Positions 1 through 64,000 of a DNA stretch of 64,000 bases are shown here, in pieces. The DNA is from Oscillospiraceae bacterium. Its GTDB lineage: Bacteria > Bacillota_A > Clostridia > Oscillospirales > CAG-272. The position numbers and the translations under genes are program-made. The notes under the pieces are model-generated. The model was not told the origin of the DNA, searched no databases, and saw nothing but the letters and a program-made list of their open reading frames with translations. Within the stretch, counting starts at the first letter, position 1. Each line of letters begins with the position of its first letter. Location: NCBI GenBank assembly GCA_015063445.1, contig SVUD01000003.1:1-64000 (forward strand), written 5' to 3'.

Positions 1-2
1 AT

Positions 3-140
3 TGGGAATCTATTTATATAGATGATTACGGTAAAGAGACGCTTGATTGTGCGGTTCGATATTATTACAGTAAAAATGAGCCCACTACCGAGGGCAACTT
101 CTGGTATTACGATGAGAATAACAATATAGTTATTTGGTAA
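3..140 (+). CDS. C-terminal end of an LRR (BspA-like) surface protein, 5' truncated by the window
   Basis: Only the last 45 codons are inside the window. They read in one frame to a TAA stop and end with an aromatic-rich tail (EGNFWYYDENNNIVIW). Tails of the type YYS..P...GNYWHY....W are common at the end of BspA-like leucine-rich-repeat proteins of gut Firmicutes, which is established family knowledge; the repeats themselves lie outside the window. A hairpin terminator follows. The gene cut by the right edge of the window has a closely similar tail on the other strand. The function, probably surface adhesion, is inferred. Confidence 0.55.
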   Translation, partial: WESIYIDDYGKETLDCAVRYYYSKNEPTTEGNFWYYDENNNIVIW

Positions 141-152
141 AAAATATTATGA

Positions 153-206
153 AAAGCTACAGAGGCATTGCGTGAAATCGGCAACATCTCTGTAGCTCTT
201 GTTTGA
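153..206 (+). terminator. Terminator after the LRR protein tail
   Basis: A ten-base-pair stem (AGCTACAGAG at 155-164 with CTCTGTAGCT at 188-197) is followed by a T-rich stretch, 14 bases after the stop codon. It fits a Rho-independent terminator for the plus-strand gene. Confidence 0.7.
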
Positions 207-231
207 AATGAATTAACATTTTAAGTAAAAT

Positions 232-270
232 AAAAACGGGTTAACTCAGAGCTGAGCTAACCCATTTTTA
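232..270 (-). terminator. Terminator for the oadB/oadG-like genes
   Basis: An inverted repeat of about GGGTTA and TAACCC with an inner CTCAG/CTGAG stem spans 238-263. Read on the minus strand it is followed by a T-rich run, and it lies about 40 bases beyond the oadG-like stop codon. Confidence 0.7.
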
Positions 271-310
271 TTGGATTCTGTCTTAAGGTGACAGCATGTT
301 TATTAGAAAA

Positions 311-628
311 TTATTGATCTTCGGTCTTCTGCGCCTTCTTAGCCACAATAGCGTTAATACCTTTATTAAGACCGTAGATGCAAAGAATGATAGCTCCGAT
401 TACTATGAATATACAGAGCATACCCTTCCACATGTATTGAAGCGAGTCAACGAAGCGTCCCGCGTCGAAGTCAACCTCAATTTTAGTCGAAGCTTCCTTT
501 TCAAGCTCCTCAACGATGTCCTTTGCGATCTCTTCCGCGGATTCTGCAGCAAAAGCGGATACCGCAAATACGGAGAAGGTAAGAACAAGCATAAGAATTA
601 GAGTTACGATTTTAGTTGATTTTTTCAT
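311..628 (-). CDS. OadG-like small membrane subunit of a sodium-pump decarboxylase
   Basis: A 105-residue protein with a hydrophobic N-terminal segment (residues 5-28, resembling a signal peptide with an AFA-A cleavage site), a short acidic linker and a second membrane helix at about 70-90. That helix carries a GMLCIFIVIGAIIL...LNK pattern like OadG/gamma subunits of biotin-dependent sodium-translocating decarboxylases. In that family gamma helps assemble alpha with beta. It sits 23 bases downstream of the oadB-like gene on the same strand, with an AAGGAGA ribosome site. The sequence is short and poorly conserved, so the assignment rests partly on the neighbour. A cleavable-type leader ahead of the OadG helix is unusual but seen in some clostridial versions. 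Confidence 0.6.
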   Translation of the reverse strand: MKKSTKIVTLILMLVLTFSVFAVSAFAAESAEEIAKDIVEELEKEASTKIEVDFDAGRFVDSLQYMWKGMLCIFIVIGAIILCIYGLNKGINAIVAKKAQKTEDQ

Positions 629-651
629 AATACTTTATCTCCTTTCACCGA

Positions 652-1779
652 TTAAATAAGCGGAAGCATAAAGCTTAAGATAAGACCGCCGGCAATAACA
701 GAAGCAATTTGTCCTGAAACATTTACTCCTATAGACTGCATAAGAAGGAAGTTCTGAGGATCCTCCTCAAGCCCCATCTTGTGAACGACACGACCTGACA
801 TCGGGAATGCGGAAATACCTGCAGCACCGATCATAGGATTGATCTTTTCCTTAAGGAAGAGGTTCAATAATTTAGCGAAGAGAACGCCGCCCGCGGTATC
901 GAATATGAATGCGAAAAGACCGAGAGCGAGTATAAGAAGAGTACTGAGATTGAGGAATTTCTCGGCATGCATCTGACATGCGATAGTGATACCGAGGAAT
1001 ATCGTAACGAGGTTTGCGAGAACCTTCTGAGCAGTTTCGGAAAGCGAGTCGAGAACTCCGCACTCACGGATAAGATTACCGAACATAAGGAATCCAACGA
1101 GCGCAACAGAAGAGGGAGCAACAAGACCTGCAATTATGGTGATGATTATGGGGAAGAGAATTCTCGTAGTCTTTGAAATAGTCTGAGGCTTGTAGGGCAT
1201 ACGGATAAGTCTTTCCTTTTTCGTAGTCATCATCTTGATAACAGGTGGCTGAATAATCGGAACAAGCGCCATATACGAATATGCGGCAACCATTATAGCA
1301 CCGGTAATGGATGAAGTAGGTCCGAGAAGCTTATTTGCAACTACTATAGCGGTAGGACCGTCAGCGGCACCGATAATACCGATAGATGCCGCAGCGGGAA
1401 GGTCGAAGAACATAGATGCAAGGCAGAATGTAAAGAATATACCAAACTGCGCCGCAGCTCCGAAAATCATAAGCTTAGGATTTGAGAGAACGGGACCGAA
1501 GTCTATCATCGCTCCAATACCGATAAAGAGTATGAGTGGGAACAATTCGTTTGCGATACCCGCATTGAATAGAGTTGTGAGAGGGCCTTCAGCACCGATA
1601 GCTCCGGAATTTGGGAGATTGACCATAATAGTACCGAAGCCGAGAGGGAGAAGCAACGTAGGTTCCATATCCTTCTTTATCGCAAGGAAGATAAGGAGTC
1701 CGCCGATAAGCCACATAACTACGTATTTCCAGCCTGTCTCGGTGAAAAGCTCAAGAATACTTTCGTACAAAATGTTCAT
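652..1779 (-). CDS. oadB: Sodium ion-translocating decarboxylase, beta subunit
   Basis: A 375-residue polytopic membrane protein of the OadB/MmdB/GcdB family, which couples decarboxylation of carboxybiotin to sodium export. Family signatures are visible: the EPTLLLPLGFG segment near the N-terminus, GIIGAADGPTAIVVANK (containing the aspartate equivalent to the sodium-site Asp of Klebsiella OadB) and the C-terminal NVSGQIASVIAGG helix with conserved Asn and Ser. I chose the ATG at 1779 because it follows an AAGGAAAG ribosome site; an upstream in-frame start would add 15 charged residues. No alpha subunit or biotin carrier is nearby, so the substrate (oxaloacetate, methylmalonyl-CoA or glutaconyl-CoA) cannot be told. 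Confidence 0.88.
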   Translation of the reverse strand: MNILYESILELFTETGWKYVVMWLIGGLLIFLAIKKDMEPTLLLPLGFGTIMVNLPNSGAIGAEGPLTTLFNAGIANELFPLILFIGIGAMIDFGPVLSNPKLMIFGAAAQFGIFFTFCLASMFFDLPAAASIGIIGAADGPTAIVVANKLLGPTSSITGAIMVAAYSYMALVPIIQPPVIKMMTTKKERLIRMPYKPQTISKTTRILFPIIITIIAGLVAPSSVALVGFLMFGNLIRECGVLDSLSETAQKVLANLVTIFLGITIACQMHAEKFLNLSTLLILALGLFAFIFDTAGGVLFAKLLNLFLKEKINPMIGAAGISAFPMSGRVVHKMGLEEDPQNFLLMQSIGVNVSGQIASVIAGGLILSFMLPLI

Positions 1780-1839
1780 TGTTTCTTTTCTTTCCTTTTC
1801 TTTATTTTTATAGCGCACGTACATGCGCGAACCTTAAGT

Positions 1840-1882
1840 ATTGTACCATATAAAAGGTCAAAATTTGTTAACAAATTGTTAA
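1840..1882 (-). promoter_or_regulatory. Upstream region of oadB with a palindromic, Rex-like operator
   Basis: On the minus strand a TACAAT -10 box (complement of 1840-1845) has no good -35 box at 17 bases. Its place is taken by a perfect 16-base palindrome (AATTTGTTAACAAATT, 1862-1877) that overlaps two direct TTGTTAA half-sites at 1865-1871 and 1876-1882. TTGTTAA/TTAACAA are the half-sites of the redox repressor Rex in Clostridia. The spacing here is not the canonical inverted N4 arrangement, so the regulator identity is inference. Confidence 0.4.
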
Positions 1883-1972
1883 TAAAAACTTTTTTTGATA
1901 ATTATTGCCTCTAAAGTCATATAAGCAGCGTACTCGCCACGGATAATGTCTTCCTCAAAAAATCATAAAAGT

Positions 1973-2146
1973 GGGGCTGTCGCATTTAGGCATAAACGAA
2001 TAAAAAACAAATGGAGATGTTGATAAGTCAGCATCTCCACTTTCACTTCTATCAAATTTAAAGGGGTTTAAGGTTGAAAACCTGCGGTTTTCCGCATTTT
2101 TCCTGTTTTTGCATTGATTTTGTTGAATTCTTAATGAGACAACCCC
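1973..2146. mobile_element. MITE-like element or insertion-sequence remnant, about 174 bp
   Basis: The stretch starts with GGGGCTGTCGCATTTAGG and ends with the complement of GGGGTTGTCTCATTAAGA, an inverted pair matching at 14 of 18 positions. GGGGNTGTC-type ends resemble those of IS1182-like elements. No coding frame fills it. Inside is a hairpin of TGGAGATG with CATCTCCA (2011-2041) and a second C+G patch around 2090. I could not find a clear target-site duplication. It separates the oadB promoter from the 3' end of the opp operon. Confidence 0.5.
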
Positions 2147-2155
2147 TTCTTATTC

Positions 2156-2182
2156 GGTTGCGCCTGAATGGCGCAGCACCGT
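2156..2182. repeat. 27-base dispersed repeat, copy 1
   Basis: GGTTGCGCCTGAATGGCGCA and the following GCACCGT match a stretch at 63871-63897 at 24 of 27 positions. It contains a small TGCGCC/GGCGCA hairpin. It lies 28 bases beyond the stop codon of the peptide-binding protein gene. Confidence 0.5.
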
Positions 2183-2210
2183 CGTTTTGACCATGACTTT
2201 TTGATACACG

Positions 2211-3968
2211 CTACGGGATGTCGAGATCGTAGTATTTCTTTAAAACCTCAACCGCGCCGAGAACGTTTTCTCGGTAAGCATCTCTTGAAACGTCAAAATA
2301 TCCCGAATAATTATTATTTCCGCCGGCGGTAGCCGAGAATTCGCTACCATCCGGGTTTTTAATACCTAGAGCCACAAAGCTTGATGCCGGAATTTGCCCT
2401 GCCTGACCGATTTCCTCGGCTATATAATTTCTGTCGGGAATCATATTTATAGCTTTTCTGATCTCAGCCTCAGCCAAAGCTCTTTCATTTCCCGAAAGCT
2501 CGCTTGAGCGAGGAAGAATGCTTTTGTTGATATTCCAGGAGATATAATAGGTTCCTATTTGCCCCACTGTGAAGAACTCGTCGCCGTATTCGGTCTTTAA
2601 TGCTTTGATTTCATTTGTCGGTAGATTGTCTATAAACTGCCAGTCTCTGTTTTTGAAATTGGCGAGCATATTATTTCCGTCATCGGACAGGAAAAAGTTG
2701 ATTTTCGGCATTGTAACGGTATTTGCCGAGTGATGATTTTTATTTTTCACGAGAGTGATAAGGCTGTTATGATTCCACGCCTCCATAGTATAAGCGCCGT
2801 TTGAGATGAAGGTAGAGGAGTCAGCCGCCCAGGATTCGTTTTTGATAACGTCCTCTCGCACGGGGAAGAAGGTAGGAAATGCGAGAAGCTCATAGAAGTA
2901 CGGCACGTCAACCTCAAGCGTCACCGATAATGTTCTTTCGTCAAGAGCCGAAACGTTTAAATCTTCGTTTTTTCCACCGTAACCCCTTATAACTTCGAAC
3001 ATATAACCGTAATCTGCGCCAAGCGCGGGAGAAGCCGCCCTCTTCCATGCAAATTCAAAATCATGCGCCGTAACTCTTTTTCCGTCAGACCACGTCATAT
3101 TTTCACGGAGAGTGAAAACGTAAGTCACGCTTCCGTCAGCGTTTTGTACACCGAGAGGCAAGGCTTCAGCGGCGTCGGGAACGATAACGGCATTTCCCGT
3201 TTTATCTACGCTCCATTTAGTAAGTCCCGAGAAAAGATGCGAGAGCATAGTGTTGGAGTCGACCGTCGAGCTGAGTGCGGGATCAAGGGACTGCGGTTCA
3301 CTCGCGAGTGAAACAGAAATCGACTGTTTGCCCCCGTACGACGTGCCGGAGAAAAACTTTATTCCCAATGGACTCGAATAAAATCCCTCAAGCGATTTGT
3401 CCTTCATGTATAGGTCCGTGTAAAAATAAAGCGGCATAATGCAGCCCGTATCCATTATCATATCCTCGGCTAAATGCATAAGACGAAAGCGCTTATTTAC
3501 GTCTGTGCAGGTCTTGATTATAGCGATAAGTCTGTCGTAGGTTTCGCTCCACGTTCCTCCTTCAACAAATACGTCATATCCCTCATCTCTTAAGTCTAGC
3601 GAATATATAGAAACGTCCTTATGCCACCCTTTGCCAAACCCGATATCGTTATTTCCGGAGCTCGATACCCACATATCAAGAAACGATACGGGATCGGAGA
3701 AATCGGCAAGCCAGCCGTTTCTTGCTAAGGTATAATCTCCCGATTTGCGAGTGCTTAAAAAAGCGCCCCACTCCTGATTCGAAAGGGTAACTCTTATTCC
3801 TGCGGCGGCAAGGGCGCTTTGTATATATTCTCCTACTGCCTGATGGCTTTCCGAAGTGTTATATAAATACTCAAGCGTTGGCATTGAGTTTTCACTTCTT
3901 TTTCCGCACGAAGTGAAAGTAAAGATGACGTTAATCACAAAAAGCACCAAAGCTATCAGCTTTTTCAT
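2211..3968 (-). CDS. Oligopeptide-binding lipoprotein (OppA/SBP family 5), circularly permuted
   Basis: A 585-residue lipoprotein with signal peptide and lipobox ending at Cys21 (FTSC). The domain order is swapped relative to OppA. Residues 31-206 carry the segment normally at the C-terminus (TLEYLYNTSESH, SNQEWGAFLSTRKSGDY, ARNGWLADFSDPVSFLDMW, IMPLYFYTD). Residues 214-585 carry the segment normally at the N-terminus (SISVSLASEPQSLDPALSS, WSDGKRVTAHDFEFAWKR, VPYFYELLAFPTFFPV, SNGAYTMEAW). The chain ends at EVLKKYYDLDIP, just where a normal OppA would continue into PTLEYLYNTSE. No stop or frameshift breaks it, and the start has an AAGGAGC ribosome site. It lies downstream of oppF, 49 bases away, and presumably delivers peptides to OppBCDF. 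Family assignment is firm; retained activity is inference. Confidence 0.88.
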   Translation of the reverse strand: MKKLIALVLFVINVIFTFTSCGKRSENSMPTLEYLYNTSESHQAVGEYIQSALAAAGIRVTLSNQEWGAFLSTRKSGDYTLARNGWLADFSDPVSFLDMWVSSSGNNDIGFGKGWHKDVSIYSLDLRDEGYDVFVEGGTWSETYDRLIAIIKTCTDVNKRFRLMHLAEDMIMDTGCIMPLYFYTDLYMKDKSLEGFYSSPLGIKFFSGTSYGGKQSISVSLASEPQSLDPALSSTVDSNTMLSHLFSGLTKWSVDKTGNAVIVPDAAEALPLGVQNADGSVTYVFTLRENMTWSDGKRVTAHDFEFAWKRAASPALGADYGYMFEVIRGYGGKNEDLNVSALDERTLSVTLEVDVPYFYELLAFPTFFPVREDVIKNESWAADSSTFISNGAYTMEAWNHNSLITLVKNKNHHSANTVTMPKINFFLSDDGNNMLANFKNRDWQFIDNLPTNEIKALKTEYGDEFFTVGQIGTYYISWNINKSILPRSSELSGNERALAEAEIRKAINMIPDRNYIAEEIGQAGQIPASSFVALGIKNPDGSEFSATAGGNNNYSGYFDVSRDAYRENVLGAVEVLKKYYDLDIP

Positions 3969-4017
3969 TTTTTGCTCCTTCTTAGTTAAAATGGGTTAAA
4001 ATGTAAACCATTGTTTT

Positions 4018-5004
4018 CTAAATTGTTAATTCTTCCGCTCTGTGACAAGCAACAAAGTGGTCCTTGTAGAATTCTCTTAGTTTTGGCTTTTCCTCCTCGC
4101 ATATTTCTTTTGCCCAAGGACACCGCGTTCTGAACGGACAGCCGTCCGGCTTATTTACAGGGCTCGGTATTTCGCCTTCGAGCGCTATTCTCTTGCTTTT
4201 TGCCATAGCCTTTGGATCGGGAATGGGAATTGCTGATATCAGAGCCTTCGTATATGGGTGAAGAGGAATTTTGTATATCGAGTCGCTTTCCGCAAGCTCT
4301 ACTATCTCGCCAAGATACATAACAGCTATTCTGTCGCTTACGTGCCTTACCACGAGCAGATCGTGAGCAATAAATAAATAAGTGAGTCCGAGCCTGTATC
4401 GTAAGTCCTCAAACATATTTATTATTTGCGCTTGGATTGAAACGTCAAGAGCTGACACGGGCTCGTCACAAACTAAAAATTCGGGACCTTGCGCAAGCGC
4501 TCGGGCAATGCATATTCGCTGTCTTTGCCCTCCCGAAAATTCGTGGGCATAGCGTGAGGCATGCTCGCTGTTCAGACCTACCCTATCCATCAAGGAGAGT
4601 ACCTTCTCGCGTCTTTCCTTCGCGGTTTGATAAAGTCCGTGCAAATCAAGAGGCTCGGCAATAATATCCGCTACCGTCATTCTTGGATTCAGCGATGAAT
4701 ACGGATCCTGAAAGACGTAGGACGCCCGTTTTCTGAGCATCGCTATATCTTCCTTTGTTTTTATTGGATTTTTGCGGTAGATAACCTCGCCCGAGGTGGG
4801 CTTGTAAAGGTGTAGCAGCGTTCTGCCTGCGGTAGTTTTTCCCGAGCCGGATTCACCGACAAGCCCGAGCGTCTCTCCCTCGGCTATATGGAAAGATATA
4901 CCGTCAACTGCGGCAAGTGTCGTTTTTGAAAACGCTCTGTCCTTGACCTCAAAGTGTTTTTTGAGGTTACGTACCTCGATAAGCTTTTTTTCCTTTCTAC
5001 TCAC
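4018..5004 (-). CDS. oppF: Oligopeptide ABC transporter ATP-binding protein OppF
   Basis: A 328-residue ABC ATPase. Walker A is GESGSGKT (about residues 50-57), the signature is FSGGQRQR, Walker B ends VCDEPVSALD and the switch is IAHD. The C-terminal oligopeptide/dipeptide extension contains four conserved cysteines (CPFRTRCPWAKEIC ... ACH). In OppF-type subunits this extension is typical and in some relatives binds an iron-sulfur cluster. The start is a GTG that overlaps the oppD stop by eight bases, indicating translational coupling. Confidence 0.93.
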   Translation of the reverse strand: MSRKEKKLIEVRNLKKHFEVKDRAFSKTTLAAVDGISFHIAEGETLGLVGESGSGKTTAGRTLLHLYKPTSGEVIYRKNPIKTKEDIAMLRKRASYVFQDPYSSLNPRMTVADIIAEPLDLHGLYQTAKERREKVLSLMDRVGLNSEHASRYAHEFSGGQRQRICIARALAQGPEFLVCDEPVSALDVSIQAQIINMFEDLRYRLGLTYLFIAHDLLVVRHVSDRIAVMYLGEIVELAESDSIYKIPLHPYTKALISAIPIPDPKAMAKSKRIALEGEIPSPVNKPDGCPFRTRCPWAKEICEEEKPKLREFYKDHFVACHRAEELTI

Positions 5005-5998
5005 GGTGTCCTTCTCCGTTTGACCTTAAATATTCTTTTTTTTGATTCATCCAGCATCTTGCGGTGTGTCCTTCGCTGATTTTTACCTCATCTGCATTTT
5101 TTACCGCGCATATATTCATAGCTTCTCCGCAGCGCTCAGCAAAAGGACATCCCTCGGGAATCTCTCTTAAGTTTATAACGTTTCCCGGTATAGCCGAAAG
5201 CCGCTGCTTTACGTTTTCAGCCTTTGGAACAGAGCGTAAAAGCCCTTTTGTATATTCGTGTCTTGGATCATAGAAAATATCAGTAGCGCTTCCTTTTTCG
5301 GCAATTTCTCCCGCATACATAACTATAACCTCGTCGCACATTTTCGCAATAACACCGAGATCGTGCGTGATCATTATTATAGACATTCCGAGCTTTTTTT
5401 GCAATGAGAGCATAAGGTCGAGAATTGATGCCTGTATGGTTACGTCGAGAGCGGTAGTCGGCTCGTCGGCGATAAGAATATCAGGCTCTGTCGCGAGAGC
5501 CATAGCTATCATCACCCTTTGCCGCATTCCGCCCGAAAGCTCGAAGGGGTATTGTTTCATTCTTCGCTCGGTATCACTGATATTGACCATACGCAGTATT
5601 TCTGTGGCGCGCGTTCTTGCGGAGCGTTTTGTCGTATCGTTATGGATTAGAATTGCCTCGGTCAGCTGCTTTCCTACAGTATAGGTAGGGTTAAGCGAGG
5701 TCATAGGGTCTTGAAAAATCATTGAGATTCTGTTTCCGCGTATTTTGCGCATAAAATCTTCCGGAGCTCCGATAAGCTCCTCTCCCATTAGCCTTACCGA
5801 GCCGCTGACAACTCTTGCGCTTGGAGGCAGAAGACCCATTATCGAATAAGCCGTAACCGATTTTCCCGAGCCGGATTCTCCGACTATCCCCAAAACCTTT
5901 CCCGAGTCAAGATTAAATGATACGTTTCTAACCGCCTTTATCTCACCCTTTTCACTAAAAAAAGATGTGCTTAAATTATTTACCTCAAGAAGAGCCAT
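4997..5998 (-). CDS. oppD: Oligopeptide ABC transporter ATP-binding protein OppD
   Basis: A 333-residue ABC ATPase with Walker A GESGSGKS (residues 40-47), signature LSGGMRQR, Walker B LIADEPTTALD and ITHD switch. The C-terminal extension has the OppD-type cysteines (CPFAERCGEAMNIC ... ARC). The ATG at 5998 is preferred because it follows GGAAAGGAGAGAG; a longer frame would overlap oppC and add 17 residues without family support. It pairs with OppF to power peptide import. Confidence 0.93.
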   Translation of the reverse strand: MALLEVNNLSTSFFSEKGEIKAVRNVSFNLDSGKVLGIVGESGSGKSVTAYSIMGLLPPSARVVSGSVRLMGEELIGAPEDFMRKIRGNRISMIFQDPMTSLNPTYTVGKQLTEAILIHNDTTKRSARTRATEILRMVNISDTERRMKQYPFELSGGMRQRVMIAMALATEPDILIADEPTTALDVTIQASILDLMLSLQKKLGMSIIMITHDLGVIAKMCDEVIVMYAGEIAEKGSATDIFYDPRHEYTKGLLRSVPKAENVKQRLSAIPGNVINLREIPEGCPFAERCGEAMNICAVKNADEVKISEGHTARCWMNQKKEYLRSNGEGHRE

Positions 5999-6023
5999 AG
6001 CTCTCTCCTTTCCTTTATTATCA

Positions 6024-7076
6024 TTATGACAGCTTTGGATCAAAAGCATCTCTCAGCCCATCGCCGACAAGGTTCAGAGAAAGCACTATCACAGATATAA
6101 AAAGAGCGGGAATAACGAGTCTTTCGGGATATGAGCTTATTCCGTTTAAAGCCTCTGAGGCGAGAGAGCCGAGGGAGGGCATAGGCGCGTTGACTCCTAA
6201 CCCGAGAAATGAAAGATAGCTTTCCGTGAATATTGCGCTCGGAATTTGCAGAGCGGTCGAAATAAGAATAACGCCGATAGAGTTTGGTAAAAGATGCTTT
6301 TTTATTATCCATCCACTGCCGGCGCCGAAGCTTTTTGCGGCGAGAACGTATTCCTGCTTTTTTAATGACAGTATCTCCGCGCGCACAAGCCGTGCCATAG
6401 AAACCCAGTAGAAGAGAGCAAAAACTACAAATAAAGAGAAAACGTTCGTGCCTATCTTATCGAGAAATGCGATATTGGTGTTTTTCAGAGCGGCATTCAG
6501 CACTGAGGCGAGAAGTATGACCATAAGCATATCAGGAAGAGAATAGATAACGTCAACTATCCGCATTATAAAAAGATCCACAGCGCCGCCCTTGTATCCG
6601 CTGATAGCGCCAACCGTCAGCCCCACGATAAGCACGATAATGCTTGCAAAAAATCCAACCGCAAGCGAAATTCTCGCTCCGTGTATAACTCTTATGAAAT
6701 AATCTCTGCCTCGGCTGTCAGTTCCGAAAATATGCGGAAAGACGAACTCTCCCGCGTCTCTTTTTGCTTGTTCTGTTGTGCCGTATTCAAATGGAGCGAG
6801 ATTGGAGTATGAGGCATCAACAGGCTCGCCGAGAGTTATACCGAGCTGCTTATCGTAGCTGTACGGCCAGAAAAGCGGTATAAATATTGCGCTAAGCACT
6901 ATAATTATGATAACCGCAAGGGAAATAAGAGCGGTTTTGTTTTTAATAAAACGTCTGAGCCCGTCCTTGAAAAAGCTTGGCGCTTCCTCGTCTTTTTGCT
7001 CCGATATACGTTCTTTAACCTCAAGACGTGCGAAGGCGCACTCATAATTTTCAAATACAAGATCATTCTTTTCCAT
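6024..7076 (-). CDS. oppC: Oligopeptide ABC transporter permease OppC
   Basis: A 350-residue permease. It has a cytoplasmic N-terminus of about 45 residues, a first helix (ALISLAVIIIIVLSAIFIPLFW), a large extracytoplasmic loop containing FGTDSRGRDYFIRVIHGARISL, which is the classic OppC/DppC motif, and then five more helices. The coupling loop is AAKSFGAGSGWIIKKHLLPNS. It lies 36 bases downstream of oppB and ahead of oppD. Confidence 0.93.
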   Translation of the reverse strand: MEKNDLVFENYECAFARLEVKERISEQKDEEAPSFFKDGLRRFIKNKTALISLAVIIIIVLSAIFIPLFWPYSYDKQLGITLGEPVDASYSNLAPFEYGTTEQAKRDAGEFVFPHIFGTDSRGRDYFIRVIHGARISLAVGFFASIIVLIVGLTVGAISGYKGGAVDLFIMRIVDVIYSLPDMLMVILLASVLNAALKNTNIAFLDKIGTNVFSLFVVFALFYWVSMARLVRAEILSLKKQEYVLAAKSFGAGSGWIIKKHLLPNSIGVILISTALQIPSAIFTESYLSFLGLGVNAPMPSLGSLASEALNGISSYPERLVIPALFISVIVLSLNLVGDGLRDAFDPKLS

Positions 7077-7112
7077 TAAAATTCCTCTCGTGTTCGGGTA
7101 AGATAAACATAT

Positions 7113-8114
7113 TTACGATGATATTCTCGGGTCTGCGAGGCGGTAAAGCATATCTGAGAGCAGATTCATAAAAATTACAAGCACGGAAAGAACTATCGTA
7201 GTTCCCATAATCAGAGGATAGTCTCTGTTGCTTATGCTTCCGATGAAATCACGCCCAACACCGCCTACGGCAAAAATTCTTTCAACCACGAGCGAGCCCG
7301 TGATAATGTAAGCGAGCATAGGACCGAAATAGGTTATGATGGGAAGAAGCGAATTCTTCATTGCGTGGCGAAAAACTATACCAAAACGTGACACGCCCTT
7401 CGCCTTAGCGGTTCTTATATAGTCCTGGCCGAGAACGTCGAGCATAGAGGAGCGCGTAAGGCGTGTAATGTAAGCCAACGGATAAAGAGAAAGAGTAAGA
7501 GTTGGCAAAATGAACCCGCGTATACCCGTTTGTGCGCTTAGTGATGCAGGAAACCAACCAAGCCTTATTGAAAAAACAGTCAGAAGAATAGTTCCCATTA
7601 TGAACGACGGCATAGAAACGAGAGCGGTCGTGATTACCATTATCACCCTATCCGTGTGTGAATTTTTCTTAACGGCTGCCAAAGCGCCGAGAGCTACTCC
7701 TATTATGAGAGCGGCGAGAGCGGCAAAAATTCCGAGCCTTGCCGAAACCGCCAGACCGTCAAATATTATTTCGGTAGTATCTCGTCCCTTTTGCTTAAGC
7801 GAAGGTCCAAAATCAAATTTAATAAATACGTCCCTCAAATACGTAAGATACTGAACTATAATCGGCTTGTCAAGTCCGTATTTTTCTTGCAAGGCCGCCT
7901 CTGCCTCGGGGGAAAGAGCCTTTTCGGCTTGAAACGGTCCGCCGGGGATTGCGTGCATTGCGAAAAAGGTTATCGTTATAACAGCAAAAACTGTTAAAAG
8001 GGATAGAAAAATACGTCTTAAGGCATACTTCATTTCCTTTGATTTTATCACCGCTATACCGAGATCTTTAAATTGCTTTATATTGATTTTTTTAACTTCT
8101 TCATTATCGCTCAT
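7113..8114 (-). CDS. oppB: Oligopeptide ABC transporter permease OppB, first gene of the operon
   Basis: A 333-residue permease with a first helix after a 36-residue cytoplasmic lead, the OppB motif AIPGGPFQAEKALSPEAEAALQEKYGLDKP and the coupling loop RTAKAKGVSRFGIVFRHAMKNSL. It ends with a DMLYRLADPRIS-type tail, normal for OppB. I chose the ATG at 8114, behind AGGTGG; a longer frame runs 49 residues back into the terminator of the upstream gene and lacks family character. The downstream order is oppC-D-F-A. A promoter must lie in the 100 bases upstream, but I see no confident one. Confidence 0.92.
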   Translation of the reverse strand: MSDNEEVKKINIKQFKDLGIAVIKSKEMKYALRRIFLSLLTVFAVITITFFAMHAIPGGPFQAEKALSPEAEAALQEKYGLDKPIIVQYLTYLRDVFIKFDFGPSLKQKGRDTTEIIFDGLAVSARLGIFAALAALIIGVALGALAAVKKNSHTDRVIMVITTALVSMPSFIMGTILLTVFSIRLGWFPASLSAQTGIRGFILPTLTLSLYPLAYITRLTRSSMLDVLGQDYIRTAKAKGVSRFGIVFRHAMKNSLLPIITYFGPMLAYIITGSLVVERIFAVGGVGRDFIGSISNRDYPLIMGTTIVLSVLVIFMNLLSDMLYRLADPRISS

Positions 8115-8169
8115 AAATCCACCTACGACATTAAAAAAATGTAATATGTAAACAATAATTTTCAAAATC

Positions 8170-8213
8170 GAAGAAAAATCTCCGTCTCGGCTGTAGCAAG
8201 ACGGAGATTTTAA
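8170..8213 (-). terminator. Terminator between the HAD hydrolase gene and oppB
   Basis: A 13-base perfect stem (AAAATCTCCGTCT at 8175-8187 with its complement at 8199-8211) is followed on the minus strand by a TTCTTCG tail. It lies immediately after the HAD stop codon. Confidence 0.8.
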
Positions 8214-8214
8214 G

Positions 8215-8847
8215 TTAGGGAAGACTTTTAATAAAACTGTAAAGCCTTTTTGCGTTCCCATCGAAAAGATATGAAGTAATTCCGAATTTTTCAGCTCCGC
8301 TTACGTTCATAGCATTGTCATCGACAAATAAGGTTTTACATGGTGTCAGCGCGAATTTTGACGTTATATGGCGGAAGATATCCTCCGATGGCTTGACGTA
8401 TCCCGCCGTAGCGGAGAATACACACCCGTCAAATAAGGAAAGTATAGGTATTTGGTCGCTGTGGCGCGCAAAATATTCCGAGATGTTTGAAAGAAGGTAT
8501 ATCCCGAAGCCTTTTTCACGGCAGAGAGCTATAACCTCTCTCATACCTTCAATTTCGGGCAGATTGTATATCCAGTTGTAGTATATCTTTTCACAAGCTT
8601 CGTGTAAGCGCTCCGGAATTTTTGCTTTAACGTCGGATAAAAGCTCCTCGTCGCCGATAGTCCCCGCGTCAAGCTTGTCCCAGTAATATCTTGAGAAAAG
8701 TGTGTTGGATAAAAGCCTTACGTCGCCTTTATCGGAAAGGTATTTGCCGCACATATATTCGGGATCGAATTTTACGAGAACCTGTCCGAAGTCGAATATC
8801 ACGTCGGTTATTTTTATGTCCGTGCCGAACAAATTTTTTGAATTCAT
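8215..8847 (-). CDS. HAD-superfamily hydrolase, YihX-like
   Basis: A 210-residue HAD phosphatase-like protein. Motif I is DFGQVLVKFD, with Gly where many HAD phosphatases have the second Asp, as in the YihX/epoxide-hydrolase N-domain group. Motif II is LLSN, motif III is the lysine in GYVKPSEDIF and motif IV is FVDDNAMN. A helical cap lies at about residues 25-100. In the YihX group the substrates are small sugar phosphates; the substrate here is unknown. The ATG at 8847 follows GAGGGA; an ATG at 8868 is possible. It stands alone on the minus strand, divergent from the rnf operon. Confidence 0.8.
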   Translation of the reverse strand: MNSKNLFGTDIKITDVIFDFGQVLVKFDPEYMCGKYLSDKGDVRLLSNTLFSRYYWDKLDAGTIGDEELLSDVKAKIPERLHEACEKIYYNWIYNLPEIEGMREVIALCREKGFGIYLLSNISEYFARHSDQIPILSLFDGCVFSATAGYVKPSEDIFRHITSKFALTPCKTLFVDDNAMNVSGAEKFGITSYLFDGNAKRLYSFIKSLP

Positions 8848-8918
8848 GTGTTTTTCCCTCGTTTTCATTATGGCGCGCTTCGGGATTTTTATGCATCCTG
8901 CCGAGCCTTTGCGAGTAT

Positions 8919-8948
8919 ATTTTAGCATCGGTACGTTTTGAAAGTCAA
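8919..8948 (-). promoter_or_regulatory. Predicted promoter of the HAD gene
   Basis: Read on the minus strand: TTGACT (8943-8948), 18 bases, TAAAAT (8919-8924), about 70 bases upstream of the HAD start. Confidence 0.45.
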
Positions 8949-9081
8949 TAGCCAACGGATAATTTTGAAGTATCAAAAGACTTCTTTCGGTCAACAATAT
9001 AGTATAATTTGGAGCAAAATGGATTTTGTGGTTAAAAAGTTCAATTTTTGGCGGTTGCTATTGGTGAAATTGCAACATTAA

Positions 9082-9131
9082 TTGTTAATAAATTAACTTT
9101 TCTTGACAATTATTACAATCGCCTATATAAT
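9082..9131 (+). promoter_or_regulatory. rnf promoter with a Rex-like operator
   Basis: A consensus sigma-A promoter: TTGACA at 9103-9108, a 17-base spacer and TATAAT at 9126-9131. Directly upstream, at 9082-9099, is TTGTTAATAAATTAACTT, which matches 12 of the 14 defined bases of the clostridial Rex operator TTGTTAA-N4-TTAACAA. Rex senses NADH/NAD+, and Rnf reduces NAD+ with ferredoxin, so control by Rex would make sense; this is inference. The first start codon is at 9188. Confidence 0.7.
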
Positions 9132-9187
9132 ATATACGGTAAAATAATATTCTTTTGGATTTCCAAAAGGCAGAAAGGAATTTAAGT

Positions 9188-10522
9188 ATGCGTTTTTTCC
9201 TTCACGGTGTTCACGTACCGCATAGAAAAAATACAGCAGCTATGCCGGCAGTCAAAATGCCTGTGCCGAGTGAGGTGACTATACCGACGGCAATGCATAT
9301 CGGAAAGCCGGCAATCCCCTGTGTTAAGGCTGGCGACGAGGTATTCGTAGGCACGTTGATAGCGGAGCAGAACGGATTTGTTTCAGCTCCCGTTTATTCA
9401 AGTGTTTCGGGAAAGGTTAAGTCGATAGTTGAGGTGAGCTTACCCTCCGGAGCTACGTGCCCGGCAATCAAAATCGAATCTGACGGCAATATGACCTACG
9501 ATTCTTCCATTGAGCCCCCCATAGTAACCGACAAGCAGAGTCTTGTCGAGGCTATCAAAAAAAGCGGAACGGTAGGTCTTGGAGGCGCAGGCTTCCCGTC
9601 GTACGTAAAGTTCAATGTTCCGGACGGTAAAAAAATCGACGCGCTCATAATTAACGGAGCGGAGTGCGAGCCCTATATAACGAGCGACACCAGAACTATG
9701 GTCGACAAGAGCGAGGATTTGTATTGCGGAATAGCGTCAATATGCGAATTTCTCGAAATAACCAACGTTATAATAGGAATTGAAGCAAACAAGACCGAAG
9801 CGATCGCGAGTATGCGAAATCTTGCCGCAAGAGATGAGAGAATAAAGGTAGCGGTTTTGCCGAGCGTTTATCCTCAAGGCGGAGAGAAGGTTCTTGTTTA
9901 TCACACAACGGGCAAGGTAATTCCTGCGGGAAAGCTTCCTCTTGACGTAGGAGTTATAGTTTCAAACTGCACGACGGTTGCCGCTATAGGAAACTATCTT
10001 AAAACCGGAATTCCGCTTGTTTCAAAGTGTGTAACCGTTGACGGCGGAAGCGTAACCGAGCCTAAAAACGTTATTGCTCCAATCGGAGCGTCGGTAGCCG
10101 ACGTTATCGACTTTGCGGGAGGCTTTAAGAGCGAGCCTTATATGGTTCTTCTCGGTGGTCCGATGATGGGCTCCGCAATAGAGAGCCTTGATATGCCCGT
10201 GATGAAAAATACCAATGCGATACTCGGTCTTACGGCGGCAGAGGCTAAGCCGAAGCGTGAAACCGCTTGTATCCACTGCGGAGCTTGTATCAGCCACTGT
10301 CCTCTTTCTCTAAACCCGAGAGGATATATGTACGCATATAAAAACGATGACGTTGAGAAGCTCGAAAAGCTCAGGGTAGATATATGTATGGAATGCGGAT
10401 GCTGCTCGTTCATTTGTCCCGCGGGCAAGCCGCTTGTAGAAATCAATAAGCTTTCGAAAGCAAAGCTAAGAAATTATCTTGCGGAGAAAAAGGCAAAGGA
10501 GGAGGCATGTAATGGAAAATAA
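9188..10522 (+). CDS. rnfC: Rnf complex subunit RnfC
   Basis: A 444-residue peripheral subunit of the Rnf ferredoxin:NAD+ oxidoreductase, which couples this reaction to ion transport. The N-terminal barrel-like domain is followed by a NuoF-like flavin/NADH fold (GLGGAGFPSYVKF, INGAECEPYITSDTRTM). Two [4Fe-4S] motifs follow: Cys361, 364, 367, 371 (CIHCGACISHC) and Cys400, 403, 406, 410 (CMECGCCSFIC). The ATG at 9188 follows AGAAAGGA; an earlier in-frame start lacks a ribosome site. The length is typical. It is the first gene of the operon and overlaps rnfD by 11 bases. Confidence 0.95.
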   Translation: MRFFLHGVHVPHRKNTAAMPAVKMPVPSEVTIPTAMHIGKPAIPCVKAGDEVFVGTLIAEQNGFVSAPVYSSVSGKVKSIVEVSLPSGATCPAIKIESDGNMTYDSSIEPPIVTDKQSLVEAIKKSGTVGLGGAGFPSYVKFNVPDGKKIDALIINGAECEPYITSDTRTMVDKSEDLYCGIASICEFLEITNVIIGIEANKTEAIASMRNLAARDERIKVAVLPSVYPQGGEKVLVYHTTGKVIPAGKLPLDVGVIVSNCTTVAAIGNYLKTGIPLVSKCVTVDGGSVTEPKNVIAPIGASVADVIDFAGGFKSEPYMVLLGGPMMGSAIESLDMPVMKNTNAILGLTAAEAKPKRETACIHCGACISHCPLSLNPRGYMYAYKNDDVEKLEKLRVDICMECGCCSFICPAGKPLVEINKLSKAKLRNYLAEKKAKEEACNGK

Positions 10523-11453
10523 GCTTCATATAGACGTATCTCCTCATATAGGAACGGCGAGAAAAACGACTCACATCATGCTCGATGTTATTATAGCGCT
10601 CCTTCCGGCGCTCGTTGCGGGCTGCATAATTTTCGGTATGCGCTCTCTTCTCGTATGCGCGGTAACCGTTTCCTTTGCGGTTGCTTCTGAGTTTCTTTTC
10701 TGCGTTATCACCAAAAGACCTCATACCGTAGGTGACTTGAGCTCTGTTGTAACAGGACTTTTGTTGGGACTTAATCTTCCCGTAACAGCGCCTCTCTGGC
10801 AGTGCGCCGTAGGCTCTGTTTTCGCTATAATCGTGGTTAAATGTCTGTTTGGCGGAATCGGTCAGAATTTTGCCAACCCCGCCATAACCGCGAGAGTATT
10901 CCTTCTTATATCATTTGCGGGAACTCTCGGCGGCGGAGCAGTACCAAAGGTAGCGTCAAACCCCGATCTTGTTTCGGGAGCAACGCCTCTTGCGGTTATC
11001 TCAAAGGGCGGTATTCTTCCAAGCCTTAAGGATATGTTCTTGGGTATGAGAGGCGGAGCGATCGGTGAGACGTGCGCTGTCGCTCTCATAGCAGGATTTA
11101 TATACCTCGTCGTGAGAAAGGTAATATACTTCGAAACACCCCTTATATACGTAGCGACGGTATTTCTTCTTTCGCTTATAGCGTATAACGACTTTTCTAT
11201 GGCTCTTTATCAGGTTCTTTCGGGCGGTCTTATTCTCGGCGCTGTCTTTATGATAACCGATTATTCAACGACGCCTATAACGAGAAAGGGAAAAATGATA
11301 TTCGCGTTGGGATGCGGACTCATAACCTTCCTCATCAGATACTTCGGCTCTTACCCCGAGGGAGTATCGTTTGCGATACTTATTATGAATATTCTTTCGC
11401 CTTATATCGAAATCTGGACGAGAAACCGTCCCTTCGGAGGTGAGATAAAATGA
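10512..11453 (+). CDS. rnfD: Rnf complex subunit RnfD
   Basis: A 313-residue integral membrane subunit with 8-9 helices. The motif DLVSGATPLAVI contains the threonine to which ApbE attaches FMN by a phosphoester bond in RnfD/NqrB proteins. The start (MENKLHIDVSPH) is inside the rnfC 3' end behind AAAGGAGG. The C-terminus (YIEIWTRNRPFG) is typical for the family. It overlaps rnfG by four bases. Confidence 0.95.
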   Translation: MENKLHIDVSPHIGTARKTTHIMLDVIIALLPALVAGCIIFGMRSLLVCAVTVSFAVASEFLFCVITKRPHTVGDLSSVVTGLLLGLNLPVTAPLWQCAVGSVFAIIVVKCLFGGIGQNFANPAITARVFLLISFAGTLGGGAVPKVASNPDLVSGATPLAVISKGGILPSLKDMFLGMRGGAIGETCAVALIAGFIYLVVRKVIYFETPLIYVATVFLLSLIAYNDFSMALYQVLSGGLILGAVFMITDYSTTPITRKGKMIFALGCGLITFLIRYFGSYPEGVSFAILIMNILSPYIEIWTRNRPFGGEIK

Positions 11454-12976
11454 GTAAGATCTTTAAGAAAAGCAATATAATGCCTGTCATCGTTCTTACA
11501 GCTATATGTCTTATTATTGCGGCAGTTCTGGGCGTTGCGAATATGTTCACCGAGGACACTATAAAGAAGAACGAATCGGATAAGGTATACAGCTCGCTTA
11601 AGGTAGTAATAGACGGAAGCTTCGAGCCTATGGATAAGCCTGAGGGAACACCGAGCAGCGTCGTTGATATGTATAAGGTCAGCGATGATGACGGAAAGCT
11701 TAAGGGCTATGCGATAACAATGTCGGTTCAGGGCTATGCGAGCGAAATCTCCCTTACCGTCGGTGTTGACAAGGACGGAAACGTAACAAAAGCCGTCGTT
11801 ACGAGTCAGGCTGAGTCGCACGGTAAAGCGGGAATGGCTAATTACACCGATAACTTCACGGGCGTTTCAAAGGATAAGGTTGAGAGCGTTGATACCTTCT
11901 CCGGCGCAACGGTTTCATCCACCGCTATCAAGAACGCCATAGTTACGGCGGTTAAGGTCGTAACGGGTACCGCGGAAGAGGAAAAGCTTCCGAGAGAGGA
12001 TTCCGAGATAATCGCTCTTGCAAAGGCGCTTGTCGGAAAGAACGTTGAATTTACCGACGTAACGCCCGAGGAGATGAAGTACGCAAAGCGTATTTACAAG
12101 GCTGGTGATGAGGGCTACGTTGCTTATACCCTCGTTATCAGCGGATACGGAACTCCCGAAACAGAAACTCTTATTTTCGTCGGCAGTGACGGAACAATTA
12201 AGGATTACAATAAGCTTATTTGGAAAACAAGTGACGCTATGTACGGCTACGTTCCACCGTCGGACGACGTAGTAAATGCATTCTACGAAACTCTTATAGG
12301 AAAGAAAACGAGCGAACTTTCGGCACTTAATCCCGAGGACCTCGTATCTAACGCAACGAATACGTCAACCAAGCTCCGTGACGCTCTCGTTGAGGCAATG
12401 GGCAAAATAGACGTATTCCTCGCTAACGATAAGCTTCTTTCCGAGGCTGAGATAAAGGCTACCGCTAAGGCTATGATAGGTAAGGACGTTGAATTTACCG
12501 ACGTAACGCCCGATGACCTCGAGTACGTAAAGCGTATATACAAGGCAGGTAACGAGGGTTATGCGGTATACGCTATCGTTATGAGCAGATACGGAACTCC
12601 GGAAACCGAAACCCTTATGCACGTAGGCAACGACGGAAAAATAAAAAGTATCAAAAAACTTATCTGGAAAACCAGTGACGCTATGTACGGCTACGTTCCG
12701 CCGACGTCGGACGTCGTAGACGTATTCTACGATAAGGTAGTGGGAATGGATAAGGAGGCTCTCGCTCTTATCAAAAATGCGGACCTCGTATCCAACGCGA
12801 CTAACACATCTACCTCGCTTCGCTATGCGTTATACGAGGGACTCGACGCGGTTGAACAGATAGAATCGGGTAATACACCGAAGATTATAGGTATAGTATT
12901 GATTATAGCCGTGGTTCTTTTGACTGTGGCTTATAAGGTAGTTCCCATGATTATTAAAAGGAGGAAGAACGGATGA
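11450..12976 (+). CDS. rnfG: Rnf complex subunit RnfG, enlarged by two FMN-binding-like repeats
   Basis: A 508-residue protein, against about 180-220 for ordinary RnfG. Residues 1-35 form the N-terminal membrane anchor. Residues 45-170 are a normal FMN-binding domain with the flavinylation motif SGAT (Thr154). Two tandem modules follow, about 186-315 and 335-465, very alike (VEFTDVTP, KRIYKAG, YGTPETETL, KLIWKTSDAMYGYVPP, DLVSNATNTST). They look like degenerate FMN-binding domains in which SGAT has become SNAT (Thr303, Thr451). A second membrane helix lies at 479-500, with a basic tail (KRRKNG) placing the C-terminus inside. The near-identity of the modules at DNA level suggests a recent internal duplication. 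Whether the extra modules carry flavin is unknown. Confidence 0.9.
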   Translation: MSKIFKKSNIMPVIVLTAICLIIAAVLGVANMFTEDTIKKNESDKVYSSLKVVIDGSFEPMDKPEGTPSSVVDMYKVSDDDGKLKGYAITMSVQGYASEISLTVGVDKDGNVTKAVVTSQAESHGKAGMANYTDNFTGVSKDKVESVDTFSGATVSSTAIKNAIVTAVKVVTGTAEEEKLPREDSEIIALAKALVGKNVEFTDVTPEEMKYAKRIYKAGDEGYVAYTLVISGYGTPETETLIFVGSDGTIKDYNKLIWKTSDAMYGYVPPSDDVVNAFYETLIGKKTSELSALNPEDLVSNATNTSTKLRDALVEAMGKIDVFLANDKLLSEAEIKATAKAMIGKDVEFTDVTPDDLEYVKRIYKAGNEGYAVYAIVMSRYGTPETETLMHVGNDGKIKSIKKLIWKTSDAMYGYVPPTSDVVDVFYDKVVGMDKEALALIKNADLVSNATNTSTSLRYALYEGLDAVEQIESGNTPKIIGIVLIIAVVLLTVAYKVVPMIIKRRKNG

Positions 12977-13671
12977 GCAGTAATAAAAAGCTTGCGATAT
13001 TTTTAAAAGGTCTTATTGCCGAAAACCCCGTTTTAGTACTCGTTTTGGGAACCTGCCCCACTCTTGCGCAGACGGGAAGCGTCATAGCGGCATTGAGTAT
13101 GGGTATTGCCGCAACGGTGGTTCTTCTTTGCTCAAATATGGTAATATCCGCGCTTCGTAATATTATTCCCGATACAGTAAGAATTCCTTGCTATATAGTA
13201 GTTATAGCAGGCTTCGTTACGGTGGTTCAGCTTGTAATGCATGCATATCTTCCCGATCTTTACGATATGATGGGCGTTTATCTTGCGCTGATAGTCGTTA
13301 ACTGTATCATTCTTGGAAGAGCAGAGATGTACGCAAGAAAGAACGGCGTAATTGATTCGGCTCTCGACGGTCTCGGAATGGGCATAGGATTCCTTATCGC
13401 TCTCGTTGCCATGGCAACCGTAAGAGAAGTTCTCGGTGCGGGCAGCTTTGCGGGAATCGCGATTCCTTTCCTTAAAAACTATAAAATACCGTTCTTTACT
13501 CAGGCTCCCGGCGGCTTCTTCGTATTCGGTGTTCTGATTGCTATAGTAAATAAGATCGGGCCTAAGGCGGGAAGCGAGAAGAGAAAGAACTTCTCCTGTG
13601 AGGGCTGTCCCTCAGCCTCGGTTTGCTCTAAGGCAAGCTGCAGCGGTGAATGTGAAGGTAAGGAGGCGTAA
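12973..13671 (+). CDS. rnfE: Rnf complex subunit RnfE, with a cysteine-rich tail
   Basis: A 232-residue integral membrane subunit of the RnfA/RnfE (NqrD/NqrE) family with six predicted helices. The family signature LVLVLGTCPTLAQTGSVIAAL contains the conserved helix-1 cysteine that helps ligate the intramembrane iron-sulfur cluster shared with RnfA. Beyond the normal end there is a roughly 30-residue tail with five cysteines (CEGCPSASVCSKASCSGEC). This tail is not needed for the core fold and might bind metal, which is inference. It overlaps rnfG by four bases and precedes rnfA by three. Confidence 0.94.
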   Translation: MSSNKKLAIFLKGLIAENPVLVLVLGTCPTLAQTGSVIAALSMGIAATVVLLCSNMVISALRNIIPDTVRIPCYIVVIAGFVTVVQLVMHAYLPDLYDMMGVYLALIVVNCIILGRAEMYARKNGVIDSALDGLGMGIGFLIALVAMATVREVLGAGSFAGIAIPFLKNYKIPFFTQAPGGFFVFGVLIAIVNKIGPKAGSEKRKNFSCEGCPSASVCSKASCSGECEGKEA

Positions 13672-13674
13672 GTT

Positions 13675-14271
13675 ATGGACTTTAAGATTTTGATTTATAT
13701 TCTTCTTACGAGCGTTTTCGTAAATAACTACGTTCTTCAGAAATTCCTCGGAATTTGTCCTTTCCTTGGCGTATCAAAGAAGCTTAATCAGGCAACGGGT
13801 ATGGGTATAGCGGTTATCTTCGTAATGCTTATGGCAACCGCTGCTACGTGGCCCTTGCAGATGTTCGTTCTCGAGCCGCTCGGAATAGGATATCTTCAGA
13901 CGATAGTATTTATTCTCGTAATAGCCGCTCTCGTTCAGTTTATAGAGATCGCGCTTAAGAAATACATTCCCGCTCTTCATAAGAGCCTCGGTGTGTATCT
14001 GCCTCTTATAACCACAAACTGCGCCGTTCTCGGCGTAACCATTAATAATATTACCGACGGATACAATTTCATTGAATCTATGGTCAGCTCTCTTGGCTGC
14101 GGTCTCGGATTCCTTCTTGCAATGGTGCTCTTCTCGGGTGTCCGTTCAAGAATAGAGGATTCCGATATTCCCGAAACATTTAAGGGCTTACCCATAACTC
14201 TCGTTGCGGCAGCCATAGTTTCACTGGCGTTCTTCGGCTTCGGCGGTATTATTGACAGCATTTTTGCATAA
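13675..14271 (+). CDS. rnfA: Rnf complex subunit RnfA
   Basis: A 198-residue membrane protein of six helices, homologous to RnfE in inverted topology. It contains FVNNYVLQKFLGICPFLGVSK near the N-terminus and TTNCAVLGVTINN in the middle; the two cysteines are those that ligate the central iron-sulfur site in Rnf/Nqr. The length is typical. Confidence 0.95.
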   Translation: MDFKILIYILLTSVFVNNYVLQKFLGICPFLGVSKKLNQATGMGIAVIFVMLMATAATWPLQMFVLEPLGIGYLQTIVFILVIAALVQFIEIALKKYIPALHKSLGVYLPLITTNCAVLGVTINNITDGYNFIESMVSSLGCGLGFLLAMVLFSGVRSRIEDSDIPETFKGLPITLVAAAIVSLAFFGFGGIIDSIFA

Positions 14272-14288
14272 AGGAGGCTCGGTTAATT

Positions 14289-15104
14289 ATGATAGACGTT
14301 TTAATAGCCGTAGGTATTCTTTTTGCGGTAGGTATAGTTTGCGCGATAGTACTTGCGTTGGCTTCGCATTATATGGGTGTTCCGGTCGATGAAAGGGCAA
14401 ATGCGCTCAGAGATTGTCTGCCGGGTGCAAATTGCGGCGCTTGCGGATATACCGGTTGCGACGGGTATGCGCAGGCTCTTGCAAAAGGCGAGGCTGCTCC
14501 GAATCTTTGTATTCCGGGAGGAGCTTCGGCAGCCGATGGCATAGCTGGAATTCTCGGCGTTAACGTATCCGCTGCCGAAAGAAAGGTAGCGTACGTTCAC
14601 TGTAACGGAACCCCAGAAGTTACCGATACTTCCTCTGATTACGACGGCTTCCGCACCTGCGCGGCTATGTGTCTTGTATGCGGAGGACCTAATAAATGTA
14701 AGTTTGGTTGCCTTGGCTGCGGTGATTGCGCTGCGGTATGTCCCACGGACGCTATATGCGTCAAGGATGGTATAGCAAGAATAAATCCCGATAAGTGTAT
14801 AGCTTGCGGCAAGTGTGTAAAGACCTGTCCTAAGCACATCATTTCTCTTGTTCCCGCCGATGCAAAGGTTGCGGTTTCCTGCTCGAGTCATGATGCGGGC
14901 GCTGCGACGAGAAAAAAATGCACTAATGGTTGTATCGCTTGTAAAAAGTGTGAGAAAACCTGTCCGTACGGTGCGATAACCGTTGAAAACAATCTTGCTA
15001 AAATTGATTATTCGAAATGTACGGGTTGCGGAATGTGCCATGAGGTATGCCCCGTAAAGTGCATAGCGAAAATAGGAAGCTTCAATGAAGAATTCCGCAA
15101 ATAA
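14289..15104 (+). CDS. rnfB: Rnf complex subunit RnfB
   Basis: A 271-residue ferredoxin-type entry subunit. A single N-terminal helix (residues 3-27) anchors it. The RnfB Fe-S motif follows (CLPGANCGACGYTGCDGYA). Then come four CxxCxxCxxxCP motifs (CLGCGDCAAVCP, CIACGKCVKTCP, CIACKKCEKTCP, CTGCGMCHEVCP), enough for four [4Fe-4S] clusters plus the N-terminal one. It takes electrons from reduced ferredoxin. A GGAGG ribosome site lies 11 bases ahead. It overlaps the next gene by 20 bases. Confidence 0.95.
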   Translation: MIDVLIAVGILFAVGIVCAIVLALASHYMGVPVDERANALRDCLPGANCGACGYTGCDGYAQALAKGEAAPNLCIPGGASAADGIAGILGVNVSAAERKVAYVHCNGTPEVTDTSSDYDGFRTCAAMCLVCGGPNKCKFGCLGCGDCAAVCPTDAICVKDGIARINPDKCIACGKCVKTCPKHIISLVPADAKVAVSCSSHDAGAATRKKCTNGCIACKKCEKTCPYGAITVENNLAKIDYSKCTGCGMCHEVCPVKCIAKIGSFNEEFRK

Positions 15105-15474
15105 AATAAGGAACGATATAATTCTCATAACGGTAATTCTCGCCTTGGCGCTCGGTGCTTTTCTTATATTTAGAAGCTGCGCCAAGGAGGGAAGCGTCGT
15201 TTCCGTAACTGTTAACGGTGAGATATATAAACGTGTTTCTCTCGACACGGATACCACCTTTGATGTGATAACAGGGGAAAACGGAGAGCATAAAAACACG
15301 GTCACGGTAAAGGACGGAAAGGTTAGCGTTACCTATGCCGACTGTCCCGACGGTATATGCAAAAGCCACCGCGCTATAAATAAGCGAGGAGAGAGCATTA
15401 TCTGCTTGCCGCATAGAGTCGCGGTAACCGTTGAGGGCGGCGAAGAAGGTAATGTTGATATAAGTATAAAGTAG
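15085..15474 (+). CDS. NusG-II domain protein of the Rnf/flavinylation locus
   Basis: A 129-residue protein with one N-terminal helix (residues 11-30) and an extracytoplasmic NusG domain II-like beta domain with the motif ADCPDGICKSH...ICLPHRVAV. Such proteins recur beside rnf and ApbE genes in Firmicutes and have been linked to extracytosolic flavinylated redox systems; their exact role is unknown. The start lies inside rnfB, so it is translationally coupled to it. Confidence 0.85.
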   Translation: MKNSANKIRNDIILITVILALALGAFLIFRSCAKEGSVVSVTVNGEIYKRVSLDTDTTFDVITGENGEHKNTVTVKDGKVSVTYADCPDGICKSHRAINKRGESIICLPHRVAVTVEGGEEGNVDISIK

Positions 15475-15496
15475 GAAAGGGAGTCGTGCCGCGGGT

Positions 15497-16009
15497 ATGA
15501 ATAAAAAATTTAATACAAGGCGCATAACCCTTCTCGGACTCGGCGTAGCAGTTGCCATGCTTCTATCCTACGTCGAGTTTCTCTTACCTCCGCTTTTTAG
15601 CGCTGTGCCGGGAATTAAGATCGGTCTTGCCAATATAATTATAGTTTATCTCTTTTTTAAATCAAGCGTTACAGATGCGGCTTTGGTATCACTTGTGAGG
15701 CTATTTCTCTCGGCGCTGTTGTTCGGTAGCGTTCTGACTATGATTTACAGCCTTGCGGGAGCGTGTCTTAGCTTTTGTGTGATGCTTCTTTTGAAAAAGA
15801 GCGGAATGTTTTCCGAGGTTGGTATAAGCGTCCTCGGAGGCATCTTCCATAATCTCGGTCAGGTGCTTGTAGCAATCCTAATTCTGAGAACGAGAGAAAT
15901 AGGATATTATATGATAGTCCTTGTATTTACGGGAACTGTTGCAGGACTGTTTGTAGGCGTAGCATCGGCTCTTATGATAAAGCACTTAGACCTTAAAAAA
16001 TACCGTTAA
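15497..16009 (+). CDS. Gx transporter family protein (heptaprenyl diphosphate synthase component I-like)
   Basis: A 170-residue membrane protein with about five helices. The motif VPGIKIGLANIIIVYLFF, followed by LVRLFLSALLFGS and GGIFHNLGQVL, is characteristic of the Gx/Hpre_diP_synt_I family. These small proteins are related to ECF-type S components and often travel with NusG-II and ApbE genes, where a role in flavin or precursor supply has been proposed. The old name as a prenyl synthase subunit is probably misleading here. It is the seventh plus-strand gene behind rnfC. Confidence 0.82.
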   Translation: MNKKFNTRRITLLGLGVAVAMLLSYVEFLLPPLFSAVPGIKIGLANIIIVYLFFKSSVTDAALVSLVRLFLSALLFGSVLTMIYSLAGACLSFCVMLLLKKSGMFSEVGISVLGGIFHNLGQVLVAILILRTREIGYYMIVLVFTGTVAGLFVGVASALMIKHLDLKKYR

Positions 16010-16027
16010 TGTAAATAGATGTTTACA
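16010..16027. promoter_or_regulatory. TGTAAA-N6-TTTACA dyad between the Gx and apbE genes
   Basis: A perfect inverted repeat TGTAAA-TAGATG-TTTACA, starting directly after the Gx stop codon. The same half-sites and spacing recur at 19661-19678 upstream of the glycan cluster. The N6 spacing resembles CRP/FNR-type sites, but the protein is not identifiable from sequence. Confidence 0.45.
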
Positions 16028-16096
16028 AAATACTGCTTGTTTTAAGTAATTGCTCTATAAAAACCTTAGCATTCATACATAAGCTTGGGAGCTGAT

Positions 16097-17197
16097 ATGA
16101 AAAAATATTCAAAAATCTTAGCTCTTTTGATCTTGGTTTCTATTCTTTTCGGTTGCCTTGCGTCCTGCAAGAAAAATAACGGAGAAAAAATCGGGAACAA
16201 GGAGAAGTTTACAAAAACGTTTTACGATTATTTTGACACGGTCACCACCGTTATAGGCTATTCCGAAACGAAAGAGGAGTTTGACCGCATAGCAAAATTA
16301 ATTGAAACCCGACTTTCAGAGTATCATAAGCTTTACGACGCATACCATTCCGCCGCCGACGAGGGATACGAGAAGTCGTATGCTGGTATAACCAATATTA
16401 AGGATATAAACGCCGTTATCGACGGTTCTCACGTGGAGCGTAGGGTGGATAAAAAACTTATCGACCTTCTTATTTACTGCAAGGAGATGTATACGTTGAC
16501 TGCCGGTGAAACCAATGTCGCTATGGGAAGCGTGTTAAAGCTTTGGCACGACGAGAGAGAAAAGGCGGGGCTTGACTATAATTCCGCCGCGCTTCCAAGT
16601 TTTGAAAGGTTAAACGAGGCGGCGAAGCACACGGACATCAACAATCTAATAATTGACGAAGAAAACAGCACAGTTTTTATTTCGGATCCCGAAATGCTCA
16701 TAGACGTCGGAGCAATTGCGAAGGGATATGCGACAGAGAGGATCGCCGCCGAGCTTGAATCAAGCGGTATTAACGGATATGCCTTAAGTGTCGGCGGTAA
16801 CGTCAGAGCAATCGGCGCAAAGCCAAACGGCGAGTGCTGGAATATCGGTATAGAAAATCCGCTCGATCCTCTGGGCTCTTATATTGAAACCTTGAAAATT
16901 GCGGATACCTCGGTCGTAACGAGCGGCTCATATCAGCGCTTCTATACCGTAAACGGTGAGAGATATCATCATATAATAGATAAGGATACTCTGTATCCCT
17001 CGGCATATTTCATTTCGGTTTCCATTGTAACAAAGGATTCCGCGGTAGCAGACGCATTGTCAACGGCGGTCTTTTCTATGCCATTTGAAAGCGGAATCTC
17101 GATGATAGAAGGAATGGCGGGAGTCGAAGCATTATGGGTTTTTGAGGACGGAAGCAAAAAATCGTCTTCGGGCTTCGATGCCCTCAAAACAGAATAA
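16097..17197 (+). CDS. apbE: FAD:protein FMN transferase ApbE
   Basis: A 366-residue lipoprotein (lipobox LASC, Cys24) that transfers FMN from FAD to threonine in RnfD and RnfG type proteins outside the membrane. Visible family features are YFDTVTTVIGY near the start, LIDVGAIAKGYATERIA (about 200-216), SVGGNVRAIGAKPNGECWNIGIENP, TSGSYQRFY and HHIIDKDTLYPS (HIIDPxTGxP type) followed by the magnesium-site region SIVTKDSAVADALSTAVF. The ATG at 16097 has GGGAGC ahead. The gap of 87 bases to the Gx gene carries a dyad, so it may have its own promoter. Confidence 0.93.
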   Translation: MKKYSKILALLILVSILFGCLASCKKNNGEKIGNKEKFTKTFYDYFDTVTTVIGYSETKEEFDRIAKLIETRLSEYHKLYDAYHSAADEGYEKSYAGITNIKDINAVIDGSHVERRVDKKLIDLLIYCKEMYTLTAGETNVAMGSVLKLWHDEREKAGLDYNSAALPSFERLNEAAKHTDINNLIIDEENSTVFISDPEMLIDVGAIAKGYATERIAAELESSGINGYALSVGGNVRAIGAKPNGECWNIGIENPLDPLGSYIETLKIADTSVVTSGSYQRFYTVNGERYHHIIDKDTLYPSAYFISVSIVTKDSAVADALSTAVFSMPFESGISMIEGMAGVEALWVFEDGSKKSSSGFDALKTE

Positions 17198-17234
17198 TAA
17201 TGTGTTGTAAATACTAAAAGTAAAGAAAATAGAG

Positions 17235-17281
17235 AAGGACAGAGAGCTTTTGGAATATAATCCACGCTTTCCGTCCTTTTC
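17235..17281 (+). terminator. Terminator of the rnf-apbE cluster
   Basis: AAGGAC followed by AGAGAGC pairs with GCTTTCC and GTCCTT with one mismatch, ending in CCTTTTCC, about 40 bases after the apbE stop. The remaining 75 bases up to the next promoter hold nothing I can identify. Confidence 0.7.
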
Positions 17282-17355
17282 CTCTTCCGAAAAAGCCTCT
17301 TGGTAAATCGGTAGGCTCGGAGGATAAATTATCGCTCGCTAATATCTAAAAAATA

Positions 17356-17384
17356 TTGACTTTGCTTTTTTGGTGTGATATACT
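17356..17384 (+). promoter_or_regulatory. Promoter of the metallophosphoesterase gene
   Basis: TTGACT (17356-17361), 17 bases, TATACT (17379-17384), about 90 bases ahead of the start codon. Confidence 0.6.
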
Positions 17385-17475
17385 GAATTTGAATTACAGC
17401 CGAATAGTTTTAAGTCGAAAAACGATCTTTTTCGCGAAATCGTCATATAATACATATAATAGAAGAGAGAAAAAA

Positions 17476-18507
17476 ATGAAAACAGTATCAGAAAGAAAAT
17501 GGTTTTTCTCGCAACCGACGGAGAAATTCATTCCAAACTCGAAAACGGTATATAATCCCGACCCTCATTATAACGTATATAGGCTTAAAAGCAGCCGTCA
17601 GCTTATATCGGAGATTGATCTTGACCTCGGACTCGGACTTGAAGAGCCCTTTGTGATCGGCGCCGCGGCTGACCTTCACTTTAACGTGTGCAATCAAGAG
17701 GATAGAGAAGACGAGGAGCTTGTATACACAGAGAAATGCCGTATCTGGCCCGAAAATTTAAAATGGGCAGCGCCCGCTATCAAGGTTCTTGACGCCTGCG
17801 AGTATTGTGATGCCGCGGTGATTATCGGTGACGTGCTCGATTATCTTTCGAGAGGCGCGCTAAGCTTTACGAAAAGTAATCTTTTCGCTAAATATCCCGA
17901 GTTTATGGTAGCCGTGGGCGGTCACGATTATACGAAGCAAATGCAGACAAAACTTCCCGACCTTCTTCCTTTGGAAGAAAGACTGGATATGATACGCGCG
18001 GTATGGCCTCACGATATTCACTATTATTCACGTGATCTGACAGATAAAATAACTGCGGTGATACTTGATAACAGCCAATCGAAATATCTGCCTTGCCAGA
18101 TAGAGCCCTTAGGCGCCGAAATCGAAAGAGCGAGAAAAGAGGGAAGAGCGATACTTGTTTTTCAGCATGAGCCGATGGTATCAAAGAACCCTGAGGAAAC
18201 TCTCGTTACAGCAAATATCGTAAATAGCGGCGCTATCCGTGAGGTGAATATAGGATTTGATAAAAACATGGTTGGCGGAGAATGTAATTGTGATGAGGTA
18301 ACCGCTTGTATTTATGGACTTATAACCGAAAATTCGGACGTTGTCAAGGCTGTGTTTGCGGGTCACTGGCATAGTCAATTCTATTCGGAAATAATTACGT
18401 CGTATAAAGAAAACGGCAGAACCGTAAAAACGCTCACTCCTCAGTATATTATTTCGGGCAACCCATATCACGAAGCGGGCGCGCTTGCGAAGATCATGAT
18501 AAAATAG
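17476..18507 (+). CDS. Calcineurin-like metallophosphoesterase
   Basis: A 343-residue cytoplasmic protein with no signal peptide. Metal-binding motifs appear in order: AADLHFN (DxH), IIGDVLDY (GDxxD), AVGGHDY (where most relatives have GNHD/E), FQHEPM, and FAGHWHSQF (GHxH). It also has two CNC/CD-rich stretches outside the motifs. The substrate is unknown. The start ATG is preceded by AGAAGAGAGA; a longer in-frame extension upstream lies over the promoter and is rejected. The ZIP transporter gene starts 23 bases downstream, so the two may share a transcript. Confidence 0.82.
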   Translation: MKTVSERKWFFSQPTEKFIPNSKTVYNPDPHYNVYRLKSSRQLISEIDLDLGLGLEEPFVIGAAADLHFNVCNQEDREDEELVYTEKCRIWPENLKWAAPAIKVLDACEYCDAAVIIGDVLDYLSRGALSFTKSNLFAKYPEFMVAVGGHDYTKQMQTKLPDLLPLEERLDMIRAVWPHDIHYYSRDLTDKITAVILDNSQSKYLPCQIEPLGAEIERARKEGRAILVFQHEPMVSKNPEETLVTANIVNSGAIREVNIGFDKNMVGGECNCDEVTACIYGLITENSDVVKAVFAGHWHSQFYSEIITSYKENGRTVKTLTPQYIISGNPYHEAGALAKIMIK

Positions 18508-18529
18508 TCAAACGGGATTGGGAATAACA

Positions 18530-19282
18530 ATGGAAATAGTACTTTTAACCGCTCTCGGCGTGGGCGGAGCGACCGTATTCGGCGCAATAATAGGATTTTT
18601 CTTCAAAAACATTTCGCATAGATTCAACGATATAGTTCTATCCTTTGCGGCGGGAATAATGCTCGCTGCTTCGTTTATAGGGCTTATTCTTCCGTCGCTC
18701 GAATACGGCGGAAAATACGGAATAATTGTTACCGTGATAGGAATACTCGTCGGTGCCGCGGCTATGAAGCTTATAGATTATCTCGTACCTCATTTGCATA
18801 AAATGGCTGAAAAAGATATAGAGACTCACGGCAGAAACCGCTCAATAGACAAGGTTATTCTTTTCGTTCTCGCGATAGCGATACACAATTTCCCGGAGGG
18901 AATTGCCGCAGGTGTCGGCTTTGGCACGGGAAACGATACGGAGGCTATGGTCATAGCGGTCGGAATCGCTCTTCAGAATATCCCCGAGGGAATGGTTATA
19001 ATAGCTCCGATGCTTGCCGCGGGAATATCTCATAAAAAGACGTTTTTCTATGCCGCTCTCACGGGCTTAGTTGAGGTGGTCGGCACTATGATAGGATATT
19101 TTGCCGTAAGTATTTCCGGTATAATATTACCCTTTGCGTTAAGCTTTGCGGGAGGCACTATGCTCTACGTAATAAGCGACGAAATGATTCCCGAAACTCA
19201 CGCTCACGGCTCTGAAAGCGGAGCGACGTTTTCTCTTCTTTTCGGTATATCGTTGATGCTTGTTATGGATTTTTTGCTTTGA
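18530..19282 (+). CDS. ZIP family divalent metal transporter
   Basis: A 250-residue membrane protein with eight predicted helices. The helix-IV motif AIAIHNFPEGIAAGVGFG and helix-V motif ALQNIPEGMVI carry the metal-binding His, Asn, Pro and Glu of ZupT-like ZIP proteins. A short HLHKMAEKDIETHGRNR loop replaces the usual histidine loop. It probably imports zinc or related metals. A TTG start at 18518 is possible, but the ATG at 18530 fits the GGGA site. Confidence 0.88.
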   Translation: MEIVLLTALGVGGATVFGAIIGFFFKNISHRFNDIVLSFAAGIMLAASFIGLILPSLEYGGKYGIIVTVIGILVGAAAMKLIDYLVPHLHKMAEKDIETHGRNRSIDKVILFVLAIAIHNFPEGIAAGVGFGTGNDTEAMVIAVGIALQNIPEGMVIIAPMLAAGISHKKTFFYAALTGLVEVVGTMIGYFAVSISGIILPFALSFAGGTMLYVISDEMIPETHAHGSESGATFSLLFGISLMLVMDFLL

Positions 19283-19362
19283 TGTATACGGAAAAAGGCC
19301 GATGCTTTTGCTTGGCTTAATCTGTTGAATTATAGCTGAAAGTTATCCTTCGGCATTATAAA

Positions 19363-19408
19363 AAGCTCTCTTCGGGCGCTTTAAAAAGCTCGGAGAGGGC
19401 TTTTTTTG
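19363..19408 (+). terminator. Terminator after the ZIP gene
   Basis: A 14-base stem with wobble pairs (AAGCTCTCTTCGGG with CTCGGAGAGGGCTT) followed by seven T. Strong Rho-independent terminator. Confidence 0.85.
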
Positions 19409-19544
19409 TTTCAAATTTACGAAAAAAAGTCATTCGCGTAAAAAAATACTCGTAGAAAAATAAAAGCTCTTTTTGTGCAGGTTACACAATAATTTTCATA
19501 TGACTAAATAATACGTAAAAAAACGGCTCTATTAGGCGTTTGAG

Positions 19545-19678
19545 GGTAAAACATATTTACATTTGTACAGAAAAACAAAAAATATGTCGTTACGTGCCAC
19601 AAATTTTAGGTAAAATATATTTACCTCGCCGAAAAAACTTTTTTAACGGTAAAAAGTGAGTGTAAAGTTAAATTTACA
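19545..19678. promoter_or_regulatory. Three operator-like inverted repeats upstream of the glycan cluster
   Basis: Site 1 is GGTAAA-ACATA-TTTACA (19545-19561). Site 2 is GGTAAA-ATATA-TTTACC (19609-19625). Site 3 is TGTAAA-GTTAAA-TTTACA (19661-19678). All lie in AT-rich DNA between the ZIP terminator and the promoter at 19749. The shared half-sites (G/TGTAAA and TTTACA/C) suggest one regulator binding cooperatively, which is inference. No regulator gene is in the cluster. Confidence 0.5.
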
Positions 19679-19748
19679 TTTTAAAAAACTTTGCCAAAAT
19701 ATGTCAAAAGATATAATAAATTTTCTTTATATAATAAAAAAGGTGTTC

Positions 19749-19777
19749 TTGACAATTTGGAGCAAATGTGCTATAAT
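19749..19777 (+). promoter_or_regulatory. Promoter of the glycan-uptake cluster
   Basis: A consensus TTGACA (19749-19754), 17-base spacer and TATAAT (19772-19777). The leader then has a small ACCC/GGGT hairpin at about 19791-19812 before the GGAGG ribosome site. Confidence 0.8.
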
Positions 19778-19836
19778 TTGCATTATGAATACCCGTATGC
19801 GTAAGCGTGGGTAATTAGAAATTGGAGGAAAAATTC

Positions 19837-22800
19837 ATGAAAAAGTCATTGTTTCAGAAAGTTATGTGCTTCATTCTTTCTGTCGCAACCTTGCTTAGCG
19901 TTGCGGTGATGACAGTGTCTGCGGCAACGTTGCGTGCTGAGGATGAGCTTGCGGATCGTCTTAAGGGTCCGAACAGCGCAGCAGCAACGCTTGAAGAGAT
20001 GCAGGCAGTTGTCGGAACTACGAGCTACGAGGACTATGCAAGCTCGCATAGCGACAAGTCAAAGGGTGGAGATGTCATAACGCTTGACAACACGACGGCA
20101 AAGGATGAGAAGGCCGAAAACACAAACGGCATTTTCATCAAGGACCTTACGGGCGATAATCAGCCTTGCAAGGATGTAGACAGCTGGGGAGGATTTGTTG
20201 ATGCTGAGCATCCCGATCCGAAGAACACGGCTCTTTATCTTTCGAGCAAGAGTAAGGTGAGCTGGACTGCAAGTGTAAACACGAGCGGCCTTTATTGGAT
20301 CGCTATTGACTACTACACCTGTAAAACCCCCGAGAGCAGCATAAGCTCAATAGAGAGAAAGCTTTATATCAACGGAAGCATTCCGTTTGCTGAGGCAGGT
20401 CACCTCAACCTTTCTAAATATTGGGGACTCGAAACTCTCGTGTCGGTTTCAGAACCGGTAAAGACGAGTGATGCGGACGGTTATTTCGTTGATTACAAGG
20501 TTATCAACAGCGATGATATCAACGAATCCGGTTACTTCAAATACGTTACCGAGATCAAGGGTGGAATGAAAACCGTTACGACCTACAGAATCAAGCAGGA
20601 TATAAACGGTAACTCCATGGCTCCTGATATCATTCAGAGCCCTCGCTGGAGTACCTATTACTGCCAGGATTCCACAGGCTATACCGACGGATATTTCGCA
20701 TTCTACTTTGAAGCAGGAATTTCATACACTATCACGCTTGAGGCTGAAAGAGAGCCCGTTGTCGTAGATACCGTTAAGCTTATTCCGGCGGAGAAGACAA
20801 CAGACGCAACGCCTTCTTACGAGAGCGTTAAATCCTGGTACGCTTCTCAGGGATACACTGCGGCTAACGGCGGGCATATACTTACGCTTGAGGCCGAGTT
20901 CCCGGACTTCGTTTCGGACTCCTCCGTATACGCGACAAACGACAATACCTCTGCCGGTAACAGTCCCGTTTCGTCTAATTCTCAGCTTTACAACGTAATC
21001 GGAGAAAACAGCTACCGCACCGTAGGTCAGTGGGCAGCGTACAAGTTCAAGGTATCCAAATCGGGCCTTTATAAGATTTCTATGCGTTATATGCAGAACG
21101 CTCTTGAGGGTATGTTCATCTGCCGTAGCGTAAAGCTTACGGGCGGACATTACGGTGAAATTCCCGAAATTCCCTTCAAGGAAGCGGCTGCCGTTCAGTT
21201 TAATTACGATAAGAAATGGCAGTCAAATTATATAAAGGACGGCAACGGAACCGAATTCGAGTTCTATTTCGAGGAGGGCACCGAGTATACCGTTTATCTT
21301 GAATGCTCTCTCGGCTCGCTCCGTGACCTCATCAAGAGAGTAGAGGAGTCTCTCGAGATTATAAACGAGTGCTACCTTAAGATACTTCAGCTCACGGGAA
21401 CCGAGCCCGATAAGTACCGTACGTATAACTTCCACGAGGTAATGCCCGAGGTTCTTTGGGCTCTTCGTCACGAGGCGAGAAACCTTGACTCCATCAAGGC
21501 TGAGTTTGAAAATCTCTGCGGAACGGGATCGCATACCACAACGCTTGAAACCATAGCCCTTCTTCTTTCGAGAATGAGTGAGGACGACGGTGAATATATA
21601 GCTGCGAATATGTCGACTCTTAAGTCTTATCTCGGTACGCTCGGTACGTGGATAAACAACTCCAAGTCGAGCGCGATGGTAGTTGACTCTCTTACGATCA
21701 GTCCCTCCGACGCAAGCGCGAAGGAAGCTGTAAAGCGCGCGAAGCCCAACTTCTTCAAATCTATATGGTTTGAGATCAAGTCCTTCTTCGCGTCCTTCTT
21801 CGTTGACTACGATCAGATGGGACTTACGGTAAAACCCACCAAGGATACCCAGACTATCGACGTATGGCTTGCATCGGGACGTGACCAGTCTCAGATCTGG
21901 CGTACCATGATAGACGCGGAAGGAAGCTTTACCGATAAAACGGGCGTTGCGGTAACGCTTAAGCTCGTTACGGGAGGAACTCTTCTTCCTTCAATTCTTT
22001 CAGGCAAGGGTCCAGACGTTTATATGGGACTCGGAGCGTCTGAGGTTATTAACTATGCTATAAGAAACGCGGTTTACGGCGTAAGCGGAAATGATAAGAA
22101 CCTCACGAAGCTTGAAGAAAAATACCCCACAGAAAAATTCAATGAAATTTTCCTTAATACATATTATACATATTATGATAGCAGCACACAGAAGTACACG
22201 ACCTTGACTTCTCCCGATCCGTCGCTTGGAGAAGCTTACATAACTCGTCCGTTCAACGGCGTTGACGGAGTTATAGGTTACGACATCAACGTAGGTATCA
22301 CCGAAGAGGACAGAATCAATAAGAACTACAAGTTCGTTGAGGCTGCTATGGACACGGTAACTCTTCTCGGAACTACCTACGGTATTCCTCAGACGATGGC
22401 ATTTGCGATGATGTTCTACAGAATGGACGTTCTTGCCGAGCTTGGAGAGACGGTACCCGAAACGTGGGATCAGCTTCTTGCGCTTCTTCCCGTTCTTCAG
22501 TCGAATAATATGTCTATCGGTGTTAACTATATATCCGCTCTCGACTTCATGATTTACCAGAAGGGCGGTAATATGTGGAAGTATCCTAACGATCCCGATT
22601 ATCAGGGTGCTCAGATAGACCTTGATTCTCCCGAGGCTCTTGAAGCATTTGACTACGTATGCCGTCTTTACAGTGACTATTCGTTCCCTGTATCGTACGA
22701 TGCCGCAAACCGTTTCAGAACGGGTGAAATGCCCATCATCATCGGTGACTATGCGGGTATATACAACCAGCTCGTAGTTTACGCAACCGAAATTCAGGGA

Positions 22801-23331
22801 CTTTGGGAATTCACGTCGCTTCCCGGTTGGGAGAGCGAGAAGAATGGAGTTTATAACTACAACTTCAACTCTCTTGCGGGTATCGGAGCGACCGTTATCC
22901 TTAACGGTATCAAGAGCGCGGATACAATGAGAGCGGCATGGCAGTTCGTTCAGTGGGAAACCAGCGAGGACATTCAGGGTAACTACGGTAACAAGATGGT
23001 TGCTCTTATCGGACCTTCGGCTAAGTACGAGTCTGCTAACGTAAAGGCTCTTGACAAGCTTTCATGGACCGCAAGTGAAAAGGAGGCTATCGAGGAGCAG
23101 ATACACAATCTTTCCTCAATAGTAAACTACCCCGGCTCTTACTACATCAACAGATATACTAAATTCGCATTTCTTGCAGCTGTTAACAAGGGCGCTGACG
23201 CGAAGGAAGCAATGCTCAGCTACATTCCTATTATAAATAAGGAGATCGAGCGTAAGAGAATCGAATTTGATCTTCCGATCTTAAGTCCGGGACAGACTCC
23301 CGAAGATGCGAGACGTGAAAATGCGTCTTAA
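19837..23331 (+). CDS. Extracellular solute-binding protein fused to two sugar-binding-like domains
   Basis: A 1164-residue exported protein, more than twice the usual length of a family 1 sugar-binding protein. Residues 1-29 are a signal peptide (VSA-A). Two beta-rich regions follow (about 55-330 and 345-630). They have carbohydrate-binding-module-like phrases (TLEAEFPDF, WAAYKFKVSKSGLYKISMRYM, EFYFEEGTEYTVYLE), and the second is interrupted by a helical insert. The family 1 binding domain runs from about 670 to the end (TIDVWLASGRDQSQ, GKGPDVYMGLGASE, GIPQTMAFAMMFYRMDVLAELGE, PETWDQLLALLPVL). There is no lipobox, so anchoring is unclear; a hydrophobic FFKSIWFEIKSFFASFFVDY stretch lies between the halves. 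The start follows TTGGAGGAAAA. The sugar is not predictable. Confidence 0.85.
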   Translation: MKKSLFQKVMCFILSVATLLSVAVMTVSAATLRAEDELADRLKGPNSAAATLEEMQAVVGTTSYEDYASSHSDKSKGGDVITLDNTTAKDEKAENTNGIFIKDLTGDNQPCKDVDSWGGFVDAEHPDPKNTALYLSSKSKVSWTASVNTSGLYWIAIDYYTCKTPESSISSIERKLYINGSIPFAEAGHLNLSKYWGLETLVSVSEPVKTSDADGYFVDYKVINSDDINESGYFKYVTEIKGGMKTVTTYRIKQDINGNSMAPDIIQSPRWSTYYCQDSTGYTDGYFAFYFEAGISYTITLEAEREPVVVDTVKLIPAEKTTDATPSYESVKSWYASQGYTAANGGHILTLEAEFPDFVSDSSVYATNDNTSAGNSPVSSNSQLYNVIGENSYRTVGQWAAYKFKVSKSGLYKISMRYMQNALEGMFICRSVKLTGGHYGEIPEIPFKEAAAVQFNYDKKWQSNYIKDGNGTEFEFYFEEGTEYTVYLECSLGSLRDLIKRVEESLEIINECYLKILQLTGTEPDKYRTYNFHEVMPEVLWALRHEARNLDSIKAEFENLCGTGSHTTTLETIALLLSRMSEDDGEYIAANMSTLKSYLGTLGTWINNSKSSAMVVDSLTISPSDASAKEAVKRAKPNFFKSIWFEIKSFFASFFVDYDQMGLTVKPTKDTQTIDVWLASGRDQSQIWRTMIDAEGSFTDKTGVAVTLKLVTGGTLLPSILSGKGPDVYMGLGASEVINYAIRNAVYGVSGNDKNLTKLEEKYPTEKFNEIFLNTYYTYYDSSTQKYTTLTSPDPSLGEAYITRPFNGVDGVIGYDINVGITEEDRINKNYKFVEAAMDTVTLLGTTYGIPQTMAFAMMFYRMDVLAELGETVPETWDQLLALLPVLQSNNMSIGVNYISALDFMIYQKGGNMWKYPNDPDYQGAQIDLDSPEALEAFDYVCRLYSDYSFPVSYDAANRFRTGEMPIIIGDYAGIYNQLVVYATEIQGLWEFTSLPGWESEKNGVYNYNFNSLAGIGATVILNGIKSADTMRAAWQFVQWETSEDIQGNYGNKMVALIGPSAKYESANVKALDKLSWTASEKEAIEEQIHNLSSIVNYPGSYYINRYTKFAFLAAVNKGADAKEAMLSYIPIINKEIERKRIEFDLPILSPGQTPEDARRENAS

Positions 23332-23363
23332 TGCACTACGATAAAACATAAGGAGAAAAAACG

Positions 23364-24317
23364 ATGTCAGAAACTAATGCAGAGACAAAGCGTCCGGTAA
23401 AACGCTCTGAAGTATCGAAGCTTAGATGGACATGGGAAGAGATGAAGAACAATAAAACGGCATACTTTATGCTCGCTCCGTTCTTCTTGCTCTTCATCAT
23501 CTTCACAGTTCTTCCGGTATTTCTGTCCATGTTCTTGAGTCTTACGGACTTTAACATGCTTGAAATGCCAAGACTTGTGTGGGCCTCGAACTTTACGCGT
23601 CTTTTCCTTGACGACGATATATTCCTTTTGGCTTGTCAGAACACCTTGATATTTGCGGCGATCACAGGACCTGTTTCCTATCTTCTTTCGCTTCTTATAG
23701 CTTGGTTTATCAACGAGCTTCCTCCTAAGATCCGCGCGGTAGTAACGCTTGTATTCTACGCGCCCTCGATCTCCGGACAGGTATATCTTATTTGGAAAAC
23801 ACTCTTCTCGTCCGACTCTTACGGATGGGTTAACGCAACCTTAATAGATTTAGGCATTATCTCGGAGCCGATACTCTGGTTTGAAAATGCGGAATACGTA
23901 ATGCCGCTTTGTATCGTAGTTGCTCTTTGGACCTCTCTCGGTACGGCATTCCTGTCATTCATAGCAGGCTTCCAGACTATTGACAGATCGATGTACGAGG
24001 CAGCCGCCGTTGACGGAATTAAAAACCGTTGGCAGGAGCTTTGGTATATTACGCTTCCCACCATGCGTCCTCAGCTGATGTTCGGTGCGGTACTTGCTAT
24101 TACCAACTCCTTTGGTTTCGGCGCAGTCGTTGACGCGCTTTGCGGCTTCCCGTCGGTTGACTACGCTGCGCATACGATAATGCACCACTTAAATGACTAC
24201 GGCGGCCAACGTTATGAGGTTGGTTATGCTTCTGCGATAGCAGTCGTGCTATTCGTAATAATGTTCTCATCGAATATTATTATTAAGAAGGCGCTTTCGA
24301 AGGTAGGTGAGGGATAA
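23364..24317 (+). CDS. Sugar ABC transporter permease (MalF/UgpA type)
   Basis: A 317-residue permease with six main helices after a 35-residue charged N-terminus. The coupling (EAA) loop is EAAAVDGIKNRWQELWYITLPTMRP. The loop shape YAPSISGQVYLIWKTLFSSDSYGWVN is typical of the UgpA group. It lies 32 bases behind the binding-protein gene and pairs with the next permease. Confidence 0.92.
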   Translation: MSETNAETKRPVKRSEVSKLRWTWEEMKNNKTAYFMLAPFFLLFIIFTVLPVFLSMFLSLTDFNMLEMPRLVWASNFTRLFLDDDIFLLACQNTLIFAAITGPVSYLLSLLIAWFINELPPKIRAVVTLVFYAPSISGQVYLIWKTLFSSDSYGWVNATLIDLGIISEPILWFENAEYVMPLCIVVALWTSLGTAFLSFIAGFQTIDRSMYEAAAVDGIKNRWQELWYITLPTMRPQLMFGAVLAITNSFGFGAVVDALCGFPSVDYAAHTIMHHLNDYGGQRYEVGYASAIAVVLFVIMFSSNIIIKKALSKVGEG

Positions 24318-24318
24318 G

Positions 24319-25215
24319 ATGTTCGGAAAAAAGAAACGTGAAGGCAAAAAGCTGAGAACGAGAGGCCACAGAGTCGTTCTTAACAGATCTGCCGGCGGTG
24401 ATACCGGTATAACTATAGTACTTGCTATTCTCGGAGCATTTATGTTCCTTCCTATGTACTACGTTGTTATTCAGTCCCTCAAGCCTCTTGACGAGTTGTT
24501 TATGTTCCCCCCGAAGTTCATAGTAATGAGACCCACACTTGAAAACTTCTCGGATCTGTTCACTCTTATGGGTGACTCGTGGGTACCCTTCTCAAGATAC
24601 ATATTCAACACTGTATTTATCACAATCTGCGGAACTGTAGGTAACCTTATATTTGCGTCTATGGCGGCTTATTCCTTGGCAAAGCTTCGTTTCCCCGGAA
24701 GAAACGCTATATTCCAAATCATAGTTATGTCGCTCATGTTCCACTCAACAGTAAACCAGGTAACTCACTTCATAATTCTTTCCGCGTTTGGCTGGATAGA
24801 TACGTATCTTTCTATAATCGTACCCTCAATGGCTACTACTATAGGACTTTACCTTATGAAGCAGTTTATGGAAACGTCCGTTCCCGATACGGTTCTTGAA
24901 TCGGCAAGACTTGACGGAGCGAGCGAATTCCGTACCTACTTAACTATAGCGATGCCTATGGTTAAGCCCGCATGGCTGACGCTTATTATCGAGTGCTTCA
25001 AGAACCTTTGGAACTCGGGATCCTCGATATACATTCATTCGGAGGAGCTCAAGACCTTCAACTACGCTATTCAGCAGGTTCTTTCGGGTGGTATCGCGCG
25101 TTCCGGCGCGGGCGCGGCTGCTACCGTTGTTATGATGATCGTTCCTATTCTGGTATTCGTTTTAAATCAGAGCCAGATCATCGAGACGATGGGATCGTCA
25201 GGTATGAAGGATTAA
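24319..25215 (+). CDS. Sugar ABC transporter permease (MalG/UgpE type)
   Basis: A 298-residue permease with six helices and the EAA loop ESARLDGASEFRTYLTIAMPMVKP. It starts one base after the preceding stop codon, with GGTGAGGG as ribosome site; a GTG four codons earlier is possible. It forms a heterodimer with the preceding gene product. The ATPase is not encoded here and is probably a shared MsmX-like protein elsewhere in the genome. Confidence 0.92.
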   Translation: MFGKKKREGKKLRTRGHRVVLNRSAGGDTGITIVLAILGAFMFLPMYYVVIQSLKPLDELFMFPPKFIVMRPTLENFSDLFTLMGDSWVPFSRYIFNTVFITICGTVGNLIFASMAAYSLAKLRFPGRNAIFQIIVMSLMFHSTVNQVTHFIILSAFGWIDTYLSIIVPSMATTIGLYLMKQFMETSVPDTVLESARLDGASEFRTYLTIAMPMVKPAWLTLIIECFKNLWNSGSSIYIHSEELKTFNYAIQQVLSGGIARSGAGAAATVVMMIVPILVFVLNQSQIIETMGSSGMKD

Positions 25216-25227
25216 GGAGGAATGAAA

Positions 25228-27429
25228 ATGAAAAGCAGAATAACAAAAATTTTAATTCTTTCCTTACTGTTGATTATGGTATTCGGTACCGTAACTACCT
25301 CGGCGTTCAATTCTTATGATACTTACACCTATTCAATAGATGGCGAACCCCTTAAGTCTCCCCCCGCATATAATCCTTACGACGAAATTACCTCTAACGC
25401 GATGAATATCGGTAAGCTTGTTGAAAACGTTGCGGGAGAGAAGAGTAAGGACTCGATGGGTATTGTTACCGACGTAGTCACAGACTCAAGAAGTAACGTT
25501 TATATCGCAGACCCCGATAATAACAGAATAATAGTTCTTGATAAATATTATTCGGCAACCAAGGTAATTACTTCCTATTATTACAACGGACAGGAAAGAA
25601 ACCTTAAAAAGCCCCAGGGTGTGTTTGCGGCAGACCTTGACGAAGGCTTCAGACTCTTTATATGCGATACCGATAACAAGGATATCGTAGTGCTTGATGA
25701 AAATTACGAATGTATCAACGTTATCAAGCCGCCCACAACAGAGCTTGTACCTAAGGCTAAGTACATTCCTATCGCATTGGCGGTAGATAAATACGGCAGA
25801 CTCTTTGTAGTATCCTCGGCTTGTAACGACGGTATTATAGTTATGAGCTCCACCGGTGACTTTAACGGACTTATCGGAGCTCAGAAGGTAACCCCCAGTA
25901 TTCTTCAGGCAATATGGAAGAGATTCCAGTCGGAAGAGCAGAGAAGAAACCAAGCGGCAAACATTTCCTCTGCTTATAACAACATCACGGTTGACGAGCA
26001 CGGATTTGTATACGTTACCATCAAGATTGACGATGAATCCCGTCAGCTTGCGGCGATCAAGTCTCGTAAAGCAGACTATTCGCCCGTTAAGAAGCTTAAC
26101 TCTGCGGGTGTTGAGATCATGAAGCGTAACGGCTTCTTCGATCCCGGCGGAGAGGTTATAACAAATGCGTTCCTCAATACAGGAATAGGCGTATCCTCAA
26201 TTGTAGACGTTGCTGTTGGAGACAATGGAACGTGGTCGATAATCGACGAAAAGCGTTCAAGAGTATTCACTTATGACCAGAACGGTAACCTTTTGTTTGC
26301 ATTTGGTGATAAGGGCGGTCAGTTTGGAAACATTGATGACCTCAACGCTATAACCTACCATAAGGTTAAAGATGAAAACGGAGTCGAAAAGAATTACTTG
26401 CTTGCGATAGACGGAGCGGGAGGAAAATCAAAGCTTGTTGTTTATACCCCCACCGAATATTGCGAAACCATAATGAGCGCGCTCCAGTGTGAAAACAATA
26501 ATGACTACGAAGGCTCGATGAATTATTGGAAAGAGGTTCTTAAGAGAAACAACAACTTTGACCTCGCGTACATTGGTATCGGTAAGGCGCTTTACAACAA
26601 GGGTGAATATAAGGAAGCTATGGAGATGTTCTCCCATGCTTACGAAACCACTCAGTATGCAAAAGCGTTTGCCGAGGTGCGTAAGCAGATAATCGGAAAG
26701 GCACTTCCGTTAATACTTATAGCTATCATAGCTGTCGTAGTTTTGTTCCTCAAGCTGCTCGGTTGGGCAAAGAAGAAGAACAAGGCGACCTCTCTCAAGC
26801 TCGGCAAGAGAACGTACGGAGAGGAATTGGTTTACGCATTCTACGTACCATTCCACCCGTTTGACGGCTTCTACGATTTGAAGCATGAAAAACGCGGCTC
26901 CGTAAAAGGCGGTCTTACGATAATGGGTATCACTATACTTGCGTTCTTCTATCAGGCGATAGGACGCGGATATATGTTCAATCCCAGAGAAACCTATTCA
27001 ACGATAATTGTGCAGATTATATCCATCACAGTTCCAGTAATCCTCTGGTGCGTGGGTAACTGGTGTCTTACTACGCTCTTTGAGGGCGAAGGCGGATTCC
27101 GTGATATATTCATTGCGACGACCTATTCGCTCGCTCCCTTGCCTCTCTTTGTTATTATTTCCACGATTCTTACCAACGTTCTTACGGTTACCGAGGGCTC
27201 TATAGTATCCCTTCTTGTAACGCTCGGATATATCTGGGTAGGATTCCTCTTATTCTTCGGTATGCTTGTAACGCACGATTACAGCCTTAAGAAGAATATC
27301 CTTATTACACTTTGCACCATACTTGCGATGGTAGTTATAATGTTCGTAATCATCCTCTTCTCAAGCCTTGTGATCAAGATGATAACCTTCATAACCGCTA
27401 TTGTGAAAGAAATTGCCAGCAGGGCATAG
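25228..27429 (+). CDS. Exported NHL beta-propeller, TPR and Yip1-domain membrane protein
   Basis: A 733-residue protein. Residues 1-27 are a signal peptide. Residues about 75-400 contain NHL-type repeats (GIVTDVVTDSRSNVYIADPDNNRIIVLD, PQGVFAADLDEGFRLFICDTDNKDIVVLD, IALAVDKYGRLFVVSS, NITVDEHGFVYVT) that should form an extracellular beta-propeller. Residues about 425-495 are TPR-like (GSMNYWKEVLKRNNNFDLAYIGIGKALYNKGEYKEAMEMF, quoted as key stretch only). A helix at about 500-520 crosses the membrane. The rest is a Yip1-like five-helix domain (YAFYVPFHPFDGFYDLKHEKRG). The ATG at 25228 is chosen because AAGGAGG would be too close to the earlier one. It may couple glycan sensing or binding to the permeases; that is inference. 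Confidence 0.8.
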   Translation: MKSRITKILILSLLLIMVFGTVTTSAFNSYDTYTYSIDGEPLKSPPAYNPYDEITSNAMNIGKLVENVAGEKSKDSMGIVTDVVTDSRSNVYIADPDNNRIIVLDKYYSATKVITSYYYNGQERNLKKPQGVFAADLDEGFRLFICDTDNKDIVVLDENYECINVIKPPTTELVPKAKYIPIALAVDKYGRLFVVSSACNDGIIVMSSTGDFNGLIGAQKVTPSILQAIWKRFQSEEQRRNQAANISSAYNNITVDEHGFVYVTIKIDDESRQLAAIKSRKADYSPVKKLNSAGVEIMKRNGFFDPGGEVITNAFLNTGIGVSSIVDVAVGDNGTWSIIDEKRSRVFTYDQNGNLLFAFGDKGGQFGNIDDLNAITYHKVKDENGVEKNYLLAIDGAGGKSKLVVYTPTEYCETIMSALQCENNNDYEGSMNYWKEVLKRNNNFDLAYIGIGKALYNKGEYKEAMEMFSHAYETTQYAKAFAEVRKQIIGKALPLILIAIIAVVVLFLKLLGWAKKKNKATSLKLGKRTYGEELVYAFYVPFHPFDGFYDLKHEKRGSVKGGLTIMGITILAFFYQAIGRGYMFNPRETYSTIIVQIISITVPVILWCVGNWCLTTLFEGEGGFRDIFIATTYSLAPLPLFVIISTILTNVLTVTEGSIVSLLVTLGYIWVGFLLFFGMLVTHDYSLKKNILITLCTILAMVVIMFVIILFSSLVIKMITFITAIVKEIASRA

Positions 27430-27449
27430 AAAGCAGGAGGTAAAATTTT

Positions 27450-30400
27450 ATGAAACTTAATATGAAAAGAATATTATCGTCTGCTTTGGTAGTTATATTG
27501 CTCTTTGGTACGATAATCGGCGTAATGCCAATAAACGCGAATGCGGCTTATACGGAGTCAAACGTTGCCGCTGATACTCTCTCGGAAGAAGAGGCTGAGG
27601 CTTATTTGGCGGAGGTTGTAAGATACAGCTTTGCGTCAGCCGAGGAAATGCTTCTTCACGAGCTTCAGGGAATTTTTGACAAAACCACGCAGGAAAAAAT
27701 AGGCGACGCTATTGTATCTGTTAATCAGAATAATTCTCCCAATTCGAGATATGCTCTGTACGTTAACAAATACACGGGCTTCGTTTACTATCAGGATAGA
27801 CTTACAGGACAGATTCTTACTTCGAACCCCTATAAGTATCCTACGCTTACGAGCGACATCATAAGCACGAATAACGCTGATATGGCGAGCCAGCTCGTTA
27901 TCTCTTATTCGGAGACCACGAAAAACACCATAAGTAAGCTTTATTCGAGTCTTGACGCGGCTCTTAAAAATCAGATATCCGTCGAGCGTATAGCTAACGG
28001 ACTCAGAGTTAACTACACTATCGGTGATACGGTATCGAGATATCTTCTTCCCGGATATATAACGGCGGAGAAGTTGGAAAAAGAATTGCTTGTTCCCATG
28101 CTTAACGAATTCCGCGATCTTATGGTTAAATACTGTAATAACGGAGTCGAGAACGAGGATTTCGATATCTTCAAGGCAGCAGCCTATAATCCCAAGAGGG
28201 CAACTCTTACGAGTAGTGTATATTACAAGGGCGCGCTCAACATATTCGGAGTTCAGAAATATCTTGATGATATGAGATTTATTATCGAAAGCGAATACAA
28301 CATCGCCAATGGAAATCTCGGCTCGGAAGGATATATCGAGCTTGACAAAATGTTCTGGAACATAATGGACCTCTACGGCTCCGGAACTAACGGATATTCC
28401 TTAAGAAACCTTAAGCTTTATGACAAGGGCTCTGCTGAGTACGAATCCTTGAAGGGTGATTATTTCAGCATAAGCGGCTCTAAAACAAGCGAAACTCTTG
28501 AGCCCATCTACGAGTTTACAGGTACCACGAACTCTCTCAAATCTACCTCCGCGAAGATTTTTGAGAGATACATAAACAAGTATCGCGAAGAGAGCAATCC
28601 CGAGGATTATACAAGATATTCCTTCACTGAAATGTATGAGGACGAGGACTACTGCGGTTATGTAGATGAAACCGATCCCAAGCCCGTATTCAGATGCTCT
28701 CTTGAGTATTCGTTCAATAATGACGGAAGTCTTTCGGTTCGCTTACCCGCAAACTCTATATCATTCGATAAAACTCTTTACAACCTTGATTCCATCACGG
28801 TTCTTAAGTATTTCGGAGCTGCTGACGGAACCAACGACGGACATATCTTCTTCCCCGACGGAAGCGGAATGGTTCTCGATTACAAGGATTTCTATAATCC
28901 CGTTACGGGCGCTGTAGAGTCCACAAACATCAATGCGGAAATTTACGGCGCTGATAACTCTTATTCTCCCGAGGTAGACCCCTCGAAGATCATAGGAGCA
29001 TATCGCGAGCAGGTATCTATGCCTGTATTCGGTGTTGTAGGAACCGAAGCGGCTTCCTTGTCGACCGTGAAGATTTCCGGACTTTCGAGCGTAACTAACG
29101 GTTACTTTGCTATTGTAGAGAACGGAGCATCGCTCGCAAAGCTCGAGTTCCAGACGGGAACGGGAAATACCGCAAGCGCATTCTGCACGTATTCACCCTA
29201 TCCCTCGGATAAATACGACCTTTCAAATACCATTTCGGTTGGTGGCGCGGATTATTACACTATCGTATCCGACGCTAAGTTCAACGGATCATACGTAACC
29301 AGATACGTAATGCTTACCGATAAGAATATCGGAGACCGTATTGAAAATGAGTACAGCATAGGCTATTACGAATCCTCTTATTCGGGAATGGCAGCTTACT
29401 ACCGTGATTATCTTTACGATGACGGCACGCTTACCGCGCTTACAAGCGTGAAGAGTAATCTTCCTCTTTACATAGAAGCTCTCGGCTCAATGGATATTAT
29501 GGATAAATTCCTTACGTTCCCCGTCGAGAAGAGTATTCCTCTTACAACCTTTGATAACGTAGCGACTATGTATTCCGAGCTTCGCAATTCTTCTGCCGCC
29601 CTCACCTCAGAGATGGAGAAGTATCAGGCTCTCGCAAACGCTGAGACTGATCCTGATAAGAAGGCAGAATATCAGGCTCTTGCAGATAAATGCAAGAACT
29701 TCGTTATCGACAATATTAACTTCCGTCTTACCGGCTTCGGAAGCGGAGGACTCAGCAGTAATTATCCCACAAAGCTCAGATGGGAAAAGTCCTGCGGAGG
29801 AAAGAGAGGCTTCAAGAGACTTCTTGAAACCGCAAAGGAAGCTAACGGAAACGGCGACGTATTCGGTATTTATCCCGATTACGACTTTATGTATCTCAGC
29901 TATTCGGCAATGTTTGACGGTGTTTCCAACAAGAGAGACGTATCCAAGATGATAGATAACCGTTATGCGTCAAAGCAGGTATACGATTCTATCTCCCGTC
30001 AGTACATAAGCTACTTCACGCTCGTTGTAAACCCCGAATCGCTTAACGATTTATATACGAAGTTTGTGAAGAAGTACTCGAAGTATGATATTAAAAACAT
30101 TTCCGTATCCACGATGGGCTCGGATCTTAACTCTAACTTCAATACCGATAACCCCATCAACAGAAACGACGCCCAGCAGTACGTAGAGGTTCTTCTTTCA
30201 AGAATGATAAAGCAGAACGGCTATAGCGTAATGCTTGATATGGGTAACGCTTATACGATAAGATACGCAACTCATCTTCTTAACGTGGCTACAGACTCAA
30301 GCCGTGTAAAGTATTCCTCTTATTCCGTACCGTTTATAGGAATGATTCTTCACGGCGCGGTGAACTATGCAGGAAAGCCTCTTAACTATTCCGGTATGCC

Positions 30401-31718
30401 CGAATACGATCTTCTTCGTTCTATCGAGTCCGGCGCGGCGCTTTACTTCATACTTTGCTATCAGAATGAAAGCTATATGAAGAACGATGCTATCCTTAAC
30501 GATTACTTTGGCGTTAGCTACAGCTCGTGGTACAACGACGTTGTTAAAGATTACTTCAAGCTCAACTGCGCTATCGGTGATCTTCAGAAGTATATAATCA
30601 GCGATCACAAGACGGTTATCGGAGAACGCGTTGTAGACGCTCAGGAGCAGCTTGCCAACTACAAGCTTCTTATGGACGAAATCGTATCTATGATGGACGG
30701 TCAGATAGACGCAGCTGTAGGTCGCGGATACGACACTATTCGAGCTAAGGGTGAAACAAACTGGTATCTCGACGTTAACGTAAGCAGAGCTAATCTTCTT
30801 GCTCAGCTTGAGGATATCCTTAATCTTGATCTTGACGTAAGCAATATCGACACTACGGCTATGAGCGATATAGAGGCTCTTATTGTAAAATTTGTAGCGG
30901 ATATAGACGCTGTTATCGCTAAGTACGATGCGGAATATCCCGGAGCGCCCGATTCGAGCGCTAAGGAATACGGCGTATACTTTGCTTATGACGCGATTCC
31001 CGACGGAATTGATGCGGATAACTGCTTAATCACAGAATTCCTCTACGGCTTATATACTGCCGACGGAAAGATCAATTACGTGCTTCTCAGCGCAATGCTT
31101 GACTCTCTTGAAGCTGAGATAAAGCTCTTCATAGCTGAGGGTAAGGCATACGTTGACGCGTACAATGCTGAGGTTGATGCTTACAATGCGAAGACCGAAG
31201 CGGAAAACGCTATCTTGCCCGAGGGTGAGAAACCTGCTCCTCTTAAGACTCACAAGACCTTCGTTCTCAACGTTCAGCGTGACGCTATTCTTAAGGTAAT
31301 GGCAGACGTTTGCAAGCTTGAGATAAATACTCTTGAGGAAATAGAGATGAGCAGAAACGGTGACGAAATTATCACGTTTGGCGATTACGTTACCGACATT
31401 ATTGAGAAATACAAGAGCGAAAATGCCGGTGAAGAAGGCAAGGAAAAGCATCAGACTCCTATGAATAGTCTTAATGCGGAGGCGTTCTACCTCTATGCTT
31501 CGAGATATTCATTCATTACCGATTCGGGCGCGTTCGATGAAAAGTACGTTTATACCGATTATACGAGCGACAGAGGAAATATAGTTCTTGTAACATACAC
31601 AAACGGCGATAAGAACGTTAAGTTCTTGTTAAACTACAACATTTATACCGTAGAGGTTAAGCTTGGTAATGAAAGCTACAAGCTTGGCAAATACGAGTAT
31701 ATAAGAATTGAAGGATAG
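27450..31718 (+). CDS. Giant secreted DUF5696-like protein
   Basis: A 1422-residue exported protein with signal peptide (residues 1-31, NANA-A). The middle resembles the DUF5696 family found beside sugar ABC permeases and Yip1 proteins in Firmicutes: HIFFPDGSGMVLDYKDFY, a beta-sandwich region, then a predicted TIM-barrel-like part (about 620-1060) with FGSGGLSSNYPTKLRWEKSCGG, GIYPDYDFMYLSYSAMF, NISVSTMGSDLNSNF and SVPFIGMILHGAVNYAGKPLN. Such an architecture suggests a glycosidase-like fold, but I see no assured catalytic pair. A helical insert (about 1090-1360) with EAEIKLF and YNAEVDAYNAK stretches precedes a short beta domain at the end. No C-terminal anchor is visible. Family call moderate, function unknown. 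Confidence 0.72.
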   Translation: MKLNMKRILSSALVVILLFGTIIGVMPINANAAYTESNVAADTLSEEEAEAYLAEVVRYSFASAEEMLLHELQGIFDKTTQEKIGDAIVSVNQNNSPNSRYALYVNKYTGFVYYQDRLTGQILTSNPYKYPTLTSDIISTNNADMASQLVISYSETTKNTISKLYSSLDAALKNQISVERIANGLRVNYTIGDTVSRYLLPGYITAEKLEKELLVPMLNEFRDLMVKYCNNGVENEDFDIFKAAAYNPKRATLTSSVYYKGALNIFGVQKYLDDMRFIIESEYNIANGNLGSEGYIELDKMFWNIMDLYGSGTNGYSLRNLKLYDKGSAEYESLKGDYFSISGSKTSETLEPIYEFTGTTNSLKSTSAKIFERYINKYREESNPEDYTRYSFTEMYEDEDYCGYVDETDPKPVFRCSLEYSFNNDGSLSVRLPANSISFDKTLYNLDSITVLKYFGAADGTNDGHIFFPDGSGMVLDYKDFYNPVTGAVESTNINAEIYGADNSYSPEVDPSKIIGAYREQVSMPVFGVVGTEAASLSTVKISGLSSVTNGYFAIVENGASLAKLEFQTGTGNTASAFCTYSPYPSDKYDLSNTISVGGADYYTIVSDAKFNGSYVTRYVMLTDKNIGDRIENEYSIGYYESSYSGMAAYYRDYLYDDGTLTALTSVKSNLPLYIEALGSMDIMDKFLTFPVEKSIPLTTFDNVATMYSELRNSSAALTSEMEKYQALANAETDPDKKAEYQALADKCKNFVIDNINFRLTGFGSGGLSSNYPTKLRWEKSCGGKRGFKRLLETAKEANGNGDVFGIYPDYDFMYLSYSAMFDGVSNKRDVSKMIDNRYASKQVYDSISRQYISYFTLVVNPESLNDLYTKFVKKYSKYDIKNISVSTMGSDLNSNFNTDNPINRNDAQQYVEVLLSRMIKQNGYSVMLDMGNAYTIRYATHLLNVATDSSRVKYSSYSVPFIGMILHGAVNYAGKPLNYSGMPEYDLLRSIESGAALYFILCYQNESYMKNDAILNDYFGVSYSSWYNDVVKDYFKLNCAIGDLQKYIISDHKTVIGERVVDAQEQLANYKLLMDEIVSMMDGQIDAAVGRGYDTIRAKGETNWYLDVNVSRANLLAQLEDILNLDLDVSNIDTTAMSDIEALIVKFVADIDAVIAKYDAEYPGAPDSSAKEYGVYFAYDAIPDGIDADNCLITEFLYGLYTADGKINYVLLSAMLDSLEAEIKLFIAEGKAYVDAYNAEVDAYNAKTEAENAILPEGEKPAPLKTHKTFVLNVQRDAILKVMADVCKLEINTLEEIEMSRNGDEIITFGDYVTDIIEKYKSENAGEEGKEKHQTPMNSLNAEAFYLYASRYSFITDSGAFDEKYVYTDYTSDRGNIVLVTYTNGDKNVKFLLNYNIYTVEVKLGNESYKLGKYEYIRIEG

Positions 31719-31731
31719 GAGGTAGAGAGAA

Positions 31732-32730
31732 ATGAGTGAAAACTTAATTCAGAATTCTGAAGACGGCTTGGTTACTCCGTCTACAATAGGCGCAGGCGAG
31801 CTTGATTCTAACGGACTTCTTAAGAAAAGAAGGAAAGTTTCTCTTGACTCGAGAAAAGCAAGAGCGGGATATATGTTTGTTCTTCCTTTCATTCTCGGCG
31901 TTGTCCTTATCTATCTTCCCATTCTTCTTGACTCTATCTGGTTCAGTATGAGCTATGAGAATAACAGTGATCCCACGAACGTAGTATACGAGTTCGTTGG
32001 CTTGCAGTACTATAAGGATGCGTTCACCGAGAAGCCCGACTTTACAACGACCTTGATAGCGGGCGTACAGCAGCTTATATTTGAAGTTCCTGCGGTAATT
32101 ATATTCTCGCTCTTTATAGCGGTTGTTCTTAACCAGAAAATGCTTGGACGTGCGGCATTCCGTGCGATATTCTTCCTTCCCGTTATTGTTTCAACGGGTA
32201 TTATGGAAACTATTAACGCGAGCGACCTTATGTCTACCACCTCTCAGGAGGGAATTGACGACGGTTCGGGATCAAACACCAACGATATAATATCGACTCT
32301 TGATATGCAAAGACTCTTTGCTAATATGAAGGTCGGCGGCGAGCTTGCGGTATACGTTGTGGGTATCGTAAATAACGTTTATAAGATTATAAACTATTCG
32401 GGTGTACAGATGCTTATCTTCCTTGCGGGTCTTCAGTCTATCTCGCCTTCAATATACGAGGCTTGTAAGATAGACGGCGCTACGGGCTGGGAAACCTTCT
32501 GGAAGGTAACCTTCCCGATGATATCGCCTATGATTCTCGTTAACTCGGTTTATTCTATAATAGACGCTTTCACAAGAAGCGAGAATACGATGATCAAGTA
32601 CATAGAAAATAACCCCGAGAAATATCCGGCAACGGCTATGGCATGGATATACTTCATTGTAATTATGCTTATAATAGCTCTGTTTGCGGCGATAGCTTCC
32701 ACGTTCATATTCTATCAAAGAAGGGATTAA
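31732..32730 (+). CDS. Sugar ABC transporter permease, second pair, MalF type
   Basis: A 332-residue permease. A 45-residue polar N-terminus precedes helix 1 (GYMFVLPFILGVVLIYLPILL). The EAA loop is EACKIDGATGWETFWKVTFPMISP. Between helices 3 and 4 there is an unusually long polar insertion (about 165-205, MSTTSQEGIDDGSGSNTNDI) likely outside the membrane. This type accompanies DUF5696 genes. A GGAGG site lies ten bases ahead. Confidence 0.9.
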   Translation: MSENLIQNSEDGLVTPSTIGAGELDSNGLLKKRRKVSLDSRKARAGYMFVLPFILGVVLIYLPILLDSIWFSMSYENNSDPTNVVYEFVGLQYYKDAFTEKPDFTTTLIAGVQQLIFEVPAVIIFSLFIAVVLNQKMLGRAAFRAIFFLPVIVSTGIMETINASDLMSTTSQEGIDDGSGSNTNDIISTLDMQRLFANMKVGGELAVYVVGIVNNVYKIINYSGVQMLIFLAGLQSISPSIYEACKIDGATGWETFWKVTFPMISPMILVNSVYSIIDAFTRSENTMIKYIENNPEKYPATAMAWIYFIVIMLIIALFAAIASTFIFYQRRD

Positions 32731-32742
32731 GGAGGTAGTGAC

Positions 32743-33786
32743 ATGGCAACATTTGTGAAAAAAGAAACTAAAAAGTCTATCCGTGTTGACTACGAAGGAA
32801 AGCTTACCTTCAAGGAAAGATTCCTCAGTAAAATCAAGACCTCTAATACGTGGATAAAAGCAGTAATCTCGGTACTTAAATTCATATTGATGCTTGGTGT
32901 ATCTTACGTAATCCTTTATCCGTTCTTCGCAAGAATAGCGGGCTCATTTATGACTCGAGAAGATATTCTTGACGCAACCGTTTCACTTATACCGAAGAAC
33001 TTTACGCTTGATACGTACAAGTACATCATAATCGAGAATCATTATTTTGAGGCTGTTTGGCATACTATTCTTATATCTGTAACTTGCGCGCTTATCCAGA
33101 CACTTATAGCTTGTCTTATAGGCTACGGACTTGCGAAGTTCAAATTTAAGGGTAACGGATTTATTATGTTAGTCGTTGTGCTTTCAATGATAATTCCTCA
33201 CAGAACTCTTGAGCTTTCGATTGCAAAGCACTTTAACTACTTTGATCTCTTAACCGTACAGGCATGGGATTACAGAGGACCTATAGAGCTTATTCTCGGA
33301 AGAACTCTTGAGCTTCAGGACAGTATGTGGCCCCTTATTATCCTTTCGGTTACGGGACTCGCGTTTAAGAACGGACTCTATATTTACCTTATGCGTCAGT
33401 TCTTTAAGGGAGTTCCCGATGAGCTTGAAGAATCCGCATACGTTGACGGTTCCGGAGTATTCCGTACCTTCTTCCAGATAATTCTTCCGCTCTCGATCCC
33501 TATGATGATAACTATCTTCCTCTTCTCGTTCTCTTGGCAGTGGACCGATGAATTCTATACAGGTCTGTTCTGGTCAAAAACCTCGGGATATTATCTGATG
33601 TATGACGTTTATGCGGAAGCGCCTATAACGCTTAAGCAGTATTCAATGTCAGCAGGCTGGCTGATGTATTCAAACGTTATTCAGAATACGGCAGGTATGC
33701 TTATCATAGCTCCCCTTATCATTCTTTACCTCTTCTGCCAGAAATATCTGGTTCAGGGTATTGAGCGTTCGGGACTTGTTGGTTAA
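32743..33786 (+). CDS. Sugar ABC transporter permease, second pair, MalG type
   Basis: A 347-residue permease with six helices and the EAA loop ESAYVDGSGVFRTFFQIILPLSIP. It has longer than usual loops around ILGRTLELQDSMWPL. It is the last gene of the cluster, 12 bases after its partner and ahead of a strong terminator. The cluster has one binding protein but two permease pairs, so the second pair may serve another binding protein or a different step. Confidence 0.9.
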   Translation: MATFVKKETKKSIRVDYEGKLTFKERFLSKIKTSNTWIKAVISVLKFILMLGVSYVILYPFFARIAGSFMTREDILDATVSLIPKNFTLDTYKYIIIENHYFEAVWHTILISVTCALIQTLIACLIGYGLAKFKFKGNGFIMLVVVLSMIIPHRTLELSIAKHFNYFDLLTVQAWDYRGPIELILGRTLELQDSMWPLIILSVTGLAFKNGLYIYLMRQFFKGVPDELEESAYVDGSGVFRTFFQIILPLSIPMMITIFLFSFSWQWTDEFYTGLFWSKTSGYYLMYDVYAEAPITLKQYSMSAGWLMYSNVIQNTAGMLIIAPLIILYLFCQKYLVQGIERSGLVG

Positions 33787-33823
33787 TTAAAAACCAAAAA
33801 ACTGTTAAAAGTAAATAATAGTT

Positions 33824-33862
33824 AGCCCGTCAGCGCAAAATCAAGCGCTGACGGGCTTTTTA
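33824..33862 (+). terminator. Terminator of the glycan cluster
   Basis: A perfect 13-base stem AGCCCGTCAGCGC / GCGCTGACGGGCT with an 8-base loop, followed by TTTTTATG. Confidence 0.92.
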
Positions 33863-33903
33863 TGTTTAATCAAAGGAAACGTAATTTTATATTGTACATT
33901 ATT

Positions 33904-33944
33904 AAAAAAGAGCGACGCTGAGAGAAAAGACAGCTCGCTCTTTT
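33904..33944 (-). terminator. Terminator of the aromatic amino acid operon
   Basis: AAAAGAGCGA pairs with TCGCTCTTTT around an inner GCTG/CAGC stem; on the minus strand it ends in TTTTTTAAT. It lies 56 bases beyond the aroF stop and could work in both directions. Confidence 0.82.
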
Positions 33945-33999
33945 ACTGTATTTGTTGTATTTTGTTCAGCAAGGCTGAAATTCGTAATTGAAAAACCAA

Positions 34000-35031
34000 T
34001 CAAAGCATTTCGGCAAGATCGTAAACGAGTCTTTCGGTCTTTTCCCAGCCAAGACAGGGATCGGTGATAGATTTTCCGTATACCTCATCGGGAGAAATTT
34101 TCTGGCAGCCGTCCTCAATATAGCTTTCTATCATAAGTCCCTTAACGAGCTTTTTTAACTCGGGATTATAGCTTCTGCTTTCTGCTATTTCTCTTGCTAT
34201 TCTTATCTGCTCAAGGTATTGCTTGCCCGAGTTTGCGTGGTTGGTATCAATTATACATGCGGGGTTTGCGAGTCCCGAGCTTGCATACATATCGCAAAGA
34301 CTTGCGATATCCTCGTAATGATAGTTCGGGTGCGATTTTCCGTATTTATCCACGTAGCCTCTGAGGATTGCGTGAGCGTATGGATTGCCTTTACTCTCCA
34401 CTTCCCAGCCTCTGTAGCAGAATATGTGCGAGGACTGAGCAGCCTTTATGGAATTCATCATAACGGAGATGTCGCCTGCGGTGGGGTTTTTCATTCCGAC
34501 GGGAACGTCAAGACCGCTTGCGGTAAGTCGGTGCTGCTGATTTTCAACGCTTCTTGCGCCTACCGCAACGTACGCTATAATATCCGAAAGATATCTGTGA
34601 TTTTCGGGGTAAAGCATTTCATCAGCGCAGCCAAATCCGGTTTCTTCAATGGCTCTCATGTGCATTTTTCTTATAGCGACTATTCCTTTGAGCATGTCGG
34701 GGGCGCTGTTTGGATCCGGCTGGTGAAGCATACCCTTGTATCCCTCGCCGGTGGTTCTCGGCTTATTGGTGTAGATTCGGGGAACGATAAATATCTTGTC
34801 CTTGACCTTTTCCTGAACACCCCTTAGTCTGTAAATATAGTCGAGAACCGAGTCCTCCTTGTCGGCGGAGCAAGGACCTATAACGAGTATAAATTTGTCG
34901 CTTTTTCCCGAAAAAATATCCTTCATTTCGCCAATGCAGGCGTCTCTTGTCTGTTTAACCGTCTCTGAAACGGGGAATTGCTCCTTGATTTCCATGGGAA
35001 TAGGAAGCTTTCTGTAGAATTGCATATTCAT
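34000..35031 (-). CDS. aroF: 3-deoxy-7-phosphoheptulonate (DAHP) synthase, class I
   Basis: A 343-residue AroF/G/H-type enzyme joining PEP and erythrose 4-phosphate, the first shikimate step. Visible motifs are LVIGPCSADKED, PRIYTNKPRTTGEGYKG, HQPDPNSAPDMLKGI, ARSVENQQHR, GMKNPTAGD, DTNHANSGK and GLMIESYIEDG, which include the metal ligands (Cys in GPCS, His in DTNH, Glu in MIES). The length is typical of the AroG-type fold without a fused regulatory domain. It is last in the operon, 63 bases after tyrA; GAGGT is the ribosome site. The exact isozyme name (F, G or H) cannot be decided. Confidence 0.93.
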   Translation of the reverse strand: MNMQFYRKLPIPMEIKEQFPVSETVKQTRDACIGEMKDIFSGKSDKFILVIGPCSADKEDSVLDYIYRLRGVQEKVKDKIFIVPRIYTNKPRTTGEGYKGMLHQPDPNSAPDMLKGIVAIRKMHMRAIEETGFGCADEMLYPENHRYLSDIIAYVAVGARSVENQQHRLTASGLDVPVGMKNPTAGDISVMMNSIKAAQSSHIFCYRGWEVESKGNPYAHAILRGYVDKYGKSHPNYHYEDIASLCDMYASSGLANPACIIDTNHANSGKQYLEQIRIAREIAESRSYNPELKKLVKGLMIESYIEDGCQKISPDEVYGKSITDPCLGWEKTERLVYDLAEML

Positions 35032-35094
35032 AAAAATTACCTCTTTTGCGTATGTTAAGTACCAACGTTAATAGGATACGCCGGTATGCGTTTT

Positions 35095-35964
35095 TTAATT
35101 GTCAGGCTTATCGAAAAGCTCTCTTTTCTTTGTCGCCTTTATCATCTCGGCTTTCATGCCATCAATATTACCCTCGGCGAGCATTGCTCTGAATTCTGTA
35201 AATTTATCGATAAACGAGTCGATCTCTTCAAGTAAAAACTCACGGTTTAAATCAAATAACTCGCTCCACATAACCTCGTTTATCTTGGCGATACGGGTGA
35301 GATCTCTGAAGGAGTCTCCCGTGTATTTTTCAAGACCGTCCTTGTCGTTTGAGTTCATAAGCACGACCGCGATGCAGTGAGTAAGCTGAGAAAGAAAGGC
35401 TATCATCTGATCATGCTCCTTGATTGAAAGCTCACTGATTTTTGAAAATCCGAGCGCTTCACCCAAGTTTTTGCAAATATTTATTGCGTTTTTTGTGTTT
35501 TTTTCCGTGGAAACAATGATATAATTTGCGCCTCTGAATATCTCGGCATTACTGAATTCAACGCCGCTTTTTTCTCGTCCTGCCATAGGGTGAGCGGAAA
35601 TAAATTCCACGCCATCAGGCATAAGAGCTTGTACCTCATAAACTATACCGCTTTTTATACCGGTAACGTCTGTGATGATCGAGCCGGGGGAAAAAAGGTG
35701 CCCGTGTTTTTCTACCCACTCTTTAAAAATGTGAGGGTAGAGAGCGAAAACTATCAGCTCAGATTCCTTGATAAGAGCCTCGTCAAGCTCGGTAGTACCG
35801 AATTCTATCATTCCGTGAGCGATAGCGTAATCTATATCCGAGGCGTTTTTGGTAATACATCTTACGTGTCTGAAGCCCGAATAAGTAAGCGCCTTTGCGT
35901 AGCCTCCTCCTATAACACCGAGTCCGACTATTAAAATTTTTGTATCCTTAGTTAATTCAGTCAT
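35095..35964 (-). CDS. tyrA: Prephenate dehydrogenase
   Basis: A 289-residue NAD(P)-dependent enzyme converting prephenate to 4-hydroxyphenylpyruvate for tyrosine. A Rossmann start (ILIVGLGVIGGGYAKAL) is followed by TDVTGIKSGIV, the signature SAHPMAGREKSG and the helical dimer domain with HDQMIAFLSQLTHCIA and GDSFRDLTRIA. There is no C-terminal ACT domain, unlike Bacillus TyrA, so tyrosine feedback by that route is not expected. It overlaps aroA by four bases. Confidence 0.93.
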   Translation of the reverse strand: MTELTKDTKILIVGLGVIGGGYAKALTYSGFRHVRCITKNASDIDYAIAHGMIEFGTTELDEALIKESELIVFALYPHIFKEWVEKHGHLFSPGSIITDVTGIKSGIVYEVQALMPDGVEFISAHPMAGREKSGVEFSNAEIFRGANYIIVSTEKNTKNAINICKNLGEALGFSKISELSIKEHDQMIAFLSQLTHCIAVVLMNSNDKDGLEKYTGDSFRDLTRIAKINEVMWSELFDLNREFLLEEIDSFIDKFTEFRAMLAEGNIDGMKAEMIKATKKRELFDKPDN

Positions 35965-37166
35965 ACTTCAACCTCAATGCCTGCGTTTTTAATATCCGAG
36001 AAAAAGCCGGGATAGCTTTTATTTACCGCTTCAACACCGTCAATCGTGCCGCCGTATTTTGTAGAAAGCACAGCAAGAGACATCACTACTCTGTGGTCGT
36101 TATGAGAGCAAAGCGTTTCCTTTGGAGTGTGGAGCGCAGTCTTTTTAACTACTACGCTATCCTCGAAAATTTCTATATCAGCGCCGAATTTTCTTAGTTC
36201 AATAGCCATAGCCTCGGCTCTGTCGCTTTCCTTTATCTTAAGTCTCGACGTGGATTTGAAGACAGCTCCGTTATATTCGGCAGCCACTGTAAACAGTATC
36301 GGCGCGAGATCGGGGCAGTTTTCTATATCTATCTCGGGCGTTGAGTCACGTAAGAGCTTATAAAATTCTCGGTAAGCCTTGTCGCCCTGCTTTGAGGCAT
36401 CGTTAAGTCCGAGAACCTCAAGCTTCGAGCCGAATAGGTTGAGCGCCTCAAGGAATGCCGCCCCCGAGTAATCGCCTTCAACCTCGGTAACGGTGCCGTT
36501 ATAGGTCTGTCCTCCGGGAATTCTTATCGTAAGAGCGTCCTCGAAGTAAGCCTTGACTCCGAATTTTTCCAAGGCGTCAATGGTAAGATCCACGTAAGAT
36601 TTACTTGCGAATGGAGGATTTATGCGTATAATACTGTCCGAGTCTGTAAGAGGCAGAGCAAAGAGAAGTCCCGTTATGAACTGACTGCTCACGTTTCCGT
36701 CTATCAAGTATTCTCCCGATGGAAGCGGTCCGTCAACTATCAGAACGTTACCCGCCTTCTTTAAAAGAAGCTCACGCTCCTCGAAAATTTTTTCATAAAC
36801 AGAAAGAGGACGGCTGAGCAGCTTTTCAGTACCCGAAAAAAGAGCCTTTGCGCCCGATAGAGCGGCAATAGGAATTATAAATCTCAGCGTGCTCCCGCTT
36901 TCACGGCAGTAAAGAAGTCCCGAGGGGGCGGCCTCTCTCATATCCTTGCCAATAACCGTATAGGTATTTCCGTTTTCCGAAACGATAGCGCCAAGAGTAC
37001 GAATGCAGTCAATCGTAGCTAAAACGTCCTCGGACCTTGTGATGCCCGAAATCACGCTTTTTTCCTCCGAAAGAGAGGCGGCTAAAAGAAGTCTGTGCGC
37101 AATGCTCTTTGAGGTTGGAGCGTTTATTTTACCCTTAGCGACGCTCGGCTTTATGACCGCCCTCAT
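35961..37166 (-). CDS. aroA: 3-phosphoshikimate 1-carboxyvinyltransferase (EPSP synthase)
   Basis: A 401-residue enzyme. It contains KGKINAPTSKSIAHRLLLAASLS (substrate-binding Lys), the PEP-binding region YCRESGSTLRFIIPIAALSG, SSQFITGLLFALPL, EGDYSGAAFLEALN, KESDRAEAMAIELRKFG and SHNDHRVVMSLAV near the end. The GSTLRF loop has Ser where many glyphosate-sensitive enzymes have Gly-Asn-Ala-Gly-Thr, a normal clostridial variant. It overlaps aroQ by four bases. Confidence 0.94.
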   Translation of the reverse strand: MRAVIKPSVAKGKINAPTSKSIAHRLLLAASLSEEKSVISGITRSEDVLATIDCIRTLGAIVSENGNTYTVIGKDMREAAPSGLLYCRESGSTLRFIIPIAALSGAKALFSGTEKLLSRPLSVYEKIFEERELLLKKAGNVLIVDGPLPSGEYLIDGNVSSQFITGLLFALPLTDSDSIIRINPPFASKSYVDLTIDALEKFGVKAYFEDALTIRIPGGQTYNGTVTEVEGDYSGAAFLEALNLFGSKLEVLGLNDASKQGDKAYREFYKLLRDSTPEIDIENCPDLAPILFTVAAEYNGAVFKSTSRLKIKESDRAEAMAIELRKFGADIEIFEDSVVVKKTALHTPKETLCSHNDHRVVMSLAVLSTKYGGTIDGVEAVNKSYPGFFSDIKNAGIEVEV

Positions 37167-37597
37167 TGCGCGCCTCCGATAATCATATCGCAGGCATCAA
37201 GATATCCTTCAAATCCCTTACCGCTTATAGTAGCAACAGCGGCACGTCTTATATAGCTTATCTGTCTGAAGTCCTCGCGCTCTTCTATTTTTGAAATATG
37301 AACCTCAACCGTCGGAAGCTTTACAGAAAGCACCGCGTCAAGCAAGGCTATGCTCGTATGAGTATAAGCGCCGGGATTTATAACTATTCCGGAAGCGCCC
37401 TTAAAGTAAGCCTCATGTATTTTGTCAACGAGGTCGCCCTCGTGATTTGATTGGTAAAAAACCGTCTCAACACCCTGATTTTCGCAGTGCTTTTCTATAA
37501 GAGAACAAAGCTCATCGTAGGTCTGATTGCCGTATTTTTGAGGCTCTCTTATGCCAAGCATATTGAGATTAGGTCCGTTAATAACGTATATTTTCAT
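37163..37597 (-). CDS. aroQ: Type II 3-dehydroquinate dehydratase
   Basis: A 144-residue enzyme of the type II (AroQ) family. Motifs are INGPNLNMLGIREPQKYG (Arg and Tyr of the active loop), FYQSNHEGDLVDKIHEA, NPGAYTHTSIALLDAV (catalytic His) and EVHISKIEEREDFR. The flexible loop reads REPQKYGN. Length is standard. Confidence 0.95.
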   Translation of the reverse strand: MKIYVINGPNLNMLGIREPQKYGNQTYDELCSLIEKHCENQGVETVFYQSNHEGDLVDKIHEAYFKGASGIVINPGAYTHTSIALLDAVLSVKLPTVEVHISKIEEREDFRQISYIRRAAVATISGKGFEGYLDACDMIIGGAQ

Positions 37598-37627
37598 ATC
37601 GGTTCTCCTCGTGGATAGCCCAAATTT

Positions 37628-38869
37628 TTAACTCTTTAAGAAATCGGAAATTATTTGTTCCGCTACGGCGCTTGGCTCCTTTGAGCAGTCAATTACGACG
37701 TCTGCGGAGGACTTGTATATCGAGTATCTCTCTTTAAATCTCTTTTCAATCGCTTCTCTTGTCGAAGCGGTAGGTCTGTCTTTAGTGGGTAAAAGCATTT
37801 CAAGAGGTCTGTCTAAAAAGTATAGTTTTCCGTTCTGGCGAAGAGCGTGCACGTTTTCTCTTCTGAGAACGGCGCCGCCGCCCGTAGCTATTACCGAAGC
37901 GCTCGAAGAGGAGGCTTTTTTTACCGCCTCTGTCTCCATATCACGAAAGGCTTCTTCACCGTCGGTTTTGAAAATCTCACTTATAATTCTTCCAGAGTCA
38001 GCTGTTATGATGCTATCCGTGTCAAGAAAAGTCCTTGAAAGCTTCTTTGCAAGAATTTCTCCCACCGTACTTTTTCCTGAGGAGGGCATACCGATAAGAA
38101 CTATGTTTTTCTTCTCGTTTTCTATTTTTTTGAAAACCTCTTCCGAAAGAGCTTCGTGGTATGTTGTATCGAGAAAATGCTCGGAGGCGCGAATGCCTTG
38201 CATAACGAGCATATATAGACCTCCCGAAGCCTTGATGCCTCTTGCCTCTGCCTCAAGAATAAGCGGCGTTTTAAGAGGATTGTATATAGCGTCAATTACG
38301 CCGGAAAGTTTTGGAAACTTTGAAATGTCTATAGGTTTGTCGAAAATGTTCGGATACATTCCAACGGGTGTGGTGTTTATGATAACATCGGCGTCCGTAT
38401 GATATTTGTAAACATCAGTATACAAAACAGTGTCTTTTCCGTCTTTTCTTGATGCTTTTATTATCTCTTTTGCTCTGTTTGCTTTAGAAACCGCAAATGC
38501 GGTTTTTGCCGTTCCGCCGCTGCCGAGAATTAAAACCTTCTTTCCATCGAGTGAAATGCCCGCGCGAGATAGAAGCGCATTCATTCCGTAAAAATCGGTA
38601 TTGTATCCAAAGAGCTTACCGTCTCTTTTAACAATCGTATTTACAGCACCGATAAGTCGCGCACCTTCATCGATATACGAGAGGTAGGGAATTACGGTTT
38701 CCTTGTATGGAATGGTGACGTTAATAGCGAGAAAGTCGTTTCTTTTCATAAACCCGTCGACCTCGTCGGGACGAAGCTCGCAAAGCTCGTATTCGTAGTC
38801 TGCGATATGTGAATGTATTTCCTTGGAGAAGCTATGTCCGAGATGCTCGCCAATGCAACCGTATTTCAT
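37628..38869 (-). CDS. aroE-aroK: Fused shikimate dehydrogenase and shikimate kinase
   Basis: A 413-residue fusion. Residues 1-250 are AroE: GHSFSKEIHSHI (shikimate binding), NVTIPYKETVI with catalytic Lys56, YNTDFYG with Asp92, the nucleotide-binding LILGSGGTAKTA and INTTPVGMYP. Residues 255-413 are AroK: Walker A GMPSSGKST (260-268), DTDSIITADSGRII, ATGGGAVLRRE, and a lid with DRPTASTRE. AroE is somewhat short at its end, passing straight into the kinase. The product performs dehydroshikimate reduction and shikimate phosphorylation. It begins seven bases after aroC. Confidence 0.93.
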   Translation of the reverse strand: MKYGCIGEHLGHSFSKEIHSHIADYEYELCELRPDEVDGFMKRNDFLAINVTIPYKETVIPYLSYIDEGARLIGAVNTIVKRDGKLFGYNTDFYGMNALLSRAGISLDGKKVLILGSGGTAKTAFAVSKANRAKEIIKASRKDGKDTVLYTDVYKYHTDADVIINTTPVGMYPNIFDKPIDISKFPKLSGVIDAIYNPLKTPLILEAEARGIKASGGLYMLVMQGIRASEHFLDTTYHEALSEEVFKKIENEKKNIVLIGMPSSGKSTVGEILAKKLSRTFLDTDSIITADSGRIISEIFKTDGEEAFRDMETEAVKKASSSSASVIATGGGAVLRRENVHALRQNGKLYFLDRPLEMLLPTKDRPTASTREAIEKRFKERYSIYKSSADVVIDCSKEPSAVAEQIISDFLKS

Positions 38870-38876
38870 TGCGGCT

Positions 38877-39968
38877 TTATCCTTTCAAAAAATCTGTTCC
38901 GAAGCGAGTGACCAAAAGATCGCCGATAGCGATGGCAGTAACAGCGTCAATTACCGCGCGCGCCCTGTGAACGATTGCGGGATCGTGCCTGCCGCCAACG
39001 GATATCTTAACGTTTTCACCGCTTTTGAGATCAACCGTATCCTGTTCCTTTGATATTGAGGGAGTGGGCTTGATAGCCGTTCTGAAAAATATCGGCATTC
39101 CGTTTGTAATTCCGCCGATAACACCGCCGTTTGAATTTTTTGCGGTAACGACCTTACCGTCAGCGTAGCGATACGGATCATTCGCCTCGCTACCGTATTT
39201 TGCCGCTAACGCGAATCCGTCTCCGAATTCTATACCCTTAACTGCCGGAACAGAGAATACCGCGTGCGAAATAACACCCTCAATTGTGTCGAACCAGGGC
39301 TCGCCAACACCGGAAGGAACGCCCGTAACAACTGTCTCGAGAACACCGCCAACGCTGTCAAGCCTTTCACGCGCGCCAAGTATCTCGCTTTTCATTCTTT
39401 CGGCGGCATCGGTGTCAAGTGCGGGGAAGAGTGAGTCGTTAAGGAGCGCTATATCGCTCTCAATGTCTAAAAAATCTCTGTCTTTTATTCCGTGAAGCGA
39501 TTTGATATGCGTGCCTATTTTTATTCCGAGTCCTTCAAGAGCATATCTTATTATCGCTCCGGCAGCCACTAACGGCGCGGTTATTCTGCCGGAAAAATGA
39601 CCTCCGCCCGCCTTATCCTGATATCCGTGATACTTATACTCTGCGGTAAGGTCTGCGTGCGATGGACGGGGCGTAAATTCATAATCGGCATAAGCCGAGG
39701 AGTTTTTGTTTTCGTTTTCTATAAGAATACATATCGGAGTGCCCTCCGTGATTCCGTTTTTAACACCCGAGAGAAAGCGGGGTTCGTCTGATTCCCTTCT
39801 CGGAGTAGAAATATCGGAGCGAGCAGCTCTTTGAAGAAGAGCGTTTTTTAAATAATCCGTATCAATTTTTATTCCGGGGGCTAATCCGTCGATAACGCAA
39901 CCGATAGCTTCTCCGTGGCTCTCTCCGAAAAGAGTGACTGAAAGATTATTTCCAAAGGTGTTTTTCAT
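38877..39968 (-). CDS. aroC: Chorismate synthase
   Basis: A 363-residue FMN-dependent enzyme. Key stretches are VTLFGESHGEAIGCVIDGLAPG, RRESDEPRFLSGV, GHFSGRITAPLVAAGAIIR, SVGGVLETVVTGVP, KGIEFGDGFALA, NSNGGVIGGITNGMPI and GRHDPAIVHRARAVIDA. The ATG at 39968 follows TAAGGAGC; a longer frame adds seven residues. Completes the route to chorismate. Confidence 0.95.
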   Translation of the reverse strand: MKNTFGNNLSVTLFGESHGEAIGCVIDGLAPGIKIDTDYLKNALLQRAARSDISTPRRESDEPRFLSGVKNGITEGTPICILIENENKNSSAYADYEFTPRPSHADLTAEYKYHGYQDKAGGGHFSGRITAPLVAAGAIIRYALEGLGIKIGTHIKSLHGIKDRDFLDIESDIALLNDSLFPALDTDAAERMKSEILGARERLDSVGGVLETVVTGVPSGVGEPWFDTIEGVISHAVFSVPAVKGIEFGDGFALAAKYGSEANDPYRYADGKVVTAKNSNGGVIGGITNGMPIFFRTAIKPTPSISKEQDTVDLKSGENVKISVGGRHDPAIVHRARAVIDAVTAIAIGDLLVTRFGTDFLKG

Positions 39969-40055
39969 TTTCTGCTCCTTATAAGTCACGGTCTTGCGAC
40001 CGCTTTTTAGTGTTGCTTGAAAGCTCGACAGGTTGAAGAAAATCGGCGCTCAGAT

Positions 40056-41078
40056 TCAGCCCTTATCGAGATAGTCCTTAATATGCTTTTCAAGTGTGTC
40101 GAAGGATATGTTTTCAAGTCTGTAGCTGCCGATTTTGTCAACGAAAACGGCAGACGTTCCCGTTGAGTTGCCCTTTTTATCATGGCGCATAAATTTAAAC
40201 GCGCTCTCCGTGTCAACGCTATGGCTTGTCGGAAGATTCATTTCCAAAAGTAACGGAATAAGTCTCTTTCTTACGCTATCCGAGGACATAGGAAGCATAC
40301 CGAGAGCCACGCATTCACCGTGATAAAGATCACTCGAAGCCTCTATTCCGTGACCGAACGTGTGCCCGAAATTGAGTATCTTCCTTAAAGAGCCTTCCTT
40401 TTCGTCGGCTTCAACAATCTGCTTTTTTATAGCTACCGCGCGAGCGATAACCTCGGCAATATCGGTTTTCCATAAGCCGCCCTCAAGAAGAGAAAAAAGC
40501 TCCTCGTCAGAGGTTAAAGCCATCTTCACAACCTCGGCAAGTCCCGCTGAAAGCTGGCGGGGGTCAAGCGTTTTTAAAACGCTCGTATCTATGATAACGC
40601 CTCGAGGCTGATGAAATGCTCCAAGTATGTTTTTAACACCCTCAAAATCTATCGCGCATTTGCCGCCGATAGAAGAGTCCACCATTGAAAGAAGCGTCGT
40701 GGGTACGTTATAAAAGTCAATTCCACGCATATATGAAGCGGCTGCATAGCCTGCGATATCACCGACAACTCCACCGCCAACAGCAACTACAGCATCTCCT
40801 CTTTGCATTCCAAATGAAAGCAATTGTTTACAAATAAATGCAAAAATGTTGATGTTTTTATTAATTTCTCCATTTGGAATGGTTATGATTGTTGATTCCT
40901 TCGAAAGCGAAGCGATGGATTTTGAGTATTCGCATGGAACACCCGAGTCGGTAACTATCGCAATTTTTCTTTCGAGGTTAAAATATTCGTTCGCGCGGGA
41001 GAGTATACCGTGTCCTATATGAACGTTATAGCTCCTTTCCCCAAGCTCGATTTTTAAAATTTTGTTTTCGCTTTTCAT
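40056..41078 (-). CDS. aroB: 3-dehydroquinate synthase
   Basis: A 340-residue NAD+- and metal-dependent enzyme. It contains VAVGGGVVGDIAGYAAASYMRGIDF, PTTLLSMVDSSIGGKCAIDF, GVIIDTSVLKTLDPRQLSAGLAEVVKMAL, DEKEGSLRKILNFGHTFGHGIEA (metal-binding His) and HGECVALGM. The length is typical. Ribosome site GGGAG. Confidence 0.95.
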   Translation of the reverse strand: MKSENKILKIELGERSYNVHIGHGILSRANEYFNLERKIAIVTDSGVPCEYSKSIASLSKESTIITIPNGEINKNINIFAFICKQLLSFGMQRGDAVVAVGGGVVGDIAGYAAASYMRGIDFYNVPTTLLSMVDSSIGGKCAIDFEGVKNILGAFHQPRGVIIDTSVLKTLDPRQLSAGLAEVVKMALTSDEELFSLLEGGLWKTDIAEVIARAVAIKKQIVEADEKEGSLRKILNFGHTFGHGIEASSDLYHGECVALGMLPMSSDSVRKRLIPLLLEMNLPTSHSVDTESAFKFMRHDKKGNSTGTSAVFVDKIGSYRLENISFDTLEKHIKDYLDKG

Positions 41079-41096
41079 AAAAAGCTCCCGTAAAAA

Positions 41097-42179
41097 TTAT
41101 TTGCGGTAAGAACCTACTACCTTTACCTTAGCGCAGTATTCCTCAAGGTCCTCAATCATTCTTTTTCCCTCTTTTGAGCTGATGTTTCCCTCAGCCTCAA
41201 TGTAGAAATAATATTCCCACATAAGCTCCTTCATAGGTCTTGAGCGAAGAGTACGCATGTTGAAATTGTGCTTACCGATAATGTCAAGCGCCTTTGCGAG
41301 AGCGCCTGCCTCGTTTCTTACTGTAAAGAGTATTATACTGTAAACGCCGGAGGATGTGTCGTTGTGCTTATGCTCAGAGCGTGAGAAGGTAGCGAAGCGT
41401 GTAGTGTTAGTTCTCGATTCGTTTATGTTTTTCTCGAGTATCTTAAGTCCGAAAAGCTCTGCCGCCGATTCACTTCCGATAGCCGCAAGCGTCTTGTCAT
41501 TTTGCTTTGCGACGTACTCTGCCGCCAGCGCTGTATTTTCGTATTCCATTTCAGTAAAGCCGTGGCTTCTGATATAAGTATTGCATTGAGCTAAGGCTTG
41601 CGGGTGGCTGACGACGGTTTTAATATCTGACATCGTAGTGCCCTCCGGAGCTATAAGGCAGTGCGAAATATCAACGTCGATTATTCCGTTCACGAAGAGC
41701 GGACCCGAGAACATAAGGTCGGTAACTGCGCCAACCTCGCCGTTATAGCTGTTTTCGATAGGAAGGACGACCGCATCGCATTCACCTATAACGCAGGCGT
41801 TGTAAGCTTCCTCAAAGTTTGCGTATGCAATCTTCCTTGCGTTTGGGAAGCTCTTACAAGCGGCAATATAAGCGAAAGCTCCGGCAACGCCCGAGTAAGC
41901 AACCTTCATTCCGTTTGTCAGCATATCCTGATAGCTTCTCGAAACTGCCATATTACCTTGAAGAAAGCTTACGTAATACGGACGAAGCTGCTCGTCGGGA
42001 AGCTGCGATGCGTTTTTCTCTATAACCTCGTTTTCTCTTGCGGAGTCAAGAATAGGGAGTCCGTGTGCTATTTTATATTCGGCAACCTCGTGCGCCGCCG
42101 CCATTCTTTTTGCGAATAGCTCGCGCATTTGTTTGTCAATTTCATTTATTTCTTTTCTTACTTCGTTTAAATCTTTCAT
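41097..42179 (-). CDS. pheA: Bifunctional chorismate mutase / prephenate dehydratase
   Basis: A 360-residue P-protein. Residues 1-90 are an AroQ-type chorismate mutase (RKEINEIDKQMRELFAKRM). Residues 100-275 are prephenate dehydratase (YSGVAGAFAYIAA, PIENSYNGEVGAV, ISHCLIAPEG, SESAAELFGL, NTTRFATFSR). Residues 280-355 are an ACT domain with NEAGALAKALDIIGKHNFNM and RSRPMKELMWEYYFYIE. The usual ESRP of Phe-binding ACT domains reads RSRP, so feedback strength is uncertain. Makes phenylpyruvate. Confidence 0.94.
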   Translation of the reverse strand: MKDLNEVRKEINEIDKQMRELFAKRMAAAHEVAEYKIAHGLPILDSARENEVIEKNASQLPDEQLRPYYVSFLQGNMAVSRSYQDMLTNGMKVAYSGVAGAFAYIAACKSFPNARKIAYANFEEAYNACVIGECDAVVLPIENSYNGEVGAVTDLMFSGPLFVNGIIDVDISHCLIAPEGTTMSDIKTVVSHPQALAQCNTYIRSHGFTEMEYENTALAAEYVAKQNDKTLAAIGSESAAELFGLKILEKNINESRTNTTRFATFSRSEHKHNDTSSGVYSIILFTVRNEAGALAKALDIIGKHNFNMRTLRSRPMKELMWEYYFYIEAEGNISSKEGKRMIEDLEEYCAKVKVVGSYRK

Positions 42180-42254
42180 ATACTGCCTCGATGTAGTTTT
42201 ATTAATGCTATGAAAATCTTACTAAAACGTACGGATTTTCATAAATCGGCTTGC

Positions 42255-43439
42255 TTATTTAAATTCTCCTATCAGCTGAGCAAACGCGCCGAGTGAGCGC
42301 TTTATCATATCGGGACTCTGGCAGTAAGCAACTCTTACGTATCCTTCGCAGCCAAAGTCGTCGCTCGGTACTAAAAGAAGTCCGTATTTTTTTGCTATAT
42401 CCGAGAAATCCTTAGCGCTCGGTATAGGTGATTTTACGAAAAGATAGAACGCTCCCGAGGGATAAACGACCTCGTAGCCGTAAGAGATAAGAGCCTCGTA
42501 AAGCATTCTTCGATTTTCCTCATAAACCGTAAGGTCGGAAGTTTTGCCGAGCGTGAGAGCAGCAAGTCTTTGGAAAATGCTCGGAGCGCAAACGTATCCG
42601 AGAGAGCGGCCTGCACCGGCAATCGCGCGGAAAACTGCTTCTTTATCGTCAGCGGTGGGAGAAACGAGAGCGTAGCCGATTCTCTCGCCGGGAATTGAAA
42701 GCGATTTGCTGAATGAATAGCAAATAATCGTATTAGCGTAGTACTTCGGTATAAACGGAACTTTTATTCCGTCATAAACTAGTTCTCTGTACGGCTCGTC
42801 GGCAATTATATAAATCGGCTTTCCGTATTTTTTGCTTCTCTTTTCAAGAAGATCCGCCAGTGCCTTAATATCAGCCTTTGAATAAACCGCACCCGTGGGG
42901 TTGTTCGGGGAATTAATGATAATTGCGGCAACGGTTTCATCAAGCGCCTCCTTTATAGCACCGATATCAAGTCCGAAATCACCCTCTCTTGCCTTGACAG
43001 TTTTTAAGGCAGCGCCCGTAGCTTCAACAAAAACCTTGTACTCGGGAAAGAACGGAGAAATCACGATAACGCTTTCCCCCGGGGTCGTAACTGCGGATAA
43101 AACGGACGTAAGAGCCGCTGCGGCTCCGGCGGTCATGTAAATGAGACTCGGGTCTATCTTCACGTCAAAGCTGCTTTCTATATGCTCCGCGATTTTACGT
43201 CTTACCGTAATATCACCCTCTGCGGAGGTATATCCGTGAAGCTCGGTTGAAGGTATATCCTTGGCAAGACTTATAAGAGTGTCGTTCACCTCGAAGGGCG
43301 GCTCTACGCTCGGGTTTCCGAGCGAATAGTCAAAAACGGCATCCTCGCCAAGCTCACGCTTCATTTTTTTGCCGTATTCGAAAAGCTCTCTGATAGTTGA
43401 ACGGTTCGTACCGAGAAGCCTCATTTTTTCGTTTATCAT
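42255..43439 (-). CDS. PLP-dependent aminotransferase, class I/II, likely aromatic or aspartate type
   Basis: A 394-residue aminotransferase. Visible are YSLGNPSVEPP, YMTAGAAAALTSVLSAV, VISPFFPEYKVFVEATG, INSPNNPTGAVYS, IIADEPYRELVYDG and SFSKSLSIPGERIGYAL with the PLP lysine (SKSLS). As the first gene of the aro operon it is a good candidate for the final transamination to Phe and Tyr, an inference from context. It starts after GAGGT, 57 bases behind a clear promoter; 75 bases separate it from pheA. Confidence 0.88.
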   Translation of the reverse strand: MINEKMRLLGTNRSTIRELFEYGKKMKRELGEDAVFDYSLGNPSVEPPFEVNDTLISLAKDIPSTELHGYTSAEGDITVRRKIAEHIESSFDVKIDPSLIYMTAGAAAALTSVLSAVTTPGESVIVISPFFPEYKVFVEATGAALKTVKAREGDFGLDIGAIKEALDETVAAIIINSPNNPTGAVYSKADIKALADLLEKRSKKYGKPIYIIADEPYRELVYDGIKVPFIPKYYANTIICYSFSKSLSIPGERIGYALVSPTADDKEAVFRAIAGAGRSLGYVCAPSIFQRLAALTLGKTSDLTVYEENRRMLYEALISYGYEVVYPSGAFYLFVKSPIPSAKDFSDIAKKYGLLLVPSDDFGCEGYVRVAYCQSPDMIKRSLGAFAQLIGEFK

Positions 43440-43495
43440 ACGCTTTACCTCAAAAAAGTGATAAATAAATCCAAATGAAATAAATATAATAAAAT

Positions 43496-43524
43496 ATTAT
43501 AACACTTTATTAAAAGAAAATCAA
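43496..43524 (-). promoter_or_regulatory. Promoter of the aromatic amino acid operon
   Basis: On the minus strand TTGATT (43519-43524), 17-base spacer and TATAAT (43496-43501). The leader is short (about 50 bases) and AT-rich; no T-box, attenuator or leader peptide fits in it. Confidence 0.68.
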
Positions 43525-43843
43525 CCGTTGCTTTAAAAAAATACAAACTTTAATTTTTAATTTTTTTAAAAAGTGTTAAAGAGCGGCTTAAAATGTAATA
43601 AAAAAAGCAAAATTATCGAAAAAGCACGTAAAAAAATATTACAAAACAAAGAAGTACCGTTACGGTGCAAATTGTTGGTACACAAAGGATAAAGAAACCT
43701 TATGATGAAATATTCCGTTAATATGTCGGGGAATAAGGGCATTTGTTTTTCTCTTTCGACTAAGTGTGATAGCTTTTTTGAACAAAAAACCAAAAAGCTT
43801 TTTTTATTTGTCGAAAAGTGCGAAAGATTTAGCGCCGCATTTC

Positions 43844-43873
43844 TTGTAAAATCAGGCTCTTCGGTGATATAAT
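43844..43873 (+). promoter_or_regulatory. Possible promoter of the large surface protein gene
   Basis: TTGTAA (43844-43849), 18 bases, TATAAT (43868-43873), 37 bases ahead of the start codon. The 320 bases between this site and the aro promoter are AT-rich and hold no gene that I can support. Confidence 0.45.
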
Positions 43874-43909
43874 CAAATGTAAAAATATGGAAAACAAAGG
43901 AGCTTTAAA

Positions 43910-46900
43910 ATGAAATTTAAAACTAAAACCGCCCTCTTTATCATTTCTTTTCTTTTTATACTGTTCGTTTTTTCGTTTGCCGAAACCATTGTGAAAAACG
44001 AAAAAAGAGCAGAAAATGTTTTTTATATTGATGAAGAGAACGTATCCGAGTTTAGCAAAGAAGAAAAGCGTGAGGAGGGAAGTACGCCCGAGACAAGATT
44101 CTCTCTTCTTTCAAGCTCATCCGAAAAGTCCTACATAGTCACGGCTGAGGGCGAAGGATACGAGGCAACGTGCGGAAGTGAAACGTTATTTGATATAAGT
44201 CTTTCGCCGCTAATAGAAAAAATTGAGAGTGACGGTGCCTTGATAGAGTTCTCGGGTATCGAGAGCAGCGAAACCTTGAATTTAACCAAAAGTGTTACGC
44301 TTTCGGGATCTTTAAGCCTGAGTGACGCGTATCTTAATCTTAGCGGTGCGAGCATCAGTCTTGTGGGCTTCTCATTCCGCGGTGAGAATTCGTCGTTAAG
44401 GGTGAAGTCAGGTACCACCTACGCCAAATCCGGCAGTATCGAATCAAGCGGCTCGTCGGCGGTTATTCTTGATTTTCATTCTTCGGCACGCTTCGTTTTA
44501 TCGGGTCTTGAAATATCGTCAAGCGCTCGCGGCGGAGCGATATTTTCGCAAATGGGAAGTGTTGAGCTGCTTTCGGGGGAGGTTAAGAACGAGTATGGCG
44601 CGGCAATAGAGAATAAGGGAAGTCTTACCGTCTCGGAGGCTACGCTGATTTCGGGACTTAATTTTGATATAACGACCGACCGTCCTATATCATTTTTAGG
44701 CAGTGAAGAAAACAGCAGAGCGGAAAAGCTTCGCGTTATGTATAAGCAGAGCTTTGAGCGCGGCAGCTTTACCGTCGTAGCTCATAATGCCAATTCCGAT
44801 ACCGCGCAAGGTATGACCCTTTACGATGTCGGCGGAGAAGAAATACCGCTTGAGTTTTTTGCCGAATCCCGATACACCGAGGAGAAAAACATTCTTGCCG
44901 TCTATCTTCCGTATACTGTGAAGTTTTATACGGGAACCGCTCTTTATAAAACTGAAAGCTTCCTTTTCGGAGAATCGCTTGAAGTGCCGAAGCAGGTCGA
45001 AAAAACGGGTTATACCTTCATAGGCTGGTATAAGGATACTGCCTTTTCAGTGCCCTGTGTTTTTGGAGAAAGTGTATCGGCGGATATGTCTCTTTACGCC
45101 GCGTTTGAGCTTACCGCTCCCGAGTTCTCCATATCCTCGTTGGAGTTTACCTATGACGGAAAGAGGCGGCTGCTTGGCTTTGATTATCTCTATCACCCTC
45201 TCTCCGATAAAGGTCAGTTCAGTTTTGTTTGGTATAAAAATTCGGTAGCGATTCAGAATAGCTCTCCAAATATAGAAATTTCAAGCGTTGGAGACTCGGG
45301 TGTCTATTTTTGTAAACTAACATTCACATATGAGGGTGATTTTGTTTCTATAGATACCCCGCGTGTGCAGGTGTTTGTCAACAAAACGGTGATTAAAAAA
45401 CCTGTAATCGAACCTATGATATATACGGGATATCCGCTCTTTGCCGCTATTCCGGAGAGTCCGTTTTATACCTCATCCTCAGTATCGTTTATCGATGTGG
45501 GAAGCTATTCGCTAACTCTTACTCTGTCAGATCCGCAAAACTCCGAATGGAGCGATACGGAGGGGGAGAGTACTACGGTAAGCTTTGAAATTTTAAAGGC
45601 GGAAAATTGCTTTATCAACTCCCCAAGATGTGAAAATGTATACGAGGGACAAACGCCCAAAGCGGTTTATAAATTAAAATTTGGCGATGGTATCGCCGAG
45701 TATTCCGCGAACGCTGAAAGCTGGAGCGCCAATGTGCCGTTAAGTGCTGGAAAATACTATATCCGTATTCGAGCCGAGGAGACAAAAAATTATAGCGGCA
45801 TCATATCGGAGGCTATAGAATTTACTGTATATGAGGAGCGCTGCACGGGCATAAAAGTGAATAAGTACCCGACAAAAAGCGAGTATATAGCATTCGAGAA
45901 GCTTGATATTAGCGGCGCTGAATTCACAGCCTCGTATAACAGCGGCAGAAGCGAGAAAATAGATATAACAAAGCTTAAAATCGAGTATAAAAACGGTATC
46001 TGCTTGCTCGTTACGGATAGCTCCGTATCGGTAAGCTACGGTGATTGCTCAGTTCCGATACCCGTAACCGTTCACCCTGCCGAATATGATCTCTCTGACA
46101 TAGTTTTTGAGGATACCGAGGTTGTTTATAACGGACAAAGACATACCGCTCCGGTGAATGCGACTGTAGTCGGAAAGGATGGTATACCGCTTTTATGTAA
46201 GGTCAGCGGCGGCGGTATAGACGTCGGAGAATATTCTGTAACTCTGAGCTTTACCACCGAGAGTATAAATTATAAATTGCCGAGCGCAGTCACAAAAACA
46301 CTTAAAATTAATCCGCTCTCGCTCCCCGTAGTATATTCCGATACCGAATTTATATACGATGGCTCGCCGAAGATACCAAACGCGACGGTAATAGGAGCGC
46401 AAGGCGTACCGATTAAGATAACCCTTAGCGGCGCGGCAACCGATGCAGGCGAATATATCGCCTACGCTACTCTCTCCGACTCAAACTATACTCTCACGAA
46501 CACGAGCGTAGAATTTAAAATACTGAAAGCGGATTTTGACCTGTCGGGCATCTACTGGTCGGAAAAAGACTTCACCTACGACGGCACGCCTCATACAGTT
46601 ACAATCATGGGATTGCCCGATGGAATAACTCTTGTCGGCTATGCGAACGCAAGCTTCACCGATGCGGGCAGCTATACCGCTGAGGCGGCTATAACCTACG
46701 ACGAGAAAAACTACAATACCCCCGCAGCACTCACGCACGAATGGAAAATAAATAAGGCGGATTACGTATTTTCAGACTTTGCGTTTTTCGATGCTGAATA
46801 TGTCTTTGACGGCTTGGAGCACTACCCGCGTGTCAGCGGCAACGCTCCCGTGGGCTATGACGGAATCGTTCTTACGTATAGCTTCTCAAGGGGCGTTACT

Positions 46901-48745
46901 CACGTGGCTGAGGGTCGACAAAAGGTAACGGTGATTTTTGACTCCGAAAGCAAGAATTATAACACCCCCTCATCGCTTACCGCTTTTGTTGAAATAACAC
47001 CGAAATTTATCGAAGTGGAGTGGGAAAATTTAAGCTTCGTGTATAATGCTTCTCAGCAAATCCCTACGGCAAGAAGCGCAGAATGTAAAGTAAAGGTCAC
47101 AGGAAGCGGCGTTGATGCAGGGGATTACACCGCTTTTGCAATATCGGAAAATTCGGATTATAAAATATCGAATAACAAAATCGGTTTCACTATTCTTAAG
47201 GCAAATAACCTATTTACAACAGAACTTTCAGCAACCGATATCTATGAGGGAGATGAGCTTTCTGCCTTTGCAAAAGCGTTTTCGGGAGAGGTCAAATATA
47301 GCTTCTATAAGGATAAAGAACTTGCCGAATCCGTAACCTTCCCGCTTCCCGTCGGTACGTATTACGTTATTGCCGAGGTGGAGGAAAGCAAAAATTATCA
47401 CTCGTTAAAGTCAGCGCCCGTAAGCTTTTCGGTTCTTGAAATTCTTCCTGTCGAGCTTTGCGTAGAATTCTTAGAGGAGCTCGTCGCGATGAAGCGTCTT
47501 TCGGACCATAGCGTCAGCGTATACCTTCTTAATAACAATGGCTCAACGACGCCTCTTTCAAAAGACGAGCTTAGCGTTGAATACGAAAACGGAGAACTTT
47601 TAAAGGCAGGGGACAGAGTGCTTAAAATTTCAGCGTACGGCTTCTGCCGAGAGCTTGCAATCAGCGTAAAAAAGAGCGTTGTAGACCTGCCGACACTTGC
47701 CCCCATTACCTACAATGGAAAAGTAATATTTCCAAGCGAATTGCTCTCACCTTTGTTTATTCACGACTTTTCGGGAGCGAAAGACGCAGGTGAATATGCC
47801 GTTCATTTCGCTTTAACGGATAGTGATAATTATGAGTTCAGGGGAGGAATATCGACTCTTACTCTTCTTATAAATAAAGCGCCCATAACTCTTGAGGTAA
47901 ATAAAAACGGCTCGAGCTATAAATTGCTTTACGGCATAATATTCGATGGTGATGAGCTTTACGAGGAGTATTATGAATCTGACGGCAAGGTGTTTTTGAG
48001 AATTAACAATCCGAACTACGAGCTTACCGTCATACCGAGAGAAGAAAAAAACGGAGCATTCTACGTATTGTTAATGTTCCTCTTAGGTATTGTTATACTT
48101 CTTGCAACGCTCGGGCTCTATATAGTTTTCTGGAAAAAGGAAAGGTATGGCACGTCAACGAATCCAAAAAATTCAAATGAGCCTCATAATTCAAAGCCTT
48201 TTTCCGACTCATCATTAAAGCAAAACAATTCGACCGTCACAAAATTTAATGCTGCAGAAAAGCTCTCGAATCCTATAATGTCTCCGAAAAAAACCTCAAA
48301 GCCGATTTCCAAGGATCTATCGAACGCGAAAAGCGAGAACGAAAAAGCCGAAAACGGCAAAAAGGAATTTCCGCTTGACCCGCCGTTAGAAACGCTTCTT
48401 GCGGTAGACGAAAGCTATGCGAATAATCTTATATCAGACCAGGTTGCAAAAAGCCTTATAGCTGAGGATGTGACGGTAGTTGAAACCGAGGGAAAGCGCA
48501 GATGTATCTTAAATCTTGATACGATATCCGAGAGCTTTTCCGCTGGTGAAACGGTCAGTATCAACGATTTCAAAAGAAAAGGACTTATTCCCTCGGATGC
48601 GAGATACGTAAAAATACTTGCCCGAGGCGTTATAGATAAGCCAATAACTATTTTAGCCAATTCATTCAGTCTCCCGGCTGTTAAAATGATAGCGCTCACG
48701 GGCGGCAGCGCAAAGCGTGTACGTACCGTAAAGCGTAAAATATGA
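43910..48745 (+). CDS. Large surface protein: beta-helix, InlB-type repeat, MBG-like repeats, membrane helix, uL15-like tail
   Basis: A 1611-residue protein. A signal peptide/anchor lies at residues 5-27. Residues about 60-290 look like a right-handed beta-helix (LNLTKSVTLSGSLSLSDAYLN). Residues 338-400 form one Listeria-Bacteroides (Flg_new) repeat ending GYTFIGWYKDTAF...LYAAFE. From 410 to 1380 come many MBG/Ig-like repeats with the pattern (F/Y)xYDGxxHxxxV...DAGxYxA. A helix at 1382-1405 crosses the membrane. After a polar, lysine-rich linker, residues about 1531-1600 resemble the C-terminal half of ribosomal protein uL15 (SFSAGETVSINDFKRKGLI, ARYVKILARGVIDKPITI, ANSFSLPAVKMIALTGG). Such a tail would face the cytoplasm. 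The start has GGAG ahead. Role unknown, surface attachment likely. Confidence 0.82.
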   Translation: MKFKTKTALFIISFLFILFVFSFAETIVKNEKRAENVFYIDEENVSEFSKEEKREEGSTPETRFSLLSSSSEKSYIVTAEGEGYEATCGSETLFDISLSPLIEKIESDGALIEFSGIESSETLNLTKSVTLSGSLSLSDAYLNLSGASISLVGFSFRGENSSLRVKSGTTYAKSGSIESSGSSAVILDFHSSARFVLSGLEISSSARGGAIFSQMGSVELLSGEVKNEYGAAIENKGSLTVSEATLISGLNFDITTDRPISFLGSEENSRAEKLRVMYKQSFERGSFTVVAHNANSDTAQGMTLYDVGGEEIPLEFFAESRYTEEKNILAVYLPYTVKFYTGTALYKTESFLFGESLEVPKQVEKTGYTFIGWYKDTAFSVPCVFGESVSADMSLYAAFELTAPEFSISSLEFTYDGKRRLLGFDYLYHPLSDKGQFSFVWYKNSVAIQNSSPNIEISSVGDSGVYFCKLTFTYEGDFVSIDTPRVQVFVNKTVIKKPVIEPMIYTGYPLFAAIPESPFYTSSSVSFIDVGSYSLTLTLSDPQNSEWSDTEGESTTVSFEILKAENCFINSPRCENVYEGQTPKAVYKLKFGDGIAEYSANAESWSANVPLSAGKYYIRIRAEETKNYSGIISEAIEFTVYEERCTGIKVNKYPTKSEYIAFEKLDISGAEFTASYNSGRSEKIDITKLKIEYKNGICLLVTDSSVSVSYGDCSVPIPVTVHPAEYDLSDIVFEDTEVVYNGQRHTAPVNATVVGKDGIPLLCKVSGGGIDVGEYSVTLSFTTESINYKLPSAVTKTLKINPLSLPVVYSDTEFIYDGSPKIPNATVIGAQGVPIKITLSGAATDAGEYIAYATLSDSNYTLTNTSVEFKILKADFDLSGIYWSEKDFTYDGTPHTVTIMGLPDGITLVGYANASFTDAGSYTAEAAITYDEKNYNTPAALTHEWKINKADYVFSDFAFFDAEYVFDGLEHYPRVSGNAPVGYDGIVLTYSFSRGVTHVAEGRQKVTVIFDSESKNYNTPSSLTAFVEITPKFIEVEWENLSFVYNASQQIPTARSAECKVKVTGSGVDAGDYTAFAISENSDYKISNNKIGFTILKANNLFTTELSATDIYEGDELSAFAKAFSGEVKYSFYKDKELAESVTFPLPVGTYYVIAEVEESKNYHSLKSAPVSFSVLEILPVELCVEFLEELVAMKRLSDHSVSVYLLNNNGSTTPLSKDELSVEYENGELLKAGDRVLKISAYGFCRELAISVKKSVVDLPTLAPITYNGKVIFPSELLSPLFIHDFSGAKDAGEYAVHFALTDSDNYEFRGGISTLTLLINKAPITLEVNKNGSSYKLLYGIIFDGDELYEEYYESDGKVFLRINNPNYELTVIPREEKNGAFYVLLMFLLGIVILLATLGLYIVFWKKERYGTSTNPKNSNEPHNSKPFSDSSLKQNNSTVTKFNAAEKLSNPIMSPKKTSKPISKDLSNAKSENEKAENGKKEFPLDPPLETLLAVDESYANNLISDQVAKSLIAEDVTVVETEGKRRCILNLDTISESFSAGETVSINDFKRKGLIPSDARYVKILARGVIDKPITILANSFSLPAVKMIALTGGSAKRVRTVKRKI

Positions 48746-48848
48746 GCGAAATATACGCATAATCAAGCGTGAGTCGTGAATGAAAATATGCTTCGCCAAG
48801 GATAAAGCGTGACGGCGCATATTTTAACCGAAAATCAAAAGCAATCCT

Positions 48849-48916
48849 AAAGCTCCCGAGCCGATTTCTCTGTCTGTGAAGTTTTTGCTGACGATAAAGC
48901 TCGGGCGCTTTTTTAT
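48849..48916 (+). terminator. Terminator after the surface protein gene
   Basis: AAAGCTCCCGAGC pairs with GCTCGGGCGCTTT with one mismatch, followed by TTTTTTATT. The stem closes a long loop (about 40 bases). The gene's stop is 100 bases upstream. Confidence 0.65.
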
Positions 48917-49064
48917 TGCTATTTAGTCAAGTGAAAGATTGCGTTACTGTTTTGCAGCCTACTGATTTCCCGAGTTTTGCTAAATGAAAATTAACATTTT
49001 ATGTTAAAAAAACGAAAAACAGCTAAAAAATCCACTTATAACCTCAAAAAAACATCGTTAGCAC

Positions 49065-49093
49065 TTGAAAAAGCGATCATATTGTGCTACAAT
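49065..49093 (+). promoter_or_regulatory. Promoter of the ECF S-component gene
   Basis: TTGAAA (49065-49070), 17 bases, TACAAT (49088-49093), 31 bases ahead of the start codon. Confidence 0.65.
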
Positions 49094-49123
49094 ATGTGTA
49101 CTCAAATAAGCGAGAGGTGTAAT

Positions 49124-49705
49124 ATGACTAAAAAAAGTTTAGACGTAACTAAAATTACATACATCGCATTGTTTACGGCGATTGTTTTTGTTTTACAGAA
49201 CGTGGGCGGATTTATCCGTTTTGGAATGTTTTCCGTGTCGCTTGTTCTCGTTCCTATCGTTATAGGAGCGGCGCTTTGCGGTAAATGGGCGGGTGCGTGG
49301 CTCGGCTTTGTATTCTCAATTGCGGTGTTTGTTACAGGTGATGCGGCATTTTTCTTGAGCCTTAACATCCCGGGTACGATAGTAACCGTTATTTTAAAGG
49401 GAACTCTTGCAGGTCTTGCGGCGGGAATCGCTTATGACCTCGTCAAAAAAATCAATAGATTTGCAGCCGTTATGACGGCGGCTGTAGTATGCCCGATTGT
49501 TAATACAGGAATTTTCCTTATAGGTTCAAGATTGTTCTTCTTTGACGTTGTCAAGGAATGGGCAATAGGCGAAGGTGTTTCCGCGGGCGTTTATATGATC
49601 GTTTTCCTCGTAGGATTTAATTTTGTATTCGAGCTTTTGTTCAACGTTGTGCTTGCTCCTGTGGCTGTAAGACTTTTAGACATGAAAAATCCCGCGAAAA
49701 AATGA
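49124..49705 (+). CDS. ECF transporter S component
   Basis: A 193-residue membrane protein with about six helices: ITYIALFTAIVFVLQNVGG, VSLVLVPIVIGAALCGKWAGAWLGFVFSIAVFV, and LNIPGTIVTVILKGTLAGLAAGIAYDLV. Substrate-binding components of energy-coupling-factor vitamin importers look like this; the vitamin or other ligand is not predictable. The energising EcfAA'T module is not here. The ATG at 49124 follows GAGAGGTG; a longer open frame covers the promoter and is rejected. Confidence 0.82.
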   Translation: MTKKSLDVTKITYIALFTAIVFVLQNVGGFIRFGMFSVSLVLVPIVIGAALCGKWAGAWLGFVFSIAVFVTGDAAFFLSLNIPGTIVTVILKGTLAGLAAGIAYDLVKKINRFAAVMTAAVVCPIVNTGIFLIGSRLFFFDVVKEWAIGEGVSAGVYMIVFLVGFNFVFELLFNVVLAPVAVRLLDMKNPAKK

Positions 49706-49770
49706 GGCGCTTTGTAAAGCCTCGTTTGGCGAAAAGCTCTGCCGCATCAGGCAGAGATAGAAAGAAAAAA

Positions 49771-49812
49771 ACAAATTCGGCAGTTCAAAATCCGTGAGCT
49801 GCCGAATTTTTA
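49771..49812 (+). terminator. Terminator after the ECF S component
   Basis: AAATTCGGCAG pairs with CTGCCGAATTT, followed by TTAAG. It ends just before the ribosome site of the next gene. Confidence 0.7.
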
Positions 49813-49827
49813 AGAGAGGGAAAGTAA

Positions 49828-50508
49828 ATGAACCCCGAAATAATATACAAAGACGAAAACGTCGTAATCATAATCAAGCCTGTCGGAATGCCTTCGCAGT
49901 CCGATCCTACGGGGGATTTAGACGCTATGACCGCCACGGGAAATGCGCTTTCGGAACTGTCAGAAAAAAGCGACCTCTGGCTCGTTCACAGACTCGATAG
50001 AAACGTCGGAGGACTTATCGCGTTTGCGAGAAATAAAAAAAGCGCGGCAGCGCTTTCCGAAATAGTGGCAAGTGGCAGACTCACAAAAAAATATCTTGCG
50101 GTATGCCATGGAAACGCCGAAGAGGGAACGTATATCGATTTTCTTTATAAGGATTCGGCAACGAGTAAGGCGTACGTTGTAAAGACCGCGCGTCGCGGCG
50201 CAAAGGAAGCAAGGCTTTCGCTCTTACGGCTGGCGTTTGAGGACGAGAAAAGTCTTGTTGAGGTAACTCTTGATACGGGTAGATTTCACCAGATAAGAGC
50301 GCAACTTTCATCACGAGGCAATTCTCTCGTCGGAGACAAGAAATACGGTAGCCGTGATGCAAAAAGGCGTACCCCGTGTCTGTTTTCAAACGAATTGTCG
50401 TTTGATTTGTTCGGCAAGAAAATAAGCGTAAATGCGCTACCCGATATAGAAGAATATCCTTGGAGCTTGTTTGTGCCCGAATACTATGAAAAGAGGAAAA
50501 AGCGATGA
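49828..50508 (+). CDS. RluA-family pseudouridine synthase
   Basis: A 226-residue enzyme isomerising uridine in rRNA or tRNA. The catalytic motif is HRLDRNVGGL (Asp57), followed by TKKYLAVCHG and LDTGRFHQIRAQLSSRG (TGRxHQIR). There is no S4 domain. The first strand is IIYKDENVVIIIKPVGMPSQ, as usual. Target base unknown. It overlaps the next gene by four bases. Confidence 0.92.
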   Translation: MNPEIIYKDENVVIIIKPVGMPSQSDPTGDLDAMTATGNALSELSEKSDLWLVHRLDRNVGGLIAFARNKKSAAALSEIVASGRLTKKYLAVCHGNAEEGTYIDFLYKDSATSKAYVVKTARRGAKEARLSLLRLAFEDEKSLVEVTLDTGRFHQIRAQLSSRGNSLVGDKKYGSRDAKRRTPCLFSNELSFDLFGKKISVNALPDIEEYPWSLFVPEYYEKRKKR

Positions 50509-51656
50509 ACATAACCGAGAAGCTTTACTATAAAGATGCGTATATAAAGGAGTTTGATTCACTCGTGCTTTCTTGCGAGGAGTGTAAGGAGGGCTTCGAT
50601 ACAGTTCTTGATAAAACCGCGTTTTTCCCCGAAGAGGGAGGTCAGTATTCCGATAAAGGATATATCGATGGCGTATATGTTTTTGACGTTCGTGAAAAAG
50701 ATGAAATTATTCATCACTACACCAAAGAACCCATAAATGTAAACAAAACAGTGCATTGTGCTATTGATTTTGAGGAAAGATTCGATAAAATGCAACAGCA
50801 CACTGCCGAGCATATGATATCAGGATTCTTCCATAAGCTCTACGGAATAGAGAATACGGGCTTTCATCTCGGAGCGGTTGACGTAACTCTTGATACCTCA
50901 CGTCAGGTAACACGTGAGCAGCTCGCGGAGGTTGAAAGACTCGTCAATCTTGCGGTTTTCCGCAATATAAGGATAGAGACCTCTTTCCCTTCGACCGAGG
51001 AGCTTAAAAATCTCGATTATCGCTCAAAGCTTGACCTTACCGAGAACGTAAGAATAGTTGATATAGGCGACGTAGATTCGTGCGCCTGCTGCGCTCCGCA
51101 CGTGGCGTATACGGGCGAGGTCGGACTTGTAAAATTTGTCGATGCCATAAAGCGTAAGGAAGGCTCTCGAATCCGTATGTTAGCGGGAAAAAGAGCGTAT
51201 GACTATATAGCGAAAATAACCGCCGAAGCGAGCGCTGTTTCGGTTATGCTTTCAGCTCCCGTCACCGATATTGCCGCAGAGGTTGAGAAGCTTCTTTCGG
51301 CAAAATGTGAGCTTGATTCAAAGCTCTCGGCTATGGGAAGAGAAATGGCTGAAAGTCTTGCGGCATCCTTCCGTGGCAGCGAGGGAAATGCGGTATTTTA
51401 CTACCCCTCGTTCGATACCGAGGCAATGCGAGCCTTCGTGAATAGCGCATCGCAAAAGGTAAAGGGGACGCTCGTTTGTCTTAGCGGACAAGAGGGAGAT
51501 TTTAAGTATATTCTCTATAGTGAATGCCCCGATTTTCAAAGCATCGTAAAGGACGCCAATGCCGCCCTTTCGGGCAGAGGCGGCGGTAAAGCGCCTATGG
51601 CAAGCGGAAGCTATAAAACGTCGCTGCTTGAAATAAAAAAATATTTTGAGTTTTGA
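50505..51656 (+). CDS. Alanyl-tRNA editing protein, AlaX-L type with DHHA1 domain
   Basis: A 383-residue free-standing editing protein that hydrolyses Ser- or Gly-tRNA(Ala). Zinc motif one is HTAEH (99-103), motif two is CACCAPH (about 192-198). The beta-barrel start has FFPEEGGQYSDKG. The C-terminal DHHA1-like part (from about 250) ends with ALSGRGGGKAPMASGS, like AlaRS. It is translationally coupled to the pseudouridine synthase gene, so both may serve tRNA or rRNA quality. Confidence 0.92.
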   Translation: MNITEKLYYKDAYIKEFDSLVLSCEECKEGFDTVLDKTAFFPEEGGQYSDKGYIDGVYVFDVREKDEIIHHYTKEPINVNKTVHCAIDFEERFDKMQQHTAEHMISGFFHKLYGIENTGFHLGAVDVTLDTSRQVTREQLAEVERLVNLAVFRNIRIETSFPSTEELKNLDYRSKLDLTENVRIVDIGDVDSCACCAPHVAYTGEVGLVKFVDAIKRKEGSRIRMLAGKRAYDYIAKITAEASAVSVMLSAPVTDIAAEVEKLLSAKCELDSKLSAMGREMAESLAASFRGSEGNAVFYYPSFDTEAMRAFVNSASQKVKGTLVCLSGQEGDFKYILYSECPDFQSIVKDANAALSGRGGGKAPMASGSYKTSLLEIKKYFEF

Positions 51657-51683
51657 TAGTCGGCGCTATAAAAATTAACTAAC

Positions 51684-51720
51684 AAAAAAGCGAAGATTTT
51701 ATTCAAATCCTCGCTTTTTA
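51684..51720. terminator. Bidirectional terminator between AlaX and dCMP deaminase genes
   Basis: AAAAAGCGAAGATTT pairs with AAATCCTCGCTTTTT with one mismatch and T/A runs on both sides; it serves the two converging genes. Confidence 0.8.
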
Positions 51721-51733
51721 AAAAATGTGTAAA

Positions 51734-52228
51734 TCATTTAATTTCAAAATTCAAAAGGATACTCTTCTTTGTGGGCTTAAGCTTCGTAAGCTTGACGCCG
51801 GCGGTTTCAAGCATACGTCTTGAATTGGCGTCGGATACGGTATCCTTATACTTATCCGAAAGGTAAATAACCTCGGTTATACCTGCCTGAATGATTGCCT
51901 TAGCGCATTCGTGGCAAGGAAAGAGCGCCACGTAGATCTTAGAATCGGCAAGCGATTTTCCACGGTTATTGAGAATTGCGTTCAGCTCAGCGTGAACGAC
52001 GAAGGGGTACTTCGTTTCTCCCTCGGCTTCGTTTCTGTTCCAGGGAAAATCATCATCCGAGCAACCTTTGGGGAAGCCGTTATATCCGGTAGAAAGAATT
52101 CTGTTCGTTTCGTCAACGATACAGGCGCCAACCTGAGTGCTGGGATCCTTCGAGCGTTGAGCCGCAAGGAGCGCAACCCCCATAAAATAATCGTCCCAGT
52201 TTATGTAATCTTCTCTTTTTCCTTGCAT
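51734..52228 (-). CDS. dCMP deaminase (ComEB-like)
   Basis: A 164-residue zinc deaminase converting dCMP to dUMP. Zinc and catalytic motifs are HAELNAIL (His79, Glu81) and PCHECAK (Cys105, Cys108). NWDDYFMGVALLAAQRSKDPSTQVGA and TGYNGFPKGC are standard for the family. The ATG at 52228 stands five bases after GGAGG; a GTG two codons upstream would overlap the ribosome site. Confidence 0.93.
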   Translation of the reverse strand: MQGKREDYINWDDYFMGVALLAAQRSKDPSTQVGACIVDETNRILSTGYNGFPKGCSDDDFPWNRNEAEGETKYPFVVHAELNAILNNRGKSLADSKIYVALFPCHECAKAIIQAGITEVIYLSDKYKDTVSDANSRRMLETAGVKLTKLKPTKKSILLNFEIK

Positions 52229-52268
52229 AAGCACCTCCGAAAATGAGTTGTCTTTATTTACGCTATAG

Positions 52269-52297
52269 ATTTTATCATATTTTCAGCGACTTGTCAA
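52269..52297 (-). promoter_or_regulatory. Promoter of the dCMP deaminase gene
   Basis: On the minus strand TTGACA (52292-52297), 17 bases, TAAAAT (52269-52274), 41 bases ahead of the start. Confidence 0.65.
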
Positions 52298-52412
52298 TAT
52301 AGTAATGAGCATAGCGCTTCAATAATGATTCAGGTATGTCAAATCTCATTGTCTCTACTATCTGATCACGTCGTTTGCGCATTCAATAATAACAATGGAA
52401 GAGAATTTATAA

Positions 52413-53300
52413 ATGAACGAGAAGCTATATAAAAAATGTGAGCTTTGCTCTCGCAAATGCGGTGTTGACCGAAGCGGAGGCGAGCTTGGATTTTGCAAAA
52501 TGAGTGACACGGTATATATCGCAAGAGCAGACCTTCATATGTGGGAAGAGCCGCCGATAACCGCCAAGCGCGGCTCGGGAACGGTGTTCTTTTCGGGCTG
52601 CTCGCTCGGTTGCATATACTGTCAGAACAGAAAAATATCACGCGGTAAATGCGGCTCGCCGAAAACCGTAGCCGAGCTGTCGGAAATATTTCTTGCCCTC
52701 GAGAAAAAAGGAGCGCACAATATAAACCTCGTCACCCCGACTCACTACGTGCCGTCGATAATTTCAGCGGTCAGCCTCTCTCGTGAAAAAGGCTTAAGAA
52801 TCCCGATAGTTTATAACACGGGTAGTTATGAAACCGAAGAAACCATAGAGCTTTTAAGAGAAACCGTTGACGTTTGGCTTCCCGATTTAAAGTACTACAA
52901 GCCCAAAACGGCAAAGGAGTATTCAAGCGCTGAAAATCTACCCGAGGTCTCACGCAGAGCTATTGCAAAAATGGTGAAAATCGCAGGTGAGCCCGTCATA
53001 GACGGTGAGGGAGTAATGCAAAGAGGCGTTATAGTCCGTATTCTTCTGCTCCCCGGACACGTAGCAGAAGCAAAGCTAAACCTCAAATATCTATACGAAA
53101 CCTACGGCGACAAAATCTATATAAGCCTTATGAGTCAGTATACCCCCTCGCCCGATCTACCGTCGCCCCTTAACCGAAGAGTGAGTGTGGCAGAGTACGA
53201 CGAGCTTGTCTCTTATGCCGAAAAGCTCGGTATAACCCGTGCCTTCACCCAAGAGCGTGAAGCCGCCTCCGAAAGCTTTATCCCTGATTTTGAGCATTGA
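52413..53300 (+). CDS. PflX-like radical SAM protein (COG1313)
   Basis: A 295-residue radical SAM protein. The cluster motif is CSLGCIYC (Cys63, 67, 70), a CxxxCxxC pattern. Before it is a four-cysteine N-terminal stretch (CELCSRKCGVDRSGGELGFC; Cys9, 12, 16, 28) typical of the PflX/AmmeMemoRadiSam-related group annotated as putative pyruvate formate-lyase activating enzymes. The true substrate of this family is not established. No PFL or glycyl radical enzyme is adjacent. Ribosome site GGAAGAGAA. Confidence 0.85.
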   Translation: MNEKLYKKCELCSRKCGVDRSGGELGFCKMSDTVYIARADLHMWEEPPITAKRGSGTVFFSGCSLGCIYCQNRKISRGKCGSPKTVAELSEIFLALEKKGAHNINLVTPTHYVPSIISAVSLSREKGLRIPIVYNTGSYETEETIELLRETVDVWLPDLKYYKPKTAKEYSSAENLPEVSRRAIAKMVKIAGEPVIDGEGVMQRGVIVRILLLPGHVAEAKLNLKYLYETYGDKIYISLMSQYTPSPDLPSPLNRRVSVAEYDELVSYAEKLGITRAFTQEREAASESFIPDFEH

Positions 53301-53351
53301 GTTTAACACATTGTCGATAATATCACGTAGCAAGTTTTAAATTAAACAAAC

Positions 53352-53407
53352 AAAAGACAGAAGCTATAGGGAACTAAATTCGCTCCCGAACACTTCTGTC
53401 TTTTATT
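53352..53407. terminator. Terminator hairpin A flanking the XRE/SLOG cassette
   Basis: AAAAGACAGAAG pairs with CTTCTGTCTTTT around a loop containing GCTCCCGAA. It serves the radical SAM gene (plus) and the XRE gene (minus). It is nearly the same sequence, in the same orientation, as hairpin B at 54310-54364. Confidence 0.85.
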
Positions 53408-53648
53408 GCTCTATCTCCAAATCTTCTGAGTTGAAAATTTCGTCTTGTAAAAATTCTGTAAGAGTCATATTAAATCCTTTGGCAAGCAAAATTACAGTAC
53501 TCAAAGTGACCGTTTTATTTCGTCCGTTCATTATACATTGCATACTTCCGTGCTGAATTCCGGATTCTTGCTCCAAGCGATATTGTGATATGCCCTTTTC
53601 ACGCAACAGACTTAAAATTCGAGTTGCGACAGCATCATTAACAGTCAC
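53403..53648 (-). CDS. Small XRE-family (Cro/CI-type) regulator
   Basis: An 81-residue protein almost wholly made of one helix-turn-helix domain: ILSLLREKGISQYRLEQESGIQHGSMQCIMNGRNKTV (key residues Gln23-type QYRLEQESG and recognition helix HGSMQCIM). A short acidic tail follows. The start is GTG at 53648 or TTG at 53651, both near AGGAGG. It is divergent from the SLOG gene, and three ACCTACATATA repeats between them are the obvious candidate operators. Base composition is more AT-rich than the neighbours. Confidence 0.82.
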   Translation of the reverse strand: MTVNDAVATRILSLLREKGISQYRLEQESGIQHGSMQCIMNGRNKTVTLSTVILLAKGFNMTLTEFLQDEIFNSEDLEIEQ

Positions 53649-53690
53649 CAAAACACCTCCTATGCGGAACGATTACAATTCTGTAGTTTT

Positions 53691-53805
53691 ACCTACATAT
53701 ATATTGTAGCAATTATTTTCCAAAAATATAAGAAGGTGTACCTACATATAGTTATTGATTTATGTGTAAATATATGATATACTATGAAGGTAAACCTACA
53801 TATAG
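53691..53805. promoter_or_regulatory. SLOG gene promoter with three direct operator-like repeats
   Basis: ACCTACATATA occurs at 53691, 53740 and 53794. Copies two and three bracket a promoter for the plus-strand gene (TTGATT at 53755-53760, 17 bases, TATACT at 53778-53783). Copy one lies near a TACAAT box that could serve the XRE gene. This is the layout of an autoregulated divergent switch, with the small XRE protein as the likely repressor (inference). Confidence 0.7.
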
Positions 53806-53819
53806 TGTGAGGAAAAGGT

Positions 53820-54284
53820 ATGATTGTGACTTTTTGCGGACATTCAAATTTTCAAAAAGATGAAGAGTATGAAAATAAAATAACGGATATACTTATGAAA
53901 AACATAGGAGATAAGCCTGCAGAAATATATTTAGGTGGATATGGTAATTTTGATGACTTCGCTTATAGCTGTTGCAAAAAATACCAGAAATGTCATCCTA
54001 ATATTTCTTTGGTGTTTGTGACTCCGTACATTACTCCTGAATACCAAAAAAATCACCTGAAAGAGATAAAAGGAAAATATGACTATATAATTTATCCGGA
54101 AATAGAGCATAGACCTTTAAGATATGCAATCGTTTATCGAAATAAATGGATGATAGAAAAATCTGATTTGGTCGTATGTGCGATTAAAAGAGATTGGGGC
54201 GGCGCATATAATACTTATAGGTATGCTAAAAGAAAGAAAAAGGCGATTTTTAACGTTATCGACACAGATGAAGAAATATTATAA
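53820..54284 (+). CDS. SLOG-like (DUF1273/YpsA-related) nucleotide-binding protein
   Basis: A 154-residue protein. It begins MIVTFCGHSNF, has a glycine-rich turn LGGYGNFDDFAYSCC, then LVFVTPYITPEY, and RNKWMIEKSDLVVCAIKRDWGGAYNTYRYAKRKKK. GH near the N-terminus, GGxGxFD, RN..M...D and GGA are hallmarks of Rossmann-like SLOG proteins, which bind nucleotides or NAD-like ligands. Some SLOG proteins act as sensors or effectors in bacterial conflict systems; that role here is speculation. GAGGAAAAGG is the ribosome site. Confidence 0.65.
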   Translation: MIVTFCGHSNFQKDEEYENKITDILMKNIGDKPAEIYLGGYGNFDDFAYSCCKKYQKCHPNISLVFVTPYITPEYQKNHLKEIKGKYDYIIYPEIEHRPLRYAIVYRNKWMIEKSDLVVCAIKRDWGGAYNTYRYAKRKKKAIFNVIDTDEEIL

Positions 54285-54309
54285 TTGCATGCTGTAAAAA
54301 ATGCGATAA

Positions 54310-54364
54310 AAAAGACAGAAGTCAAGGGGAATCTAACCGCTCCCGAAGGCTTCTGTCTTTTATT
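54310..54364. terminator. Terminator hairpin B flanking the XRE/SLOG cassette
   Basis: AAAAGACAGAAG pairs with CTTCTGTCTTTT around a loop with GCTCCCGAA. It serves the SLOG gene (plus) and rsmI (minus). It matches hairpin A in stem and in most of the loop. Confidence 0.85.
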
Positions 54365-54427
54365 TTCAATTTCTAAAACTATACACATAAGATTTTTAAA
54401 ACACATATTATGCCTTAAAATGTCAAC

Positions 54428-55291
54428 TTAAGTATTCAAAATCTTGTACAAATCGGATTTTGCCATACCTCTGTCCTTGGCTGCTGCCTTGATTGCGTCC
54501 ATTCTTTTTAAGCCCTCGTTTTCGTAGTGCTTAACGTGTTCCTCGGGAGAGAGGGAGAGTAGGGGATTGTCACCCGAAAGAGAAACACCCGCTTCGTTAG
54601 CGCCCTCGAGAATAAGAACGTATTCGCCTCTCGGCTCGTTACTTTCGTAGTATTTCTTTGCCTCGCCGAGCGTAGTTCTCACAACCTCCTCGTTAAGCTT
54701 TGTAAGCTCACGGCAGAGCGAAATTTTTCTTTCGTCGCCAAAGGTGGAGGCAAGGTCGGAAATGGTATTTTTAAGCTTGTGCGGAGCCTCGTAAATTATC
54801 ATAGTGCGTCTTTCGTTTTTTATCTCCGAAAGGCGTTCCTCACGCTCCTTTTTGTTAGGCGAAAGGAATCCCTCAAAGGCAAACCTTCCCGTAGCGAGTC
54901 CCGAAAGAGAGAGCGCGGAAACGGCGGCGCAAGCGCCGGGGATAACCGAAACTCTGATTCCCGCAGCGGCGGCAAGTCTGACTATATCCTCACCGGGATC
55001 GCTGATAGCGGGCATTCCCGCATCCGTGATTATAGCGCAGGATTCACCGAGAAGCACTCTTTCGATAATTCTTTCTCCGCTTGCCTTTTTGTTATGCTCG
55101 TGATAGCTCACGAGTTCTTTTTTTATTCCGAGACAGGTGAGAAGCTTTAGGGAATTTCTCGTATCCTCAGCGCCGATAAAATCGACCTCGGAAAGAACCT
55201 TTTTCGCCCTCTCCGTCACGTCTGCGAGGTTTCCTATAGGAGTTGCCACGAGATATATAGTGCTTTTTTCGGTTTTGTTCTTTTCGCTCAT
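54428..55291 (-). CDS. rsmI: 16S rRNA (cytidine1402-2'-O)-methyltransferase RsmI
   Basis: A 287-residue SAM-dependent tetrapyrrole-methylase-fold enzyme acting on the ribosomal P-site. Motifs are LVATPIGNLADVTERA, GAEDTRNSLKLL, YHEHNKK, ITDAGMPAISDPGEDIV and VIPGACAAVSALSLSGL. The C-terminal helical extension is complete. It starts two bases after the trmN6-like stop, so they are coupled, as in Bacillus relatives. Confidence 0.95.
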   Translation of the reverse strand: MSEKNKTEKSTIYLVATPIGNLADVTERAKKVLSEVDFIGAEDTRNSLKLLTCLGIKKELVSYHEHNKKASGERIIERVLLGESCAIITDAGMPAISDPGEDIVRLAAAAGIRVSVIPGACAAVSALSLSGLATGRFAFEGFLSPNKKEREERLSEIKNERRTMIIYEAPHKLKNTISDLASTFGDERKISLCRELTKLNEEVVRTTLGEAKKYYESNEPRGEYVLILEGANEAGVSLSGDNPLLSLSPEEHVKHYENEGLKRMDAIKAAAKDRGMAKSDLYKILNT

Positions 55292-55293
55292 AA

Positions 55294-56049
55294 CTATCTC
55301 CTTAAAAATTTTTCGGGAAAGCTGCCGTGTTCCATTATATAATCCATATCGGATGAATATTTTTTATGCTCTTTGTCACGGTATATGATAAGGGGAGCTG
55401 TAAGCTTAAGACCGCATTTTCCACCCTTTTTAGCCTCAATAAGCACCATGGAAGGCTCGGAATCGGTATCCGCATGCACGAATGTCATGCGCTTTGCCTC
55501 AAGCTTGCTTTCCGCCATGGCAGAGAGAAGGTCGGTAAGCCTATCGGGACGGTACACGACGGCAAATTTTCCGCCGTATTTGAGAGAGGATGCTGCGCAT
55601 CTGCAGAAGTCCATGATATCGCCCATAACCTCGTGACGAGCGAGATTTTTACCCGAGAAGGCGTTTGCCTGCCCCGAGCCGACGGTCATATAAGGCGGAT
55701 TGGTATAAGCTATGTCAAAGCTTTCCTCAACCTTAAATTCACGCAGGTCAATATGAACGGTCTTCATACGGTCGGAAAGACCGTTAAGCTCCGTATTGCG
55801 CTCGGTAAGACGAGCGTAATCCTCTTGCACCTCAAGAGCAAGAGCCTCGTTTATCTTTCCTCTTGTGAGAAGGAGAAACGAAATAATTCCGCTTCCCGCG
55901 CCAAGCTCAAGACCTAAGGGATTTTTTCCGCTCACGTATCCTGCGAGAAGCAGAGCGTCAGTGCCGAAGGTAAGTCCCTCTGGCTTCTGTATAAGCCTCA
56001 GCTTATCATTGACCTCGTCTATTCTTTCGCCTTCAAAAAGTTCAGTCAT
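55294..56049 (-). CDS. tRNA1(Val) (adenine37-N6)-methyltransferase-like protein (TrmN6/YabB)
   Basis: A 251-residue class I methyltransferase. TFGTDALLLAGYV, LELGAGSGIISFLL (SAM-binding motif I) and the NPPY catalytic motif (residues 117-120) mark an adenine-N6 enzyme. The neighbourhood (holB, ricT, rsmI) matches that of Bacillus yabB. The exact tRNA substrate is inferred from the family. Confidence 0.88.
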   Translation of the reverse strand: MTELFEGERIDEVNDKLRLIQKPEGLTFGTDALLLAGYVSGKNPLGLELGAGSGIISFLLLTRGKINEALALEVQEDYARLTERNTELNGLSDRMKTVHIDLREFKVEESFDIAYTNPPYMTVGSGQANAFSGKNLARHEVMGDIMDFCRCAASSLKYGGKFAVVYRPDRLTDLLSAMAESKLEAKRMTFVHADTDSEPSMVLIEAKKGGKCGLKLTAPLIIYRDKEHKKYSSDMDYIMEHGSFPEKFLRR

Positions 56050-56089
56050 AATTATTCCCCGGGTAATTAATAAAAATAAGCCAAAAAAC

Positions 56090-56135
56090 GTTTAAAAAAG
56101 AGGCCGCCTCAAAATGCATTTGAGACAGCCTCATA
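56090..56135 (-). terminator. Terminator of the ferredoxin gene
   Basis: On the minus strand GAGGCTGTCTCAAATGC pairs imperfectly with GCATTTTGAGGCGGCCTC, followed by TTTTTTAAA. It lies 22 bases after the ferredoxin stop and separates that gene from trmN6. Confidence 0.8.
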
Positions 56136-56156
56136 AGTAAGTAAAGAGAATGTAAA

Positions 56157-56327
56157 TTACTCTTCTGCAGGAGCGTTAACGGGGCAAACGTCAGCGCAAG
56201 AACCGCAGCTTACGCACTCATCAGCGTTGATAACGTACTTGCCGTCACCCTCGGAAATGCAACCGGTAGGGCATGCGTCAGCGCAAGCGCCGCAAGCGAT
56301 ACACTCATCAGAAATCTTGTATGCCAT
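56157..56327 (-). CDS. 2[4Fe-4S] ferredoxin
   Basis: A 56-residue clostridial-type ferredoxin. Two motifs hold eight ligands: Cys9, 12, 15, 19 (CIACGACADACP) and Cys38, 41, 44, 48 (CVSCGSCADVCP). An additional Cys23 lies in the first half. The start MAYKISDECIACGAC is typical, with GGAGG 11 bases ahead. It could supply electrons to Rnf and other redox enzymes of the cell. It has its own promoter and terminator inside a translation/replication gene group. Confidence 0.93.
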   Translation of the reverse strand: MAYKISDECIACGACADACPTGCISEGDGKYVINADECVSCGSCADVCPVNAPAEE

Positions 56328-56365
56328 AGTTTAATACCTCCATATAGTTTGTATTGGCTACATAT

Positions 56366-56393
56366 ATTCTATCATATTTTCTCGAAAAATCAA
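56366..56393 (-). promoter_or_regulatory. Promoter of the ferredoxin gene
   Basis: On the minus strand TTGATT (56388-56393), 16 bases, TAGAAT (56366-56371), about 39 bases ahead of the start. Confidence 0.55.
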
Positions 56394-56458
56394 GAGCTTT
56401 TGAAAAAAATCTGATTTCTCGGACAAAAAGAATATGCATATATGTCAATATATGGAAA

Positions 56459-57508
56459 TTATTCCTCAATTATTACGTCACCCTCATCATCCTCGGGCTG
56501 ATTTTTACTCTTTTTGGGAGTTCTAAGTATTTTAACGTCGGAAACCTTGTAAAGCTTAACGGTTTCCTTTTCCTTTTCGGTGAGCTTAACTCTTATTTCG
56601 GAAGCAAGAGGCTTCGTCTCGATTACAACGCCCTCACCGTCGGAGGTGAGAACCACTGAGTTAACGGGAGGAGTAACGCGAATAGCGTCCTCGTAAACCT
56701 CATGCTCGTATCTAAGACAGCACATAAGTCTGCCGCAAGCGCCCGAAACCTTAGCGGAGTTCAAGGAGAAGTTCTGCTCCTTAGCCATTTTTATGGTAAC
56801 TTGAACGAAGTCGGAAAGGAAGCCTGCGCAGCAGTATTTCCTGCCGCAAACGCCGATACCGCCCATGAGCTTTGCGGCGTCTCTTATTCCTATCTGGCGA
56901 AGCTCGATTCTTGTTTTGAAGGTGGAAGCGAGGTCCTTAACAAGCTCTCTGAAGTCAACGCGTGATTCGCACGTGAAATAGAAGATGAGCTTAGAGTTGT
57001 CAAAGGTATATTCAACGCCGACAAGACGCATACCGAGCTTGTGCGCGGCAATTTTTTTCTTGCAGATGAGAGCGGCCTCAAATTCGAGCTCATGGTTTTT
57101 AGCGTCCTTTTCGATGTCCTCCTTCGTAGCAGGTCTTGTAACTGCCTTAAGGGGAGAAACTATCTCGGTTGCGGGAACCACCTTGTTAGGAATCTTGACC
57201 GTTCCCATTTCCGTTCCCCTTGCAGTGTCAACGATAACCTTATCGCCCTCGCTGAACTTATATTTAAGAGGAGCGAAATAATATATTTTTCCTGCCTCAC
57301 GGAAGCTTATTCCGACTATTTCCACTTTTGCGTTGGAGCTTTCGCCTTGCGCCTCGGTATCATTATTTTGATTTTCGCTTTGAGACTCAGCCCTTTTATT
57401 CTTGAATTTATTGGGATTTTTGTTTGCGAAATCGGGACTCTTGTTTTTGTTATTATTTTGATTCTCGTTTTGAGCGCCAAAGTCTTTATTCTTATGTTTG
57501 TTTTCCAT
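56459..57508 (-). CDS. ricT: RicT (YaaT/PSP1 family) protein
   Basis: A 349-residue protein. The first 60 residues are a low-complexity Asn/Lys-rich lead (KNKDFGAQNENQNNNKNK). The PSP1 core follows: GISFREAGKIYYFAPL, HKLGMRLVGVEYTFDNSKLIFYF, ELVKDLASTFKTRIELRQIGIRDAAKLMGGIG, VCGRKYCC and SGACGRLMCCLRYEHEVYED. The cysteines are those of the Ric complex, which in Bacillus binds [4Fe-4S] clusters and promotes RNase Y mRNA maturation. It lies 26 bases after holB. Confidence 0.93.
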   Translation of the reverse strand: MENKHKNKDFGAQNENQNNNKNKSPDFANKNPNKFKNKRAESQSENQNNDTEAQGESSNAKVEIVGISFREAGKIYYFAPLKYKFSEGDKVIVDTARGTEMGTVKIPNKVVPATEIVSPLKAVTRPATKEDIEKDAKNHELEFEAALICKKKIAAHKLGMRLVGVEYTFDNSKLIFYFTCESRVDFRELVKDLASTFKTRIELRQIGIRDAAKLMGGIGVCGRKYCCAGFLSDFVQVTIKMAKEQNFSLNSAKVSGACGRLMCCLRYEHEVYEDAIRVTPPVNSVVLTSDGEGVVIETKPLASEIRVKLTEKEKETVKLYKVSDVKILRTPKKSKNQPEDDEGDVIIEE

Positions 57509-57534
57509 TAATATATCCTTTATATATCCTTCCG

Positions 57535-58566
57535 TCAGGTTTTAAGCTTAACCGCAACGTCTGTGAGCAGAGAAGCGGTAACGGCGTTTTTATCGAGATC
57601 GTCGATAGCCGAGCCGATAATATCGTAAACCCTGATAAGTCTTTTAAGATTTATAGCGGCGGCAATTTCTTCCGCTTGATTTTTAGTGAGATAATAAGTA
57701 GGCGCAATACCGTCCGCAACGTGCGTCGCGATAAGATCACGCAAGGCATTTCTTATTCCCTCGAAAACCGATTTTAATTCATCTCGCTTTGTGGGAAGAG
57801 CCATAACCTCCGCATAGATTTTCGAGAATGGCGTCTTTTTGTGAATAGCGCTGATAAAACCGTCGATAATTTCACGCTTTGCCGAAAGCGCCTCCATTTT
57901 TGCCGTATCGAGCATTTGAAGAGCATTTCCTATAACGCCGAGAGAGGATAGCAAAATCTCCTTAAGTCTGTCGGGCGAGGTCATAGAAAGCTCGTAAGCC
58001 GTGCTCGAAAGCGAGGTAACGTGCTCGAAAAGCTCGTCGTAATCGAAAAGCTCAAGCTGAACGTATTGGGTTCTGCTTTTGATGGTGGATAAAAGCTTGT
58101 CCGCCTCTGAAACGAGCATAATTATATGAACGTTTTTCGGAGGCTCCTCAAGAACCTTTAGAAGAGCGTTCTGCGCCGCGGGCGTCAGAAGATCTCCGTC
58201 CTCGATAATATAGAACTTGAATTCCGACTCGGTAGAGGAAAGGAACATATCCTCTCTGAAATCACGAAGCTCCTCAACGCCTATCGTAGCCTTTCCGTGC
58301 GCCCTCTCAAGATAGCTGACGTCGGGAAAATTACGAGCGTAAATTCGTTTGCACGAGGGGCAAACTCCGCAGGGAAGAGGATAATCGCCGTCCTTGTTTT
58401 CGCAGTTTGCCATAGCGGCTATCTCATAAGCGAGAGTATGCTTACCCGATCCCTTAGGTCCGACCAAAAGCAGAGCGTGGGGCAAAGAGCCTGAAAGTAT
58501 TGCCTCGGAAAGACGGAGCGCCGTTTCTCTGTTTCCGAGAAGTCTTGGAAATCTTTTATTCGCCAT
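57535..58566 (-). CDS. holB: DNA polymerase III delta' subunit
   Basis: A 343-residue clamp-loader subunit. Walker A is GPKGSGKHT (36-44), a zinc module CENKDG...CGVCPSCKR follows, and the family stretches VEELRDFREDMFLSS, IIEDGDLLTPAAQNALLKVLEEPP and STIKSRTQYVQLELF are clear. I chose ATG 58566 (MANKRFPRLLGN), which aligns with the family start and has AGGAAAGG upstream; a longer frame overlaps the promoter. Confidence 0.93.
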   Translation of the reverse strand: MANKRFPRLLGNRETALRLSEAILSGSLPHALLLVGPKGSGKHTLAYEIAAMANCENKDGDYPLPCGVCPSCKRIYARNFPDVSYLERAHGKATIGVEELRDFREDMFLSSTESEFKFYIIEDGDLLTPAAQNALLKVLEEPPKNVHIIMLVSEADKLLSTIKSRTQYVQLELFDYDELFEHVTSLSSTAYELSMTSPDRLKEILLSSLGVIGNALQMLDTAKMEALSAKREIIDGFISAIHKKTPFSKIYAEVMALPTKRDELKSVFEGIRNALRDLIATHVADGIAPTYYLTKNQAEEIAAAINLKRLIRVYDIIGSAIDDLDKNAVTASLLTDVAVKLKT

Positions 58567-58606
58567 AACTCCGAACCTTTCCTCGAATAATTTTTCACCA
58601 TCATAT

Positions 58607-58635
58607 ATTGTAGCATTATTTTTTAGAATTGTCAA
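58607..58635 (-). promoter_or_regulatory. Promoter of holB-ricT
   Basis: On the minus strand TTGACA (58630-58635), 17 bases, TACAAT (58607-58612), 41 bases ahead of the holB start. Confidence 0.72.
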
Positions 58636-58675
58636 TGTTTTTAAATTGACATTTTAATACATTTTAGTATACAAC

Positions 58676-59341
58676 TTATTTAACTTTCGTTTTTTCCTTT
58701 TTCTCCCCGAATATAAACTCGATAACCGAGGCGGCAGCGGCAGCCGAGAGAATACCGAAAAGCGTCAGCTTGATGTCCCTCGTTACAAAAGCGCCGAAAA
58801 GTATGATAGCAAAGTCTATTGCGAGAATAACCCTTGGAATTTTGAGTCGTGGGATTCTTTTGCTGATAACGAGCGCTATAATATCCACGCCGCCCGTAGA
58901 GCCGCCGCCGAGAAATGAAAGCCCAAGCCCTATGCCAACGAGCGCTCCGCCGAGAAGAGAGGCGGTAACGTATCCAAAGTTATTCGGTAGAATTCCGGAT
59001 AGATAATCTCCGATCCCGGATTCTATAATAAGCGTTATAAAAAGAGGATAAAGAGCGGTCGAAAGAAGCGTCTTGAGAGCAAAGCTTTTACCTATGAACA
59101 AAAGTCCCATAATAAACGTACCCCAGGTGAGCGTTGTAATTATTGCTTCGGTTATAAAAGCCGAGCCGTCTATTAGCTCCGAGAGCGCAATAGCGATCCC
59201 CGAAATTCCGCCCGCAACCAGCTCAAAAGGAATAAGAAAGGCGGCTGTTCCGAGCGCGAGAATAAAAGTTCCCGAGAAAACGAGAACGAAGCTCTTTATT
59301 CTTTTTAATAAGCGTTTATTGTTCTTTAAAATATTATCCAT
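58676..59341 (-). CDS. YitT family membrane protein
   Basis: A 221-residue integral membrane protein with about five or six helices. LIPFELVAGGISGIAIALSELI, GGALVGIGLGLSFLGGGSTGGVDIIALVISKR and IDFAIILFGAF are typical of the YitT/DUF161 family. The usual cytosolic DUF2179 domain at the C-terminus is missing, so the protein is shorter than most YitT members (about 280). Transport substrate unknown. The ATG at 59341 follows GGGAGA. Confidence 0.85.
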   Translation of the reverse strand: MDNILKNNKRLLKRIKSFVLVFSGTFILALGTAAFLIPFELVAGGISGIAIALSELIDGSAFITEAIITTLTWGTFIMGLLFIGKSFALKTLLSTALYPLFITLIIESGIGDYLSGILPNNFGYVTASLLGGALVGIGLGLSFLGGGSTGGVDIIALVISKRIPRLKIPRVILAIDFAIILFGAFVTRDIKLTLFGILSAAAAASVIEFIFGEKKEKTKVK

Positions 59342-59488
59342 AAAAATCTCCCTATAAGTACTCAGCGTGGATGTCAAGGCTCGTCGCATAATCCAAAGCC
59401 TTAAACTCGGGCACACGCTCATTTACCGAAAAAAGCAGTATAAATAACACGTTTTTCGGTCAGCAAAAAATTCCAAGCCTTCACAGTG

Positions 59489-59517
59489 TTGACAATTTTC
59501 GACATAGGTGCTATACT
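59489..59517 (+). promoter_or_regulatory. Promoter of the collagen-like/LRR gene
   Basis: TTGACA (59489-59494), 17 bases, TATACT (59512-59517), 35 bases ahead of the start. Confidence 0.72.
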
Positions 59518-59551
59518 TTTTGTAAATATTTTTGTACATTGAGAGGTTTTT

Positions 59552-61840
59552 ATGCGAAAAAGATATTGGATAGCGACGGCAACCGTATTTGCATTCATTG
59601 CGTTTGTTGCGGCGCTCTCGTTTTTATGGTTTTGGATTTTCGGAGATAAGTTTTTTCAAAGCTCGGGCAAAGAAGAGCTCTTTTCTATCGAAGACTTTAA
59701 TATAACCGTGGGAGAAAACGGAAATTGGTTTGTAGGCGCAACCGATACGGGTGTAATTGCGCGTGGTGACGACGGCTATACTCCATACGTTGGCACAAAC
59801 GGAAATTGGTGGATAGGAGCGAGAGATACGGGCTATCGAGCTATTGGAAGAAACGGTCTTGACGGAAAGGACGGAGCCGACGGCAATGACGGAAGAGACG
59901 GAGAAGCGGGAGCGCCCGGTAAGGACGGAATTAACGGTATAAACGGAAAAGACGGCGTATCCCCGAGAATAGGCGATAACGGAAACTGGTGGATAGGCGA
60001 TGAGGACACTCTCATAAAAGCAGCGGGGCGTGACGGAACAAACGGCGCCCCGGGTAAAGACGGAGCAAACGGAGTCAACGGCTTAACGCCAGTTATCAAG
60101 GAAGATGGTTACTGGTGGATCGGAGAAGAAAATACGGGCGTCCGGGCAATAGGAAAGAACGGTGAGAACGGAGCGCCGGGAAAAGACGGTACGAACGGTA
60201 TCGACGGTCTCACACCTCGCATAGAATACGACGGAAATTGGTGGATAGGCGAGACTAATACGGGAATCAAAGCTGCCGGTACCGACGGTAAAAACGGCGC
60301 TGACGGAAAGAATGGCGCCGACGGAAAGAACGGAGAGAACGGCAAGGACGGAAACGGAATAGCCGAAATGAAGATAGAGGACGGATATCTCTACGTTAAA
60401 TACACGTCGTCGCCTGAAACGTGGGTGAACATAGGCAGAATTACCGAGAGCGTAGCCCATGCCCTTAAATACTATCCCTTGCCGAACGGAACATACGCCG
60501 TAGCGGCAGGCGACCTTTTGTATAGCGATAGCGTTGTTATTCCATCGGAGTATAACGGCAGAGCCGTAACCGAGATAGCCCACGGCGGATTTTCGGGCGC
60601 TGAAAATCTCACTAAAATAACCGTTCCCGAAACGGTAACCAAAATTGGAGCGTCTGCGTTTTCGGGAGCGAGTGCTCTTACGGAGATAATAATTCCCATG
60701 AGCGTAGCGGAAATTGGCGAAAATGCCTTCCTCGGCTGTGAGTCTCTCACGCTGAAGCTCGAAGCCGAGTCGCCGCCTCCCTCGTGGAGCAGTGAATTCA
60801 ACCCGAGCGGCTGTGCTGTGGTTTTCGGATATAACGGAGAGAGCAGCGTAACAGCATCGGGCTTAAAATACAAAGAAAATTCCGACGGAAATATAGTAAT
60901 AACCGAGTATATCGGCAATGAAATATATCTCGAAATACCCGAAACGGTAGACGGAAAGTCGGTCGTAGCAATAGAAAGCGGAGCATTTGCCGGCTGTACC
61001 GAGCTTTTGAGAATAACGCTCCCAAAAACACTCACCGAAATAAAGGAGGGCGCATTCTCGGAATGCCATAAGCTTCTTGAAATATATAACCTCTCGCAAA
61101 ATCTGACGCTCACAGCAGGCGCAAGCACAAACGGAGGTATATCCGAGTGTGCCGTGGCGGTACATACCTCTGAGACCGAAAAGAGCGTTTTTGAAGAGCA
61201 GAACGGCTTTGTCTTTTGCGAAATATCGGGCGCCGTATATCTCGTTGCGTATACGGGAAATTCTCCCGAGGTAACTTTGCCCGAGAGCTATAACGCAAAT
61301 ACTTATAGGGTGTTAGATTATGCTCTCTTTGGCAATTCGTCAATAACGACGCTGACCGTTTCAAAGGGAGTCTGCGGAATAGGAAAATACGCCTTTGCCG
61401 AATGCCGCGGAATAACTAAAATAATTTTCGATGCCGAAAGCTGCGCCGCTTTAAGCGAGGGAACGAATGCGTTTGCTAATTCGTGCGATAATGCCGCCGT
61501 TACGGTGGGAGAAAACGCAAGGTCTGTTCCTGCTTATCTTTTCGCATCGACCGATAGCCTGACTTCTCCGAAAATAGAGAGCGTATCATTTGATGGGGCG
61601 GTAAATTGCGCTGCTATCTCGGGCTGCGCCTTTAAAAATCTCGTTTCACTGCGTTCGCTCACTCTTTCGCAAAGCGTGAAGATGATAGAAAACAATGCCT
61701 TTTTAGGCAGCGGACTTTCAGAAATCGGCGGCAGCTCGGGTGTCTGGACGAATGGGGAAATTAATTATAACTACAATTCACAGGAATTTATTAAAGCGTT
61801 AACAACCTCAAGCAAGAGCTTTGAGCGTATGGGAGGATAA
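59552..61840 (+). CDS. Collagen-like and LRR surface protein with WWIG repeats
   Basis: A 762-residue protein. An uncleaved-type N-terminal helix (residues 8-30) should anchor it with the rest outside. Residues 50-270 alternate collagen-like Gly-X-Y blocks (GLDGKDGADGNDGRDGEAG, GKDGINGINGKDG, GKNGADGKNGENGKDG) with five copies of an aromatic motif NGNWWIGxxDTGxxAxG (about 57, 84, 144, 187, 228). Residues about 310-762 contain BspA-type LRR units (ITVPETVTKIGASAFSGASALTEI, IESGAFAGCTELLRITLP). There is no LPxTG or C-terminal anchor. FliB follows two bases downstream. Such proteins are adhesin-like; the ligand is unknown. GAGAGG ribosome site. Confidence 0.85.
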   Translation: MRKRYWIATATVFAFIAFVAALSFLWFWIFGDKFFQSSGKEELFSIEDFNITVGENGNWFVGATDTGVIARGDDGYTPYVGTNGNWWIGARDTGYRAIGRNGLDGKDGADGNDGRDGEAGAPGKDGINGINGKDGVSPRIGDNGNWWIGDEDTLIKAAGRDGTNGAPGKDGANGVNGLTPVIKEDGYWWIGEENTGVRAIGKNGENGAPGKDGTNGIDGLTPRIEYDGNWWIGETNTGIKAAGTDGKNGADGKNGADGKNGENGKDGNGIAEMKIEDGYLYVKYTSSPETWVNIGRITESVAHALKYYPLPNGTYAVAAGDLLYSDSVVIPSEYNGRAVTEIAHGGFSGAENLTKITVPETVTKIGASAFSGASALTEIIIPMSVAEIGENAFLGCESLTLKLEAESPPPSWSSEFNPSGCAVVFGYNGESSVTASGLKYKENSDGNIVITEYIGNEIYLEIPETVDGKSVVAIESGAFAGCTELLRITLPKTLTEIKEGAFSECHKLLEIYNLSQNLTLTAGASTNGGISECAVAVHTSETEKSVFEEQNGFVFCEISGAVYLVAYTGNSPEVTLPESYNANTYRVLDYALFGNSSITTLTVSKGVCGIGKYAFAECRGITKIIFDAESCAALSEGTNAFANSCDNAAVTVGENARSVPAYLFASTDSLTSPKIESVSFDGAVNCAAISGCAFKNLVSLRSLTLSQSVKMIENNAFLGSGLSEIGGSSGVWTNGEINYNYNSQEFIKALTTSSKSFERMGG

Positions 61841-61842
61841 CT

Positions 61843-62778
61843 ATGGAAATTTTTGCGCCTAAGTACTGTAAGGACTTTAAATGTATAGCGGATAAATGCC
61901 GTCATAGCTGCTGTGTTGATTGGGAAATCGATATAGACGGAAAAACGTACGAAAAATACGCCTCACTTAAATCCGAGCTTGGAAAAAGCATTGTTTCGAA
62001 GATAAACAACACGGACGAAAAAAGGCATTTCATCCTTGATAAAAACGGCAGATGCCCGAATTTAGATGAAAAAGGGCTCTGCAAAATAATCACAGAGCTT
62101 GGAGAAGAATATTTATGCGATATATGTAGGCTTCACCCGAGATTTTTCAACCGTGTCGGCGGAAGAATTGAGATGGGTATAGGTCTTTCTTGTGAGGAAG
62201 CGGTAAGGCTTGCGCTTACTGAGGATGATGGCTTCCGCCTTGTTAAAATAGGCGAGAACGACGAGAAATGTATCGCCAAAGCGTCAGATTTTGACGCCAT
62301 AGCCGAGCGTGATAGCGTAATATCTTGTATAGAAAACAGAAAAGAATCGCTTTTCCAAGCCTTTAAGCGCATTGAAGGAAAATACGAGATCGACACGGAA
62401 TACTCCTATAGCGAGAGTAAGTGGATAGAATATCTTCTCACGCTTGAAATACTTGACGGTGAGTGGAAAAGCCTTCTTGAAAAATCAAAGAACATAGCGC
62501 CGAAGCGCACGCCCAAAGGATACGATAAGTATTACGAAAATCTCTTTAAGTATTTTCTCTTCCGTTACGCAAGCCGTGATGAAGATAGAATTCCGTTTTC
62601 GTATTCTCTCGGATTTTCCGTTCTGTGCGTAAAGCTCGTGAAATATCTTGCCGAGAGGGAAGAGAAGCTCACAGAAGAGCGCTTCTTTGAAATAGTAAGG
62701 CTTTTCTCGTCTGAAATAGAGTACTCGGAAGAGAACGTCGAAGACTTTATGCTCGAGCTTGAAATATCTATGATGTAA
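61843..62778 (+). CDS. FliB-type (flagellin) lysine N-methylase
   Basis: A 311-residue cytosolic protein. Clustered cysteines at the start (Cys9, 14, 19, 23, 24: KYCKDFKCIADKCRHSCC followed by VDWEIDI) and then CPNLDEKGLCKI and YLCDICRLHPRFF are the metal-binding pattern of FliB/YkgJ-like proteins. FliB methylates lysines of flagellin in Salmonella. No flagellar gene is in this window, and the start is only two bases after the collagen-like gene stop, so a role in methylating that protein is a reasonable inference. GGGAGG within the upstream gene's end is the ribosome site. Confidence 0.85.
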   Translation: MEIFAPKYCKDFKCIADKCRHSCCVDWEIDIDGKTYEKYASLKSELGKSIVSKINNTDEKRHFILDKNGRCPNLDEKGLCKIITELGEEYLCDICRLHPRFFNRVGGRIEMGIGLSCEEAVRLALTEDDGFRLVKIGENDEKCIAKASDFDAIAERDSVISCIENRKESLFQAFKRIEGKYEIDTEYSYSESKWIEYLLTLEILDGEWKSLLEKSKNIAPKRTPKGYDKYYENLFKYFLFRYASRDEDRIPFSYSLGFSVLCVKLVKYLAEREEKLTEERFFEIVRLFSSEIEYSEENVEDFMLELEISMM

Positions 62779-62789
62779 AGCTACATACG

Positions 62790-62838
62790 AAAAAAAGACT
62801 GCCGATTCGATTTTAATATCAATTCCGCAGTCTTTTTT
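62790..62838. terminator. Bidirectional terminator between fliB and lipase genes
   Basis: AAAAAAGACTGC pairs with GCAGTCTTTTTT around a loop that has its own ATTGA/TCAAT-like pairing. It serves both converging genes. Confidence 0.85.
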
Positions 62839-62850
62839 AGTTGTTTTTTG

Positions 62851-63642
62851 CTATTCTTTAGGTAGGGCTTCGAGCTCCTCAAGCTCACGGCACATATTGC
62901 GGTAGAATTCGTATATCTTTTCCTTCTGGTGCTTTTTAGAAGCGAAATCCACCATTTGCCCGTGAGAGATAGAAATATCGAGTATCTCGCCTCGGTAATG
63001 TCCGAATTTTGAGGACTCGTGCGAAACCATACCGTCGTTGTCAACGTCCTCGTATTTTTTATATATCTTGTGCGGCAGAGCCATAATAAAGCAGTCTCGG
63101 CTGCGCTTCAGCGTTGCCGAATAGCTCTGGCAGTATATGGAGTCAAAGGGATCGAAAAGCTCCTCAGCGCCCACCTCAGCCGTGCGAAGCTGATCGCAAG
63201 CCTTCAAGGCGTTCGGGTGCTTGTCGCCGAGAATTCTGTAAAACGTATTGATAAAGAAAGCGATAATCTTTTTTATCCACATAGGCAGCCGCCATATATG
63301 TGAAGCGATAGCCGAACCCTTGTGCGGTGTTGAAAGGGTAGTGAAGGTAGCGATTTTTTCAGCCATAGCGTACTCTTTAATCATATATTTGAGGTCAAGC
63401 CCGCCCTTAGAGTGAGCGATCAGGTGAACCTTTTCAGCGCCCGTCTTTTCGATAATGTCCGAGATAAAATCCCTCAGCTGCTCGGCATTGGTTTCAATTG
63501 AGCCAAAGCCGTCGTGCGTGGCAACGTAAACGTCGTGCCCCTCGTCAATCAGCTTATGCTCGATCTTACCGAAAGCGCGGAAGCGCTTAAAATGTCTTAC
63601 CATAAGCCCATGCACCAAAATTATAGGATATTTACATGCCAT
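62851..63642 (-). CDS. Alpha/beta-hydrolase lipase-like protein
   Basis: A 263-residue protein without signal peptide. It has the oxyanion-hole HG (PIILVHGLM, residues 6-13), the nucleophile elbow AHSKGG (Ser78), then DVDNDGMVSHESS with a likely catalytic Asp and a late His (DISISHGQMVD). This resembles triacylglycerol lipase/esterase EstA-LipA types of Firmicutes. Substrate unknown, cytoplasmic location inferred. The ATG at 63642 follows GGAGGAGG. Confidence 0.85.
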   Translation of the reverse strand: MACKYPIILVHGLMVRHFKRFRAFGKIEHKLIDEGHDVYVATHDGFGSIETNAEQLRDFISDIIEKTGAEKVHLIAHSKGGLDLKYMIKEYAMAEKIATFTTLSTPHKGSAIASHIWRLPMWIKKIIAFFINTFYRILGDKHPNALKACDQLRTAEVGAEELFDPFDSIYCQSYSATLKRSRDCFIMALPHKIYKKYEDVDNDGMVSHESSKFGHYRGEILDISISHGQMVDFASKKHQKEKIYEFYRNMCRELEELEALPKE

Positions 63643-63713
63643 AACCGCTTTTCCTCCTCCCAAAGCTCAATTTATTTCAAGTATGCGTTAGCATACCTAT
63701 GTTCTTTACCTAT

Positions 63714-63742
63714 ATTTTACACCGATTTTCCGCCACTTTCAA
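63714..63742 (-). promoter_or_regulatory. Promoter of the lipase gene
   Basis: On the minus strand TTGAAA (63737-63742), 17 bases, TAAAAT (63714-63719). The leader has a perfect small hairpin GTATGC-GTTA-GCATAC at 63681-63696. Confidence 0.65.
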
Positions 63743-63820
63743 TAGAAATTAAGATAACTTAATATTTTTTTAATTTTGTATTGTTTTTCCACCTTACAGA
63801 CTTTAAATTTTCATAAAAGC

Positions 63821-63868
63821 ACGGCAGAGGCACCGTGACTTTTACACAGTACTTCTGCCGTTTTTTAT
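63821..63868. terminator. Terminator hairpin between the lipase and the right-edge LRR gene
   Basis: ACGGCAGAGGCACCGTG pairs with CACAGTACTTCTGCCGT with two mismatches, followed by TTTTTTATTT on the plus strand and an A/T-rich run on the other. It probably ends the minus-strand LRR gene at the window edge. Confidence 0.7.
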
Positions 63869-63870
63869 TT

Positions 63871-63897
63871 GGTTGCGCCTAAATGACGCAGCTCCGT
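63871..63897. repeat. 27-base dispersed repeat, copy 2
   Basis: GGTTGCGCCTAAATGACGCA and GCTCCGT match copy 1 (2156-2182) at 24 of 27 positions, in the same orientation, again just beyond the 3' end of a minus-strand gene. Confidence 0.5.
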
Positions 63898-63942
63898 GAA
63901 AATATGTTCATATAAAATTGATTTTTTTAACCTCAACGAATT

Positions 63943-64000
63943 TTAACCCCAGATAACTATATTTCCGTCACCGTCATAATGCCAATAGTTACCCTCCTCG
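63943..64000 (-). CDS. C-terminal end of a second LRR (BspA-like) surface protein, cut by the window
   Basis: On the minus strand the last 18 codons read EEGNYWHYDGDGNIVIWG and a TAA stop. This is the same tail type as the protein at the left edge. The remainder is outside the window. Confidence 0.5.
   Translation of the reverse strand, partial: EEGNYWHYDGDGNIVIWG

Follow-up and report, generated by a model that had tools for sequence, protein, structure and literature searches.

The window analysed here is a stretch of 64,000 nucleotides from an Oscillospiraceae bacterium (contig SVUD01000003.1). On its minus strand, positions 2211-3968 carry an open reading frame for a putative peptide-binding lipoprotein of 585 residues, P0001, with an ATG start and no internal stop codon. 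An AGGAG motif of the Shine-Dalgarno type, read directly from the sequence, precedes the ATG by 6 nt (3975-3979, minus strand). The genes upstream, all on the same strand and assigned with Pfam, form an intact oppBCDF set: the ATPase gene oppF (4018-5004), which is 49 nt away, the ATPase gene oppD (4997-6049), and the permease genes oppC (6024-7076) and oppB (7113-8261). The clean frame, the ribosome site and the operon position on which the sequence-only reading had relied are present, as is its lipobox (Cys21). A Pfam search of the seven open reading frames of 311-8261 found no second binding protein. Downstream of the gene, region 311-1824 (minus strand) matches OAD_beta, the beta subunit of a sodium-pumping decarboxylase, and also holds a small protein with an OAD_gamma match below threshold. 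Elsewhere in the window, a frame for 508 residues on the plus strand (11450-12976) shows a repeat that is visible twice by eye (TDVTPEEMKYAKRIYKAG and TDVTPDDLEYVKRIYKAG); the genes ahead of it are presumably Rnf-like.

The chain of P0001 is that of a family-5 peptide-binding lipoprotein in which the two main segments stand in swapped order. According to the translation and the alignment of relatives, residues 1-30 (3879-3968) make up the signal peptide, the lipobox and a short linker. Alignments place the C-terminal segment of normal OppA next, at residues 31-206 (3351-3878), and its N-terminal segment last, at residues 214-585 (2214-3329). Between them, alignments and a structure model put the joint that links the former C-terminus to the former N-terminus at residues 207-213 (3330-3350). 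The segment borders proposed earlier thus stand, and aligning each segment with solved structures bears out the order. Indeed, residues 212-550 align to DppE 19-339, and residues 24-111 and 141-203 align to DppE 360-448 and 450-512 (E 1.3e-64 for the whole comparison); Bacillus OppA and the OppA chain 1b05 give the same swapped pattern. The family profiles behave likewise. Pfam SBP_bac_5 (PF00496) matches P0001 with 199.6 bits against a curated cut-off of 32.4, in two stretches, the best of which covers positions 2-256 of 368. The NCBIfam OppA model PRK15104 also matches in two stretches (189.6 bits), and each of the two models matches the normal-order relative P0034 in one. Both proteins fall below the equivalog cut-off of PRK15104 (947). 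P0001 is therefore a member of SBP_bac_5 (cluster C) by family profile, with a segment order that is not the normal one. With both segments homologous to one protein, the old ends joined, the new termini elsewhere and the arrangement recurrent, it qualifies, as judged from sequence, as a natural circular permutant.

This order is not a one-off, and the orthologous gene also exists in two further permuted orders. Two protein searches, from which the best 120 of 5735 and the best 120 of 7997 matches were listed, together gave 229 distinct proteins, P0001 among them: 132 with its order (type A), 76 of normal order, 18 of type B and three odd ones. The listings, ordered by how closely each match resembles the query, do not amount to a census. 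In type B, the chain opens with a piece starting near P0001 residue 498, followed by the C-terminal segment and then the remainder. In type C, it begins inside the C-terminal segment and closes with the first part of that segment; when a type C gene served as query, all 120 matches listed (the best 120 of 4885, its own protein included) were of type C. Since 131 listed proteins besides P0001 share its order, the arrangement is beyond chance. Type A proteins and loci collapse to 55 at 85% identity, and the 51 further type A proteins that were aligned with P0001 are 57-82% identical to it. Of three type A proteins, P0018 is publicly named "hypothetical protein", and P0078 and P0079 are each named "peptide ABC transporter substrate-binding protein".

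A search of relatives' genomes, in Clostridia records, finds the same order again. An even sample of 295 genomes from one order contained 20 with a relative at the cut-off of E 1e-75 (8 of type A, 2 of type B, 3 of type C and 7 of normal order); this limit favours type A because its match is unbroken. In a class-level sample, 21 of 391 genomes had one: a single type A (G001 again), 2 of type C and 18 of normal order, one of these seen before. The class of G005 yielded 1 match in 197 genomes, which was G005 itself. The order of G003 yielded 7 in 197 at E up to 1e-100, all already among the known relatives. Permuted order was not found among the distant loci L008-L079 wherever both segments were located. 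The lipobox cysteine is invariant in the type A and type B alignments. By eye, the signal peptides of two normal-order proteins and one type C protein (P0175, L006, L124) seem to be devoid of it. The type C gene of locus L105 (G103) contains an in-frame stop codon and is either broken or wrongly assembled.

The position of the gene is shared between orders. In 21 of 25 loci read, the binding protein gene directly follows oppB-C-D-F; these comprise 8 loci of type A, 2 of type B, 4 of type C and 7 of normal order. Of the other four, one of normal order (L007) shows only oppD and oppF before its contig ends upstream, and three of type B (L003-L005) are without opp genes in the DNA fetched. Genome G003 (L082, L087) has two type B copies, the first of which (L003) is without an opp gene in 3.2 kb upstream. 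As all four orders occupy the slot after oppBCDF, the order most likely changed in place, in the orthologous gene.

Where the chain was opened can be read on the structure of OppA, in which domain III comprises residues 270-486 in the part of the structural description consulted (PMC6305025). By alignment, the type A opening corresponds to OppA 357/359; alignment and junctions put the type B opening near 283/284 and that of type C between 439 and 443. Mapped onto P0001, the type B and type C cut sites fall in loops at residues about 487-497 (2478-2510, minus strand) and about 114-138 (3555-3629, minus strand), respectively. All three openings are within 270-486 and thus belong to domain III. 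The new termini had been placed between the lobes from the letters of the gene, which is not right for P0001. The joint of the old ends is short and varies in length by one residue (26 of the 52 type A rows displayed).

For type A, AlphaFold predicts the whole chain as one confident fold (pLDDT 89.7, pTM 0.85), with the joint at pLDDT 93 and 94 in blocks 201-210 and 211-220. Residues 211-585 of the model match OppA in VIA-align, the rows of which mainly span this region. Because Foldseek and VIA-align both keep to chain order, what supports the predicted placement of residues 31-206 is pTM and local confidence rather than a superposition. The type B model, built with 19 close sequences, is poor (pLDDT 53.6, pTM 0.39). 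The first-placed segment of P0001 carries residues of ligand type, H42, R74, R83, W86 and D89, which align to OppA 371, 404, 413, 416 and 419. These residues and Cys21 are invariant in 52 aligned type A proteins. The aspartate that in OppA-type proteins receives the amino end of the peptide, together with its partner residues, is hence present by alignment. Purifying selection acts on the type A genes, whose dN/dS is far below 1 among relatives; all eight pairs that include the window's own gene are saturated at silent sites and this gene lies outside the estimate. Support for the earlier proposal of a functional permuted OppA-type protein comes from its relatives, the operon context, the selection acting on type A genes and the confident model.

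The number of permutation events was approached with trees built from un-permuted blocks. Taken from the 229 proteins and the frames of the loci, distinct sequences having one of the four complete orders made up 292 rows, leaving out the three odd proteins, open reading frames with a block not found, and P0230-P0349. Reduction at 85% identity within an order left 125 rows, of which 120 were used (12 of the 17 distant outgroup rows). Later trees were made with hand-picked subsets of 58 rows (mixture model) and 40 rows (bootstraps). With distant normal-order proteins as the root of the 120-row tree, the earliest branches are several lineages of normal order, which makes this order basal. Type C forms one clade (support 100). 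Type A forms one group with the normal-order rows L120 and L121 inside it; in the 58-row tree, L121 leaves this group and L120 stays. With the 58 rows, a single type A clade is not rejected (AU p 0.81); the tree constrained to it is the better one. L120 and L121 leave room for a second origin of type A or for a reversion.

Type B is more complicated. The 120-row tree needs four changes for it, of which branches with good support impose two. A single clade of all type B proteins is weakly rejected (AU p 0.032), and one without P0071 is not (AU p 0.67). In the 40-row tree, P0071 and L097 group with the normal-order proteins P0034, P0036, P0062 and P0074 (99/97), 7 of 11 type B rows form a separate clade (98/98), and P0051/P0095 are unplaced; none of 200 bootstrap trees has type B as a single clade. 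The joints agree with this tree and with two type B origins: P0071 and L097 read CTVP(S/T)GSSISV where normal-order P0034 ends in CTVEG, and the other type B proteins displayed have (T/S/A)TV-x-G followed by an acidic residue before the strand. The joints of some type A and type B proteins also look alike. It is certain that three permuted orders exist. Types A and C each fit one origin, and type B probably had two, as argued by the AU value of 0.03, the bootstraps and one joint. The best-supported count is four events (A once, B twice, C once), and four or more are likely, although the trees do not distinguish a gain from a reversal for every change.

We consider that these observations are best explained, with a probability of about 0.9, by circular permutation, in place, of the lipid-anchored peptide-binding protein of an OppBCDF importer. 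A short internal joint would now link the former C- and N-termini, and a loop of domain III would have been opened to give the new ends. The rearranged chain is predicted to fold as an ordinary cluster C (family 5) protein, in which the usual aspartate would bind the free amino end of peptides. Bound peptides would then be handed to OppBC by a protein whose lipid anchor has presumably moved from domain I to domain III.

Three other accounts of the gene are far less probable. That it is a misassembly, or a broken pseudogene read through by chance, can practically be dismissed: the 51 other aligned proteins have the same order, it recurs in 8 of the 20 genomes that gave a match in the order-level sample, the selection seen among type A relatives argues against decay, and oppBCDF is intact upstream. 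It is very unlikely that domain shuffling brought in the C-terminal segment from another SBP gene, as has been considered for the permuted part of TpMglB-2 (PMC4990184, as far as excerpted), since both segments match the same normal-order proteins to a similar degree (65% and 62% identity with P0034, for example). The protein might also have ceased to serve transport and act as a peptide sensor or sink with altered lobe motion, because termini in domain III could alter hinge dynamics. This remains improbable for a gene that directly follows oppBCDF, encodes the sole binding protein found among the seven frames given to Pfam, occupies the orthologous slot in relatives and belongs to a group with invariant ligand-type residues.

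As for the route, the model of permutation by duplication, with DNA methyltransferases and saposin/swaposin as examples, leads one to expect fused as well as half-trimmed forms, according to the portion of the paper used (PMC3320104). An in-frame tandem duplication followed by trimming is the route towards which we lean, perhaps along with recombination between differently ordered alleles, a possible second step. Cut-and-paste, or fission and re-fusion of half genes, would be the less probable course. In its favour, an intact tandem N-C-N-C gene was not found among the 349 proteins listed, and a half-length SBP frame follows the type B gene of locus L144. Against it stand three partly doubled chains, each on a single contig: P0002 (N-C-N'), P0022 (N'-C-C'-N') and P0052 (C'-N-C). 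The 97% internal repeat of P0022 indicates that in-frame duplication can happen here, unless the contig is wrong. P0002 and P0052 were dropped as duplication intermediates after segment comparison, in which they turned out to be mosaics of differently ordered relatives, the former with a normal-like front and a type B-like rest, the latter with a type C-like front and a normal-like rest; they look like real recombinants or chimeric assemblies. No remnant of a duplicate was detected at E up to 0.5 in the flanks of the 25 loci and the window, except at L144, and this absence speaks for neither route. The L144 frame (about 8634-9083) corresponds to the C-terminal half only of a distant SBP, with about 26-27% identity; at 26% to the query, it is not a recent duplicate. 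More tentatively, the binding protein gene behind this oppBCDF could be a hotspot of circular permutation, with three permissive loops in domain III; a shift of the anchor from domain I to domain III would then be selected for altering how the tethered protein meets OppBC, and recombination between alleles of different order would create new orders.

Compared with OppA and DppE (cluster C, family 5, PF00496), P0001 is alike in the sequence of both segments, the ligand-type residues, the lipoprotein signal and the opp operon. It differs in segment order, which is normal in the three solved relatives aligned, and in a lipid anchor that would sit on domain III. Natural permutation of an SBP is already known from TpMglB-2 of Treponema pallidum, a glucose binder of Type Ic (cluster Bc) with same-order relatives in Gram-positives, according to the excerpts of its description (PMC4990184). 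Both cases concern tethered ABC binding proteins with relatives of the same order. However, TpMglB-2 is a cluster B protein with, in those excerpts, one permuted order, whereas three permuted orders of a cluster C protein in a peptide operon are found here; P0001 itself is not of the cluster Bc type, as it matches family 5 instead of a cluster B sugar-binding protein. The general duplication model of PMC3320104, as excerpted, likewise includes partly duplicated intermediates. Those seen here are doubtful, and the present case differs in the repeated re-ordering of a single orthologue at a single operon position. The sequence-only reading knew of no natural permutant in family 5, and a search of the open-access literature, judged by titles and abstract openings, with subscription papers and preprints outside its scope, found none either; TpMglB-2, a known case, is from another SBP family. 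What we rate as unusual is the recurrence within one orthologous gene.

For those who search databases, order-bound profile and structure searches split permuted family-5 proteins or match only part of them. For protein engineers, family-5 binders offer natural permutation sites that could be used. Finally, nature has seemingly re-cut this protein several times while it stayed in use. Because one orthologous transport gene exists at one operon position in four orders in related bacteria, these relatives lend themselves to comparing what causes permutation (duplication, recombination) and what follows from it (anchor position, lobe motion, docking).
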